NCBI GenBank assembly: GCA_963681505.1 | Contig: OY811986.1 | Coordinates: 2,265,554-2,329,553, forward strand | Length of the DNA: 64,000 bases | Direction of reading: 5' to 3' | From: Eunapius fragilis | Taxonomy: Eukaryota > Porifera > Demospongiae > Spongillida > Spongillidae | Part shown: positions 1-64,000 of the stretch, piece after piece | Position numbering within the stretch: the first letter of the stretch is position 1 | Layout: each line of letters starts with the position of its first letter | Notes under the pieces: generated by a model | Database searches by the model: none | What the model was told of the DNA's origin: nothing | What the model saw: only the letters and a program-made list of their open reading frames with translations | Translations under genes and position numbers: made by a program

Positions 1-165
1 AGTGGCTGAAATGAGGCTGGTACTGGCTGAGATTAGAAGGGTACAGGTGGCGGAGATGAAGTTGGTACTGGCTGAGATAAGACTGGTACAGGTGGCTGAG
101 ATGAGGTTGGTACTGGCTGAGATAAGACTGGTACAGGTTACTGAGATGAGACTGGTACAGGTGGA
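1..165. repeat. Minisatellite, about 24-bp unit, first block
   Basis: Tandem copies of a degenerate unit of about 24 bp (core gctgagatgaggctggtact), alternating full and slightly shorter copies. The unit length is a multiple of three, so it stays open in several frames and gives an apparent repeat peptide. There is no other coding sign. Confidence 0.85.
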
Positions 166-243
166 CTGGTACCATGGGCGCCCCCAGCTTTTCCGGAAGG
201 GGGGTGGGGAGCCAGGATAGGGCAAGGGGGCGCCATTTGACAG

Positions 244-600
244 CCATGAATATGTTGTCCGCTTTCAGTGGATTCAACCAGCGGGGGGTGTGCTGTCTGT
301 CTGCTTTCGGCCAATTCAACCAGCGGTTGGGGGGGGGGGGGGGGGGGGGTGCTGTCCGCTTTTGGCTGATTGAACCAGCGGGGGGTGCTGTCTGCTTTCG
401 GCTGATTCAACCAGCGGGGTGGGGGGTGCTGTCTGTCTGCTTTTGGCTGATTCAACCAGCGAGGCAGGGGGGGGGATGCTGTCTGTCTGATTTCAGCTGA
501 TACAACCAGCAAGGGGGGGTTGCTGTCCGCTTTTGGCCGATTCAACCAGCGGGGGGGGGTGCTGTCCGCTTTCAGCCAATTCAGCCAGTGGGGGGTGCGC
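244..600. repeat. G-rich tandem array, about 45-bp unit
   Basis: About seven degenerate copies of a unit built from ttcaaccagcg, a run of G of variable length, and tgctgtctgctttcggc. The poly-G part varies from about 6 to 18 bases, which explains the unequal spacing. It lies between two blocks of the 24-bp minisatellite. Long G runs at 330-350, 620-648 and 697-712 punctuate the region. Confidence 0.8.
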
Positions 601-724
601 ATGTATGTAAACTTTTATTACGGGGGGGGGGGGGGGGGGGGGGGGGAGGGCGCCATTCAGTCCCGAAAGGGAGGGGGGTGCCATTCAGTCCCGAAAGGGG
701 GGGGGGGGGGGGCATGGGTACAGG

Positions 725-1000
725 GTGCCTGAGATGAGGCTGGTACTGGTGGCCAAGATGAGACTGGTACAGGTGACTGAGATGAGGCTGGTACTAGTGG
801 CTGAGATAAGACCGGTACTGGTGGCTGAGATGAGACTGGTACTGGTGGCTAAGATGAGGCTGGTACTGGTGGCTGAGATAAGACTGGTACTGGTGGCTGA
901 GATGAGACTGGTACTGGTGCCTGAGATGAGGCTGCATGGTACTGGTGGCCAAGAAGTGCCTGAGATGAGGCTGGTACTGGTGGCCAAGATGAGATCGTAG
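725..1000. repeat. Minisatellite, about 24-bp unit, second block
   Basis: The same repeat family as the block at the window start (core gatgagactggtactggtgg), here about eleven copies, mostly 24 bp. The two blocks are separated by the G-rich array, so the original satellite was probably split or expanded around it. Confidence 0.85.
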
Positions 1001-2560
1001 AAAGACATAAGTAAGATCCAACAGTTGCTCTGAACTATGAAAGAATAACAGCTGTTCATTGCCCTACATAACGCGCCGTTAGGACCTACTAGTAACCAAA
1101 CATATTAACGATACTCCCGGTATATCTTGCTAACTTTTAGTACATTTGTTCGCCGTCAGAAAAAAAAAAGTGGCTACAAACCATTGCAAATATCTATTAG
1201 TACCTTTAGTTCCCTTTACGAACAACCTTTATTTCAGATTTTCTATTGTCGCAGGCGTGGAGAATCGCTTCTGTATCGAAGAGGTACGCAAAGACTAACC
1301 CGCTTTCAGGGTCCGTAGCTTGCTGTAGCAAGTTGACTACGCCTCGTGGTTTGCGCCACAAATAGAAAAAATGTGTTCCTTTCCTTGTACCGTGTTAAAA
1401 TGGCGATTAGTCCATCGGTGTTATTGAGTGAGCTAACGTCTTAGGTTGTCAAGGTCGTTGTTAAGGGCATGACATAATCATTTCAATTTTTCGGAAAACG
1501 GATCTAGTGTCCACAAAACATTGGGCCGCAAACACCAGTGTATAATTGTAAATAATGATAAGAATTAGTTTGATCGAATATCGTAATAAAGTATATGTGT
1601 ACAATGCGTCAATACATTTTCTATGGACTTTGAATTACGCAATGACCGAATACCGCCTAATCCTTATGACCGCCAATTTCTCGATATGAGCCTCATTAAT
1701 TGCGGTTTTTAGCGTATCTATATTGCCGTCATCTGTTTTCCTTCTTCTACCTTCAACATGTTCAGCTCAGCAAGGATCTTGTTCAAAGTAGGACTAAGTG
1801 GCACAGACACTTGTGCAGATTCATTTCTTGCGGGCTGGGATACATTTGAGGATTCATTTCTTGAGGGCTGGGACACACTCAAATGGTCATTTCTTGTTGA
1901 GGATTGTTAAAGTCGTGTACAGTCAGCGGCGGATCAAGATTTTTTTGGGGGGTGGGGTGGGGGGGGGGGGGGGCACGGAATGATGGGTGTGGCTGAGGTG
2001 GGTGTGAGAGGGGGAGTGCCCCTCCCGCCCCAGCTAGGGGTATGGGGGAGCGCTTAAAGCTCCCCCATCGGGGTCTGGGGCCGAGCCCAGAAGCTTTGCA
2101 ACTTTATTATATTCCACGTTAGAAAAAGCTGTCTTCACCGGTTGGGTTTGCGCCGTTACCCCCACCCCGGCACCCACTTACAGCATTCCTGCTGGTGAAG
2201 AAGTTAGTGACTTTCAGTCTTTGCCTCTTTTCTACGTTTAGTTAGGTACTTGGATAAATCACGTAACTACCGTAAAAAATTGTCTCCCAAAAATTGTAAC
2301 GTAACTTTTGACTGCCGGAGAGGATTGATTTGAGGCGATCGTTTGTTTGCGCTGGTTTTGAGTTTTGTTGTGCTTGCTATATTCTGTTAGCCCATGGCTT
2401 CTTTTAGCATTTGCTATTCGTTGTATACGGTGAAACGATTCGCAGTAGTACGTTGTTGGCGTGTCAAAAAAGGGTACGGTTTGATGGTTATAGAATTTTG
2501 TAGCGCATTGAATGGGTTGCATGAAATACATATGAAGGCATTAAGAACACCTAGAAACGG
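1001..2560. other. No gene recognised; repeat-derived DNA
   Basis: No supportable coding region. At 1820-1890 a sequence of about 33 bp containing catttcttg and gggctggga is repeated twice. At 1924-1975 the start agcggcggatcaagattttt followed by a G run resembles the poly-G MITE end seen at 21,339. The following 100 bp is G/C-rich and palindromic. Confidence 0.5.
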
Positions 2561-2568
2561 CTTCATAT
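2561..2568. repeat. 8-bp target-site duplication, left (cttcatat)
   Basis: The octamer cttcatat immediately precedes the CAGCGCCGG terminus and recurs exactly at 6057-6064 just after the opposite terminus. Eight bases is the size expected for hAT insertion. Confidence 0.92.
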
Positions 2569-3133
2569 CAGCGCCGGCCCGGGTTAACCGGGGCGCGAGT
2601 GGCGCAAATGCGCCAGGCCCACCGAAGATAGGGGCCCGTTTATCTACATAGGTACACGCCTTCAATTGATGAATTTAATTAGATGACGTAATGTACGCAT
2701 ATAAATTATGCGCTGTACTTGCGCAAGTTAGCACTAGCTCCGCACGTGACGATCATGATATGATTTGCAAGTGAAGTGACAATTAGAATAGCATCACTGG
2801 TCTTATTATTCTCAAGTTGCCAATTATTGCGCACTATTTTTGATCGTGTAGCACGACGTCTTCAATAAAGAACATTTGAGCGACGGAGAAAAGCAGAAGT
2901 CGAAGCCTCTGTTTCACAACATCCAAAAATCAGTTCATTTTTTTTCTGCATCTACTTTGACTACCGCTACCGGTAGCTTTCCATTGCTCACTGCAGACCA
3001 GTTTCCATCGTGCCATTTGGGTCTTCATCAACTGCCGACGGCAATACAGTAACAGTTGTCACTCATCATGTCGGTGATCTTTTTTCAGCCGTAGTACATA
3101 CAGAGCCTGCAACAGAGGCACCACCTGCTTGCA

Positions 3134-5734
3134 TTGAAGAAAGTTTCAGCATCAAATGAATCTATTCAGATGGATAATTCCCAATGCGAAGATGTCACTG
3201 AAACAGTTCATCAAGATGGTGCAGTATTCCTCCATCAGATGGAAACTGATCCTGCTCTGTGGTCTATTAATGAGAACATGATACAGTATTGGCTGCGAGT
3301 CGGTCCAGAGCTATGTAGGAACAGGGATGGAGTATGTGCTAATTCTACAAAGCAAGGAAAGTTAATCAGGTAAATTGCGCATTTGCACGCCGGCTCCGCA
3401 GCAGTATATAATTCACACAATGTCAAATTGTCACTTGCCATGCAAAGAAAGTAATATAAAAAGAAGAGCGAGTAAATGTACACTATCATCGGCGCTATGT
3501 AGGTACAGAGATTTGCACGAAACCAGCTATGCGTCATAGTACTATTAATGCAGTTCATGCATGTCATTACATACATGTACATGCATGTAAATCTATGAGA
3601 TAAATAGTATATATATTTAATGCTTTGTACTCTGTCTGGCCCATGTAGGAAGCTAAATGAGACAGCGTTCACAACGCTGTCTCCAATTGGAGAAAAGGTT
3701 GAAAGAAACTGGCTGATGTATTCCCCATCAACAGGATGCGTGTTTTGCTTTGTCAGCAAACTGTTTTCTATAAACAGTGTAAGCAATTCCTCTAGTCTAG
3801 CAACAACAGGTTTTGATTCGTGGGATCATATTGGTCGGCTTAATGATCATGAACGTTCTGTTCAACACAGAGAATCTCTTTCAAAGTATGCTATTCGCCT
3901 AGAAAAACACGAGACAATAGACCACTGTATCATAGATAGTTATGCAAGGGAAAATTCATACTGGAAGGAGGTTTTGAGAATTAAGAGTAGTTTCAGTAGT
4001 TACGTTTCTTATCACTCGTGGACTAGCTCTTCGTGGCAGCAATGTGGTTTTTGGATCAGAGCACAACGGAAATTACCTTGATGCTTAGAGTTGCTTTCTG
4101 AATATGATCCGTTTCTTGCACAACACAGAGAAATATGGTAATAGGGGACGTGGCAATCCATCTTATTTATCATCTACAATATGTGAAGAGTTTGTTTTGC
4201 TCATGGCAAGGGAAGTGAGGCAAGTTATCATTAAAGAGATTGCTTCAGCAAAGTACTATTCGTTTAGCGTTGACTCAACACCAGACATCTCACATACGGA
4301 CCAGCTGACGTTTACAGTTCGCTACGTTCATGACGCTGGAATACCAACTGAGCGTTTTTTTAAGTTTGAAGAAATACATTCCCACACTGGTTTAAATTTG
4401 TTCAACACTATAATCGACATTCGTAAAGACTTTAGGCTTGATCTCAAAGATTGTCGAGGCCAATCGTGTGACAATGCTAGCAACATGTCAGGAAAGTATT
4501 CTGGTGTGCAGGCCAGGGTGTTGGAAGAAAATAATAAAGCGTCTTACATTCCTTGCATGGCACACTCGTTAAATCTATCAGGAGTCTCAGCAGCAGAATC
4601 TTGTGTCAACGCTGCATCATTTTTTGGATTTGTTGAAAAGTGTATGTATTTTTTTCTGCATCAACTCATCGTTGGAATCGTTTGAGAACAGTGCTTAGTG
4701 CTGTCAATGCAGTTGAAAGATCACTTTTACCAAAACGGCTTTGTGAAACCAGGTGGTCTAGTAGATCGGACGCGCTGAATTCCATGTCGCAGCACTATAA
4801 GGTATACCATGATGTTTTACAGCAAATTGCTGACGATCCCTTGCAAAAGTGTGATACACGATCTAAAGCACTTGCAATGGCAAATATAATGGACACACTG
4901 GAAACAGTTTTTATGACAGTGTTTTGGAGTGCACTGCTTCAAAGAATACACGAAAGCAGCCAGCTTCTCCAGTCCACTACCATAGAAAAAGGATCTGTTA
5001 TTGCTGTATTGAAGTCTCTTCTGCATGGATTTCTGGAGGCTCAAAGAAGCTTGTTTGATGATTATAAGGCTAGAGCAGTTGCTATTAGCAAGACCCCATG
5101 CTTTAAAGAAGTGCGAGTGCGACGAGCAAAGCGCGTCTTTGGAGATTCTAGTGAGCCTGATGTTGTGATGTCTTCAGAAGAGAAATTTAGAACTGAAACG
5201 TTCTACGCTATACATGATCGTATTGTGACCGATCTCAACAACAGAATACGTGCATATTCAGAAACGGACACTCGTTTTCTATTTTTAAGACACCATAAAC
5301 TTGAGAATTTTGATGCCGTAAAAGATTCCTTGTCTCGATTAACATCGTTCTATTCCGATGATCTTGATGCTGAAATTTTTGATGAATGGTTGCAGTGGAC
5401 AGAATTTGAGAAGGCTTTGTATCCAAATGATGCATCGAGAAGGCCGGCACATGAAATGCTGTCCACTTTAAGAAAACACCATGTCGAAAGTGCCTTTCCT
5501 AACATATTCATTGCACTGCGTATATACTTAACTCTTCCAGTATCAAATTGTACTGGAGAGCGGTCATTTAGCCACCTGAAGAGAATTAAAAATGCTCTCC
5601 ACTCGACTATGGATCAAGAACGATTATCGAGCTTAGCAATATTGAACATAGATTCTGAACTTGTTCGAGAAATTGACTATTCCAAGCTAATCGCCAACTT
5701 TGCCGAACTCAAATTACGCCGTAAACCTGTTTAA
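3134..5734 (+). pseudogene. hAT transposase (TTF-type zinc finger and dimerisation domain), frameshifted
   Basis: This is the cut-and-paste transposase of the surrounding element. A first exon (3134 to about 3370) ends at a plausible gt donor, and the frame resumes after an ag at 3649. A TTF-like zinc-finger stretch follows (NWLMYSPSTGCVFCF, then DSWDHIGRLNDHERSVQH). The RNase H-like catalytic core is at 4260-4500 (SVDSTPDISHTDQL and CDNASNMSGKYSG). The C-terminal hAT dimerisation domain (TGERSFSHLKRIKNALHS) ends at 5734. The reading frame is broken near 3980, 4085, 4128 and 4655, the last in a run of seven T. The last 364 codons are one open frame. The architecture resembles animal ZMYM1-like hAT proteins. 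With four frame breaks it is a dead copy. Confidence 0.88.
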
Positions 5735-5812
5735 AAAGTACAAGGTTGCATTACTATTATTATAAAAGTAGATCATTCTAATAAATTTGTATAATTGTTG
5801 TTATATGTCAGA

Positions 5813-5880
5813 GTATCCAAAAGATGCATTGAGAAGGTCGGCACATGAAATGCTGTCCATATAAGAAAACACCATGATGA
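5813..5880 (+). repeat. Second copy of a transposase C-terminal segment
   Basis: About 68 bp downstream of the hAT stop codon repeat, with mismatches, the coding stretch at 5418-5487 (shared blocks ggcacatgaaatgctgtcca and aagaaaacaccatg). It is a short internal duplication inside the element's 3' non-coding region. Confidence 0.85.
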
Positions 5881-6056
5881 TTGTGTGAAGGATTAGTTAT
5901 AATTACATCTGTGGTAGTAAATTCAAATGTGACGCTTGCTGATAGCAGCGTTCCACAATTATTAATTCAACGCTGTGTGTTGGGAGACTTTTATTACTAA
6001 GGGGGCCCATTAAATTTACCCTGCGCCAGGCCCATTAAACGGTTAATCCGGCACTG

Positions 6057-6064
6057 CTTCATAT
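6057..6064. repeat. 8-bp target-site duplication, right (cttcatat)
   Basis: Exact copy of 2561-2568, directly following the hAT right terminus (rc CAGTGCCGG). Confidence 0.92.
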
Positions 6065-6750
6065 GGTTTAAGGTACGCAATTATCGTGAAAGCTAATAGC
6101 TTTTATGACAGTGGGACGTCATACCTATTTGCCCTAACGTTACTAAGATATGTATCTGACCTTTCGTACGTAGGTAGAGTGTGTTAACGAGGTGTTCTAT
6201 TTAAAGCGCACCTTTTTTTGCCGTGGGTTCTTTAGCTAGATTATTTTCAGACTCTGCTGCTTATGTAGTAACAGCGCCTTGCATATCACGAGATTCTGAT
6301 TTAGCGCAGTGCTCTTATCAATCAAACCAATTTAATCAAAATTTGTCATGGCAACATGCAATGTTAGTTTATTATTCATGTTTTAATACTATGTTTATTA
6401 AACTTTATATTTTTATTCAACAGTTCTGTGTGTAGTTGCAGGGATAATGAAGGCTGTTGTGATTTGAAGAGTTTTAAAAATGACATTAATGAACGTAATG
6501 AACTGCAAGTACCCATGATACGAAAGGGGCTAGTGTTTTACATCCACACCAATATAGCATATCAACGTTTAGAAAATACAAGAAGTCATTGCATCAATTC
6601 TTGAGCACTCTGCTGGAAGCAGTGTCACCATTACACCTGATGCGTTGCGGTGGGCAAAACATCATATTATTAATATATTGTCAAAATTTAAAAAAAATCT
6701 TACAAGATGTTGGGCTGAAGTAGAGGTGTTTCTCAATGAGCAGTTTATAG
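6065..6750. other. No gene recognised
   Basis: AT-rich sequence with no domain-bearing frame and no clear repeat structure. A 70-codon frame at 6223-6435 has no recognisable features and I do not call it. Confidence 0.5.
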
Positions 6751-6754
6751 TGTA

Positions 6755-6973
6755 GAGGGGTACCTATTCCTCTGGTAGTGGGATAACCATGGTAGTGGTA
6801 GTGGGGTGCCTATTGCTCTGATAGTGGGATAGCTATTGCACTGGTAGTGGGGGTATACCTATTCCACTGGTAGTAGGATAGCTATGGTACTTGTAGGGGA
6901 GTTCCTATTGCTCTGGTAGTGGGATAGCTATGGCTCTGATCTGGTAGTGGTGTACCTAGTACACCACTACCAG
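6755..6973. repeat. Minisatellite ending in a perfect hairpin
   Basis: Irregular tandem copies (about 35-42 bp) of cctattgctctggtagtggg followed by atagctatgg. The array ends in a perfect inverted repeat at 6941-6973, with 14-bp stems ctggtagtggtgta / tacaccactaccag and a 5-base loop. The final stem is the repeat core turned round. Confidence 0.85.
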
Positions 6974-7097
6974 TGCAATCATGCGACACATTTTGGTTGT
7001 GTAGAATTAGAGTAGTCAGGATGACATGGCTGTTACAGGTGGGTGCAGCAAATGAAAAAACAGTCGTACAAGAATATATACAGCCTTACAAATGAAA

Positions 7098-8606
7098 GTG
7101 TAGCTATGAGAAGGCCTTCTCTAGGGGCTCCTCCCACTCCATATTACCAGTCATCTACACCAAAGTGGGTACGTCTGTTTATTATTCTATTTGAGATGCA
7201 CCAATCTACTTACGGTAGTGGCATGATGTGTGAACTGTAGTTCTCTTTGAGAGGCAACCTGCGATGTCGGTTTAAATAATTCGAGGTGATTGTTGTTGTT
7301 GCTGCTGAAGATTACAAAGAAGCATTTTAATGGAGACTGAATCAAACAGTTGATGGTTGTGCTTTATGTGTGATGATTCATTTATTCATGTGCAGGTGTG
7401 AGTGTATGAATGCATGATTGTGTGCACGTGTACCTACTAAGTTCAATCTTGAAGCATCTGATACTGAGTTAATTAACTCAAGTTGCAAGTTCTCTACACA
7501 TGTACCTTCAAAGGGATCAGCTGCCTCATTGATAATCATGCAAAAGCTAGTCTTTCCCCTGGAAACATTTGCAAATGTCATGATTACCAATGTCATTAGT
7601 AGTGAATTGTTTGCTAAAATAATTGGTTGTCATACCATAATTATACAACCAAATTCCTGTAAGTAATTTTTTAATTTCATATGTAAAATAATTCAATAAA
7701 TTTATAGATGTAAACATAACGATGACCCAACCTTCTACATGATGGGGATTTACCCCATAATGCTCAGGGGAACATCTACCTACCAATTCTATCACCAGTA
7801 CCGTTTTTAAATAGGATCTTGCTGTTCGACATATATAATTTACAGCTGGTAGTATGGAGAACATGAGAAGTACCGAAGATGGAAGAATTGAGCCCATGGG
7901 AGGATTGATCACATCAGAGGCACACCTTGGCTTAAAACAGGTAGGATCAGATGAAGTCTCTATATCTCCATTTTTATCATTGAGGCATTCAGTCCCTAGT
8001 CTGAGGTCCCCCTCAACCTCTGCACATCCCCTCAGAGGTCATACAGTTCATTAGCCTTGGCCAGACTTTTGCTGGACCAACTCCTCAATTCTAGGCTGCA
8101 CACTGCATCCTCAGTGATTGATGGTGAATACCCTATTGTGGACGGATGAAGAGTACAAGTGTATGGTGCTAATATGGTGCATGTGTTAAGTATGGTATTT
8201 GTGTGTGTAATATTTGTGAGAATGTGATGGAATGTGATTTCATGGTGTGTGTAGTGAGATAGTGCAAGTATGTGATGGTACATGTGATGCACATAACACT
8301 GTGTCACTGCATTTCATTTGTCGATGTAACATGTACTCATGCAATGAATGTATGTGGGTGGGGTGTGTGGGTAACCTTTCTTTACTCCTGATATTTCTAC
8401 AGTCGTTGCCTTTGTCCAGCTTGCCAGCTATGGCTGCAATGTCTTCAATGACTGCAATGGACTTGAGCTCTTCTTAAGTGTAGTTCACCTGGTGTGGGGG
8501 ACCATATGTGGGTTTGAAGTGAGAGGAGAGGTTGGTTAGCAGAAGGGCTCCTCAGCTATTTCCTCTCCCTTTTTCCACCCCTATGTAGCTACACCTTCCC
8601 AGTGAA
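7098..8606. repeat. Left arm of a 5.2-kb inverted-repeat element
   Basis: This 1.5-kb stretch recurs inverted at 10,995-12,263. Aligned landmarks include agaaggcctt and gtacgtctgtttattattct near the outer end, tacctactaagttcaatctt, aagttctctacacatgtacc, ttaattaactcaagttgcaa, gaattgagcccatgggagga, and ctcagctatttcctctccct near the inner end. By eye the arms are about 80-85% identical, with several indels. The left arm has about 170 bp extra near 7,690-7,860. No open frame with a known domain lies in the arm. Confidence 0.85.
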
Positions 8607-10994
8607 GACCAAGAACACTAGATTAACCTAGCTTTCTATCACAATATTCATTATGATTGTCATGTATTTAACGTACAGCAAAAGTTAATTTAAAAGTCAC
8701 AGCTGTTTTCAGACACAGTTTTTTATGCGCATCAGATTGATGGGTTGGATGTGATCATATAATCATATCAGCATACTAAGTATTAAAAACTGAATAGCTG
8801 GTGAACCTACAATTTTTGCAGTGTACCGATTATTTGAATGGGTGAACATCAATATATATCATGCACTCTTTCTTATGTGCATAATATATTGTGCTGTTCA
8901 CCGATCAACCATAGATCATCCAGTGTTTTATGTGAGTTATATTATTGCTAATGTTTTATTATTTGCCACGTGCATTGCTATTGTCTGAATTGGATAGACT
9001 CTGAAGTGTTGCAATCTATGTGATTTAAAATTCATACATGCCCTTAGCAACAGTCTCACTACAGCATGGGACTGTCACAAATTCACCATCCCCACATGGA
9101 CAACTTGAGCCAGCTGCTTTGTCCAATTTGCATGATGATCCTCATCCAATCATGAGTGCACATCTTGATTAGGCAGTGAATTGGTTAGTGGTGTTCATGT
9201 TTATAGTGGTTAAATGTCATTACACACACAGCTGGAGTTATCAAAAATTAAGCCTGCACCTCAATTGATTACAACACAGAAATTTCCACTGCATAGCCAA
9301 ACTGAAAATCACCACATACATCTCTGACTTGCAAAAGGTGAAGTAAAGATGTCATCTTTTAAGTCAAGTAATTGGCTTATATCTACCCATTAGGACCTAT
9401 AATAGTTAAGTACAATGTGTACTAGTGCATGCATGCAAATGCATGATTCACGCAAGCATGTTCACACAAGCAAACAAAACGACTCCACACACTGGTGCAA
9501 GAAATGAGTCCTTGCAAAAAGAAAAATGGTTTTGATAGCTAATAATTGATGGTAATACTCATGGGAAGTTGCATCCCAGTTTCGAACGTCAATTTCATGT
9601 TGGCAAGTTTGTAACTAGCAAAGATGACACAGGATTTCATAGAAGAATGTTCCTGACGCCGTTGTTCGTTGTGCTCGGTCTCTTCACACACAAACATGCC
9701 TTAAACAACATGCACGCAGTGGAGAAATGCACAAATGCAGTTTTCATAACCTGCACTAGGACAAGCAACTACAGTGGTGGTGTTGGCGAAGGTGGTGTTG
9801 ACAAAAGCCTACATTTCAAGTGTTTTGGTGAGGCCTCGGTTTGGAGCCCTTTACCTTTTTCATCTGTCAACCGAACTTATGCTTGTACAGTGTTCAGTAG
9901 TTTAGGTAAATATGTCTGTAATTCTTTTACGAATATAAATTATTGAATATTATAATATTATGGTACATGATTTATGCATCACTGAACGTACATACAATTT
10001 TGTGCCTGTGCTTAAAATAAAATAATAAAAACTACATTTAGAGCCTGGTCCTATGATTAACTGGAAGCTCCGAGGGTCAAACTTAGTTCCCTTCCTTTAA
10101 TATAATGAACTATTTACAAACATTTCCTGACTAGTAGTTGTAACAAACAAATAAAATAGCGCTTGCAAGGCTATGTACTTTTATCTATGTTGGAACACAT
10201 ACACTTGATAAGCAAACCAGATTTTATATATTACATACTTTTTTTTTAGGTGACGAATTCATTATCCATAATGGAATAATATTAATGGTTGTAATATTCA
10301 TGGTTGTTCTTTTCAATAAAAGTTGCATCACTTAAAAGAAGCATTTTAATCAATTCAGTATGGATCTCCATCATAAATGAGAAGGGATAAAGGTCTGTAG
10401 AATGTTGAAATTGCAAAGTATATGACAGAGCACCCCTAACTGAGGATCCTTTATTGCAGATTGTGGCACTCACAATCAGCACATTGAAAGAACAATAGCA
10501 TCCAACAGGGCACAGCACTCTTTCAGATCAGGGCAAGGTTAGTAAGAGGTGCAGTATTTGAACACACTAGTTCTTAATTCCAAGCTGGCTACTTTAGTTA
10601 TGAGAAGGACATGTACACTCAACCCAACTCAGATGGCTTCCTGCTTAGCTAATTGCTTTGCTGTTCTTTGAATGAGCTTTTTATGTGACATCACAAGCTG
10701 GCAATTTTTAAGGCATTCATTCTACAGGGCAGGTAGCTGTAGTGCGTGTTTTAATCCTATAAACGTTGTCCTTGTCCACCATTACAATGTAGACTTTCTC
10801 CTTCGGTTGTCATTTTAGGCTGTCTTTATTTTCAACCATCCTTCAACCTTTGTTTTCTTCTCCCTCCTCAAATTACTTCCCCCACTTCCCCCCTCCCCCC
10901 CCCCCACACACAAAACACTCCCCCATCACATCAACACGTATGCATTTAACTGTGCACATTATCAAATACCTCCCTCTTCCCCCCCTCAAAACAT
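8607..10994. other. Central segment between the long inverted arms; no gene recognised
   Basis: About 2.4 kb of AT-rich unique sequence. The longest frame (125 codons, 9569-9946 +) has no recognisable domain and no intron-exon context. A poly-C/CA stretch lies at 10,880-10,915. If the whole 7.1-12.3 kb is a transposon, this segment would hold its payload, but I see no transposase. Confidence 0.5.
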
Positions 10995-12263
10995 GTAGCC
11001 TTCACTGGGAGGGTGGAGGTAAAGGGAGAGGAAATAGCTGAAGGAGGAGATTACCTCTTCTGGTAACCAACCTCTCCTTACTCCCGCCCACATGTGGTCC
11101 ACAACACCAGGTGGACTACAATGCATGTCCTTTGCATACAAATCATGATTCAAGACATCAGGGTCAAGATGTCTGATGTTGGCAGAGGTGAGAGTACAGT
11201 CTTTGAAGACGTTGCAGCCATAGCTGGCAAGCCGGGCAAAGGCAATGATAGTAGAAGTATTAGGAGTACAGAAAGGTTCCAACACACACCCCACCTGCAC
11301 ATGAGTACATGTTACATCAAATGCAGTGACACAGTTCAGAGGAACTGAGTTCCTCAAGTGATGTGAAGAGACAGCAGGAAGGAGAGAGATGTCCACCCCT
11401 CCCCCCCCGCCCCTCCCCATAGGAAGAGACAACATGGAGACAACATGGAGATAGAGACTTCATCGGAACCTAACTGTCTAAAAGCCAAGGTGTGCCTCTG
11501 ATGTGTCAATCCCATGGGCTCAATTCTTCCATACCTGACTTTTAATAATCCATTTCTTAATTATGCCATTATATGGCAGATTATTTTACATGAAATCACA
11601 TAATGGTTGGTTGTATAATTATGCCGTGACAACCAATTATTTTAGAAATAAGTTCACTAGTAATGAAATTATGCATGACATTTGCAAATGTTTCCAGGGG
11701 AATGTCTAGCTTTACATTGCATAATCAGAATCAATATCATTGATCCCTTTGAAGGTACATGTGTAGAGAACTTGCAACTGGAGTTAATTAACTCAGTATG
11801 AGATGCTTCAAGATTGAACCAAGTAGGTACAAATACACACAATCATGCACTCATGCACAAAAATTAATGAATCAACATGCATAAAGCACAACCATTAACT
11901 GTTTGGTTCAGTCTCCATTAAAATGTTTGGTTGTAATCTACAGTCTGAATATAGCCATGGTGTGTTTTGCCTTGAGATGCAGCTATAAAACTGATAATTT
12001 CCAATCTGGCCCCTTCCTTCGAATGTTGACATGCCAAGTTGAGCAGTAATAACTTCTATTGTGCACAATGTAATGCACTGCCTGAGCGCAAAGACGACAA
12101 CAAATAATACAGCAGCAACAACAACGATCACCTCAAAGTATTTAAACTGACATCACTACAGTTCACGAGTAAGGCCACTGCCGTAAGTACCCCGGTACAT
12201 GGGTGCTCCTCGAATAGAATAATAAACAGACGTACCCACTCCAGAGAAGGCCTACTCAGTACT
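10995..12263. repeat. Right arm of the 5.2-kb inverted-repeat element
   Basis: Inverted counterpart of 7098-8606. Its outer end (agaataataaacagacgtac then ccagagaaggcct) mirrors the left outer end. Its inner end (agggagaggaaatagctgaa) mirrors the left inner end. No target duplication could be assigned at the outer borders by eye. Confidence 0.85.
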
Positions 12264-12354
12264 CGTAGCTACCGTACGCTCTCATTCGTAGAATGCTAAG
12301 GTCTGTATATATTATTTTACGACTGCTTGTTTAATTTACTGCACCTATCTGTAT

Positions 12355-12371
12355 ACAGTGGCGTCCGCATA

Positions 12372-12404
<33 letters not shown>

Positions 12405-12500
12405 TTTCGGGCAGATGCCATCCCCCCCCCCCCCTTGGCTATATGGCGCCCTCTCCCCACACATGCACACACACACACTCACAAACACACGCACACAATC
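12355..12500. repeat. Poly-G/poly-C hairpin and CA microsatellite
   Basis: A segment starting acagtggcgtccgcat runs into about 30 G, then a short palindromic middle (gcat...atgc), then about 14 C. This forms a natural hairpin, and the CAGTGGCG start recalls hAT-MITE ends. It is followed by an (ACAC)n microsatellite to about 12,500, and at 12,575-12,610 by three copies of tttcgaaaacaa. Confidence 0.7.
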
Positions 12501-12619
12501 CTCGTCGATGCCAGTTACATTCGTGTGAAGTTATACCGCACGTATTACATATCATTCAAAATATATCATTGGTTTCGAAAACAATTTCGAAAACAATTTC
12601 GAAAACAAAGCGAAAGCTA

Positions 12620-13180
12620 AGCGGGGCTGAGAATCGAAAATCTAAGTTGCAACGTCAACTGCATTCAAGCGCGCAATCCATTGCATCGATAAAGTAGTGT
12701 TTTGCACAATCGAGCTCGAGCGAGCCTATTTCTCTGCGTCACCTGGTCAATAATGGAGAGCGCAACTTGATGCATACCCAAATAAAATCAATCATAATAT
12801 TCCCATATTCTATTCTCACTGATGATCCTTCATGTACCATACTCAGTTTTCTGATTCTTCAGTTGCACACGTTTTGCCTCCGATGTCTCCTGTAACTGAA
12901 CCGAGGGCGTCAATTAGAAATCCATCTATTTCTCTCATATCATCGTGTCCTGTGTTTCTTCTTTTCCGTGTTCACCAATAGATCTTCCACGGCCGGATAC
13001 TCTTGCGTCGGGCACTAATCAGTTGTGATGAGAGCGTTTTCCTAATATTTTCAGCTTGATAAAAATTGGTTGCACGCTTCCAATTACTAGTTGCAGCTAG
13101 AGAAGCTTTTCTACCTTAGGCCATCTGAAAAACTTGCTAAGGTCCTCCTTGACTTGTAGACGGCTTTCTTCGCTAGTAAT
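12620..13180. other. No gene recognised
   Basis: Mixed-composition sequence with no domain-bearing frame and no repeat that I can delimit. Confidence 0.45.
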
Positions 13181-13221
13181 TTTATTACGCACGTCAGTAA
13201 ACAACGACACAGCGATGGAGT

Positions 13222-13320
13222 AGTCTCGTCCCCAGACCCAACGGACGCAGCTGCTGATGGATTTACATCACCGCTACGCGTCAGTAGGGTCTGGGGAAAC
13301 TGGCAACAAAATCGTGGCCA
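13222..13320. repeat. Inverted repeat, left copy, flanking helicase fragment
   Basis: About 95 bp (tagtctcgtccccagaccca ... caacaaaatcgtg) that recurs inverted at 13,897-13,987 with a few mismatches and one 7-bp indel. Together the two copies enclose about 570 bp containing the helicase fragment, so the unit may be a small composite mobile element. Confidence 0.85.
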
Positions 13321-13439
13321 ACCAGGTAGGAATTTCATCCTACCAATCAGATTGCAGCAATGCACTAATTAGCATTCTTCTCGTGACTGTCACGTGCTCG
13401 CGATGAATCAAGACTAGCTGCTAGAGACCCTGGATACAA

Positions 13440-13780
13440 AGACGTGTCTTCCGAACAGCGCTCACCTTCTTGGACGGTCATGATGTGTTAGTTTGCCTCC
13501 CAACCGGTAGTGGGAAGTCTTTGTGCTACTGGATACTGCCCGGAGTATTTGATAGGTTGAGAGGGCTTGATAGCTATAGGCCTATAGGCTATAGCCAGCT
13601 GCCTATAGCATTGTGGTTGCATGTTGTTAGTCCTCTGAAAGCTCTGATGAGGGAACAGGTAGAAGCGCTTAAAGGCAGAGGGTCAAGAGCAGTATTTGTG
13701 GGGTACGCTTTATACGAAGAGCTAGTACCCGACGAAATACAAGAAGGTCGCTATCAATTCCTTTTTTGCAGCTGCCATGC
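13440..13780 (+). pseudogene. RecQ-like superfamily 2 helicase fragment
   Basis: The frame reads through a Walker A motif (LPTGSGKSLCYWILP) and then a motif Ia-like stretch (VVSPLKALMREQVEALKGRG), the usual N-terminal half of a RecQ-type ATP-dependent helicase. Motif II (DEAH), motif III and the whole second helicase lobe are missing. The frame degrades after about 13,780. An insertion rich in Tyr/Pro separates Walker A from motif Ia. It lies between inverted repeats, so it looks like a captured or transposon-borne piece rather than a cellular helicase gene. Helicase-bearing DNA transposons are known, but I cannot assign this one to a family. Confidence 0.7.
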
Positions 13781-13896
13781 GGCTGTATTCGTCACGCATG
13801 ACGAATCCATTACGATTATTCACCAAGTCACAAATGTATTTATCTCTTTATGCTCGTGACATGCGTGTGAGTAATTGTTAATTTTGGCATTTCTCG

Positions 13897-13987
13897 GGTC
13901 ACGATTTTGTTGCCCAGACCCTACTGACGCGTAGCTGTGATGTAATCCATCCGCAGCTGCGTCCGTTGGGTCTGGGGACGAGACTAG
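13897..13987. repeat. Inverted repeat, right copy, flanking helicase fragment
   Basis: Reverse-complement counterpart of 13,222-13,320 (gggtctggggacgagacta at the outer end). Confidence 0.85.
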
Positions 13988-14212
13988 CGGTGGAGTTCTT
14001 TCTCAAGATAAGAATAGGACTATCAAATCTGCTGATGGAGTATAGGGATAATTTCACAACCTAACCATACTGGGATTAAAATTTATTTTGGATGCCTCAT
14101 GGCCATGTCATATCCCGACCAATAATGCTTTTATCTCGGCATATATATTCGAATATGCATAATTTCTGGGTTCGAGATTGCTGCGTTGCGCTTTTGAATT
14201 GCTGCGCTGTGT

Positions 14213-14343
14213 CATCGATCGTTATGCTGCGCGTGACTACCGTACCAACTTTTGGCACTAATCACATCCCATAGTGCCGCGCCATCAATCGTTATGCTGC
14301 GCGTGACGGTCGTACCAACTTTTGGCACTAATCACATCCCATA
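14213..14343. repeat. Two tandem copies of a 70-bp unit
   Basis: The unit from catcgatcgttatgctgcgc to aatcacatcccata occurs at 14,213-14,272 and again at 14,283-14,343, a period of 70 bp, with only a few differences. Confidence 0.9.
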
Positions 14344-14399
14344 ACTAGTAGCCCCACAAGAACACGATCGACGTAAAGCCGGGGGTGTTGTATACGTTT

Positions 14400-14560
14400 A
14401 TACTTCGGGTTCGATGTAAAGAGCGGTGGGGGAGGGCGCCCGCGATACGAGCAGTCAACTTCGGGCCTGCATGCATGATACCAAATGGCGAAGCATCAAA
14501 CCCCTTGAAAGGGGGGAAGGGGGGGGGGGGGGGGGGGGGGGGGGTGACATGGCTACGCGG
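14400..14560. repeat. Poly-G MITE-like segment
   Basis: A G-rich element end: ccccttgaaagggggg followed by a G run of about 25, comparable to the poly-G MITE at 21,339. Borders are not defined. Confidence 0.45.
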
Positions 14561-14744
14561 GCCTCTAGGCTTAGCTATATATATATGGCTTGCGCGCGAT
14601 TTCATGTGTATTTATCAGACCCCGCCAAACTAAGCACTACACAACATTTGAAATAGCCTACAACCAGCCTGCCTATATACAACTGTATTGGCCTAACTGT
14701 GTGATAGTTAACAGAGATTGCCTACTTGTTGGATCAGTTTTGGC

Positions 14745-14920
14745 CGATGTGTGCATGCATGTGTGTATGTGTGTTCTTGCATGTGTGCATGCATGTGTAT
14801 GCATGTGTGTATGTGTGTATATGTGTGTGCATGTGTATATGCATGTGAATGTCAGTGCACATGGATACATGAGTGTAAATGTGTTGTGCATGTTTGTGAA
14901 TGTGTGTGTGCAGTTCTTTT
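14745..14920. repeat. (TG)n/TGCATG microsatellite
   Basis: An interrupted TG-repeat with frequent gcatg steps. Several spurious His/Cys/Val-rich frames arise on both strands. They are repeat translations, not genes. Confidence 0.9.
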
Positions 14921-15670
14921 GCGTCACTTATTTCATACACTACATAGGTCTCAAATAGTCTAGTATTTGGGCAAGCTGACTGACAATAGATGGTGAGGTG
15001 GATTGTGATTGGGAGGGGGCGGCAGTGATGGAACAAAGTAGCTATATATAGTAACTCAGGACTGCGCCAGCTTGATCTCAGTGTGTTTGGCAACATCAAA
15101 CAGAGGCATATTCGACCTAAATGTTATTGATCGGATACAAATGCACACCAGAATCATGCAATTCCTGAATCGGGAGCTGAGGACAAAAAAAGTAAGTACA
15201 AAATAGCAGTGGAAAATGTAAAGGTACTTTCACACCTTTTGTAACTTCTGTAGAAGGAATTTTAAATCGTGAAGCTGAGCACTAATAGAATGACAATATG
15301 TGTGCAAGTAAATGGAAGAAGTCTTATGCACAAATGCGTGGTTACTTCGGGCTTTCATTTGCCATCATAAATAGAAACCATGCATGCAGCCTATGTCTAA
15401 GGGATTCTGGGGTAAAATGGAGGAGTGGCCTGGGCTTTGCCCCTCTTTACTTGATCATGCATTGAATCTGTCTGAACCATTGACATTTGGGACATGCAGT
15501 TCACGACAAAATTACCTGGCGCAATTAATTATCTTTTGCGTGTGAATCATTATTACGTCCGAATGGTTAATGCTTCCTATTATCAAGACTTCTCTATACC
15601 GCTTCTCTACGGTAAAATACATTTTGGGGCCTTGCACTTAATTGCTCCGATGCAGTATTGCAACGTCCGA
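14921..15670. other. No gene recognised
   Basis: AT-rich sequence with no recognisable frame or bounded repeat. Confidence 0.45.
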
Positions 15671-15685
15671 TACCCCTCATGGTTT

Positions 15686-15975
15686 GAAACCGCCATAACT
15701 TCGGCTGGAGTAATTAAATTGCATCAAATTCGATTTGTATAGGTAGAGAGATCCTGTACCTAATGATTTGTTCTGTCAATAATTTTTACTTCATCCGTTA
15801 AGGCCGGGTGCCTAAATCATTGGCGCAAGTCGAGAGGGAAACCGAGCATGCATTATTTCTGTAACGGATGAAGTAAAAATTAACGAACAAAACAAATCAA
15901 TAGGTACAGGATCTCTCTACCTACAAACCGAATTTGAAGCGATTTGATTACTCCTGCCGAAAGTTATGGCTGGTT
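15686..15975. mobile_element. Fold-back element, arms of about 120 bp
   Basis: A near-perfect inverted repeat. The left arm at 15,686-15,800 contains taggtagagagatcctgtac and ttttacttcatccgtta. The right arm at 15,861-15,975 contains taacggatgaagtaaaaa and gtacaggatctctctaccta. They surround about 60 bp of unique loop. There is no coding capacity, so this is a typical non-autonomous fold-back or MITE-like element. Confidence 0.88.
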
Positions 15976-15999
15976 CACACCCTGTGATGTATCGCACGT

Positions 16000-16072
16000 A
16001 AGTGAGGCGGGTGGAAGGGGGATCTACACACGGGTGTGGAGGGTGTGGAGGTGAAGGGTGGGGGGTGGATGA
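16000..16072. repeat. G-rich degenerate minisatellite
   Basis: Short purine-rich repeats (gggtgtggag, gtgaagggtgggg) downstream of the Ig-receptor gene. Confidence 0.5.
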
Positions 16073-16092
16073 GTTGGTTCTAGTGTTAATAC

Positions 16093-16098
16093 TTTATT
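16093..16098 (-). promoter_or_regulatory. Poly(A) signal of the Ig-receptor gene
   Basis: AATAAA on the minus strand, 57 nt past the stop codon of the six-exon Ig-receptor model, at the normal place for 3'-end formation. Confidence 0.6.
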
Positions 16099-16154
16099 CA
16101 CAAATACATGTTTAACGTCAACCACTATTTTTTTTGGCGATTTAACACACATTT

Positions 16155-17859
16155 CTATGCATTGTTCATTTCGTCATAACGCCTCAGAGCTGGAGGCTTC
16201 AAACTATCCACCCTGCTCTTATGCTGTCTTTTTCTTCGATGCATTACAATCGCCGCGACGCCCACTACTGAAGCCATTGCCATTATTAGCACCAATAGCA
16301 GTAGAATAGCGGTAATGTTGGAGAAGGTTGGTGGTTGACTGGGGACTAGTGGATAGAAGATACATCGGCGGTTAATGACATGAATGCAACAATGTGATGT
16401 TGTATAGCCTTTACCTTCATTCTCAGACAAGCCTCGTTTTATAAAATTCCCGTTGTTCTCAACTATTTGTTCGCTGACCACTGCATTAGCTAAGGTAACG
16501 TGCGCTTTCATATATCATGTATGTGCATGACAATCATTGCATTGAAGTACCTATATGCAGCTCAAGACTTGCGGAAACTTTTGTATCAGCAGCAGTTAAT
16601 TTAGTATCGGCGATGCATTCGTATTTACCAGAATCTGCCTGCGTTACATTGTCGATCACAAGATAACCTATGAAGTTTGCCAACACTGCACCGCAAATTG
16701 CGTAGGATTCTAGCATGATATACATCCGAATCCTTTGCAATTTTGCTACACCGGAACCAGGAGAAATGTCTTGATAGCACTTTATGCGTAGGAGTTCGAT
16801 CAGTATATACATAACACCCACACACGCGACCATACACATCACACATCAGCGTGATTAAAAAAGAAATATTGATATGTGTATGCCTTACTGATTTGCAAAA
16901 GGGATCTTCATAGATAGGATAGAAAGTGTCTGTACCACGTGTCCATTGAATATACCCGATCGAGCTGCCGGAAGATGCGTTGCACTTCAGGACTACGGAT
17001 TCACCCAAGACAGGTAGATTGGGGTACGATTTCACCTCTGCGATGTTAACATTCCCAACGCGTGCTGCTGATGCGCACACATGTATAAGTGCATGCTTTC
17101 AATAAATGATGCATGCATAAATGCAGATTGAAGCGTACCATCCACGCTGTTAACGATGAAGGTTGTTGTGCTACAATCATCAGTTTGGCTTGTACATACT
17201 AGGTAAGCAAGATTTAAATAATACGGAGCGTCAGTTACCCGAAGGCAACCGGATGGTGAGTTTGTTGATCCGCACTCCTGCATGCGAGACAAAACAGTGA
17301 TCAAAAGTTGTCCCAACAACGTGTTAACTGATTTAAATGATACTATAATTTTATATTAATTAATTAGGTGCTTACCATTTTCACGGCAAGATGCTTATCC
17401 AACTGCAACTGAGCAGCTAAAGGCGTTTGATTTATTACCCCGCTCATATTAAAGCACACTTTCACCTCTTCGGTGGGATGGTATAGATGCACACACCATG
17501 TCACATCCATAGGAGAGGCACGAGGGCAGGCCCCGTAGCAACTCACGGTACCGTTTCCTCTAGCCCTCAATACACTGTATCTGTCTACAATCAATCAAAG
17601 AGCAGAAATCAATTTATATACATGAGTCATGTCTACACGTGCATATGTATATATTCATACCGTATGGCTGGATTCCAAACGCCCTGTGCTGTTCCCTGAC
17701 CGAACTATGGAAACAGGACTTGAGTGTTGAGTTTTTCTGTAGTTGGCATGACAATTCTGTTTGCTGCATCTCAAGAATAGATTTGCTAACACCAGCAAGA
17801 GATTCCGAAGCTTCGCACACGGACAGCAGTAGGGCCGTAAGGGCCAGCGGGTATTTCAT
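16155..17859 (-). CDS. Ig-domain single-pass membrane receptor (six exons, 380 aa)
   Basis: Likely a cell-surface receptor or adhesion protein; the ligand is unknown. Exons on the minus strand are 17859-17661, 17584-17376, 17277-17139, 17064-16889, 16779-16551 and 16345-16155. All junctions are GT-AG, all phases agree, and the spliced frame is open. The start was chosen because the next residues (MKYPLALTALLLSVCEASES) form a signal peptide. An upstream in-frame Met would put charged sequence before it. Exons 2-3 code for a Cys-rich, poorly conserved region. Exons 4-5 code for one I/C2-type Ig domain (VVLKCNASS, IQWTRG, then ADSGKYEC). Exon 6 holds a membrane helix (ITAILLLLVLIMAMASVVGV), a basic stop-transfer (HRRKRQHK) and a tail of about 30 residues with one Tyr (RRYDEM). 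No kinase follows. A TATA box and a poly(A) signal frame the gene. Confidence 0.8.
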
Positions 17860-17906
17860 TTCGCTTGCACAAAACAATGTTGTACGAAAATGAATCGGCG
17901 GTGCCT

Positions 17907-17915
17907 TTTTTATAT
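17907..17915 (-). promoter_or_regulatory. TATA box of the Ig-receptor gene
   Basis: TATATAAAA on the minus strand, about 50 nt upstream of the chosen ATG. This gives a short 5' UTR and supports that start. Confidence 0.55.
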
Positions 17916-17919
17916 ATCC

Positions 17920-18690
17920 GGGCAACCACCGAAGCCATATCTCCACGGCTGTGTAGTAGTTATTAGTGCTCCTAAGGCTTCGTTTTATGTAAGTGATATA
18001 GATGTGACGTGTGCATAAACACTTGTGGGATGAATAGCGGAAATGGTTGATTAGTACCGCAGACCATATTTATACCTGCAAATGAGAAGTACATAAGGAA
18101 ATCCATAACTCAGGTCACGTGGCCATATATGGAAGTATTCGTCACATTGATAAAAAAATATGCGGCGCATGCAGCAGAAGCACGTACTGCCCGTTTAGTC
18201 AGTCTGCAAGGGAGGGTCAGCCATATATGCAGTCTGGGCACCAGACGATTTTCTAGATTTAATAAATTATATGATAGTTACCATACTTGTGAGTTCATTT
18301 TGGTTTTAAAGCTATGCATAGCTCCGATCATCTCGGAGGGTCGCAATGAATATCATTGATGACTGCAAATTGGTTAGCAAAATACGATATAATGACTGAA
18401 CCGACCCCCCCTGTTTGGTCAGCATTAATCTCACTGCAGAGTCCAAAAAAAGGAATGGGATTACTTAACAAAAATATTTGCTATCACTTGTTTGTCTATG
18501 CGAATTTACATTGCAGCTATAGAGGCAGAAGGCAGTTCTCTTTGAACAGAGTGAAGAATTAAACCCAGATACAGATATTTGATGATATCAGAATTCTATG
18601 GATGACGCTGTAACTTTTAACTATCCAGATCTGTTTACATATATTTGTATGTGTATGTGATTTTTGACTGTACTTGCAATAAGGTATATG
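17920..18690. other. No gene recognised
   Basis: Upstream of the Ig-receptor gene; AT-rich, with no domain-bearing frame. Confidence 0.45.
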
Positions 18691-18692
18691 GA

Positions 18693-21222
18693 ACAGTGTC
18701 CAGCAAAATCACCCATATCAAATTTTCCAGGACAAGCAAAAGAAAAGTAAAGCTCGCATTGAAATGTATGGCTAATTAAACATTCAGTGCCTAATAAATT
18801 AATGATGGATAGTCCAATTTTGGATGAGTAAGGATCATTTGATAGAAGCACTTTGGAGTTAATGTCTAAGGGATCGGGCGTTCTCTCGGGTGTACAATTG
18901 TCTACCGCGGTGTACAGATAATAAATTTATTCACGTTCTGCCAGTTTAACATCCCTTTTATATTTGACGATGCATGCACGTTGTTCAGGTCCTTTGGAGT
19001 TCGGCCTATTTTAAGATCGAGGTGTGAGATCTGACAAGTTATAAAGGTTTTTGTAAAAGTAGTTAATCATTTCGTAGGGCAGTTTTTTGGCCGACAGTAT
19101 CAGCTTAACTACTGCGTTTTCTGTAACCAAACGTGGTGCATATAATGGAATAAGCAGATTGCCGAAGGCCAGCCCGGCCTGCCAGGCCAGACTTTCAGTG
19201 TGGCCTGCCGGGTCGGACCCTGCCCTGACAGGCCGGGATCCGCCCAATAATCCAGCAAATTATTAAAATGGGGTTTGCTTGCTGTACCGTAGCTGTACCG
19301 TAGTTGTACAGTACGGTATTTATCTTTGAATTTTATAATTGGTTGTTAACTTGGGTGGGCTTGCCCTTTTAATAATTCGCTGGAATCATCTACTATCATC
19401 TATTACAGCAACTAAGCAAGCAAATACATGATATGAATTGCACAGGCGGTTGCTAAATACCTTCAATTAACCATGCAATGTGTTTAAGCAGGACACATGC
19501 CGTCAAACGTTGAGGGAGAAGGTTCCACCGCTGGCGCTGTTGAATGAGCATTGCTAGCGAAAATACTCGTTTTGAGGGAGCAGAGGATGCGGAGATAGCT
19601 AAATACTTCCGGGCAAGCTTTGCGATTGTGGGAAATTGTCCATCATGCATTTTCCACCACGCTAGAGGGTCAATAGGCGAATTAGCATCCATGGGTCGGG
19701 CCTCTGGAATAAGCAGCCATGCATGCATCAAAGTCCCCCTCTCCTTCTGCAGCTACTTCTGAAGTTTATATATCCAAAGATCGGGGTTGGAGGGAAGCAC
19801 AGCTGACAAAGGGAGAGTAGCTGAAGTGGAACACAAATCTGAAGCAGCATTCATAGCCGCGCGTAGCGATCTATTTTTAAACTTACGTGGTTAATCAGCT
19901 ATGAACAATTATCAAACGTTATTTTCCGGCCGGAACCCGGCCTGAATTTCGGCAACCCTCCGTGCATGGGAATAAGCGTAAAAAGTGGCGTAAAGTTTTT
20001 TTTATACGTTTGGGATTTCTATAATCGCTGCTATGCATCATTGGATACGCTAACTTTGGCCTACAGTTTCTTCGGTCTTTTTTTGGCTACGAGAGTGCAT
20101 GTAAGCTGTTTGTCTCGCTGCTCGAAGCTTGGAAAGTGGCGTGGCCATAAGTATTTTGACGATAAGCGTACTCTTCGTAATATTTTCTATTTCAAAAGTC
20201 ATGGGTAAATTCGGTTGGCGCGTCATCGAAAGCATGAGAGGCGCCAACAACGTCAGCTTAGATACGCCAGTGCTCTACTAGTGCGTATTCCTCGCCACAA
20301 CATTGTTGTTACTGCGTCTCCAGGGCTTAGTGTTGCTGTGCTACCCGAATGACTGGATGTAGACCTGTTGGTATGTTAAGTACAGTTTTTATTTTTCTAC
20401 ATGTTTCCTATATTATTGATCCACAACCCTTGGTTTGCAGAGTTTTGTTACCCTTATCAGGGATTTCTGATAGTGTGGTTGATTCTGTTGATCGTCTGGA
20501 GTATCAGGGTGGGATGAGGTTTCTACTACTAATGTGTTGGACAGAGTCATAAGTTTATGGATCACTTTACGCGGGTTTTGACAAGCAAGTATATGGATAG
20601 AAAAATATAAATCAGAACAAAAGAAGACCATCCAGAAGTAAAAAAAACTAAGGAAACAATTGTGGAATTGCCTGACGTTTGTTAATTTTTCTATGTGCGT
20701 ATTATGCAACGTGTGATTGGATGTCTTCATTGCTGTTGGATAGTAAGTATAATAATCATTACGAGTATTAAATAAATAAATATATATATATGGCTGTTTA
20801 AATTTTTCTTGCTTGCATCCAAGTTAGACTTGTAAAGATTCAGGTGCGGATAGCAGCTGTTACCTAGTGTTAATTGGCTCGTTTCCAATCCCTCTATATA
20901 TTATCTCTGGTTAAAGTAACCACGCGTATCGCAATCGAATAGCTTCACTTTGACGGGCTAACTCGGAAGGAAGAAAATGTATTATAGCTTGGAGATTTCG
21001 GGCCAAATTCCAAAGGACCTGAACAACGTGTATGCACCGTCAAATATAAAAGGGATGTTAAACTGGCAGAACGTGAATAAATTTATTATCTGTACACCGG
21101 GGTAGACAATTGCACCCCCGGGAGGACGCCCGGTACATTAGACATTAACGGAAAATGAAACAATTTGAAAACTTGAAAAACTACCTAGAAGGGTGATTTT
21201 GCTGGACACTGTCCGCTATGAC
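18693..21222. mobile_element. TIR-bounded 2.5-kb element (non-autonomous or composite)
   Basis: Inverted repeats bound the segment. The left arm starts acagtgtccagcaaaatcac (18,693) and reaches about 19,010 (ggtcctttggagttcggcc). The right arm runs from about 21,003 (ggccaaattccaaaggacc) to 21,222 (gtgattttgctggacactgt). Shared inner blocks include tttaacatcccttttatatt and aataaatttattcacgttct. The left arm is about 100 bp longer because of an extra stretch. The interior contains a hAT transposase C-terminal remnant and no complete transposase. I could not fix a target duplication by eye. Confidence 0.75.
19453..19731 (-). pseudogene. hAT transposase dimerisation-domain fragment
   Basis: A 92-codon frame matching the hAT C-terminal dimerisation domain: DPLAWWKMHDGQFPTIAKLA, then ARKYLAISASSAPSKRVFS, then an LLPQRL segment. 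It is of the BED-type hAT kind (ZBED/Tam3-like), different from the ZMYM-like transposase at 3.1-5.7 kb. No upstream catalytic core was found, so it is an isolated piece. It lies inside the 18,693-21,222 TIR element. Confidence 0.85.
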
Positions 21223-21338
21223 CAAATTACATGTAGATAGGCTATTTTAATCATAACCATAGTTTAATTTGGTACTACATTTTCTCGGTCATTTCTGCAT
21301 TGTCTGGTTGGAAGGAAAGTTTTGGAGAAGTTATTGTC

Positions 21339-21597
21339 CAGGGGCGGATCCAGGAATTTTGAAAGGGGGGGCACCAATAATGAAAAGTTAGAATTAAGTG
21401 AGAAAAGGGCGTGGTTCCCCGAAAGGGGGTGGGTGCCAGAGGGGGATATTCGCGCGGACGCTTTTGGTAGCTGTACGTTCAAAATGCAATTTAAAACGCT
21501 GATTGCGCGACTATGAATATATAATTAGACGAACGAAAGGGGGGGCACGTGCCCCCGCTGCCCCCCCCCCCCCCCCCCCCCCCTCGACCCGCCACTG
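21339..21597. mobile_element. Poly-G hAT-like MITE
   Basis: The left end is CAGGGGCGGATCCAGGAATT then a G run. The right end, read on the other strand, is CAGTGGCGGGTCGAGG then a G run. The interior is about 200 bp, non-coding (gcgcgactatgaatat, attagacgaacgaaag). Similar blocks occur inside the two gypsy gag genes at 27,125 and 35,750. A flanking attgtc is shared on both sides, but an exact 8-bp duplication is not visible. Confidence 0.78.
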
Positions 21598-21619
21598 AAT
21601 TGTCAAGGTCCTAACGAGT

Positions 21620-23100
21620 GATCACGTTTTAATTCAATCAGAAATATCATTGGAGGAATCTTTCATACATAAAATGAATATTATGATGGAAGATAATCTT
21701 AAACTCCGGTAGTATAGGACGTTAACTTCTTGCAAAGCAACTCTCTACTACTAATTATCCATTGATACATGATACAGCAACAGTATATAACATCACGCCC
21801 ACTACTAAAATGGCGGATACTGGATCAGTGGAACAGAAAATGACATCCCTGAAAGATCTAAACCCCAGCTTCATGTTTGAGCAACCAAAACGCTCTCAGA
21901 CTCGGAAGTATACAATCATTTTGTACGTATTCCAATGTGGTACTTGAGGTCCAATGTTTGCAAGCATTATAGTTAACGTTATCCCAGCCTCTACCCAGCA
22001 GTATGAATTGTGGGCATCGAGGCAATTGTAGCAATAACCAAGCACAGAGGAGAATGGGTATCTCCAGGGCTCAAGCTCGTAGGGTTATATCGAAATTTAG
22101 ATCACCTACACGTGTGTTTAATCATAAATCTCAAAGCCAAATAGGTCCTATATTTGTCCTAAATGGAAATTTAAAAATCTCTAATACTATATATAGTTTC
22201 ATCACATCATGTTTAATTTGCCAATTGTCGAATTATATTTGTATCTCATGGACGTGGTCCTTAAAAAAGCAATATTTCATTTTCACAGAAAAATTTATCA
22301 CAAGGATAAATTTGTAATAATATTTATGCAAGCTGTATTATGTGTGCTACTTATATACATCCTTTGTAGTTCCCAACTCAAAGGATTTGCCATTTTATGA
22401 AACACATAGAATTTCATATTCGACAACTAATGTGCATTGTCTGATATTGAATGCTAACATAAAATGTACGTTATATATTTATTCCCAGGGTACAAAATTA
22501 GATCGTTTTGTTCACGCTATTCACTACAGCTAAAAATACTGGCATACACAAGTCATACCTAGTCATTCTATTCGTAGGACCACAAGAAATTAAGCATTGC
22601 AGGCATTAAAACGTAGCCACTCTTTTTAAGACTGGGAGTGCATGAGTTCATCCGCAGGAGATAGCTATGCCAGTGACGTGACTAGATGTCTATGCATATA
22701 TGCCTGCTTTGTGTTGAGTTTTCTTACACTTTAATTACCTGTGACAGGGTGCATTGCGTTTGAGGGGGTTACATGGTCATGTGATATCATGAACACGTGC
22801 GTCGCAAAGTAATGATCTCGATTTCCTCTTCCGCTCCACCTCCATTACTTGTATGCTAATCCATGGTGATATGCATGTCCGTGCTAAACGTTCGGAAGTG
22901 ATTCACATTTGCTAGCGTAGGCCTACACATCCAATGTTGACAAGGCTATAGTGCCGTTAACGAATAATACAGGGCACGTATATTCAGCAAAGGATACACG
23001 TGCACAAAGACTCATACTACATAGAGCATATGTTAGCAAACATGTTAAACTGATTTCATACTGGTTTGGCGCTCAGCCTTATGGTTATGGCCAATCATGA
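21620..23100. other. No gene recognised
   Basis: AT-rich sequence. No frame carries a recognisable domain. An in-frame stretch at 21,810-21,947 is short and unsupported. Confidence 0.45.
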
Positions 23101-23114
23101 ATATTACAGTATAC

Positions 23115-23299
23115 AAGTAACTAGAAACATTCTCTATGAGAAAGTTGATGAGATATAGGATTTGTTTGTGAAAAAGCAAGGAAACAAGGGTCTGTAATAG
23201 TAAGTGAAATTGTAATAGTCCTATATATAGCCCATTTGTAGCATTTACTATGTTCATGTGCTAAATGTAGGACTATGACATTTTTCCTTTTCTAATACA
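23115..23299. mobile_element. Fold-back MITE copy 1, interrupted by the gypsy insertion
   Basis: The left arm (attctctatgagaaagttga, gatataggatttg, aaaaagcaaggaaacaaggg) and the inner part of the right arm (gctaaatgtaggactatg) of the same fold-back family seen at 41.6, 52.0 and 58.8 kb. The right arm breaks off where the gypsy LTR starts. The missing end is preserved beyond the gypsy 5' LTR of the duplicated unit, at 36,251-36,330 (gacccttgtttattgctttt, catcaactttctcatg). The retroelement therefore inserted into this MITE before the segmental duplication. Confidence 0.82.
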
Positions 23300-23418
23300 T
23301 GTAATAAATCACTATCGAATATACAAACCAGCAGCAACAACGTATATCAACAACCTCACACGAGTTCAGGCTAACATTGTTCATCATTGACGCGGACTCC
23401 AATTGTCAATTAACTACA
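23300..23418 (-). repeat. 3' LTR of gypsy copy A (119 bp)
   Basis: Starts TGTAGTTAATTG and ends GATTTATTACA on the minus strand. It is preceded, in element sense, by a polypurine tract of the form AAAAGGGGGAGGAG. It is nearly identical to 31,909-32,027. Confidence 0.85.
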
Positions 23419-23972
23419 CTAAACTCCTCCCCCTTTTATACAAAAAGTTGTATCAACCCAGGTCCTCAACTCCAACCATAATGATCTGGTTTTCGCCTCT
23501 CTCTAGTAGGGTAGCGTCTAGCTTCTGCAGCTTCTGCTTCAGGAGGGGAATCCCCCTGTGTTCTTCCATGTACTACTGGTTGCGGTAAAACTCCACGGTC
23601 ATCCAATTTCACGTCTTCACTCTCATCACTGTTAGCAGTAGGGGATTCAACCATCTCCTGAAGAACAACTTATTGGCCAGCTGCTTCAATGCTTTCATTA
23701 GTGTCCACACTAATCTGCTGGTCCTTATTTATGTTTTCAACAGCATCCTCACTCATTCGCTGATGCTACATCTCTCTCTCCTCTCCAACAAGTTCCAACT
23801 CGTGACGGTCTTTGATGTGGTCAACATGTCATCTCATAGAACCCCAGATCCATATAAGTTAAGGGACCACAACACTCCTTTATTACCCCTGGTACCCAAG
23901 GTGTACCCTGCAGAAAATTCCTTGTTATCACTATCTGTCAAATAGAGAAATGTCTATCTTCAGAAACAGGAA

Positions 23973-26656
23973 TCATGATACTCTTTCTGAGAAGCCTGGC
24001 CTGAATATGCCATATTCAGGCCTCAACAAGTCCAGCCTGGTTCTCAATGGACGTTTGAGAAACAACACACTTGTGGTAACCCTTGTGGTGGCATGGGGTG
24101 TTGTACAATACACATATAGAAAGTTACTCAATTGCTGTGACAGTGAGCTGCAATCTTGCTTAGCCGCCAACAAGGCTTTCTTTAACAACTGGATGAAATG
24201 CTCCGCTAAACCATTGGTAGCAAGGTGGTAGGGGGCAGAGCGCAAATGCTTGATACCATTATGGATCAAAAAGTCCTTAAATTCAGCGGAGAATTGGGGT
24301 CCATTGTCCGAAACTAGCTGCAGAGGCAACCACCATAGAGCTTCTATGGTTCTTGTAGCTGTTGTTGATGGCATATCAATAACTTCTGGCCATTTGGAAT
24401 GGGCATCAACCAGGTTAACCAGGTATGTATGTCCTCCTATTGGGCCAGCAAAATCTATGTGTACCCGTTGCCAAGGTCAAGAAGGCCACCCATGGATGCA
24501 GCGGTGCTGTTGGGGGACCCTGCTTCACTGACTGACACGAAATTTGCAAGCCTCTCTAAATCCTTATCCAATCCAGGCCATCAAACACAACTTCTAGCCA
24601 GTGATTTCATCCTTGATGCCCCAGGATGTCCTTGATATAATTCCTCCAAAACTTGCCTTTGAAGCTTTGGTGGTACAATCATGTGAATTCCCCAAAGCAG
24701 ACAGCCACCTTCCACAGAAAGTTCTTCCTTGCACTTCCAGTACGACTGAAGCTAATCTGGTGCACTCACAGGCCAATCATTTCTGGTAAGCAGTACAACC
24801 TTACTCAGTACTGGGTCTCGAGCTGTAGTCACCTTCAACTTCTACACCGTTACCGGCAAACAGTCTATTTGTGCCAAGTTAAACACAGCAGCATCAGTTC
24901 CACCTTGCCACTCATCATCCTTTTTGGCATCACCAACTATGGGCAGCATTGAGACACCATCAGCATTGGCGTGTACACTAGTGGATCTGTATGGTAGCTG
25001 GATAACAATAGAGGCAATCATGCCGCAGCAAGTAGGGGAATACCTGTCTTCTCCTCTAATATGGCAGTGAGTGGCTTGTGATCTGTAAGCAGAACAAAAG
25101 GTTGGCCATACAAGTACTGATGAAACTTGCAGATTCAAAAAATTAGTGACAAGACCTCCTTCTCTAACTGTGAATAATTCTGTTCACTAGCAGTCAAAGT
25201 TCTTGAAGCAAATGCGACAGGTCTTTCAGACCCATCTAGACACAGATGGGATATCACAGCCCCCCACACCATAACTAGATGCATCCCCGGCAAGACACAA
25301 TGGATGAGAGGGATCAAAATGGATCAACACCTTTTTAGATATAAGGCTCTGTTTAGCAACATTGAATGCGCTGCTGCATGATTCATCCCAGTACCATTTG
25401 GTGTCTTTTCTAAGCAGTGCATTCAGGGGTTAAATGATGCTTGCCAAGTTTGGTATGAACTTCCCATAATAGTTTAGGAGGCCTAAGAAGGATCTGAGTT
25501 GATTCACATCCTCAGGAGCAGGTGCTCCTCAATAGCTTGCAGCTTCTCAGGAGTAGCATGTAACCCTTGAGCATCAACTATATGTCCTAGGTATTCCACA
25601 GACTCCTGTATGAACACACACTTATTTGTTGCAATACCAACCCATGCTGTTTCAGTCTTTTCAAAACTTCTCCTAGCGCCTCCAAATGCTTCTCATCATC
25701 ACTTCCTGTGACCTAGATATCGTTGATAAAACAAATTACTTCAGTAATCCCTTGAAGTATTGCATCCATAGCTCTTTGAAATATGGCCGGTGCTGACACA
25801 ACCCCAAATGGTAGTTGAGTATACTGAAAGAAACCCAAAGATGTTGAGATGGTGACATACTTACGTGATGATTCCTCTAAGAGCATCTGTTGGTAAGCTT
25901 GAGACAAATCCAGTTTAGTAAACCATTGACCTCCTCTCAAGGTAGCAAAAAGATCGGTTGGGTTTGGTAAGGGATATTGATCCACATTAAGAAATTGATT
26001 GATGGTCACTTTATAGTCACCACAGAGGTGAACCCTACCATCTTTTTTAGGAGCTACAACGATTGGAGCAGCCCAGTCACTATGTGACACTCTTTCGAGG
26101 ATACCCAATACCTCTAGGCAATATATCTCCCTCTCTACAGGCTCCTTCAAAGCCGGTCGTGACAAAAGAATTCGGTTGCCACCCCTTTTTTTAGCTTCAA
26201 CTCTGCTTGAAACACTGTCATAGTCCCCAACCGTTGCTCAAAATCCCGTTTATAGGTTTCTAACAGGGCCTCCAATGCCGATGGGTAAGTGTTACTGGGT
26301 GACCTAGATAGACTCAAAACAGACCTCCAATTCACATTAAGGTATTGCAGCCAATCCCTCCATAGCAAGCTAGGTCCATCATCTCGCACCACCCTTAATG
26401 TTAGTTCCTGTGACTGACCCTCATGCATACTGCACCCTCACCTTGGCTTCACCCAAAACAGTCAAACACGAGTTGTTGTATGTCCTCAGTACCATATCAC
26501 TTCAGCTCAACTTGGAGGGACCTTTCACTCGTATTCATACACTCTCTGAGACTAAAGACACTGCTGCTTTCATGTCTAATTCCATTGTCAAAGGAGTACC
26601 ATTCACAAGAATCTTCACCGCACTACTGGGGTGAATATGGTTTCCTCCCACTGTAA
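23973..26656 (-). pseudogene. Gypsy pol (PR-RT-RH-IN), copy A, inactivated
   Basis: Decayed polyprotein. The protease motif, seen in copy B as LDTGAA, here reads LDMKAA (26,560-26,580). The RT frame (26,428-25,713) ends where copy B has YIDD; here it is FIND followed by a stop. RNase H is recognisable at 25,317-25,135 (ASRTLTASEQNYSQLEKEV). Integrase is at 24,374-23,973 (SDNGPQF with an E in TNGLAEHFI). Frames are split by many indels. Loss of both the protease and RT catalytic signatures means that this copy is dead. Confidence 0.88.
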
Positions 26657-26688
26657 ACACAGTAGAAACATCATCCCCTTTAACCTTT

Positions 26689-27124
26689 TCATCTTGATCT
26701 GCACATTGCACCCTGTGACCTCACACTGCCTTTCAATCCTTGACTCCTGCACACCCTGGCACGATGCCATACCTTACCACACTTATCACATGTGACTTGC
26801 TTGTAGTGGCATCTCTCAGACACATGTGACTCCTTTCGACAATGCGACCAAGGTTCCTTGTTGACAGCCCCAATAGCCTTCACTGCAATTTCAAGCTCCT
26901 TAAACTGCTGTGAATTTATCTCAGCAGCTTCTCTCCCTTGGGCCAGCGCCACTGCCTTAGCAAGAGTCAAGTTTTCCTCTGTTAACAAGCGTTTCTGGGT
27001 TCTTTCGTCATTGATGCCGCACATAAATCTATCCCGAAGAACCTCATCTAAACCTACACCAAGATTAAAACGAGTAGCTAGCCGCCTCTACTCCACTACT
27101 TACTGCGCAACGACTCCCCAGAGT
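26689..27124 (-). pseudogene. Gypsy gag C-terminal part with zinc knuckle, copy A
   Basis: A capsid C-terminal-like stretch (LAKAVALAQGREAAEI) followed by a CCHC knuckle (CDKCGKVWHRARVC). A preceding knuckle, CSHCRKESHVSERC in copy B, has its first Cys replaced by Trp here. The upstream part of gag is cut off by MITE-derived sequence at about 27,125. Confidence 0.85.
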
Positions 27125-27322
27125 CCAAGGAATTTTGAAAGGGGGGAGGGGACAATAATAATCAGTGAGAAGTCAGATAAGTGAGAAATGGGCGTGGTTC
27201 ACCGAAAGGGGGTGGGTTTTGGTAGCTGTGCGTTAAAACACTAATTGCGCGACTATGAATATGTAATTAGACGAACGAAAGAGGGGGGGGGGGGGGGGAG
27301 AGGGGGGGGGGGGGGGGGGGGG
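27125..27322. mobile_element. Poly-G MITE remnant inside gag (unit A)
   Basis: Starts ccaaggaattttgaaagggg, contains gcgcgactatgaatatgtaa and attagacgaacgaaag, and ends in two long G tracts. It is the same family as 21,339-21,597. On its right the gypsy sequence is missing and the next homologous base corresponds to about 36,594 in unit B, so a deletion ended in the G tract. Confidence 0.8.
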
Positions 27323-27389
27323 GTTACATACTTTAAATGTGTTCCTATCCTGAGTTATGTGTGGTCATGAAGGAGAATAATTCGGGACT

Positions 27390-27650
27390 GGGTACGAGGA
27401 GGGGCAGTACCCTTTTCTTCTCAACAACCGCGCGGTTTTGCGACATAAAGCAAACGACGAAATTACTCACTTTCGTTTTAACGTCCGACTACAACAACTA
27501 GCTAAACGATCCGATTGTCAGGAGTTTCGTGTCGCGTGTTTTAATGATTTCATATTCGGGGTCAAATCCTATGTGGAAGTTTCTAGCGAAACTTCCGATG
27601 AAACTAAAAAAATTAATAATGATCACTCAAGGCTTAAAATGATCAATGAT
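27390..27650 (+). pseudogene. Retroelement gag remnant (plus strand, unit A)
   Basis: A plus-strand frame with a gag-like stretch (DEITHFRFNVRLQQLAKRSD then FIFGVKSYVE), resembling the retrotransposon gag region that in gypsy elements precedes the zinc knuckle. It is opposite in orientation to the neighbouring gypsy and comes from a different retroelement. It abuts, tail to tail, the last exon of RTK-A. The same piece lies at 36,615-36,915. Confidence 0.6.
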
Positions 27651-30422
27651 CTAATAATAGTCATCAGCATCAGAACTTTTAATTTCCAGTTCAGTTTGAA
27701 AAAAAAGCGCACATTCTGCAAATGATGGGCGGGAATCTGGTGAGGCACTCCAACATTTCAGCACTATTCCCTGATAGCTACACGGAGTTAACAATAACAT
27801 TTACTGCGTACTAGACGTTCATTTATTGCTCACATGTTGTCTGGACACAGCTCTGGTTTCCTCAATCTCTGACCGCTGTTAATGTAGTCAGGGATGTCGC
27901 AATTTTCAATTCCACAATATGGATTCATTCCTAGAGAGAATATCTCCCAACACACAATTCCAAAAGACCACTGTATATCAAAGCAAATATTATGTCTACC
28001 ACTTCCTACAAAAATAGGGTTGCCTTACTATATCAGTCTTCTCATTGAAAATTTGGTCAAACAAGCTCTCGAGAGCAAGCCACTTCACAGGCACTTTTGC
28101 ATCGTGAGTGAGCCGATAGTAATTTTGGCTGTGAATACCACGGGAGAGGCCGAAATCTGCAATTTTCACACACAGCTTCTCATCTACCCTACAATAATAT
28201 TCAAACAATAAAATTAACACTAATAGGACATTGGCAAGCAATAATTATATGGCATATCCCAACATGATGGGGGTCTGATATAACGATATTACGGCCTAGA
28301 TAGAAGTATAAAAAGCTGCACATGCAGCACTGTTTGCATTTAATATGAAACGCCATTTTCAATTCATACATTACATGCTAGAGGTTTAAGTTACTGCACA
28401 ATGGTGATACTGATGTACTCTTGTATATTGTGGTCATGCATATGCATGGATATTATGCATACATGCAATTCCTGGCTGCCAGGTCTCGATGAACAAACTT
28501 GTTCTGCATTAAGTGTTCCATTCCACGTGCCAGGTCCAGGCACATTGAGATGAGAGTGGCTAAGTTAAATCCCTGCATAACAGGTAGGAAGGGGAAAATT
28601 ACAAAATGACTGGCGCCAGGTTCCTTTGTTCAACCACGCACCTCAGGATAAGCTGAGGCCTTTGTAGTGTCATTGTTTCTTTTTCCAGCTAAAAACGATT
28701 TCAGATCTCCGTGAATCATTAGCGGTAATATGATCAAGGGAAGTCCATCTTCGGTATCGAAACACACACCCTCTAGTTTTAACACATTTGGGTGATTGAA
28801 ATTCACCATAGTAGCAGCTTCCAACAGGAAGTCTTCTAACTGATCAAGACTACATATGTCTGGAGGCATAAAGTGAGAATAAAATAAATGGCATGCACCA
28901 ATGTTTAATTAAAACAAACGTTTCATTGCTTTAATGGCAATTCTTTGTACTGCGCCGCCATGTTCTATTCTTGAGGGCATCTCTCCGCTGTAAACGACAC
29001 CAAAACATCCTGTATACGCACGCGAATGATGCAAAGCTTGTGAATAATCATTAGTAGATAAAAAAACACAGATAAATGAATAAGCAACAGTATATTATTA
29101 CCTTCATTTGCATGTAAAGTAAACACATGCTAAATACTAAACATTGCAAAGAGTGAATAGACCATTCATACTTGTAAACGATTTAGCATTGGTGGATCGC
29201 TGCGAGTAACGTTTGTATGACACGTAGAGAACCATGCATGAATGATATATGATATAATTACATGTATGCCTCATATCAAGCTAGGCTAAGCATCAGTATA
29301 TGCGTGCCATAATTTTAGCCCAAATAGTTTATGTACCTTCGCCAAGTTTTCTACCAACAACTAAGGACTTCGAAGAAATTGTAAACGCTGACAAAGCGAC
29401 CTTCCATCTTTCCAGAGCCTCAATGATCACTGGAGCGGAAATCGCCACCGCTTCTAGGACAGCATAAGGTGCCGGTAGAGTACTCATTTCAGTAGTATTG
29501 TACTCATAACCGGTAGCCTTAGTGGTCCTGGATATGCTGGAAGTAAATTTCACATGCATGTATATACACATCAGCGCTTAGCAGAAAGCACATGCATTCA
29601 CATGCATGTATAGCTGCATGCCACCAGCAGCTCCATGCGCTTAGCACAAAAAAGTGCGCGTGCATGTGCATGCATGCATGTGTGATGTATTGGTCATTCG
29701 TGCATGCACACTCTACCTCGTCTTCGCAGCGTAGGCAGTCAACACTGACGCTGCGGTACAAATCACCACGCAGATCGGAACAAGGACAGCCAGTATTATA
29801 ACGATATCACTTTGGCTAGGAATCACGAGGCAACATAAAGATCTTGGCTTGCTGTGATCAATACAGGTCCCTGGGATTGAAAAGTTGACACAAGCAGTGT
29901 GTATCAGCAGGAATATCTCTTTAGTGCAGTTGGGACTGTGAAGGTACGCGACGCTATCCACCCGACAATGGGGACAAGTCACTAAACAGCTGTCAGAGTC
30001 CTTCGAGCATGCTGATGAATTGTACAAATAGCTGAAGCTGATTAAGTTATTGCAACTGAAAGTAAGTTGGTGTTGAATATCATTGAGAGCTGTTGTCATA
30101 TTGGAATATTTGGCAATGACTTCGAAGATCCGATTAGTGGAGACGATTGACGAGACTGGGAAAGTGAAAGTAGCGATTACAATGGAAATGTTATCGCTGC
30201 TGAAACTGTCACACGCTGGAAGTAGTAAGGATCGCGGAGTGATAGAGCGAGTCCCACATTCGCTATACCTGCTCGGGGAAGACGGACACGGCTGAAAAGC
30301 TGCGTGACACAGTTACCTCTTGCCCACGGGCACACATGCATCCAAATTGTGCGAAAAGCGTGCTACAATAAAGGCTTACAGGGAGTAGTCAGCAAGCTCG
30401 CCATAACTGTTTTGAGTGACAT
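27651..30422 (-). CDS. Receptor tyrosine kinase A (nine exons, 555 aa)
   Basis: A plasma-membrane receptor that phosphorylates tyrosines after ligand binding; the ligand is unknown. Exons (minus): 30422-30380, 30299-29717, 29536-29337, 29009-28920, 28859-28642, 28572-28463, 28188-28029, 27970-27834 and 27777-27651. All are GT-AG, phases agree, and the total is 1,668 nt. A short hydrophobic start ([13 protein letters not shown]) suits a signal peptide. A Cys-rich ectodomain of about 160 residues follows ([13 protein letters not shown], then CC), then a membrane helix near residues 177-202 ([18 protein letters not shown]). The kinase has the Gly loop GEGCFGVVY, Lys in AIKAMK, Glu in [22 protein letters not shown], activation-loop [15 protein letters not shown] and [12 protein letters not shown], so all catalytic residues are present. 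The tail ends DADDYY. Upstream exons may exist (Ig-like NGRYYC near 30,960), so the start is the least certain part. Confidence 0.87.
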
Positions 30423-30719
30423 AAAACGACGGCTCCGTCTGCGAGTACCCAGCTATAAGAATGATACAACATCATTTGTACGGATGCGTGGGATAGTATT
30501 TTTGCCGGAAACCTTTTGTCGTTAACAGCAAAGCCAATAAAATCAGAATATCCCTCGCCATACTTGCATAGATACTGGGTCAAATTCTGAACCAACAGTT
30601 TCTTATAATCGTGACGGGAAACCGAGTACGTCATCGTTACGCGGTAATGTCTACCACTGTACTGTAAACAATGCATGAACGGTGTTTTGGGCCTTTAATG
30701 TCTATCTGCGGAAGCATGA

Positions 30720-30737
30720 CGTTCCCCAGGGGTAACG
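30720..30737. repeat. Palindromic motif cgttccccaggggtaacg
   Basis: An 18-bp near-palindrome related to the perfect hairpin at 31,223-31,262 and, with one change, to the reverse complement of 57,253-57,270. It lies in the 583 bp unique to unit A. Confidence 0.6.
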
Positions 30738-31222
30738 TAACCATGGTACCAATAATCAAGTTTTGAAAAATGGTTGGAATACACATTGAAATTATTATAA
30801 AACTGAAGGCGTCTTATTCAGAGTGTGGCATTTTATGTTCATGATATCAGACCATATATTGGGATCCTCCTTGTGGCCGCATACCGGGATCCTCTTTCTG
30901 ACCGACCGCAAACTACAATCACAACAAAGCCATCAGTTGGCCGACTGCATGTCACACAGTAGTAGCGTCCATTGTTCTTTTCCTTGAAAATACGGACAAC
31001 ACTTCCTCCTGCTCAACAGGGCATGCTTTGAATGGCACTGGTAAATCATCGCGCCATCGATTTCAACAGAGAATAGCTTAAAGTTAAAATAACGGTGACA
31101 AGCGGCGGCGAACGCAACGTCGAAAATCAAGAAAGAGCACGGGCGGTGAAAGTCAAGAGCTGTGTTCATCACTTAATCGATCTTTTACTTATAGTACAAT
31201 GAAAAATACAAGCCATCAATAT

Positions 31223-31262
31223 GCGTTACCCTTGGGGAACGTTGGTTCCCCAAGGGTAACGC
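31223..31262. repeat. Perfect 18-bp hairpin with a 4-base loop
   Basis: gcgttacccttggggaac, then gttg, then the exact reverse complement of the first arm. It is probably a hairpin left by, or forming the end of, a mobile element. It is not near a recognised gene end in the right orientation. Confidence 0.85.
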
Positions 31263-31537
31263 GTGATCATTTAAACATTAATGTTCACGTTCTATGCACG
31301 TTTTCTATAATTTTATCCTCTAATTAAGATCTTTATGAAGGGCGAAAAGCAAAATAAGCAGACCAGATAAAAAACATGCATGAAGCTCGAGCGGGTCACC
31401 TAGACTCAAAATGCTCGTTCAAATGCACACATATATAATACCACCTGAGGTAAATGAGGATTAAGGTAGGAAACAATATATTCATAGCATCTGATGTAAC
31501 CGTGCATTCACTAATTTGTCCCAACTCTATCTAGTTT

Positions 31538-31839
31538 TGAATACAAGTGTAACCTTTTATTCCAACTGTCTATATAAGATGTGAACTCAAGATTATCAAC
31601 TTATTGTTTCGGTTTCATTTCATAAGCTTGAGTTGCGTTAACAACATCCATAGAGATTTGAGCTCGATTATTAATGTCATGCGTTCAAAAATGTGTTACT
31701 TCCGATTACCAGTTAGCTTATTTCGCCATCGTCCAAGAAGTCAGAAATGAGCAGTAATGTTTCATATATGTTTGCTTGATGTTACAAAAAAAGTGATTGT
31801 AGAGAATTACAAGACTGTAGATGACCGTTCACCACGCTA
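31538..31839. other. Unique spacer between the duplicated units
   Basis: 302 bp of AT-rich sequence with no match to either unit flank that I can see. It contains no gene. Confidence 0.6.
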
Positions 31840-31908
31840 CCCATTTGTAGCATTTACTATGTTAATGTGCTAAATGTAGGACCATGACATTTTTCCTTTT
31901 CCATTACA

Positions 31909-32027
31909 TGTAATAAATCACTATCGAATATACAAACCAGCAGCAACAACGTATATCAACAACCTCACACGAGTTCAAGCTAACATTGTTCCTCATTGAC
32001 GCGCACTCCAATTGTCAATTAACTACA
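31909..32027 (-). repeat. 3' LTR of gypsy copy B (119 bp)
   Basis: TGTAG...TTACA in element sense, preceded by the polypurine tract. It lacks 45 bp, in two places, that are present in the 5' LTR of the same element. Confidence 0.88.
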
Positions 32028-32032
32028 CAACA

Positions 32033-32046
32033 CTCCTCCCCCTTTT
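32033..32046 (-). other. Polypurine tract of gypsy copy B
   Basis: AAAAGGGGGAGGAG on the minus strand, 5 bases before the 3' LTR: the plus-strand DNA priming site of the element. Unit A has the same tract just inside its LTR. Confidence 0.8.
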
Positions 32047-32559
32047 ATACAAAAAGTTGTATCAACCCAGGTCCTCATCTCCAACCATAACGATCTGGTT
32101 TTCTCCTCTCTCTAGTAAGGTAGCGTCTAGCTTCTGCAGCTTCTGCTTCAGGAGGGGAATCCCCTATGTTCTTCCATGTACTTCTGGTTGCAGTAAAACT
32201 CCACGGTCATCCAATTTCATGTCTTCACTCTCATCACAGTTAGCAGTAGGGGGTTCAACCAACTCCTGAAGAACTACTGATTGGCCAGCGCTTCAGTGCT
32301 TTCATTAGAGTCCACACTAATCTGCTGGTCCTTATTTGTGTTTTCAACAGCATCCTCACTCATGCTGATGCTCCTCCATCTCTCTCTCCTCTCCATCATG
32401 TTCCAACTCGTGACGGTCTTTGATGTGGTCAACATGTCATCTCATAGAACCCCAGATCCTACTTCAACCATATAAGTTAAGGGACCACAACAACTCCTTT
32501 ATTACCTCCTGGTACCCATTGTGTACCCTGCAGAAAATTCCTTGTCATCACTATCTGTC

Positions 32560-34060
32560 CAATAGAGAAATCTCTATCTTTAGAAACAGGAATCATGATA
32601 CTCTTTCTGAGAAGCCTGGCCTGAATATGCCATATTCAGGCCTCAACAAGTCCTGCCACCATGGTTCTCAATGGACATTTGAGAAACAACACACTTGCGG
32701 TAACCCTTGTGGTGGCATGGGGAGTTGTACGATACATAAGTAGAAAGTTACTCAATTGCTGTGACAGTGAGCTGCAATCTTGCTTAGCCGCCAACAAGGC
32801 TTTCTATAACGACTGGATGAAACGCTCCGCTAAACCATTGGTAGCAAGGTGGTAGGGGTGGAGCACAAATGCTTGATGCCATTATGGATCAAAAAGTCCT
32901 TAAATTCAGCGAAGAATTGGGGTCCATTGTCTGAAACTATAGCTGCAGAGGCAACCATCGTAGAGCTTCTATGGTTCTTGTAGCTGTTTTTGATGGCATA
33001 TCAATAACTTCTGGCCATTTGGAATGGGCATCAACCAGGTTAACCAGGTATGTATGTCCTCCTATTGGGCCAGCAAAATCTATGTGTACCCGTTGCCAAG
33101 GTCAAGAAGGCCAAACCCATGGATGCAGCGGTGCTGTTGGGGGACCCTGCTTCACTGACTGACACGAAATTTGCAAGCCTCTCTAAATCCTTATCCAATC
33201 CAGGCCATCAAACACAACTTCTAGCCAGTGATTTCATCCTTGATGCCCCAGGATGTCCTTGATATAATTCCTCCAAAACTTGCCTTTGAAGCTTTGGTGG
33301 TACAATCATGTGAATTCCCCAAAGCAGACAGCCACCTTCCACAGAAAGTTCTTCCTTGCACTTCCAGTACGACTGAAGCTAATCTGGTGCACTCACAGGC
33401 CAATCATTTCTGGTAAGCAGTACAACCTTACTCAGTACTGGGTCTCGAGCTGTAGTCACCTTCAACTTCTACACCGTTACCGGCAAACAGTCAATTTGTG
33501 CCAAGTTAAACACAGCAGCATCAGTTCCACCTTGCCACTCGTCATCCTTTTTGGCATCACCAACTATGGGCAGCATTGAGACACCATCAGCATTGGCGTG
33601 TACACTAGTGGATCTGTATGGTAGCTGGATAACAATAGAGGCAATCGTGCCACAGCAAGTAGGGGAATGCCTGTCTTCTCCCCTAATATGGCAGTGAGTG
33701 GCTTGTGATCTGTAAGCAGAACAAAAGGTCGGCCATACAAGTACTGATGAAACTTGCAGATTCAAAAAATTAGTGACAAGACCTCCTTCTCTAACTGTGA
33801 ATAATTCTGTTCACTAGCAGTCAAAGTAAGTTCTTGAAGCAAATGTGATAGGTCTTTCAGACCCATCTAGACACAGATGGGATATCACAGCCCCCCACAC
33901 CATAATTAGACGCATCCCCGGCAAGACGCAATGGATGAGAGGGATCAAAATGGATCAACACCTTGTTAGACATAAGGCTCTGTTTAGCAACATTGAATGC
34001 GCTGCTGCATGATTCATCCCAGTACCATTTGGTGTCTTTTCTAAGCAGTGCATTCAGGGG
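32560..34060 (-). pseudogene. Gypsy RNase H and integrase, copy B, frameshifted
   Basis: Continuation of pol after the RT frame. RNase H shows ASRTLTASEQNYSQLEKE near 33,800. Its frame ends at the connection region (about 33,760). The integrase zinc-finger region is near 33,200-33,350. The catalytic core has DFAGP near 33,080 and SDNGPQF then TNGLAERFI near 32,800-32,930. A C-terminal WVPG then RHVDHI-like motif lies near 32,430-32,520. Several frameshifts and stops break the frame, although the order and most motifs remain readable. Confidence 0.8.
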
Positions 34061-35062
34061 TTAAATGATGCTTGCCAAGTTTGGTATGAACTTCCCATAA
34101 TAGTTTAGGAGGCCTAAGAAGGATATGAGTTGATTCACATCCTCAGGAGCAGGTGCCTCCTCAATACCTTGCAGCTTCTCAGGAGTAGCATGTATTCCTT
34201 GAGCATCAACTATATGTCCTAGGTATTCCACAGACTCCTGTATGAACACACACTTATTTTGTTGCAATACCAACCCATGCTGTTTCAGTCTTTTCAAAAC
34301 TTCTCCAAGCGCCTCCAAATGCTTCTCATCATCACTTCCTGTGACCAGGATATCATCAATGTAACAAATTACTTCAGTAATCCCTTGAAGTATTGCATCC
34401 ATAGCTCTTTGAAATATGGCCAGTGCTGACGCAACCCCAAATGGTAGTTGAGTATACTGAAAGAAACCCAAAGATGTTGAGATGGTGACATTACTACATG
34501 ATGATTCCTCTAAGACCATCTGTTGGTAAGCTTGAGACAAATCCAGTTTAGTAAACCATTGACCTCCAATCAAGGTAGCAAAATGATCGGTTGGGTTTGG
34601 TAAGGGATATTGATCCACATTAAGAAATTGATTAATGGTCACTTTATAGTCACCACAGAGGTGAACCCTACCATCTTTTATAGGAGCTACCACGATTGGA
34701 GCAGCCCAGTCACTATGAGACACTCTTTCGAGGATACCCAATACCTCTAGGCAATGTATCTCCCTCTCTACAGGCTCCTTCAATGCCGGTCGTGGACAGA
34801 AGAATTTGGGTACCACCCCTTTTTCTAGCTTCAACTCTGCTTGAAACACTGTCATAGTCCCCAACCATTGCTCAAAATCCCCATTATAGGTTTCTAACAG
34901 GGCCTCCAATGCCGATGATGAATTGTTACTGGGTGACCTAGATAGACTCAAAACAGACCTCCAATTCACATTAAGGTATTGCAGCCAATCCCTCCCTAGC
35001 AAGCTAGGTCCATCATCTCTCACCACCCTTAATGTCTGTTCCTGTGACTGACCCTCATGCAT
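34061..35062 (-). pseudogene. Gypsy reverse transcriptase, copy B (333-codon open frame)
   Basis: One uninterrupted frame covering the protease-RT linker (GPSLLGRDWLQYLNVNW), the RT fingers (WAAPIVVAPIKDGRVHLCGD), FTKLDLSQAYQQ, LPFGVASALAIFQRAMD, the catalytic box ICYIDDILVTG and the thumb (LGLLNYYGKFIPNLA). The catalytic YIDD is intact, unlike in unit A. It is separated from the protease frame by a 4-base insertion (gcat near 35,055-35,062) that both units share, so that defect predates the duplication. On its own it is not a complete polyprotein. Confidence 0.9.
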
Positions 35063-35330
35063 ACTGCACCCTCACCTTAGCTTCACCCAAAACAGTCAAA
35101 CACGAGTTGTATGTCCTCAGTACCATATCACTTCTGTACAACTTGGAGGGACCTTTCACTCGCTTCCACACACTCTCTGAGACTAAAGACACTGCTGCTC
35201 CCGTGTCTAATTCCATTGTCAAAGGAGTACATTCACAAGAATCTTCACCACACTGGGTGAATATGGTTTCATCCCACCGTAAACACAGTAGAAACATCAT
35301 CCTCTTTAACCTTTTCATCCTGATCTGCAC
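35055..35330 (-). pseudogene. Gypsy aspartic protease, copy B
   Basis: A retropepsin-like stretch with an intact catalytic LDTGAAVSLVSES, followed by a flap-like region. The frame ends at 35,055 because of the small insertion before RT. Unit A has DMK in place of the catalytic DTG. Confidence 0.85.
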
Positions 35331-35781
35331 ATTGCACCCACTGTGACCTCACACTGCCTTTCAATCCTTGACTCCTGCACACTCTGGCACGATGCCATAC
35401 CTTACCACACTTATGACATGTGACTTGCTTGTAGTGGCATCTCTCAGACACATGTGACTCCTTTCGACAATGCGAACAAGGTTCCTTCCTCTTTTTGGCA
35501 GCCCCAATAGCCTTCACTGCAATTTCAAGCTCCTTAAACTGCTGTGAATTTATCTCAGCAGCTTCTCTCTCTTGGGCCAGCGCCACTGCCTTAGCAAGAG
35601 TCAAGTCTTCCTCTGTTAACAAGCATTTCTGGGTTCTTTCGTCATTGATGCCGCACACAAATCTATCCCGAAGAACCTCATCTAGACCCACACCAAAATT
35701 AAAATGAGTAGCCACTGCACTACGTACTGCGCAACGACTCCCCAGAGTCCCAGGAATTTTGAAAGGGGGAGGGGGCACCAA
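35269..35781 (-). pseudogene. Gypsy gag capsid/nucleocapsid part, copy B
   Basis: A frame with a capsid-like region (FGVGLDEVLRDRFVCGIND) and two CCHC knuckles (CSHCRKESHVSERC and CHKCGKVWHRARVC). The N-terminal part of gag continues at 36,063-35,948, on the other side of the inserted MITE. Confidence 0.88.
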
Positions 35782-35947
35782 TAATCAGTGAGAAGTCAGA
35801 CAGAGATAATATATCTCTGAGTCAGATAAGTGAGAAATGGGCGTGGTTCACCGAAAAGGGTGGGTGCGGGAGGGGGCTCGAAGCGCGGACGCTTTTGGTA
35901 GCTGTACGTTCAAAATGCAATTTAAAACGCTATATTGCGCGACTATG
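35752..35947. mobile_element. Poly-G MITE inside gag (unit B)
   Basis: cccaggaattttgaaagggg at one end and gcgcgactatgaac at the other; the same family as 21,339-21,597. It splits gag. Its terminal G tract has been lost here, whereas unit A keeps that tract. Confidence 0.8.
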
Positions 35948-36063
35948 AACTTTCTTTCACCTTCTACTTGGTTTGCAGCCAGAAATAATCCCAATCTCTC
36001 CAGATATGCTGTCACTGCTTCGTTGTCCACATTGAACTCTCCTATTTGGCCAATAAGAGCCAT
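35948..36063 (-). pseudogene. Gypsy gag N-terminus, copy B
   Basis: The start codon lies directly after the primer-binding site. The first residues (MALIGQIGEFNVDNEAVTAY) are typical of this kind of gag start. The frame runs into the MITE after about 39 codons. Confidence 0.85.
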
Positions 36064-36079
36064 CCCACCCTCGTCGCCA
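36064..36079 (-). other. Primer-binding site, tRNA-Ser type
   Basis: TGGCGACGAGGGTGGG on the minus strand, 2 bases after the 5' LTR. It is complementary in 15 of 16 positions to the 3' end of animal tRNA-Ser(GCU) plus CCA, as I recall that tRNA. Confidence 0.75.
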
Positions 36080-36081
36080 AT

Positions 36082-36245
36082 TGTAGTAAATCACTATCGG
36101 CCAAATAGAATATACAAACCAGCAGCAACAACGAATATCAACAACCTCACACGAGTTCAATCTAACATTGTTCCTAATTGACACGCACTCCAATTGTCAA
36201 TCAATCCTATATTGAACCTGCTGCCGCAGGTTCAGATTAACTACA
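36082..36245 (-). repeat. 5' LTR of gypsy copy B (164 bp) with an inserted hairpin
   Basis: The same LTR as 31,909-32,027 plus about 45 bp, in a 9-bp and a 36-bp block. The larger block contains a perfect 8-bp-stem hairpin, gaacctgc-tgcc-gcaggttc, at 36,214-36,233. Confidence 0.85.
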
Positions 36246-36250
36246 CTACA

Positions 36251-36340
36251 CTACAGACCCTTGTTTATTGCTTTTTACACCACCATTGCCTCAAATTCTA
36301 TATCTCATCAACTTTCTCATGTTTTTAGTTACTTGGTTCA
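36251..36340. mobile_element. Fold-back MITE copy 1, displaced right end
   Basis: gacccttgtttattgctttt, acaccaccattgcc, tatatctcatcaactttctc: the outer right arm of the MITE whose left arm lies at 23,115-23,230. It now sits on the far side of the gypsy 5' LTR. Confidence 0.8.
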
Positions 36341-36614
36341 TTGATTTTTCTTCCCTCATATCTAATTTTACGTCTTACACTGACCGTATATTTGATTGTA
36401 AATCATTTGCTGCTGGTCCTGTAGTTTTCTGGTTTGTTATCGACAATTCTACAGTTGTCAAGATACTGCCTTTTGCAATGATACGAGTAACGTTTAGTAC
36501 GGCCCAAATCTAACAATACAATTACCAAAATATACCATGGACTATTTGATCAAAGTAGGCCTCATTCCAGCCAATTCTGAAGCTATTGGTGAAAGTTTAT
36601 ATTCTTTAAATGTG

Positions 36615-36915
36615 TTCCTATCCTGAGTTGTGTGTGGTCATGAAGGAGGAGGAAGATAATTCCGGGACTGGGTACGAGGAGGGGCAGTACCCTTTTCTTC
36701 TCAACAACCGCGCGGTTTTGCGACATAAAGCAAACGACGAAATTACTCACTTTCGTTTTATCGTCCGACTACAACAACTAGCTAAACGATCCGATTGTGA
36801 AGAGTTACGTGTTTTAATGATTTCATATTCGGGGTCAAATCCTGTATGGAAGTTTCTTGCGAAACTTCCGATGGAACTTAAAAAATTAATTATGATCACT
36901 CAAGGCTTAAAATGA
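36615..36915 (+). pseudogene. Retroelement gag remnant (plus strand, unit B)
   Basis: An open frame with a gag-like stretch (DEITHFRFIVRLQQLAKRSD, then [14 protein letters not shown]). Its last 16 bases overlap, antisense, the end of the last exon of RTK-B, so the receptor's final codons come from retroelement sequence. Confidence 0.6.
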
Positions 36916-39664
36916 TCAGCACCAGAACTGTTAATTTCCAGTTCAGTTTGAAAAAGAAGCGCACATTCTGCAAATGATGGGCGGGAATCTGGTGAGGCAC
37001 TCCAACATTTCAGCACTATTCCCTGATAGCTACACGGAGTTAACAATAACATTTACTGCGTACTTAGACGTTCATTTATTGCTCACATGTTGTCTGGACA
37101 CAGCTCTGGTTTCCTCAATCTCTGACCACTGTTAATGTAGTCAGGAATGTCGCAATTTTCAATTCCACAATACGGATTCATTCCTAGAGAGAATATCTCC
37201 CAACACACAATTCCAAAAGACCACTGTATAACAAAGCAAAACATTATGTGTAGTAAATCGTACAAAAAAAGGGGTGTCTTACTACATCTGTCTTCTCATT
37301 GAAGATTTGGTCAAACAAGCTCTCGAGAGCAAGCCATTTCACAGGCACTTTTGCATCGTGTGTGAGCCGATAGTAATTTTGGCTGTGAATACCACGGGAG
37401 AGGCCGAAGTCTGCAATTTTCACACACAGCTTCTCATCTACCCTACAATAATATTCAAACAATAAAATTAACACTAATAGGACATTGGCAAGCAATAATA
37501 TTATGGCGTATCCCAACATGATGGGGGGGGGGGGGGGGGGGGGGTCTGATATAGAATGATATTACGGCCTAGATAGAAGTATAAAAAGCTGTACATGTAG
37601 CACAGTTTGCATTTAATGAAACGCCATTTTCAATTCATACATTACATGCTGGAGGTTTAAGTTACTGCACAATGGTGATATTGATGTACTCTTGTATATT
37701 GTGGTCATGCATATGCATGGATATTATGCATACATGCAATTCCTGGCTGCCAGGTCTCGATGAACAAACTTGTTCTGCATTAAGTGTTCCATTCCACGTG
37801 CCAGGTCCAGGCACATTGAAATGAGAGTGGCTAAGTTAAATCCCTGCATAACAGATAGGAAGCGGAAATGTACAAAATGACTGGCGCCTGGTTCCTCTGT
37901 TCAACCACGCACCTCAGGATAAGCTGATGCCTTTGTAGTGTCATTGTTTCTTTTTCCAGCTAAAAACGATTTCAGATCTCCGTGAATCATTAGCGGTAAT
38001 ATGATCAAGGGAAGTCCATCTTCGGTATCGAAACACACACCCTCTAGTTTTAACACATTTGGGTGATTGAAATTCACCATAGTAGCAGCCTCCAACAGGA
38101 AGTCTTCTAATTGATCAAGACTACATACTTCTGGAGGCATAAAGGCAGAATAAAATAAATGGCACCAATGTTTAATTAAAACAAACGTTTTATTGCTTTA
38201 ATGGCAATTCTTTGTATTGCGCCGCCATGTTCTATTCCTGAGGACATCTCTCCGCTGTAAACGACACCAAAACATCCTGTATACGCACGCGCAATGATGC
38301 AAAGCTTGTGAATAATCATTAGTACATCAGATAAATGGATAAGCAACAATATTATTACCTGCATTTGCATGTAATGTATAAACACATGCTAAGTACTAAC
38401 ATTGCAAAATGTGCATAGACCATTCATACATGTAAACGATTTAGCATTGGTGGATCGCTACGAGTAACGTTTGTAGAGAACCATGAATGATAAATGATAT
38501 AATTATATGCCTCATATCATGGTAGCATCAGTATATGCGTGCCATAATTTTAGCCCAAATAGTTTATGTACCTTCGCCCAGTTTTCTACCAACAACTAAG
38601 GACTTCGAAGAAATTGTAAAAGCTGACAAAGTGACCTTCCATCTTTCCAGAGCCTCAATGATCACTGGAGCGGAAATCGCCACCGCTTCTAGGATAGCAT
38701 AAGGTGCAGGTAGAGTACTCACTTCAGTAGTATTGTACTCATAACCGGTAGCCTTAGTGGTCCTGGATATGCTGGAAGTAGATTTCACATGCATGTATAT
38801 ACACTTCAGCGCTTAGCAGAAAGCACATGCATTCACATGCATGTATAACTGCATGCCACCAGCAGCTCCATGCGCTTAGCACAAAAAAGTGCGCGTGCAT
38901 GTGCATGCATGCATGTGTGATGTATTATATATATGGTCATTCGTGCATGCACACTCTACCTCGTTTTCACAGCGTAGGCAGTCAACACTGACGCTGCGGT
39001 ACAAATCACCACGCAGATCGGAACAAGGACAGCCAGTATTATAACGATATCACTTTGGCTAGGAATCACGAGGCAACATAAAGATCTTGGCTTGCTGTGA
39101 TCAATACAGGCCCCTGGGATTGAAAAGTTGACACAAGCAGTGTGTATCAGCAGGAATATCTCTTTAGTGCAGTTGGGACTGTGAAGGTACGCGACGCTAT
39201 CCACCCGACAATGGGGACAAGTCACTAAACAGTTGTCAGAGTCCTTCGAGCATGCTGATGAATTGTACAAATAGCTGAAGCTGACTAAGTTATTGCAACT
39301 GAAAGTAAGTTGGTGTTGAATATCATTGAGAGCTGTTGTCATATTGGAATATTTGGCAATGACTTCGAAGATCCGATTAGTGGAGACGATTGACGAGACT
39401 GGGAAAGTGAAAGTAGCGATTACAATGGAAATGTTATCGCTGCTGAAACTATCACACGCAGGAAGTAGTAAGGATCGCGGAGTGATAGGGCGAGTCCCAC
39501 ATTCGCTATACCTGCTCGGGGAAGACGGACACGGCTGAAAAGCTGCGTGACACAGTTACCTCTTGCCCACGGCCACCATGCATCCAAATTGTGCGAAAAG
39601 CGTGCTACAAAAAAGGCTTACAGGTAGTAGTCAGCAAGCTCGCCATAACTGTTTTGGGTGACAT
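36900..39664 (-). CDS. Receptor tyrosine kinase B (nine exons, 556 aa)
   Basis: Duplicate of RTK-A with the same exon plan: 39664-39622, 39542-38960, 38771-38572, 38276-38187, 38130-37913, 37843-37734, 37442-37283, 37223-37087 and 37029-36900. GT-AG junctions, consistent phases and an open frame of 1,671 nt. Start [14 protein letters not shown], Cys-rich ectodomain ([13 protein letters not shown]), membrane helix and full kinase motif set ([40 protein letters not shown]). A few substitutions separate it from A, for example AIKAIK for AIKAMK. The tail differs: it ends SSGADHFKP and lacks the Tyr pair of A. An apparent stop in another frame near 39,665 is not in the coding phase of this model. 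Both copies therefore look able to make protein. As for A, exons further upstream cannot be excluded. Confidence 0.87.
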
Positions 39665-40254
39665 CAAACGACGGCTCCGTCTGCGAGTACCCAGCTATAA
39701 GAATGATATAACATCATTTGTACGTATGCGTGGGATAGTATTTTAGCCGGAAACCTTTTGTCGTTAACAGCAAAGCCAACAAAATCAGAATATCCCTCGC
39801 CATACTTGCATAGATACTGGGTCAAATTCTGAACCAACAGTTTCTTATAATCGTGACGGGACATCGAGCTACGTCATCGTTACGCGGTAATGTCTACCAC
39901 TGTACTGTAAACAATGCATGAACGGTGTTTTGCGCCTTTAATGTTCACGTTCTATTTTACACGTTTTCTAAATTTTTATCCTCTAAAATGAGTCTAGGTG
40001 ACTCGAGCGGGTCACCTAGACTCAAAATGCTCGTTCAAATGCACACATATATAATACCACCTGAGGTAAATGAGGATTAAGGTAGGAAGCAATACATTCA
40101 TAGCATCTGATGTAACCGTGCATTCACTAAATTGTCCCAACTCTATCTAGTTTACCGGTAGGGTTGAAGTCCTCCAGTACTTGTGTATTGAAGGAATGGC
40201 ACATTGGAGTATTGGAGGAATACCGATAATCCAATAGAACGCATTACAATGAGT

Positions 40255-40420
40255 TCATCGTTCATCGAATAAGGTCTTCTCTACAGTAGAGTCGAAGGGA
40301 AGTAGTTTTCTACTGTAGTAGACAGCCGGGTGCTCTTCACCATCTCCACAGACTTGGCTCAACACAGCGCCAATCGCTCGTACAGAAGCGTCCGTTTGCA
40401 ATATGAACGGCAGAGAAAAG
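40255..40420 (-). pseudogene. Gypsy RNase H fragment
   Basis: A minus-strand frame with FILQTDASVRAIGAVLSQVC, then GEEHPAVYYSRKLLP and EKTLF, the RNase H domain signature of Ty3/gypsy pol. It is a different element from the two 4-kb copies and has no neighbouring RT or integrase. It sits just outside the right end of duplication unit B. Confidence 0.85.
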
Positions 40421-40429
40421 TCGGGGCAT

Positions 40430-40545
40430 GTCATGGCAAAAGTGGCCCTACCTAAAAGTGGTCCTTTGGACGCTAAAATTGGTCCGCACGGACCATATTT
40501 GTCCGCCGAAAATGGTCCTGCCTTGCCGAAAACGGTCCGGTATTC
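40430..40545. repeat. Degenerate repeats around tggtccg
   Basis: About five irregular copies (22-30 bp) of aaaatggtcc or accatttt-like units. Not coding. Confidence 0.45.
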
Positions 40546-40639
40546 AGATCGTATACATGCAAAGTCTGTCCTATCAGTAGCTTCTTTTTTTTTTCTTCAG
40601 CTGGAGGACAAAGTGCCTGGCTTGCTATTTACAATATTA

Positions 40640-41460
40640 TAATTGTAATTTTATTTCAAGGTGCCACATGTAATACAGGTAAATTATAGATGCATTGTGC
40701 ATCAGTGCTTAGTGAATACATAAACAAGCAAAACACATGCTGCATGTGATGCAATAAATGGTGAATTTTCAATGATTATGTAGAGGAGCCGTTGTCAATC
40801 TGTGATCAATGCCCATAGATTTGATTCCTTTGATTCCATTAATTGTTCCAATAACCATGTATATATAAGCAATGATAATTATATGCTAGAGGATGAATGC
40901 CTTGAATTATGATTCACTATAATAGTGTATAACTAACTGCATGCCTAGAAGAATAGTTCTTTTCATAATGACTTCCCCATGCTGTATACATGAAGTAACT
41001 GGGAAAAGGGAGGAGAAGGAACAAGAGGAGGCAAGGGGGAGGAGGTATAGGAGAGGAGGAAGAGGGTGGTGTGAGTAGATGGTGATAAAGCAACCCCATC
41101 CCTAGCTCCCTCCCCCCACATATCCCTGCACGTGACGATGTGAGGAGTGTTGCTGTTTCCTCCATTAGTATAAAGATGTTTTGGTACATGTCCAACACCT
41201 CACATGTAAGCATAAACATGCATTAAGTGTTTCCCTGTTTACATGGGCATGCATGTATTACTTATTTCCTTATTTACTGCCTGTGCATATTGCTGGAATC
41301 AGGGAAGGGATGTATGGTTACCCTGTGAGTCATATGGACACATCACATGTAAAGTATTCACAAGTCATGGTAAAGTTTGCACCATATAATTTAACTGTTC
41401 TTTTGTAATTTATCAAACCACTTCTGAACATCCCATTCTAATAAGAGTCCACTGACATGT
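40640..41460. other. No gene recognised
   Basis: AT-rich sequence. A purine-rich stretch at 41,000-41,070 (ggaggagg runs) gives only spurious Ser/Pro frames. Confidence 0.45.
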
Positions 41461-41465
41461 CCCAC

Positions 41466-41692
41466 CTCCCATAAACTCCCCTGAGGAATTAGGTGCTTGT
41501 TCAATTCATTTTAAAACTCTGTGCCATTGTCTGTTGTAACAAGTGTAATATAGGAAAGGCGGTGGTGGTGTAAAAAGCACCTCCCAAAAGCTCCCCTGAG
41601 GAATTAGGTGCTTGTTCAATTCATTCAAACTCTGTGCAATTGTCTGTTGTAAAAAGTGTATATAGGAAAGGCGGTGGTGGTGTAAAAAGCAA
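41466..41692. repeat. Two tandem copies of about 114 bp
   Basis: aactcccctgaggaattagg ... ggtggtggtgtaaaaagc is present at about 41,466-41,578 and again at 41,579-41,692 with small indels. The repeat includes the start of a fold-back MITE arm. Confidence 0.88.
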
Positions 41693-41860
41693 GGGAACAA
41701 GGCTTGTGATTGAAAAGAAAAAAAGAAATAGACGTATATTAGCATACACAGTTAAACATGAAGACATGCTGCTAATATAGCTCTATTTCATTTTTCCTTT
41801 TCAATCACAAGCCTTGTTCCCTTGCTTTTTACACCACCACCGCCTTTGATTCCTATATAC
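41650..41860. mobile_element. Fold-back MITE copy 2
   Basis: The left arm ggaaaggcggtggtggtgta, aaaagcaagggaacaaggct, tgtgattgaaaag pairs with the right arm cttttcaatcacaagccttg, ttcccttgctttttacacca, ccaccgcctt. The loop is about 55 bp. Family features: gtgtaaaaagcaagg and ttccttttca. Confidence 0.88.
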
Positions 41861-42099
41861 CAACCTTCTCGCACAGAGAATGTATTTATCACTTGTTTCC
41901 TACATTTTTTTTGGTGGATTTACAGGGTAGTATTGTATTTAGTTCATGAAACTTATGTACCCATGTCAAATGATTTTAGAATCTCATGGCCATGCAATTT
42001 TTTGAGGTGTGGGTGTACCATTAAAACACACAGTATTACTATTTAAACAATAAGCACCACTATAGCTAATAAAACCCAGGAGCGTGTCATCTTGTATAT

Positions 42100-42262
42100 C
42101 CTGGATCAGGATATTCTGCTGTCTCCAGGATATATAGTAGGTAGAGCAGGTGAAATCCTGCAGCTGGACATGGAACATCTCCTGGACCTGGACGTGGAGC
42201 TGAACCTGGATGTGGAGCAGGTGGAGCGACTCCTGGACCTGGACCTGGACATGGAACAGGGG
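42100..42262. repeat. Minisatellite around cctggacctgga
   Basis: Degenerate 6/12/18-bp repeats (cctggacctggacgtggagc). The minus strand gives a Pro-Gly-rich pseudo-peptide, which I do not call a gene. Confidence 0.8.
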
Positions 42263-42279
42263 ATTTAAACAACCCTTAG

Positions 42280-43870
42280 TTAAAACATAAAATCTTCCAC
42301 TGATCTCAAGCTATTATCAGATAAACCATGCCACAATCACAATACGTTGTCTCAGCAACTTTGACACTATTATCAGATATAAACTATGCACCACAATCAC
42401 ATTATTGTCAGCGAACAGCGTGTACACATTTCAAACAGCACTAAAAGTGGAGAGAGACGCAATATCTACCGCTGTAACTGTTGCATAAAATATTCCTTCC
42501 ATTTTAGCGATACACTATACATGCTATAATTTATGTCCAGATTCAACATTCATGGTGTAACGCACCTGCGGGTGGTCGCTTTGTTGGTCCTTTCAATAGC
42601 GCGCTTGACAACTTGACGTGTCTTGTATTGCACTCGTTTGGCATGTATGAGTGGCTAGTTGTTGCCGGGTTTTTTTCTGTAAGGGCGGTGGTATGGGGAA
42701 AACATATTCTAATTGGAGCCTCTTGCTTCACATTTATCTGCTGTAGACAGTAACAGTAGTATCTAATCGCGTATGTAGTTACACCGACAGAATTCGAAAG
42801 TTATGCTATATAAGAAGCTATAGTATAGAAATCAATTCGATTACATGCAATATCGTCGGGTACTTACGTGTATGGTAGTTTTTGGCTTTCATTTCAAGCT
42901 GCGTAACGAATGATAGAGTTGAGAGTAACGCACAGGTGTCATGCAGAGAATGATACCTTGAATATTCGTCAGGAGGCTTCCTACAACGTTATCGCATACC
43001 ACTGCTCCATTCCGTTTCTCAACCATTTGGCGATATGGTTGGACATGTACACATGGAGCCGTAGGGACCCTGATATCATCAAAAAGGCCTTGGATGCTCT
43101 TAGATTCAGTGCGCATACCTCTTCCACAAATTTTAAATGTGATTGGGTACGGACGGTGGGGACGCATATTTTTGTTCTCTAAAAGTACACTATCTTATGA
43201 CACAGATACAGCGCAGAAATGTTCTCCTTTTTGATATCGCTCGATTGCCACTAAGAGTGAAGTGACAATTCTTAAATGTCCCGCTAGACGATGAGTGACG
43301 TTTTTATAATGACATTCATGATACCGCAGGATTCTTAGATAGAACCTACTCGCTGATAATCTCATGCATTCGCATAAAAATCTGCAAGTGCAACGCATGC
43401 GCAGTCCCTTACTCTCTGGTGATCGACCAGGATATATGATAGATCTATTATTGTATTGTCAGACTGTGTGTGTGCCTATTTGAGCGTTCCCTGCAACACC
43501 TTTTCCATTGGTTTAGTCGGCTAGATGATATGGCGCAGCGACTGCAGCCTGAGCCTTACGATGGAACAGGGAGCTGGCCTGAATGGGCAGCGCACTTCGA
43601 GAACGTTGCTGTAGTCAACAGCTGGAAGAGCGCTGAGGACAAATAAAAGTGGTTGCGGGTGGCTGACGGGGAGAGCCCAAACCACTTTTTTTGCGGTTCC
43701 CGGAAACTGTCATGCAGGAACAAATACAGTGAAAGCATGTAAGCACTTAACACGCGCTTTAATCCTGGCAGCAAGCGAGAGCTGTACGTCGCTGAGCTTC
43801 AGTAAACAGGGGTAGATGCAGGATTTTGGCCAGAGGGAGTCCGACATGAATAATTGATGAAGGGGAGGGG
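42280..43870. other. No gene recognised
   Basis: Several short frames of 60-90 codons on both strands, none with a recognisable domain, signal peptide or splice context. Confidence 0.45.
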
Positions 43871-43880
43871 CGCGCGTTTC

Positions 43881-44336
43881 GCGCGCGAAAATTTTTGTGG
43901 TGCGCATTCCAATTTTTCCACAGATTGTACATGTAAGGGGCCGGGGATTGGAAACTAAAGCAATCAAAACCAATAAACGAGTGACACTCCGTTACATTCT
44001 GCCGGGTTGATATGCTATTGTAGTCTTATGAATTTAAATGGCTGTGTTGTTACGTGCGTGCGCTTTCCTTTGCTATTTGAGCCAATTAAAATTTACCATC
44101 ACACTCCGGCAGATGACCTACTTCAAGCAGTGAACTGTATAATTCAGCATAACATTCGCGCGCGAAAATTTTTTTGTACCCCACAGATTGTACATTTAGG
44201 GGGATTAGAAACCGAGACAAACATAACCAATAAATGCGTGCCACTCCGTTACGTTCTGGTTTCCAGGCTATTGTGGTTTTGCGGATTTAAATGGCTAGTG
44301 TGTTTCGTCGAAGATTTGCATTGTACGTTGCATGCG
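43881..44336. repeat. Two direct copies of a segment of about 200-280 bp
   Basis: Unit 1 (from 43,881) and unit 2 (from 44,158) share gcgcgcgaaaattttt, ccacagattgtacat, ccaataaa, actccgttac and gatttaaatggct in the same order. The Ginger1 element is inserted at the end of unit 2. Confidence 0.82.
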
Positions 44337-44340
44337 CCAG
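44337..44340. repeat. Ginger1 target-site duplication, left (CCAG)
   Basis: CCAG directly before TGTCAC. The right side carries CCGG. One C-to-T decay of the CpG, on the other strand, turns CCGG into CCAG. Confidence 0.75.
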
Positions 44341-44490
44341 TGTCACTGAATTGTTTATCTCCCTATAATTTCATCCCCCGCCCCGCCCCCGCCCCCCCGC
44401 GTAGTTAAATCCGGAATAATTTATCCTCCTGGGCTAGATTATTCCGGGATAGATTATCCTACCTTGAAATAGTTCCCCCCCCCCCCCCCA
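44341..44490 (+). repeat. Left TIR of Ginger1 element
   Basis: TGTCACTGAATTGTTTATCT, then C-rich, then ccggaataatttatcctcct and attattccgggatagattat. Pairs imperfectly with 50,590-50,720 inverted. Confidence 0.8.
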
Positions 44491-44517
44491 TCCCAAACAT
44501 GTATTAAACATGACCAC

Positions 44518-45965
44518 GTGAACAGTCATTGCATACCGCACACAAAGCACAGCAACTGTCAGATGGATGGTGAAGAATACAACGATATGGTTCGTTTCCT
44601 TGAGAGCAAAGACGATAAGCACCGAACTTGGCCTCGGAGGGTAGAAGAATCTAAAGATAAGGAGGCAAAAAGGGCATATCGCAAGAAATGCGAAGACATT
44701 GCCACTCATGACGGTCTTCTGTTTAAGACTAACAGGCGGAAGAAGCATGAGACTGAAGCGTTGTCGTCTATGCGAGCTGAGGATCAAAGCAGGTACCGAG
44801 TGATAAAAATGGATGAAAAGATGCGCCTGCTCGAGAGCGTCCACAAAGATCCAGGAGGGGGTCACTTTGGTGTTCATAAAACGTAAGCACCGCATGCACT
44901 GCTGTTAGCGCTTTTGATTTGACCAATTGCATTCATTAAGTGCCTGTATATCTAATGTTTCCTCTGACTGCGTGTACATGGATTCTTATTACAGGCAAGT
45001 GAAGGTAGCTGAGTGGTATTACTGGAAAGGCATGACTAAGGATCGATGTAGCTGAATATTGCAGCACTTAGGCTTTTTTGTCAAAAAAGAAACAAAATGC
45101 CCAAGAAGACAGCAAATCTCCATCCAGTAGGAGTTCCTAACCAAGCATTTGCTCAATGGGGAATGGACCTGGTGGGTCCGTTATCAGGTGTCAATGTCTG
45201 TTATCTGATGGTAATGACAGAGTATCTGACAAAATGGGCAGAGGTATATACCATACCTAATAAAGAAGCAATGACAGTGTTTAGGTGCCTTAAAAAGTTG
45301 ATAGGAAGGTTTGGGGTACCAGTAACCATAATTTCAGACCAGGGACGAGAGTTTTGTAACTTAGGAATATCACGGCACATCTGTACTGCATACCATCCCC
45401 AAAGTAACGGCATTACAGAGAGATATAATCAAACAATTTGTGCTTGTTTAAGTACGTTCTCTGACGGTGGAAAGCTGAATTGGGAGGACGATTTGGATCT
45501 TATATTGCTTGGTTATCGCTCATTCATGCAATCATCTTCACTGTATTCCCCATTTGAACTTGTTTATGGTGTGAAAGCAAGGCTACCTATTGAACTAGAT
45601 CTGCCACACATACGTTTCAACATGATCAAGATGGCAATCATATATGGAAATGTTAATGGAGAACTTGAAAATACTTGAAGATAAATGAAGTAATGCTCAT
45701 AAGAATATTCAGAAAGCTCAGGCCACCCAGAAAAGGCAGTATGACAGAAAACACATTAGGCAAGGAGAGTCTAAAGTTGGGGATGAAGTATGGTATGCCA
45801 ATTCCAGACTAGACACATGAAAGGGTGATTAACAACAAGAAGGTTTGGCCCAGTTTTAGTTACCAAAGTATGTGGAAAATAACACATATCTGCTTACTGG
45901 TCTTAAAAGAATGTACCACTCAGATATGCTAGTGAAGGTAAAGAGGCCTAATACAGAAGATTTGG
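44518..45965 (+). pseudogene. Ginger1 transposase (gypsy-integrase-like DDE), damaged
   Basis: Transposase that would cut and rejoin the element's ends. The N-terminal exon (44,518-44,886) ends at a gt donor and holds the His half of the zinc finger (HKDPGGGHFGVHKT). The next exon starts after the ag at 44,994 with the WYYWKGM motif; the Cys half is disrupted by a stop and a frame change near 45,050. The core, from 45,097, keeps D (GMDLVGPL, 45,166), D (IISDQGREF, 45,337) and E (GITERYNQT, 45,418). Only 26 residues separate the second D and E instead of the usual 35, so about 27 bp are missing. A GPY/F-like stretch (RFGPVLVTKV, then NTYLLTGLKRMYHSDML) lies at 45,840-45,945 across frame breaks. 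Enzyme activity is very unlikely. Confidence 0.87.
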
Positions 45966-46329
45966 TACCATAAAATCCTGGTGATGATACTTGTGATGAT
46001 GCTCAGCATTCAGCTGCACAAGAGACAGTTGTCAGTACCAACAATAGTGATAGGGCATCATTGCAAAAGCTTGAATGTGATGATGGTCAACAGATATGAG
46101 TTGAAGGGGTGTCTAGTAGAGCTAAGAAGAGAACAAACCACTTGGATCATTCACAGATTCCCGAATTGAAGAGGATCAAGGCTGCAGATGTGGCAAAGCC
46201 TGAGTCTGAGGGTGTTCAACAAGCAATGCAAAGTGATGCTAAAGGAGGGATTGCTGAATGTATGGAATGCAATGAAACAGTGTCCTTCCACATAGAAGAT
46301 AAGTATTGTATTCTGTATCTTGTGGGGAC

Positions 46330-46475
46330 AAAAGCAAAGCTGCAAAAAAGTATGATACTGCTGTAATATCTCAAGTATGTGGAGAGAACACTTACTTACT
46401 TGCTGGTCTAAAGAGAAAATACAAATCCAAACAACTTGAAAAAGTAGTAATGCCAACATGTAATCAAGCCAAAAA
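46330..46475 (+). pseudogene. Second copy of the GPY/F-like module
   Basis: The frame reads KYDTAVISQVCGENTYLLAG then LKRKYKSKQLEKV. It closely parallels the module at 45,850-45,950 (TKVCG, NTYLLTGLKRMY, LVKV). The duplicated block suggests a tandem chromatin- or DNA-contacting module behind the integrase core. Function is inferred only from its likeness to the GPY/F region. Confidence 0.6.
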
Positions 46476-46550
46476 AGTATGTTAGGAACTTTCTGCACGG
46501 TTATTTACATTGTTTATGTGGGTATGCCAGTATGAATATGTTCTTAATCT

Positions 46551-47310
46551 TTGCTTGCAGGAAACAAAGAATTATTACAGCTCAAAGGTGGCAACAAAAA
46601 ATTAATATCCTCATTGTTGACAACTATACCAACTGCAGCCCAGGCGCATGACAGCTTGGAAAAGTGTGAAGATGTAGAAACAAAAACAACTTTTGCATCA
46701 ATATTCAGCAAAACATTCAAGCCTATTGCAAATACAGCTTTGCAGGGTGTGATGAATCAGAAGCAGAGCTCTGATACATGTACCAGTCATGCAGCACTAA
46801 TGAGGAACATAGCAAAATTTGGTTTGAAAGTTTGCATAAATCTACCCTCAGATGGAAATTGCTTATTACAACTATGTGTGATCAACTGATGAGAGCCTTT
46901 GGAGTACGTAAGCGGCATCTGAGCCTACAAAAGGAAGTAGTTAACTATATGAAGTGCAACCCTACTACAGTAAGTTTTCATTTCTTAGCATACAATAGAC
47001 GTACTGTTTTTATACATGGCTATTGAAATTCTTACAGCCTGAAGGGACTCCATTTCTCAACTTCATTGATTCATTTGAATCTTGGGAATCATACCTGGTG
47101 CATATGGAGAGACCAGGAACTTGGGGAACCCATATAGAGCTAGCTCTTTCCAATATGTTGTCTGTAACATTCTGTAATGTTACAAATAGCAGTGTTGAGG
47201 ATGCATCTATTGTTTGGCTTTATCTGTATTCAAAGGAATTGCACTGACAGATGCTCCAGTACTAACTATTGGTTGTGAAATGGAGTATCACTACCACAGC
47301 TTAGCACCCA
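46551..47310 (+). pseudogene. OTU-type cysteine protease domain of the Ginger1 element
   Basis: OTU proteases usually remove ubiquitin. A predicted exon starts after the ag at 46,560. The catalytic Cys motif is LPSDGNCL (Cys codon 46,860-46,862), after which the frame shifts by one base. The helix region MRAFGVRKRHLSLQKEVVNY follows to a gt donor at 46,971. The next exon (from 47,039) reads FESWESYLVHMERPGTWGTH then IELALSNMLSVTF, the classic OTU middle. The catalytic His lies in EYHYHSL at 47,283-47,303. The Cys and His positions are intact. The frameshift directly after the Cys breaks the gene unless the assembly is wrong there. Confidence 0.83.
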
Positions 47311-47639
47311 TTACATCAGCTGATTTACATTTTCAAAATCCTTAGAAACGATTGTGCAATCAACCCACAAGCGCATTACCACATCAATCAGTGTCGATGA
47401 GACAGACAATGGTGAGACATCTGTGAGTTGCATTGGTTTAGTTATTTTGTTTCCTTCCTATATTAAAATTCTTATTTTGAAAAAGCTGCAAACCAGTCAC
47501 ATAATACCACCTGTAAAACAAGTACCAAGTCTTTCAGTGTGGAATATGATGGTAAGATATGTACTTGTAGGTAATTAAAAATCATACACTTCATATTGTT
47601 CTGTTGGCTTATTCAATATCACCTGTTTCATTACAGTGC

Positions 47640-48527
47640 AATGATAACAGCAAAGTCAGGAGCATTCTGTGTAACGGTGTCCGAATTTCTAGAGCTATTA
47701 AATGGGAATTGCATTGGAGATAATGTAGGATTTTTGACAGTTATATATAATAGCTCACTAAACGTTTTTAAATCTCACTCTAGGTAATCAATATATTTTT
47801 CCACATGCTTGAAAATGATGGTCTAATGAGAAGGCAGAAAACTGTAAGTCACAAGCTTTACGAATATTATATAATGTTATATTTTAGTACATAACATTTT
47901 GCTTATGAAATAGTTGGATGTTAAACTCTTTCATCTTCACAATGCTATCTGAGGAAAATGGCTATTTTATGCACTGGATATCATCAATTATTGAGGTACT
48001 ATTGGTGTAAAAAGTTAATAAAAGCTGAATTGAAATGATTCAACCTATTAAGACCAAAAGCATTTTCGAATACAGCTATACATCCTAATGCCATGCAATA
48101 TCCCAGGCCATTGGTTCCTTGCTGTAAGATAGATGGTTTGTATTAATGGTATTTTATTTTAATGGGGTTTATATTTCAGGTGATAGACATGGGAAAAAGA
48201 CAGGTAATCTTCTATGATTCAGCTTTTGAAACAATTCAGGGCAATGCTGCCACTGTGATACAGTAATTGATATGTGATGTACTGGTTTTTAGTACTTATT
48301 TATTTTATTCATCTGGTGTGTTTTGAAAAATCTAAAGCAACTTCCTGCTGCTAGAACAAAGTAAAAACCAGTATATTGGAACAGGAGATGACAGCAGTGA
48401 CACATGGATATTTTCTCTTTACAAGGTTATATACCTGAAATTTATAATTCATATAATTATTAATCGTTGCAAAGAATTCTACTCTTATGCAATGTAATAC
48501 CTATGACTGTGGTGTATACGTCTGCAA
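47640..48527 (+). CDS. Ulp1-type (C48) cysteine protease domain of the Ginger1 element
   Basis: C48 proteases cleave SUMO or related conjugates. Exon pieces: NGNCIGDN before a gt near 47,725; VINIFFHMLENDGLMRRQKT at 47,784-47,843 (donor gtaagt); HWFLA at 48,109-48,123 (His codon 48,109; donor gtaaga); VIDMGKRQVIFYDSAFETIQ from 48,180 (catalytic Asp in YDS, 48,216); and QCNTYDCGVYVCK at 48,490-48,528 (Gln 48,490, Cys 48,508, donor gtaaac). After splicing, His and Asp are 17 residues apart, as in SENP/Ulp1 enzymes. The His-Asp-Cys triad and the oxyanion Gln are all present. The part between Asp and Cys is only partly resolved, so completeness is unproven. Confidence 0.82.
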
Positions 48528-49510
48528 GGTAAACTCGTTGATGTAAAAATATAAATCCATATTACTACATGCCCATTACAGTGTATTGCTAATAAATTGA
48601 CTCTGAACTTTGTAGTAAGTTATTGGTGCATTGCAGTTACTACAGCCAAATAGAATTCTAATGTAGACAGACAGCATTGAACTTCGCTCGTAACTAGCTG
48701 TGCAGTTGCTAGAATGGTAATAATAAATGTACAAATAGTTTCCCATTTATATGTTCATGTCTCCATACAGTTCAATGTCATCAGCCCACATCAACACCAA
48801 AGCTGTACAATCAATGTTATACCTGTGCTCTGCAGAAGTCCTGAAAACTACAGTAGACAAGGTACACCTGTGCACATGTACAAAGTGGGTCAGCTATAAA
48901 TAATCTCTTCATATATACAGTTTACAAAGAATGGCGTTTTCATAGCCAATGGTGAAGGAGTGCAGGGTGGTATTATGTTCTTCAGTGCATGTAGAGTATA
49001 ACATCATCATATAGTAAAACAATATACATACAAGAACTTATTGCCACGCTTCAAGTGACCGATTCCTGAAGTGAGCCCAATTGATCCTCTACCCAAGATA
49101 TGTAGTTATGAAAGACAAGCAAAGCCCATTCAGGCATTTGTTGACAAATAACATGGTTTAATGGGTTTTTGTGGGTATGATGAACTTTAGAGGTACATTC
49201 AGGGATCAACACATAATTTACCACTTTATCCGAGACATGTCACAAAAATGAGGTCAGCCACAAATGTTTGTATAACCATTGGTCATGAGTTATCTCCTGC
49301 AGGAACATCTGAGGTCGATTTGTCAGAAAACCATTAATTCTATCTTTTTCAATGTTTACATTGATGGATAATGTGACAAGGTTTTCAAAAAAAATTAACG
49401 TTAGTGAACTAAAGTGCATTTTTTGAAAATGGCCTATTGATAACTGTCACGTTGTAAGTTTTAAATTGCACCCTGGGTAAATGAGATTTGTACTCTGTTT
49501 ATGCAAATAG

Positions 49511-49756
49511 GTGGACGCAGTCGAGCATTTTCTGTATGGTATTGCCATTGATGAGGGTTATGGAGGCAACAGAGCAAACATCCTTGCCTTAGATGTTTTG
49601 TATCCAGAGGTATGTAAATTGTGTGAGTTAAAAATAATTACACATCAGGCGTCTATTATATGTATATGAAGTTGATAATCAATTTGATTTCAAACGAGCA
49701 GGGGATGAAACGGGAAGAAGCAACAAAGTATTACGTGGAGAATGTTATGCCCTGAT
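49511..49756 (+). CDS. Probable C-terminal exons of the Ginger1 protein
   Basis: A frame opens after an ag (49,510): VDAVEHFLYGIAIDEGYGGN, then ILALDVLYPE up to a gt donor at 49,611. It resumes after cag at 49,702 as GMKREEATKYYVENVMP and a stop at 49,756. There is no known domain. Assignment to the transposon protein rests on position and splice fit. Confidence 0.5.
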
Positions 49757-50335
49757 TTTTATTTGTGTTTTTGTGTAATGAAATGATACATGGCTGATAA
49801 CGTTATACTTTCAAAAGGCTAGTCGCACAAAATGTTTAACCAAGAGGGATGGGGCCAATGCAAATTGGCGTGATTTGTAATTTCACTCATTTTTGCATGT
49901 TGCATGCATGTGCCCGTCGTGATTCACAGCACAACTTCCTGGCTATATAATAGCTCCACATAATCCAGCATCTATAGATCTTGAGTCCTATTGTATTCGC
50001 GCGCCCACGCGTGCACACACACGCACACACACGACAAAGCATGCATGTAATTGCACCAGAGATAGTATTTGCACCAGAGATAATATTTCATTCCCACTCA
50101 CAACACCATTCTATAGCTTTGGCCTGTGCAGAGGCAAGGTCCACTGAACATTTTTCATTTGGTCTCAACTATTTTATTATTTAATTTAATTTTCTGTTGT
50201 ATCGATATCCTGAAAAAAATGTAATTAAAAGTACTGTATATCTATTAAAAACCAGAGATAATATACAATAATACATCAAACACGCGCACACACTACTCCA
50301 CACGCACATACACCTGCACGCACACGCACGCGTAA

Positions 50336-50517
50336 CACACACACATGTGCACACACACATGTGCACACACACATGTGCACTCACACATGTGCACACACAC
50401 ATGTGCACACACACATGTTCACACACACACATGTGCGCACACACATGTGCACACACACATGTGCACACACACATACGCACGCACACAAACACACACACGC
50501 GCACACACAGAAACAAA

Positions 50518-50568
<51 letters not shown>
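50336..50568. repeat. CA/CATGTG microsatellite inside the Ginger1 element
   Basis: About eleven copies of a 14-16-bp unit, acacacacatgtgc, then (CA)n of about 25 repeats. All long His/Thr- or Cys/Val-rich frames here are repeat translations. Confidence 0.95.
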
Positions 50569-50569
<1 letters not shown>

Positions 50570-50589
50570 TGCAATTAAATTGGTTTTTT

Positions 50590-50720
50590 GGGGGGGGGGG
50601 GAATAAATTATTCCGAGGGAGGATAAACTTTTCCGGAATAATTTATCCGGGGGGATAAACAATTCCGGAATTGATTACCCGGAGGATCAATTGTTACGGG
50701 GGATAATCTATATCGTGACA
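50590..50720 (-). repeat. Right TIR of Ginger1 element
   Basis: Ends ...ccgtgaca-type terminus (tatcgtgaca). Read inward it gives TGTCACGATATAGATTATCC, then several attccggaat / tttatcc blocks and a C run, as at the left end. Confidence 0.8.
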
Positions 50721-50724
50721 CCGG
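50721..50724. repeat. Ginger1 target-site duplication, right (CCGG)
   Basis: CCGG directly after GTGACA: the recognised target sequence of Ginger1 elements. Confidence 0.8.
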
Positions 50725-50771
50725 AGCTCAATTGTGTCAATTTGAGACTGCTGCTGTTCTTTGCAACCAAG

Positions 50772-51125
50772 ATGGATGCGAGTTCTAGTCTCAGTGACAC
50801 TGACAGGAATATTTTTCCAGAAGAACCACACCAGCCCAGAGCATTTCACTTTCCAAAACGAGAGTATGGCTAGAAAAGTGGCAGTAAGATGACGTTTTCA
50901 AACAACATGGTTGGATAAGTGGCAATGGCTTCATTATTGTGAGGAAAATGACAGTGTGTTATGTTACACTTGCTTGAAGGCAAAGTTGGAGAAGAAGCTG
51001 TCATGGGCTGCAAATGCTGACGCAGTATTCTACTGATAGGGGTATACAAACTGGAAAGATGTCACTGTTAGATTTTCTACACAAACCATCACACTAGTGG
51101 GATTAGAGGACTGGAAGCATGCTAC
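50772..51125 (+). pseudogene. hAT-type (TTF zinc finger) transposase first-exon fragment
   Basis: The frame starts MDASSSLSDTDRNIFPEEPH and, with stops and frame changes, continues WLHYCEENDSVLCYTCLKAK, then a stretch ending in a TNWKDV motif. The Cys pair and the W-K-D motif fit the TTF-type zinc finger found in front of ZMYM-like hAT transposases. No catalytic core follows. It lies directly beside the Ginger1 right end. Confidence 0.65.
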
Positions 51126-51129
51126 AGGT

Positions 51130-51980
51130 AAAGGTGGTCTAAACATGATACCATGCAGCTGTATTCACAGAAAATCAGTTATTACATGGAATCAATATAA
51201 AATATCAATATAAAATTAATTCAGACCTTGGAATTTAGAATAAACTTTCACTAAGTTTTTCTCTTGACAATCTAGTTATCAAATTTGCTTCCCTGGAGCG
51301 CACATATTATATACAGTATTAAAAAATGAGATTGTATGCAGTTTTTGTGGTTGTATGTATCAAAAAAGCATGCATGGGCTCCTGGGGCGGAGTGAGGTAG
51401 GCTTACAGCGCTCCCCCATAACACTTCACTAGGTGGGACGGGATTCCCAGGATCATAAAACCCGCCAATGTGTGCCCTACCAATTACCATACATATTATC
51501 CTGGCTAAGCTGCCGCCGAAGCCCATTGCCCTCAACTCATTTAGCTCTCTCCTCTGCTTCGGCGTTAAGATTCCGTTGATCCGGGGCTCCTCAATGACAC
51601 CACATTTACACAACTCTTAGCTGCGTTCTTTTTTTACAATACGTTGATTACTTCATATCACCCTGCACCTCATTTGCGTAACCTTACTTTCTGCTATGTT
51701 GCCCATGGCCTGTTGCTTTGCCCCAACCCAAAAGAAGATCATGGAGCTGTTTATGGGTTTTAACCATACTTGGATCTAAGCCTGGAGGTCCTGTCTCCTG
51801 CATTTAGTGATAAAAAGGGTTCTGGATTAGATATTCTATACCATTTTGAGCGAAACATACCAAAAAACCATATATTTTAAAATTCTAATTATATATATAT
51901 ATATAATTATATTATATATATACTAGCCTCGCAAGCTGATATTGAAGTGGCAACTTTGTGATTAGTATACTTAACAACTC
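51130..51980. other. No gene recognised
   Basis: A 113-codon minus frame (51,272-51,613) has no recognisable domain. An (AT)n stretch lies at 51,890-51,920. Confidence 0.45.
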
Positions 51981-51988
51981 TATCTTAC

Positions 51989-52282
51989 TACAAGTAAAGA
52001 AAAACATTCTCTAACGAGAAAGTTGGTGGGATATAGGAACTGGAGGAAAAGGTGGTGTAAAAAGGAAGGGAACAAAGATTTTGCAAAAGGAAAATGAGAC
52101 AAAAATTCTATATTTAGCACTTCTTTTGGTTCTGTACATTTACATGTGCTAAATATAGGAATTTTGTCTTATTTTCCTTTTCCAAAAACCTTGTTCCCTT
52201 CCTTTTACACCTCATTTTCCTCCAATTCCTATATCCCATCAACTTTCTCGTTAGAGAATGTTTTTCTTTACTTGTTTCCTCT
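51989..52282. mobile_element. Fold-back MITE copy 3 (nearly complete palindrome)
   Basis: Outer ends caagtaaagaaaaacattct / agaatgtttttctttacttg. The arms of about 125 bp include gagaaagttggtgggatata, ggaaaaggtggtgtaaaa and ggaagggaacaa. The loop is about 35 bp. The match is close enough that a transcript would fold into a long hairpin. Confidence 0.92.
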
Positions 52283-52289
52283 ATTTTTT

Positions 52290-53400
52290 TATTGTCGATG
52301 ATTTGCGAATACTGCCAAGTGCTGACAAGTTATAGTTATAATGTAGCCTCTTTAGTTAAAGCACTTCAATTACCGTCACGAACAGACGCCCGGTTTTGTT
52401 CAGGATCAGCATTGTACCGAACGCGCAAGGACTCTAACTCGTCGTCTCGACTTTGGGGTATTCCTCTCATCATTTAGCTCTCCTCTTTTGTTGACGTGGT
52501 AGTATTATGACAAAACAACATCGCTAGCCAAAATTGGTGAACGATCAAATGATATCCCACCTGTTTATATAACTGCACAATTCTAAATATACGCCATGGG
52601 ATTGGGAACGTGCACTGCAATTACGTAATGATTACATATATCAGCTTCATGCTTTATTCATATATCTGATACCTGAAGATGTCCTTCCAGGAGATTCTAA
52701 AGCAATTAGTATAACTTGCGCTCTTTTAAACCCTTCCTGTACCGGAGTTGTACAAGGGCGAGCGACTACGACGATGACGGAGAAGAATTGGCCTGGAGAC
52801 GAGGAAAAACACGAGTTTTTTTTTGTTCTCTTAAAGCAAGCAGTTATAGCACTGGAAAAAAAAACATTAAAATGACCGTCTTTGCCTTCTGGTTCGATGG
52901 CAACAAAGAACTACACTATCCGTTCTTGGTACGCGAGTTTTACGCGGGTAGCGCTTTTTAAAATGATATTCACGACACTATATAGGAACTACTACCGTAG
53001 TTCCTGATGCATATTGTGTCGTTGTCGTACCCATCTAGAACGTCTTGCTTCACAGTATATAAAAATGTGGACCACTGGTTCATTATATTAGTATATCTGC
53101 CGCATGTGAAGTATGAACACCTGGGCATATATTTTAAAGGGAACTTATGCCCCCCACACTATTGACAATATAGAGTGATGTCTTGTTCACGCGCAATGGC
53201 TATTATACTCCAAAACCTTTCTGTTTAAAATACTTAATGCAATGCATATATAAAATTACATATATCTTTATGGGTTTGTAATTATTTTACATCTCACACA
53301 AACAGTGCTAAGAAACAGAAAGCGCAATAAAAAGGCATAATGCATATAGAATTACTGTATCTGGTTAAATCATGGGTTATGATGTGAAGACATTTTAATC
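52290..53400. other. No gene recognised
   Basis: AT-rich; 3' flank of RTK-C. Short plus-strand frames carry no domains. Confidence 0.45.
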
Positions 53401-53409
53401 CAAAGAAAT

Positions 53410-55907
53410 CTATTGCAATTGTATCAAAGCAGTCACCAGCTCTGTAAAGGATGGCCTTTGAGATGGTACACGTTTCCAGCAGGGAGCTATTGCTGTGCTA
53501 AATCTGGTATTAATGTCTATATGAAGAAAACGTTGAAACATACTGAATCTTACAATTGGTCAGTGCAAAGATGTGGCTTCTTAAGACGATACCCATTTGA
53601 TAGGTACTCGGGAATGTCACAGTTGTCTAATCCAGCATAAGGGATTTGGCCAAGAGTGAACACTTCCCAGCACAGGACTCCAAATGACCACTGCAATGTA
53701 AGGAAAATATTATCTCCTACTTAAGTACAAAGCATTACTGTACCACATCTGTTTTCTCATTAAAAATCTTGTCATTTAAACTCTCGAGTGGTAGCCATTT
53801 GACTGGCAGTTTTGATTTTGGAGATGTGAGACGATAGTATTCAGTGGAATAAACATCTTTAGAGAGTCCAAAGTCCGAAATCTTAACACAGAGGTCACTG
53901 TCAACCCTATAATGTAATATTATCGTTTTGGATCAAATGATGCATCTGAATATTATATATAGCCTATACATGCAGTTTCTTGCTGCAAGGTCTCTGTGGA
54001 CAAACTTGAGCTGTGCCAGGTACTCCATCCCACATGCTACATCCAGGCACATTTTTGTCAAGATTGATGAGCTCAGTCCCTTCATATAATACGAAATACA
54101 ATTTAAGAACAAAATATTACACATAGTACATGAGAACACCTTTAGGTATACCTCAGGGAATGACATAAGGTTGTTATCATCTTCTGACATTTCTGGATCA
54201 ACTGCCATTCTTTTTGAGAAAAGGAAAGATTTGAGGTCTCCGTTGGCCATCAATGGAAGCACAATTAATGGATGACCATCATCACTGTCCAGGCACACTC
54301 CCACCAGTGGCAGTATATTTGGGTGATCAAAATCTAGCATTATTGCTGCCTCATTCAAAAAATCCTTAACATTTTTTGAAGATGAAGCTGAAAAAAAGAA
54401 TTAATAAATGCAGCCTCACATGCATATATGTGAACACCTTTTAATGACTTCACTGCGACATTTGTGTTGAGGTGACTTCCATTAGTACTGAGTTTCCCAT
54501 GGTACACAACTCCAAACTCTCCTTCAAATATAATTTTTTAAATATGAAAATGCGTTGGCTTAATAAAATAACTGTTTAAAAAATACCAATTTACCTTCGC
54601 CGAGCAGGGTACCAATTGCTAAAGAAGATGAACTTATTACCGCACTTGAAAACGTTTCATTCCAGCTATCAAATGGCATGTCAGTAAGGTAACTGGTAGC
54701 AATTTGGGGTGAACAGCTGCTGTTTCCTTGTATTAGTACATTGTAAGAATGTAAGAGAGTTGAATCCGAAGTTGAGGTCCTAAATGCGTCACTTTAAAAA
54801 AAAAAGTGATAGAAATTTAAACGTACTTTTTGGTGGGAACCGTTTCTTCTTGTGTGGTCGTGGACTTCAACGAACCTATAATTGTCCATATAGCTAACTC
54901 ATTCATGTATAGCCGGAAACATGTTATTGCGTTTTGCAATCAATTACCTGCCTGATTGTTTTCATTAATCTGAGAACTGTTCACACAGTCATGCGTGCGA
55001 GTTCACGTACTAATTAACTCTTGCAAATGTACGTCACAGTTTTTCCACGTACCGTGTTATTATTCTGGCATATGCAAATCTATGCAGTACCAATGCGCAC
55101 ATGAGTGCTACAACAACCGCAAGTAACAAAGCCACAGGTACACCGACGCTTGACGGGAGAATGTAATGGTCAACATCTTTATTGCTTGTCTGCATGCAGC
55201 ATTCATACTGCGGCCTGATGCTGCCGGTACAACCCCCGGCAGATGAATAGTTCACACAAGGAGTGCGCATTATAATGAAGAAATGTTCTGAACAGCTTTT
55301 CTGTACATACATCAAGCAAGTCGTGAGACAAGACGGGCAGTTCGCTGTGCAGCTAGATTTGGGAGATGCACACGATGTCGCGTTATGGTAGCATGTGAAT
55401 GCGATAACACTTTGACACATGGTGTCCGGCGAAAAAAGGTATGAATAGTTGTAGCCATTACAATTGATAACCGACTGATATATTTGTGACGGTGTGGCGT
55501 ACTGATCGGAGGAGTACGTTATTATGGTCCCAGCGCACAGAGAGGAAGTATTCCGAACAGAGTAAAGGCAGGAAGGAGCAATTAATTCCTCAGAAGTAAC
55601 CACAGACAGATGGCAGGAATCATACACCCTATAGAGTTATAATAATATATGGAGTTATAGATGCATTTAAATGTATGGCAGATTAATTAAGCATAAGGCA
55701 ACAAGGCACGGTATGGTGGTCCCGGCGTCCCGCAATCCTTAGTTTTAGTGGGTAGTTATTAGTGACCTTTCGTTTCTGCCAGAGTACTTTACTGGCAGGA
55801 ATAATGTGCAAGCAGTTTGCACAACTATACCTTCGTAGCGGGTAGACGAAACATTGACAAATCAGAGTTGAGTTTTGAACTCCCGCGGACAGGCATAAAT
55901 ATATCAT
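53410..55907 (-). CDS. Receptor tyrosine kinase C (nine exons, 555 aa)
   Basis: Single-pass receptor kinase, a paralogue of RTK-A/B. Exons (minus): 55907-55831, 55628-55053, 54791-54595, 54521-54438, 54387-54152, 54079-53970, 53906-53744, 53690-53554 and 53497-53410. GT-AG ends, matching phases, 1,668 nt in all. The start (MIYLCLSAGV) is weakly signal-like and could lie further upstream. The Cys-rich ectodomain has CTANCPSC, CVNYS, then CC, like A/B. The membrane helix (VPVALLLAVVVALMCALVL) is near residues 187-205. Kinase motifs: [41 protein letters not shown], activation loop EYYRL, LPVKWLPLES, FGVLCWEVFTLG and PCWKRVPSQRPSF. All catalytic residues are present. Intron positions in the kinase match those of A/B, including a 110-bp catalytic-loop exon and a 137-bp C-lobe exon. 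Confidence 0.87.
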
Positions 55908-56045
55908 GTTGAACCCGATGGCTAAGGCGCTAAGGCCCTTAATTTGTGTAAAATGCGCTGTCGAGGGAGATGGTGTGGTACGATGTATATAAATATAGGA
56001 CGTCGGTATAGCGTCGACTTTGTAACTATTCACATAATAATAATT

Positions 56046-56297
56046 GGGGTTGAGACAGCGAAAAGGGACCTAGCGAATATTTTTTCAAGTTTTCAAATTA
56101 TTTCATATTTAAAGAGACACCTATGTCCTCTACATTTTCTTTCTTACGCACTAGAAATTAGCCTGTCCATCATGGAGTTGCAGGAGATCTGAATTTTTAA
56201 TTTCGCGTATACAGGTTTATTGCTCGCGTGGACTTTGATGCTCCTTTCTGGAAATTTTTAAAATATGCGCTAGGTCCCTTTTCGCTGCCTCGACCCC
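56046..56297. mobile_element. MITE with TIRs of about 30 bp and aatt flanks
   Basis: Starts GGGGTTGAGACAGCGAAAAG and ends with its near reverse complement (cttttcgctgcctcgacccc), with ggacctagcg also shared. Flanking aatt is present on both sides (56,042-56,045 and 56,298-56,301). 252 bp, non-coding. It sits about 140 bp upstream of the RTK-C start. Confidence 0.88.
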
Positions 56298-56309
56298 AAT
56301 TACTGATAT

Positions 56310-57110
56310 ATACTGTCTCTTAAAAGTGGAGTGCATCATACTCTGCCCAACGTTCCATGAATCGTTTTATTTGGATCTTTAAATCCTATTTAGTTTCCAC
56401 CTTGTTTTCTATCTTTTTGCTTCACTTCTTGCAATCTAGCATGAGTTATAAATTAAACATTGATAAAGATATCGAAGGCCCATTTTGTCGTAAATGTATA
56501 GGGAAGGTATAAGTTTTAAAAAGTATCATAGGTGGTCACATGAAATATTACACTTGCACGCAACAGGAGACAGCTAGCCAGATGCTGGTCAGACCTCAGG
56601 TGCCTCAGCTGCAGTAGGTGAACAAGAGAAATTAGAGAACAATGCTTTGGGCTGTGTTGAAAGAGGTTGGATATGTGTCCCTCTCGTAGTGGAGGCATAT
56701 GGAGGCTGGGGAATCACTGCAAAGGAGGCTGTATCAAGAATTGCTAGGCGCTTGGCCATCCACTCCCACTCATCCAATTCTGAAACGCTAAAAGCAATTG
56801 TCGCCTCGGCACTGTTTTGATGCGTCAAAATGCCCGAGCCCTCCTGGCTCGATCGGCATCATTTTCAGTCGTGACTTTTTGTTGTTTACAAGCATTTTTA
56901 CAATGACGTGTACAACATGCAGGAGATAATTAAAACACGCGGAATGTACTGACACGCTTTATTAGCTACGATTAGCCAAACGGCTAACTGCATGCGTATA
57001 TACGATGCGGAGTGCATACATTACATTGTAGTGGTGACCTTGAGCGTGACCAAGCCACTTCTCTGTGCGGCTGAATTGGCATCACGCATGCACATGAATG
57101 CCGGATCCAG
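56310..57110. other. No gene recognised
   Basis: A 79-codon minus frame at 56,589-56,828 is unsupported. The rest is AT-rich and without features. Confidence 0.4.
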
Positions 57111-57116
57111 GTGCCT

Positions 57117-57248
57117 AACTGCAGTGACTTAGGCATAAAGCCACCATTGGCATGTGGAGGCTGCATGGGGACGTCTACCGCGCAAATTGGATTACCCAAC
57201 CCAGCTTCCACTTGCCAATGGTGGCTTTGTGCCTATGTCCCATGCAGT
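57117..57248. mobile_element. Small inverted-repeat element
   Basis: Arms of about 41 bp: aactgcagtgacttaggcat with aaagccaccattggcatgtg on the left, and the inverted caatggtggctttgtgccta then catgcagtt on the right. The interior is about 50 bp. Confidence 0.75.
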
Positions 57249-57252
57249 TACG

Positions 57253-57270
57253 TCGTTACCCCAGGGGAAC
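57253..57270. repeat. Palindromic motif cgttaccccaggggaacg
   Basis: Apart from one central base, the reverse complement of 30,720-30,737, and close to the hairpin arm at 31,223. Confidence 0.6.
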
Positions 57271-57279
57271 GAACTGAAT

Positions 57280-58750
57280 TAACGCGGCGTTATGACTGCA
57301 TGTATAAGGCGTTGGAACTATACCACTGCATGCCCCGATTATAGTAACTATTGCAGATGTAACATCTCACACACGATCGAGATAGCGGCTTACAGCTTCT
57401 TGCATACAGATTAGAAGTCCACGTATCTACCTGTCGTCTAGCTTACCCTTCAGAGTTATGCATATTCTAAAGTTACTCTTTTTTAAGAACCTTAATTGGG
57501 CCCTTACAGTTTTTCATTATGAAGCTCCGCACATGATACGACACGCCGAGAGCATCTGCTGACAGTTGGATCTACGACTGAAAGACATGACATCAATTAA
57601 TAAAAGAAAGAAGGCATAGGTCATTGCAAACTGACCTGCTTCTGATATATTAAAACATATCAGTGCGATAACAAGCACTGCCTGAGCTGGTATCATTCCT
57701 GCCATATAACTCTTCTGTAAAGCAATCGCGATTCCAATGCGTGTATGCACATTAAAGGCATTACGCTACGACTCCCACGCCTACCTGAGGTCAATTGTCC
57801 CGCAAATGTCGATAAACGATGTTGCAAGCCACCACACCCATGCAACTGACAGCCATGCAGTTCACACATTGCACTTAAATTGTGGGAACTAGCTAGTCTG
57901 GAGATGACCGACTGCTGAAAGCCACTCATCTGCATGGTACCAAGACTAGGAGCTAACTAAGCGGCATTGGGAGCCAAATTATCTGGATCTAAATTTCCTG
58001 TGGGATTTAAACCTCCATGATCCCTTTGATTCTCCCGGGAGTCCCGGCTAAGTCAGTGAAAGCTGCTTGATCTGCATGTTATCTGCAACATCACAAGTTA
58101 TTGTGTAAGCTATGTAGTACGAAAACTACTCATTCTCAATAGTGGCACACTGGTGTAATGATGACGTAAACAGTCGCGCATCTCCAGACATGGAGAGACG
58201 CGCATCTTGGAGTCCTTTGACCCCTCTATTCATGGGAAACTATATATTGTCGTATTTTTGTATATTGACTGTCTGTATTGTATTCTGTGCTTGTGGTTGT
58301 ACTGAACTCTGCTACTATTAAACTTGGCCGCGTTACACTCGTATAGTTACTGTATAACAAAGCGAAATGCGAAATACCACATGACACGAGGACACCCACG
58401 TAAACTTCAAGGCAATGAAGATCTATGTTGAACGATTATAATCTGGGGAATAGGTCAAGACTCTGCTTTACCGATGTCGTATGTGATTTACAGTGGGTTA
58501 ACAGGGTGATTATATATTCCGTATTAACGCCGGGGCTGGTACTGACAAAAACCAAAGTCCATTAGGTGCAGCGCAAAACACATTCTAATTTGGTTGAAGG
58601 TACACAACTATTGATAACAAATTGCACAACTGCATCGCGATAGATTAGAAATTTAATTATAGCTACAGTGCAGTGCATAGATAAAAACATACATGATAGG
58701 ATATATAGGCGACTGTTAAAGAAACAATGTGATGGTTCCACATTTAATTT
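57280..58750. other. No gene recognised
   Basis: Short frames on the minus strand only; none has a domain or a splice context. Confidence 0.4.
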
Positions 58751-58756
58751 ATGCAA

Positions 58757-59048
58757 GCAAATAAAAAATTTATCTTTGAGAAATAGAGTGGGATGTAGGA
58801 TTGGGATTGGTGGTGTAAAAGGCAAGGAAAAAAGACACATTATGAATTGGTGCCAGAATACAACAAGATGGTCCTATATTTAGCCAAGAACCATACACTT
58901 TGAATTTCAACTTGCTAAATGTAGGTCCATCTTGTGGTATTCTGGTACCAATTCATAATGTGTCTTGTTTCCTTGCTTTCTACACCACCAATCCCATTCC
59001 TACATCCCACTCTATTTCTCAAAGAGAAATTTATTATTTACTTGTTTC
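58757..59048. mobile_element. Fold-back MITE copy 4
   Basis: The left arm (agaaatagagtgggatgtag, gattgggattggtggtgtaa, aaggcaagg, acacattatgaattgg) pairs with the right arm (ccaattcataatgtgtc, ccttgctttctacaccacca, atcccattcctacatcccac). The loop is about 30 bp. It belongs to the same family as copies 1-3. Confidence 0.92.
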
Positions 59049-59059
59049 CTTGCCTTTTT

Positions 59060-60850
59060 TCCCTATCATGCAGAGGGATTGGTTAGGTGGCTTCTGTGCA
59101 TACTGAGACTAAATAGTCTTGTGCGTTCGCAAAACGTATTGTCCTCATATCAAATTGTACGTTAGCATTATCGGTAATTAAGATTTCGTCGGCATTCGAT
59201 AATGTTACGTAATTGTGGTTCCCAATAGTTCCCACCAGGCCTGATTGCTTATGCGAGGTTTGTTCGTGGCATCTGCATGTGGTGACACTGCGCGTACGTA
59301 TAATGCATTTTTACATGTTTATTTGATCAAACAACACATCTTATTTTTAGTAAAAATTAGCATGTGCAATTCTTAAACAAGAACCCGCCTGACCTTGTAC
59401 GTCCCCTCCTGAAGGGATGAAAAAAATGTGCCTCAAATGAAGCAGGATCGACAGCTGCAGCGAGTGGAGGTGCGGCGAATGGAGGAGCAGGAGCGGGAGG
59501 GATGGATCAGCTGTGGCAAGTGGAGGAGGAACGGGTTCGTTCTCGATGCTGTACATACCCGCTATATCTTCTATTGTAGATATTAATAACCCGTCTATGA
59601 GGTATTTTCCACACATAGCCTGACCATCCGATAGGTACTAGTAAAGTAGTGAGTGAAATGTTCTAAACCTTTTAAATTCAATTTAAAGGCAATCCCCATT
59701 CAAAATAGTGCAGATTAGGCAAATAGAGCTTGAGTTATCACTTGTAAAATCACTGTCCACATTGGACTTAATTGTATCATTTTTGTCCAGCCCTCAATGC
59801 AGATGATATAAATGGGAACCAAAAACTCGCAGTACATCAGCATAATAAGGCAGTTCCAGGGAGCGAACACAAAATGGCCACTTGAAAAATTACTAGACAT
59901 GGTATGGCTTGACGGTAATGCACATGAGATACATTTCCTAAGAAGTCCCAACTATGTATTTTAAACTACAAAATTCAGGGTTAATATAAGGGGCTAAAAT
60001 TACATTCACCTTCTTAATGGTATTTCGGGTGCTAATTCTAACCAGTTTGAGAAAGATTATCACCACAATGTTGGTGAGTACCTTCACAATGCCATGGCAA
60101 GAAACAAAATTTTTCTACCTTATCTATAACCATAACCATAAACTGCCTGCAATGCAGACATTGAGTGCTGCAACAATGAATTTAATTAGCCATACGGCTA
60201 CATGACAATCCCATTAAGATAGGAAGGTGGTGCAGAGGAAAATTAAAGTCCGCGACACCATCGAGGCACAGGCCGGTGTTTCGGAGTGGACGTTTACGGA
60301 TATTTAGATGTCCAATTGCACATTTACGTAAGAAATGATTTTGCTAGCTCATTAACGCACTGACATATTCAAGGCCTGTTTCTGCTACGACACTGAATCA
60401 CTACGCCTCTCTATTGATAATTCCATGCATAGTAATAGTCTAAGCACAATCCCAAATCAACTGCTCACATGTTTATCGTATTTTAATATACGGCGCAACG
60501 CTTCTAGTAATCGCGTGCTCCTTAATTCGTTACGAGTGCATCCTTTGGCGGACTATTTGTGAGGTTCTTAAACCTGCAGGTGAGTTGTGACGATAAAATA
60601 CAGAATCTGGGGGCATTGTAAAACAATCCAAGCATGTTGAGGTGATGGTGAAAGGTGGTATGAAGAAAAAATGTGACAAACTCAAAACATACAGCCAAAC
60701 ATCAAGTGAATCACTACGTCATTACTTACACATATTGGGTACATGACACCAAACAGTTTCAATTAACTACAGTATCTAACGTGTCCACTCTGCCTTTGTA
60801 TCCTACACAGACCACGTGCCGATCCTGAGCAGAATGTATCATAACATGCC
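59060..60850. other. No gene recognised
   Basis: AT-rich; no frame with supportable coding features. Confidence 0.4.
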
Positions 60851-60855
60851 TGACA

Positions 60856-62016
60856 TTGTTGGCAAACAACACACGTCCCTGTTGTTATGACAACTCACCT
60901 TTCACTGCCAGCATAAATGCAGCTCCTGACGTCTTCCTGTCCCTCCTAAGTGATGCACTGCTTCTATGCAACTCATGTAAAACAGATATTTCAGCAGGAG
61001 TGTACCTCTCACATGTTTGTAACACTTTATCTCCTCCATGTGAAATGGATATTGAGGTACAGGTGGCATCCGTAATTCAAAGCATGCTGTCTGAAAGCTC
61101 AGAGCCAAATGTTTTGCAGATTCCAACTAGAGTAAATCCAATCCAATTAATAGTTCGAAGTCTTCAGGAAATGTAAGAACAAACCACAGTTGAAGCACAG
61201 CAAGCAGTAACTTTCAAACTAGTATGCCATACCATTCCGTATAAAACACATAATGCTGTAAATGCACATCAGGAAAAGTGGGTACTTGCCATTGAAAAGA
61301 TCATCAAAGAAGGCTTTAAGTTACATGATGGTCTATTTGTAAAAGATCTTGATGTAGCACTTCAGAACAATGGAGTGGAGCGCCAGCAATACTTTGGGGG
61401 CAACAACATTCGCAAAACTTGAAGGTCTGACAATTGTACATAAAATTAATGAAGGGTTATCTTTATATAGCCTACTAACCTGAAAGTCTTGTGTTTGTCT
61501 ATAAAAAATGTGGCCCAGCAGTATCCTGATCCCCTCATGGATGCTCAGCAGATTGCAGACAAATTTGAAAGGGCATTTGCTAGGCTTGTAGCCATCTATG
61601 GCCAATGCTTTGTAACAGATGATAAATGTTGAGAGTTAGGTAATAGCAACATGATGTCACAGTGATGAGTATCAATTATGCGATTTTTTTTTTAACATGA
61701 AGCTATTGTTTCCTTTATGAACCAATTTCCCCAATGAAAATATCTCACCCGAAATGACCTATTAGAGGAGCACACAGTTGAGTGGGTTAGAAGATACAAC
61801 TTTGGATTTGGCATGCTGGGTGAGCAAGGTGCTGAATCGATTCACCCACCGCTTCAATGCACTGAACACCACCTACAATGCAATCAGAAACAATTAAGAA
61901 AAGAGCTACGGTGCATCATCAAAGAGCACTTCATAAGTATTGCTCCTGACTCAATCCATGCTCAGCCACCCACAAAGAGAGCAAAACGTACGCCAAAACA
62001 CACTGCTGCTTCATAG
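60856..62016 (+). pseudogene. Uncharacterised coding remnant
   Basis: Three plus-strand pieces look like one decayed protein. The piece at 60,856-61,176 is Ser/Leu-rich and ends VNPIQLIVRSLQEM. After a stop, the frame continues through 61,420 (WVLAIEKIIKEGFKLHDG, GLFVKDLDVALQNNG). A last piece at 61,755-62,016 reads VEWVRRYNFGFGMLGEQGAE, SIHPPLQC, then KELRCIIKEHF and a basic end (KRAKRTPK). The GEQGAESIH block followed by KEHF recalls C-termini of multi-copy, transposon-like proteins in early-branching animals, but I cannot name a family. No TIRs were found around it. Confidence 0.5.
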
Positions 62017-62019
62017 TAT

Positions 62020-64000
62020 AGTGGATTTATATTCACGTACACAAAACACAACACGCGCGTTCCCTATTTCACTTGACAATGTTTGCACGTTACTTTTGAT
62101 AGGTATGTTGCAAAATTTTCAAATTGTTTAAATCGCTGAGATAATACCACCATGTCAAGAGCGCATTAAACCATACTTAATGATACCAAAATCATATGTT
62201 TATGATTTAGAATACGGAAGATATAGTGTTTTAAAGCGTAAAAAAGCATTAAATTTTTAGTATGGGATTTCATTCAAACGTGCGTCCGTAAGTATGCTCT
62301 GTTAAATCCCACGTAACTTTTGCAACGTACACCATATCGAAATGGAATTTTCAGTAAAGGCAGGTTGATAGATGCCCTTTCAAATTATTCTGTTAAAGGT
62401 TCACTATGCAAGCGATATAGTTCTTTGTGGCTCAATAACTTTAATAACAATATATACTTAGGGAAATACATGACGTTAGTGCATATTGCTACTATGAAAA
62501 CACTAATCCAATAACCAATTCATCCAACAGAAGGTCTGCTGCTAGTTCAAAGATAGACATGTCCAAATCTGTTGCATCATGATATGTTTCATTCTGCAAC
62601 AACATACTTATTTCCTTTCATCTTTTCAATTCTTCAATTAAACAATTGAAAAACTCCTCCATCCAACCAAACATGGCAAATATTGTAGCCAATTGATTTA
62701 CCAGTCACGAGGTATACAGACACAGGATAGCTCACTGCTCAGAGTCACAGACACAGTCACACGCGAACGATAGGAACACTTCAAGCTTAAAACGAATTCA
62801 AATTTCTACTCAAACCTAAAATTGGCAACGAAATCAAGCATACAATACAATTTTATACTGTGCATGACAAATATCATTGTTCCAAAAAATAACGCGGCTT
62901 TCAGATGTTTCAGATCCGCGGTCCATTGCAGAGGCCAGCGCACTGCACGCAATGTAAATCCAACCTTCTAGGCATCCTTTGTGACTGTGAGAGCCTGCGC
63001 CTCAGCTTCCTGGACTGTTAACCAGTTGAATTAATGAATGGTGCTTCATTTTAAACTCTGAGTCCGAAGTATAAAATTAAGTAGTTATCACTGAGCATGC
63101 GCATCGCATATACACACACTACATGTACGGCCTACCGAATTCCGGGCGAAAAAAGAGTATCTTCGCATTGATAGATTTGTATGAAATGTTGTACAAAACA
63201 AGGTTATACACTATATTGAATGTCCAAACACATTTCAAAGATGTCCGCTATCCCGATCTGGGTGTTTTTGCACGGTAAAGTTATAGCACTTTTTCCAATA
63301 GTTCATGAGATCTGGTAAAGTAAGTTTTTTATTGAAATGTACACAAGACAATGAAAACGAACCTTCGAACTATGACGCTAAGCGAAGAACTCTCTCCCAT
63401 TCCATTCCGTAACCCTGCGCGAAGCAAGTTTTTGAGTGGACCTCAAAAGTGTTAATAATCCTGCCATAATAATGTGGAACAAAATGGAGGGCAATTATTG
63501 CACGTTTTGCAATATACCTACTTTTGAAGCATACAAATTGCGTCTCAGAAAAAGAGTAACCTAAAACGAAAGCTCGATCTATGTACAATACTTTTGTAAA
63601 TGTCGTTTCTCAACTGGAAGTTGCACGTTCCAGACTAACTAGTTTTGAAAACCTACCTCCGCGTAAGTAGGCCGCTTTTGAACGACACTTCTCCAGACCG
63701 AAACAATCTTTGATGCCAAAACATACCTTGTTCAGTAGAACACATGTTCATCTTCAACAATACTTCGCCTAAAAGGTCATCACATGTTCCATTCAGTAAC
63801 TGTACAAAACGAATTCCAACGGGTGCAAATCATTACAGCCGTTGGTAAGTGAGGTAATTGCCATTTCATTGGGGCATAGGACTTTTTGTCCTTCAATTGT
63901 AACACCCGTGGAGGAAGTAAACTTCAATCATTTCTTAATGAATAATATTAAATTCATGCCCACAGTACCACTATATGTAGAAATCTACCAGCTATGTTGG
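62020..64000. other. No gene recognised
   Basis: AT-rich to mixed sequence. Short frames only; no bounded repeat seen. Confidence 0.4.

Follow-up and report, generated by a model that had tools for sequence, protein, structure and literature searches.

Ginger1 elements and related transposons

The transposase of Ginger1 elements carries an OTU or a Ulp1 domain "but not both" according to Bao et al. 2010 (PMC2836005), a rule that the first-pass annotation of the present locus had given correctly. The elements described there have 0-4 introns, encode about 500-800 aa, measure 2.6-7 kb and contain, ahead of the zinc finger, a YPYY motif (Y/F-P-Y/F-Y/F), and both OTU and Ulp1 were proposed to take part in transposition (PMC2836005). 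The OTU-type Ginger1 of Hydra, Aplysia and aphid resemble the element reported here in their TGTNR ends, terminal inverted repeats (TIRs), 4-bp duplications of CCGG or CCGT/ACGG, and an H2C2 plus DDE integrase-like transposase with a C-terminal OTU domain (PMC2836005). Here, however, the OTU domain is followed by a Ulp1 domain and then by another region of 188 aa, and the gene model has 20 introns and 1,232 aa against the published 0-4 introns and about 500-800 aa (PMC2836005). The Ulp1-type Ginger1 of Hydra likewise has an integrase-like transposase with a C-terminal Ulp1 domain, and the present length of 6.4 kb lies within the 2.6-7 kb range, but in the present element an OTU domain is placed between integrase and Ulp1 (PMC2836005). 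Mutator-like elements with Ulp1 and Helentrons with OTU are also transposons carrying a protease, although with another transposase or replication protein and with one of the two proteases named for each (PMC2836005, PMC6431247).

Gypsy integrases share the H2C2 and DDE core, but the TIRs and CCGG duplications of the present family are those of a DNA transposon. In Polinton/Maverick elements an integrase is paired with a Ulp1-clan protease, a combination also found here. The pairing of protease and DDE integrase in Polintons is described in PMC6431247, where Ginger-like elements are cited as a possible source of both. Differences from the Polintons are the length of 6.4 kb (Polinton length from PMC10045372) and the outcome of a profile scan of the protein predicted from the sister copy L016 (see below), which gave neither a DNA polymerase B nor a capsid family. 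The duplications are of 4 bp here and of 6 bp in Polintons.

The decayed copy in the window

The window, meaning the whole stretch of DNA analysed, comprises 64,000 nt of Eunapius fragilis (GCA_963681505.1, OY811986.1, forward strand, 2,265,554-2,329,553). Coordinates are window positions and all features lie on the + strand. A decayed long copy of a Ginger1-type transposon, 6,380 bp in length, occupies 44341..50720, and its genome contains 129 matches to it, a second long copy among them. The claimed ends were both present, with TGTCAC at position 44341 and GTGACA running up to 50720. The 5' and 3' TIRs (44341..44470 and 50590..50720, inner borders approximate) are imperfect, with 76% identity over 96 positions between 54-146 and 6250-6345 of the element. 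A CA-rich simple repeat is found at 50275..50584 within the 3' end.

Exon borders were assigned by alignment to L016. Exon 1 (44563..44882) encodes the N-terminal part and the start of the H2C2 zinc finger, and exon 2 (44995..46499, frameshifted, 3' border approximate) the remaining H2C2, the integrase core (DDE) and two GPY/F-like modules. Exon 3 (46646..46969), with a 1-base frameshift, holds the start of the OTU domain including the catalytic Cys (DGNC); it may begin further upstream, the frame being open from 46548. The remaining OTU domain (GTWGTH, YHYHSL) is located in exon 4 (47038..47411) and the OTU-Ulp1 linker in exon 5 (47468..47551), an aligned exon in both subfamilies. Exons 6-14 (47637..48716) encode the Ulp1/C48 peptidase (GHWFLA, FYDS, QCNTYDCGVYVC), and exons 15-21 (48771..49755) a C-terminal extension of no known family, which ends at the TGA at 49753-49755. 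The OTU signature (DGNCL, GTWG, HYHSL) and the Ulp1 signature reported by the first-pass annotation were both in place.

Ten pieces of the window were scanned against Pfam. The integrase core piece (45052-45675) matched rve at 1e-10, above the cut-off, in agreement with the gypsy-integrase-like D-D-E core noted earlier. In this broken, intron-split copy the OTU exon piece alone (46999-47244, 0.061) and the C48 exon piece alone (48457-48543, 0.002) scored below the cut-off. No reverse transcriptase family was found in the ten pieces or in the L016 protein, and neither in the window element nor in L016 were the ends linked by a direct repeat of at least 50 nt. The earlier statement that reverse transcriptase and LTRs are lacking therefore held, and the ends are inverted, unlike those of Gypsy/Metaviridae. 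Among the 1,170 codons compared, the window copy has 10 in-frame stops; it also has several frameshifts and is therefore unable to make the protein itself. It is a pseudogene, an inactive relic.

Termini and target sites

The first-pass annotation had described CCGG-type 4-bp flanks. This was correct for the right flank (CCGG) but not for the left (CCAG). Each flank is part of a different repeat family, and both families run on past the site elsewhere in the genome, so the window copy has no genuine target site duplication. Among the matches listed, no empty site for the window insertion was seen. The mismatched flanks probably arose by recombination between copies.

Duplications were observed at the level of the family. 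L016 and the C2 copy each lie between two CCGG flanks, and L011 between two ACGG flanks. In a scan that needed an intact TGTCAC-type end, 20 of the 23 listed ends, some of them duplicates, adjoined CCGG, and the other three ACGG or CCGT. The termini of L016 match inverted at 79% in a stretch taking in about 123 bp of the element. Ginger1 is characterized by TGTNR termini, TIRs of about 40-270 bp and 4-bp duplications of CCGG or CCGT/ACGG; the TGTCAC ends and inverted repeats agree with the first two, and the family, although not the window copy, with the third. The H2C2 and DDE core and a C-terminal OTU or Ulp1 are also Ginger1 features, both proteases being present here. Comparison of termini, duplications and domain content with the published description would place the family in the Ginger1 type, and past cut-and-paste movement is well supported.

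Gene model and predicted protein of the sister copy

In L016, 21 exons and 20 GT-AG introns gave one stop-free frame of 1,232 aa, the exons being hand-picked with the guidance of alignment and open frame. Four Pfam families matched the predicted protein, each above the cut-off: H2C2 (1.2e-18), rve (8e-14), OTU (1.3e-12, residues 601-697) and C48 (3.3e-12). The presence of both protease domains, proposed from short motifs, was thereby borne out in an uninterrupted copy. The catalytic core has the spacing D-56-D-35-E and is followed by two repeated modules, LGPVCIS and YGPAVIS, in which, compared with the GPY/F motif that follows the core in Ginger1, GP is retained and Y/F is not. A match to SH3_Tf2-1 was weak (0.012, below cut-off). 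By eye, a W-P-F-F-like pattern, with W replacing the Y/F of YPYY, was seen in L016 and in the window copy.

Profile match and active site residues were found for both peptidases in L016. The closest PDB relatives of the Ulp1 part, among the matches listed, were SENP1 and SENP2 (1.2e-18 to 3.6e-12). In the SENP1 alignment (1.2e-18) His, Asp, Gln and Cys are aligned (GHW, YDS, Q, DCG), the catalytic H-D-Q-C of C48 peptidases. The OTU part matched OTUD3 (3.3e-5) around the DGNC Cys. This Cys and the His of FHFHSL are retained in the window and C2 copies; the latter, presumably the catalytic His of OTU, lies outside the matched profile stretch. The 188-aa C-terminal region had no match in Pfam or NCBIfam, and its best PDB match was only E 1.4.

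Copies and subfamilies in the genome

The C2 copy is 88% identical to the window copy over most of its length and contains integrase, OTU and Ulp1, as does the sister subfamily represented by L016. Pieces of the three domains occurred in that order, by position, at at least eight loci, or at least seven independent loci if two mirror-image C5 copies are counted once; this is a lower bound because the searches score best candidates only. A genome search with PF02902 missed even the split Ulp1 of L016 and therefore gives no family count, so that the counts rest on the other searches. The claim that one element carries both proteases was upheld by these copies, which did not separate into two elements.

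One internal deletion joint, from 721-723 to 4127-4129, was common to 18 loci (by eye, among the 129 matches). Ulp1 pieces without an OTU match were found at C1:13591k, C1:16264k, C6:457k and, weakly, at C4:10860k and C4:10804k, and OTU pieces without a Ulp1 match at C1:10068k, C1:21079k and C1:7823885. We interpret such loci as fragments or as copies with deletions. At C3:12043k and C19:662k OTU and Ulp1 were matched but integrase was not.

Selection and conservation of the gene structure

Purifying selection between the subfamilies was evident for all three catalytic domains. dN/dS was 0.09 for the integrase (rve), 0.16 for OTU, 0.16 for Ulp1 and 0.15 for the 188-aa C-terminal region, against 0.91-3.00 in the shifted-frame control; third codon positions differ most in all four parts. 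These values were obtained with dS near saturation, and in the window comparison undefined bootstrap replicates, at most 48 of 300 for any one domain, were excluded from the intervals. For the OTU-Ulp1 linker dN/dS was 0.46 (CI 0.19-0.88), and in the frame control the frames hardly separate (0.48 in frame against 0.64-0.66 shifted). Identity between the window copy and L016 was 99/145 residues in the OTU domain, 19/72 in the linker and 114/186 in Ulp1.

At the DNA level the two copies share 2424 of 3570 exon positions and 474 of 1001 intron positions. Of the 20 intron borders of L016, the window copy keeps GT at 18 and AG at 18, the AG being lost at introns 2 and 4 and the GT at introns 15 and 17 of the aligned borders. 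In the C2 copy 14/17 donors and 12/17 acceptors are kept, one miss lying beyond the end of the compared stretch. The two subfamilies, which differ by a dS of about 1.3-1.4, agree in the order of OTU and Ulp1, in the linking exon and in most intron borders, so OTU and Ulp1 do not belong to two separate elements.

A probable single gene with two proteases

The observed domain content and order, the splice-compatible exons, the CCGG/ACGG duplications around other copies and the many copies with one internal deletion are best explained by a Ginger1-type cut-and-paste family with a single long gene. This gene would encode H2C2, a D-D35-E transposase, two GPY/F-like modules, OTU, a SENP-like Ulp1 and a conserved C-terminal region, with both predicted proteases acting in transposition, and we consider this explanation very probable. 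From the genomic exon model, integrase, OTU and Ulp1 appear to be part of one protein. Its transposase part would bind the inverted repeats and insert into CCGG, and internally deleted copies would have been moved in trans. During transposition, OTU would remove ubiquitin and Ulp1 would remove SUMO. Substrates could be the transposase itself, for stabilisation or regulation, or repair and silencing proteins at excision and target sites; in the most likely case, it is the transposase, or host factors located at its sites, that the proteases strip of both modifiers. More tentatively, with odds rather against it, the family may represent a class of Ginger1 with one fused integrase-deubiquitinase-deSUMOylase protein. 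Such a class would have arisen when an OTU-type element gained a SENP-like gene of several exons together with that gene's own C-terminal domain; movement would require both activities, and mixed ubiquitin-SUMO marks, carried by the transposase or by silencing and repair factors, would serve to control transposition.

A fusion of two nested elements, i.e. the chance insertion of a Ulp1-bearing element or gene fragment into an OTU-type Ginger1 in one copy, had been named as the main alternative. Ginger1 families with OTU only or Ulp1 only are described (PMC2836005), and the flanks from two different repeats mean that the window copy may be recombinant. Such nesting is nevertheless highly improbable: the junction, linking exon and most intron borders are found in both subfamilies, Ulp1 is under purifying selection between them, the whole unit is bounded by CCGG on both sides in L016 and the C2 copy, and the inner TGTCAC/GTGACA motifs of the window element, searched for Ginger-type ends only, have no CCGG flank. 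As a recent event it is ruled out by the sister subfamily and by the C2 copy with CCGG on both sides, whereas an old fusion, later fixed, is compatible with all data and is part of the best explanation.

One transposon could instead produce two transcripts, integrase-OTU and a separate Ulp1/C-terminal one, from two genes or as isoforms, no protein then having both proteases. When the L016 frame is read on into intron 4 a stop follows within a few codons, which leaves room for a shorter product that ends with OTU; conservation of the linker is weak, and exon sizes change sharply from about 454 aa in exon 2 to about 9-53 aa each in exons 5-21. Exon 4, the linker exon and exon 6 of L016, however, join in phase with GT-AG borders, and the window copy still has GT at the donors of introns 4 and 5 (though its intron 4 acceptor is not AG at the aligned position), and we regard this arrangement as unlikely. 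Adenovirus-type proteases, which belong to the same clan as Ulp1, process viral polyproteins. A similar role for the Ulp1-like domain, which would then release transposase and accessory proteins from the 1,232-aa product in place of cleaving SUMO, would suit a long, modular protein with a loosely conserved linker and the proposed Ginger-like source of the Polinton enzymes (PMC6431247). It is somewhat less likely still, as the best PDB relatives by sequence are SENP1 and SENP2 and a viral protease was named in none of the 24 matches listed.

The either/or regularity of Bao et al. is broken here; it is a description, not a definition. Given that rule and the published 0-4 introns and about 500-800 aa, the double-protease family is new among Ginger1 as described there (PMC2836005). 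Since each described element has at most one of OTU and Ulp1, the two could pass as interchangeable (PMC2836005). Their comparable purifying selection suggests different, non-redundant jobs, an idea testable by mutating single active sites. In one uninterrupted genomic copy, integrase and Ulp1-clan protease can be read as parts of a single gene, and this has a bearing on the proposed Ginger-like source of the Polinton integrase and protease (PMC6431247).

Related sequences in the genome

Other integrases of the genome are 36-43% identical to the window core. Many of them are in long frames that we take to resemble Gypsy pol. The locus C8:77858 (integrase piece 54%) was considered as a third, divergent lineage and rejected, the fetched part (L036) being decayed and 85-90% DNA-identical to L016. 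A possible host SENP progenitor at C4:10860468 (50%, one exon) was rejected as well; this sequence (L037) looks like the Ulp1 part of the transposon family in decayed form and by eye is closer to the window type. The genome also contains other integrase-OTU units (L025, L026 and L034), for which no TIRs were found; OTU was confirmed in L026 and L025.

Gene model and domain order

The uninterrupted sister-subfamily copy L016 (1255-7636, C21:1318654-1325035; 6,382 bp, CCGG at both sides) was used as reference for the gene model. Twenty-one exons and 20 GT-AG introns, the first of 235 bp and the remaining 19 of 49-148 bp, were joined in phase to an open frame of 1,232 aa without stops. The exons were hand-chosen, guided by the alignment and the open frame, and the window copy (44341-50720), which belongs to the other subfamily, served as an independent check on the model. 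At the L016 intron borders it carried GT in 18 of 20 cases (not introns 15 and 17) and AG in 18 of 20 (not introns 2 and 4). The second long copy of the window subfamily, on C2, carried GT at 14 of 17 and AG at 12 of 17 borders, one missing acceptor lying beyond the compared stretch. Identity between L016 and the window copy was 68% (2424/3570) in exons versus 47% (474/1001) in introns.

The first-pass annotation had placed OTU and Ulp1 in one element, and both were found above the Pfam cut-off in the L016 protein, in which H2C2 (residues 80-134, 1.2e-18) and rve (149-244, 8e-14) were followed by OTU (601-697, 1.3e-12) and C48 (860-993, 3.3e-12), all above cut-off. The nearest PDB relative of the Ulp1 part was SENP1 (1.2e-18), with which its catalytic residues align, and those of the OTU part were OTUD3 (3.3e-5) and OTUD1 (1.5e-4). 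Family searches with the C-terminal 188 aa gave no recognised family. A GPY/F-like module occurs twice after the integrase core in both subfamilies, ISKACGKNTYLLTGLKRRYHSDQLEHV and ISKVCEDDTYYLSGLKRKYHLNQLEKV (in exon 2 of L016 at aa 399-425 and 521-547; in the window at 45860-45970 and 46303-46482). A long GA-rich tandem array occupies L016 6734-7440 in the 3' part, and a CA-rich array is found at its place in the window copy.

The window copy starts with TGTCAC and ends with GTGACA, in imperfect inverted repeats, as first annotated; a direct repeat of at least 50 nt joining its ends was looked for and none was found, in agreement with the earlier description of an element without LTR. Of its 1,170 compared codons, 10 are in-frame stops, and it has several indels with lengths that are not multiples of three. 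A profile search, which the first-pass annotation had proposed, was run on ten pieces of the copy. The integrase core was recovered in a single piece (rve 1e-10, above cut-off); the single OTU (0.061) and C48 (0.002) pieces stayed below cut-off, a weakness explained by the decay of this copy and by the small exons into which its 3' half is split.

Selection on the coding parts

The comparison of L016 with the window copy gave dN/dS values of 0.09 for rve, 0.34 for the GPY region, 0.16 for OTU (CI 0.07-0.28), 0.16 for Ulp1 (CI 0.08-0.27), 0.15 for the C-terminal region (CI 0.07-0.27) and 0.46 for the OTU-Ulp1 linker (CI 0.19-0.88), at a dS of 1.3-1.8, which is close to saturation; of 300 bootstrap replicates for each part, between 0 and 48 had no defined ratio and were excluded from the intervals. 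Ratios between L016 and the C2 copy were 0.11 (rve), 0.15 (OTU), 0.19 (Ulp1), 0.20 (C-terminal region, 50 codons only), 0.27 (GPY region) and 0.49 (linker). When the frame was shifted as a control, rve, OTU, Ulp1 and the C-terminal region gave ratios of 0.91-3.00. Third codon positions changed most in these four parts (Ulp1: 0.27, 0.19, 0.47). For the linker, shifted ratios (0.64-0.66) were little apart from the 0.48 in frame of this control, so that the evidence for its coding status comes from splice borders and homology. All three copies agree at the DDE residues, at the OTU Cys and His and at the Ulp1 His and Asp, and the Ulp1 Gln and Cys are readable in the sequence matches of the copies. 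The low ratios and conserved active-site residues indicate that selection most likely maintained both proteases during the active period of the two lineages.

Copies in the genome

A BLAST search of the own genome (219 Mb, 24 contigs) with the whole window element gave 129 matches. In this check, proposed in the first-pass annotation, another copy with both proteases was found: the C2 copy (C2:2416674-2427877) is the same element plus inserts; its integrase, OTU and Ulp1 pieces follow one another as in the window copy, and CCGG stands at either side. Counted along the window element, identity was 91% at 1-923, 88% at 923-4812 (unbroken), 90% at 4809-5408, 96% at 5404-5471 and 79% at 5569-6380, the last being preceded by a Gypsy-type insert. 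By eye, this retrotransposon interrupts the copy from about L009 6180, and another interrupting segment, with an inverted repeat, lies at L009 1398-2296.

All three pieces occur together, by coordinates of the piece searches, at no fewer than eight loci: the window, C2:2416674, C21:1318654, C5:5405k, C5:660k, C5:678k, C5:928k and C8:77858, with OTU incomplete at C5:5405k and C8:77858. OTU and Ulp1 without an integrase match were found at C3:12043k and C19:662k. Only best candidates were scored, and these locus counts are lower bounds. In the C8 copy the OTU exon is broken by an insert at L036 337-1433 that has a poly-A stretch and is LINE-like by eye.

Five sister-subfamily loci (L016-L020), reached by protein search with the integrase piece and by OTU family search, have integrases about 78-84% identical to the window piece, and all five show integrase, then OTU, then Ulp1 pieces. 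L017 has lost the second half of OTU by deletion and has Gly in place of the Ulp1 Asp. L018 and L019 (C5:660k and C5:678k) are near mirror images facing each other with equal match values, and are probably one duplication of inverted type.

Eighteen loci, counted by eye among the 129 matches, have the same internal deletion, with 721-723 fused to 4127-4129, and so lack the integrase core together with OTU and the larger part of Ulp1. This is the pattern expected of copies moved in trans.

Flanks and target sites

Among the loci covered, 23 ends with an intact TGTCAC-type end were tabulated; 20 adjoin CCGG and three adjoin ACGG or CCGT, the ends not being independent since some loci have flanks in common. 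L011 has ACGG at either side. These counts agree with the 75% CCGG and 24% CCGT/ACGG given for Ginger1 targets by Bao et al. (PMC2836005).

The CCGG-type flanks first annotated for the window copy did not hold, as its flanks are CCAG and CCGG and are parts of dispersed repeats from two distinct families (window 44091-44340 and 50721-50970). Past CCGG or CCAG, both copies of the left repeat that were read carry on into other sequence; for the right repeat, the single copy read differs in sequence upstream. Recombination between two copies is the most likely source of the mismatched flanks, and a target site duplication is therefore not claimed for the window copy. A diverged second copy of the left repeat stands ahead of it, at a spacing of about 255 bp. 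To the right of the element, a short open frame (window 50893-51033) has a Cys/His-containing stretch, HYCEENDSVLCYTC, which is perhaps a transposase zinc finger; a profile search of this frame gave no Pfam match.

Proposed function and other OTU units

The ends, target duplications and deletion copies are those of a mobile family, and its three catalytic domains have been retained by selection. The integrase part would cut at the TGTCAC ends and insert into CCGG. Close to the transposition complex, the OTU and SENP-like parts may strip ubiquitin and SUMO, either from the transposase itself or from repair or silencing factors of the host. Similar speculation on OTU and Ulp1 in Ginger1 transposition is found in Bao et al. 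(PMC2836005). Small introns are dense in the 3' half, whereas most of the integrase lies in one large exon, and this contrast suggests that the Ulp1 part may have entered the element as a multi-exon gene.

Besides Bao et al., PMC6431247 was the one paper retrieved by the search of open-access literature that mentions both Ginger1 and OTU, and passages of that paper relate OTU to Helentrons. The main text of PMC12863088 and PMC10045372 names neither OTU nor Ulp1. OTU domains also occur at many places in this genome, with identical scores, within open frames some 2,000 aa long (for example C2:2485599, C3:8807247 and C9:6123882); this is a separate, apparently recent OTU-bearing element, which at a guess is possibly Helentron-like. 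Integrase-like units followed by OTU, distant from the Ginger1-type family, were seen at L026 6423-8381 (minus strand), L034 and L025 84-2683; terminal inverted repeats were looked for at these three units and none were seen, and OTU was confirmed in L026 and L025.
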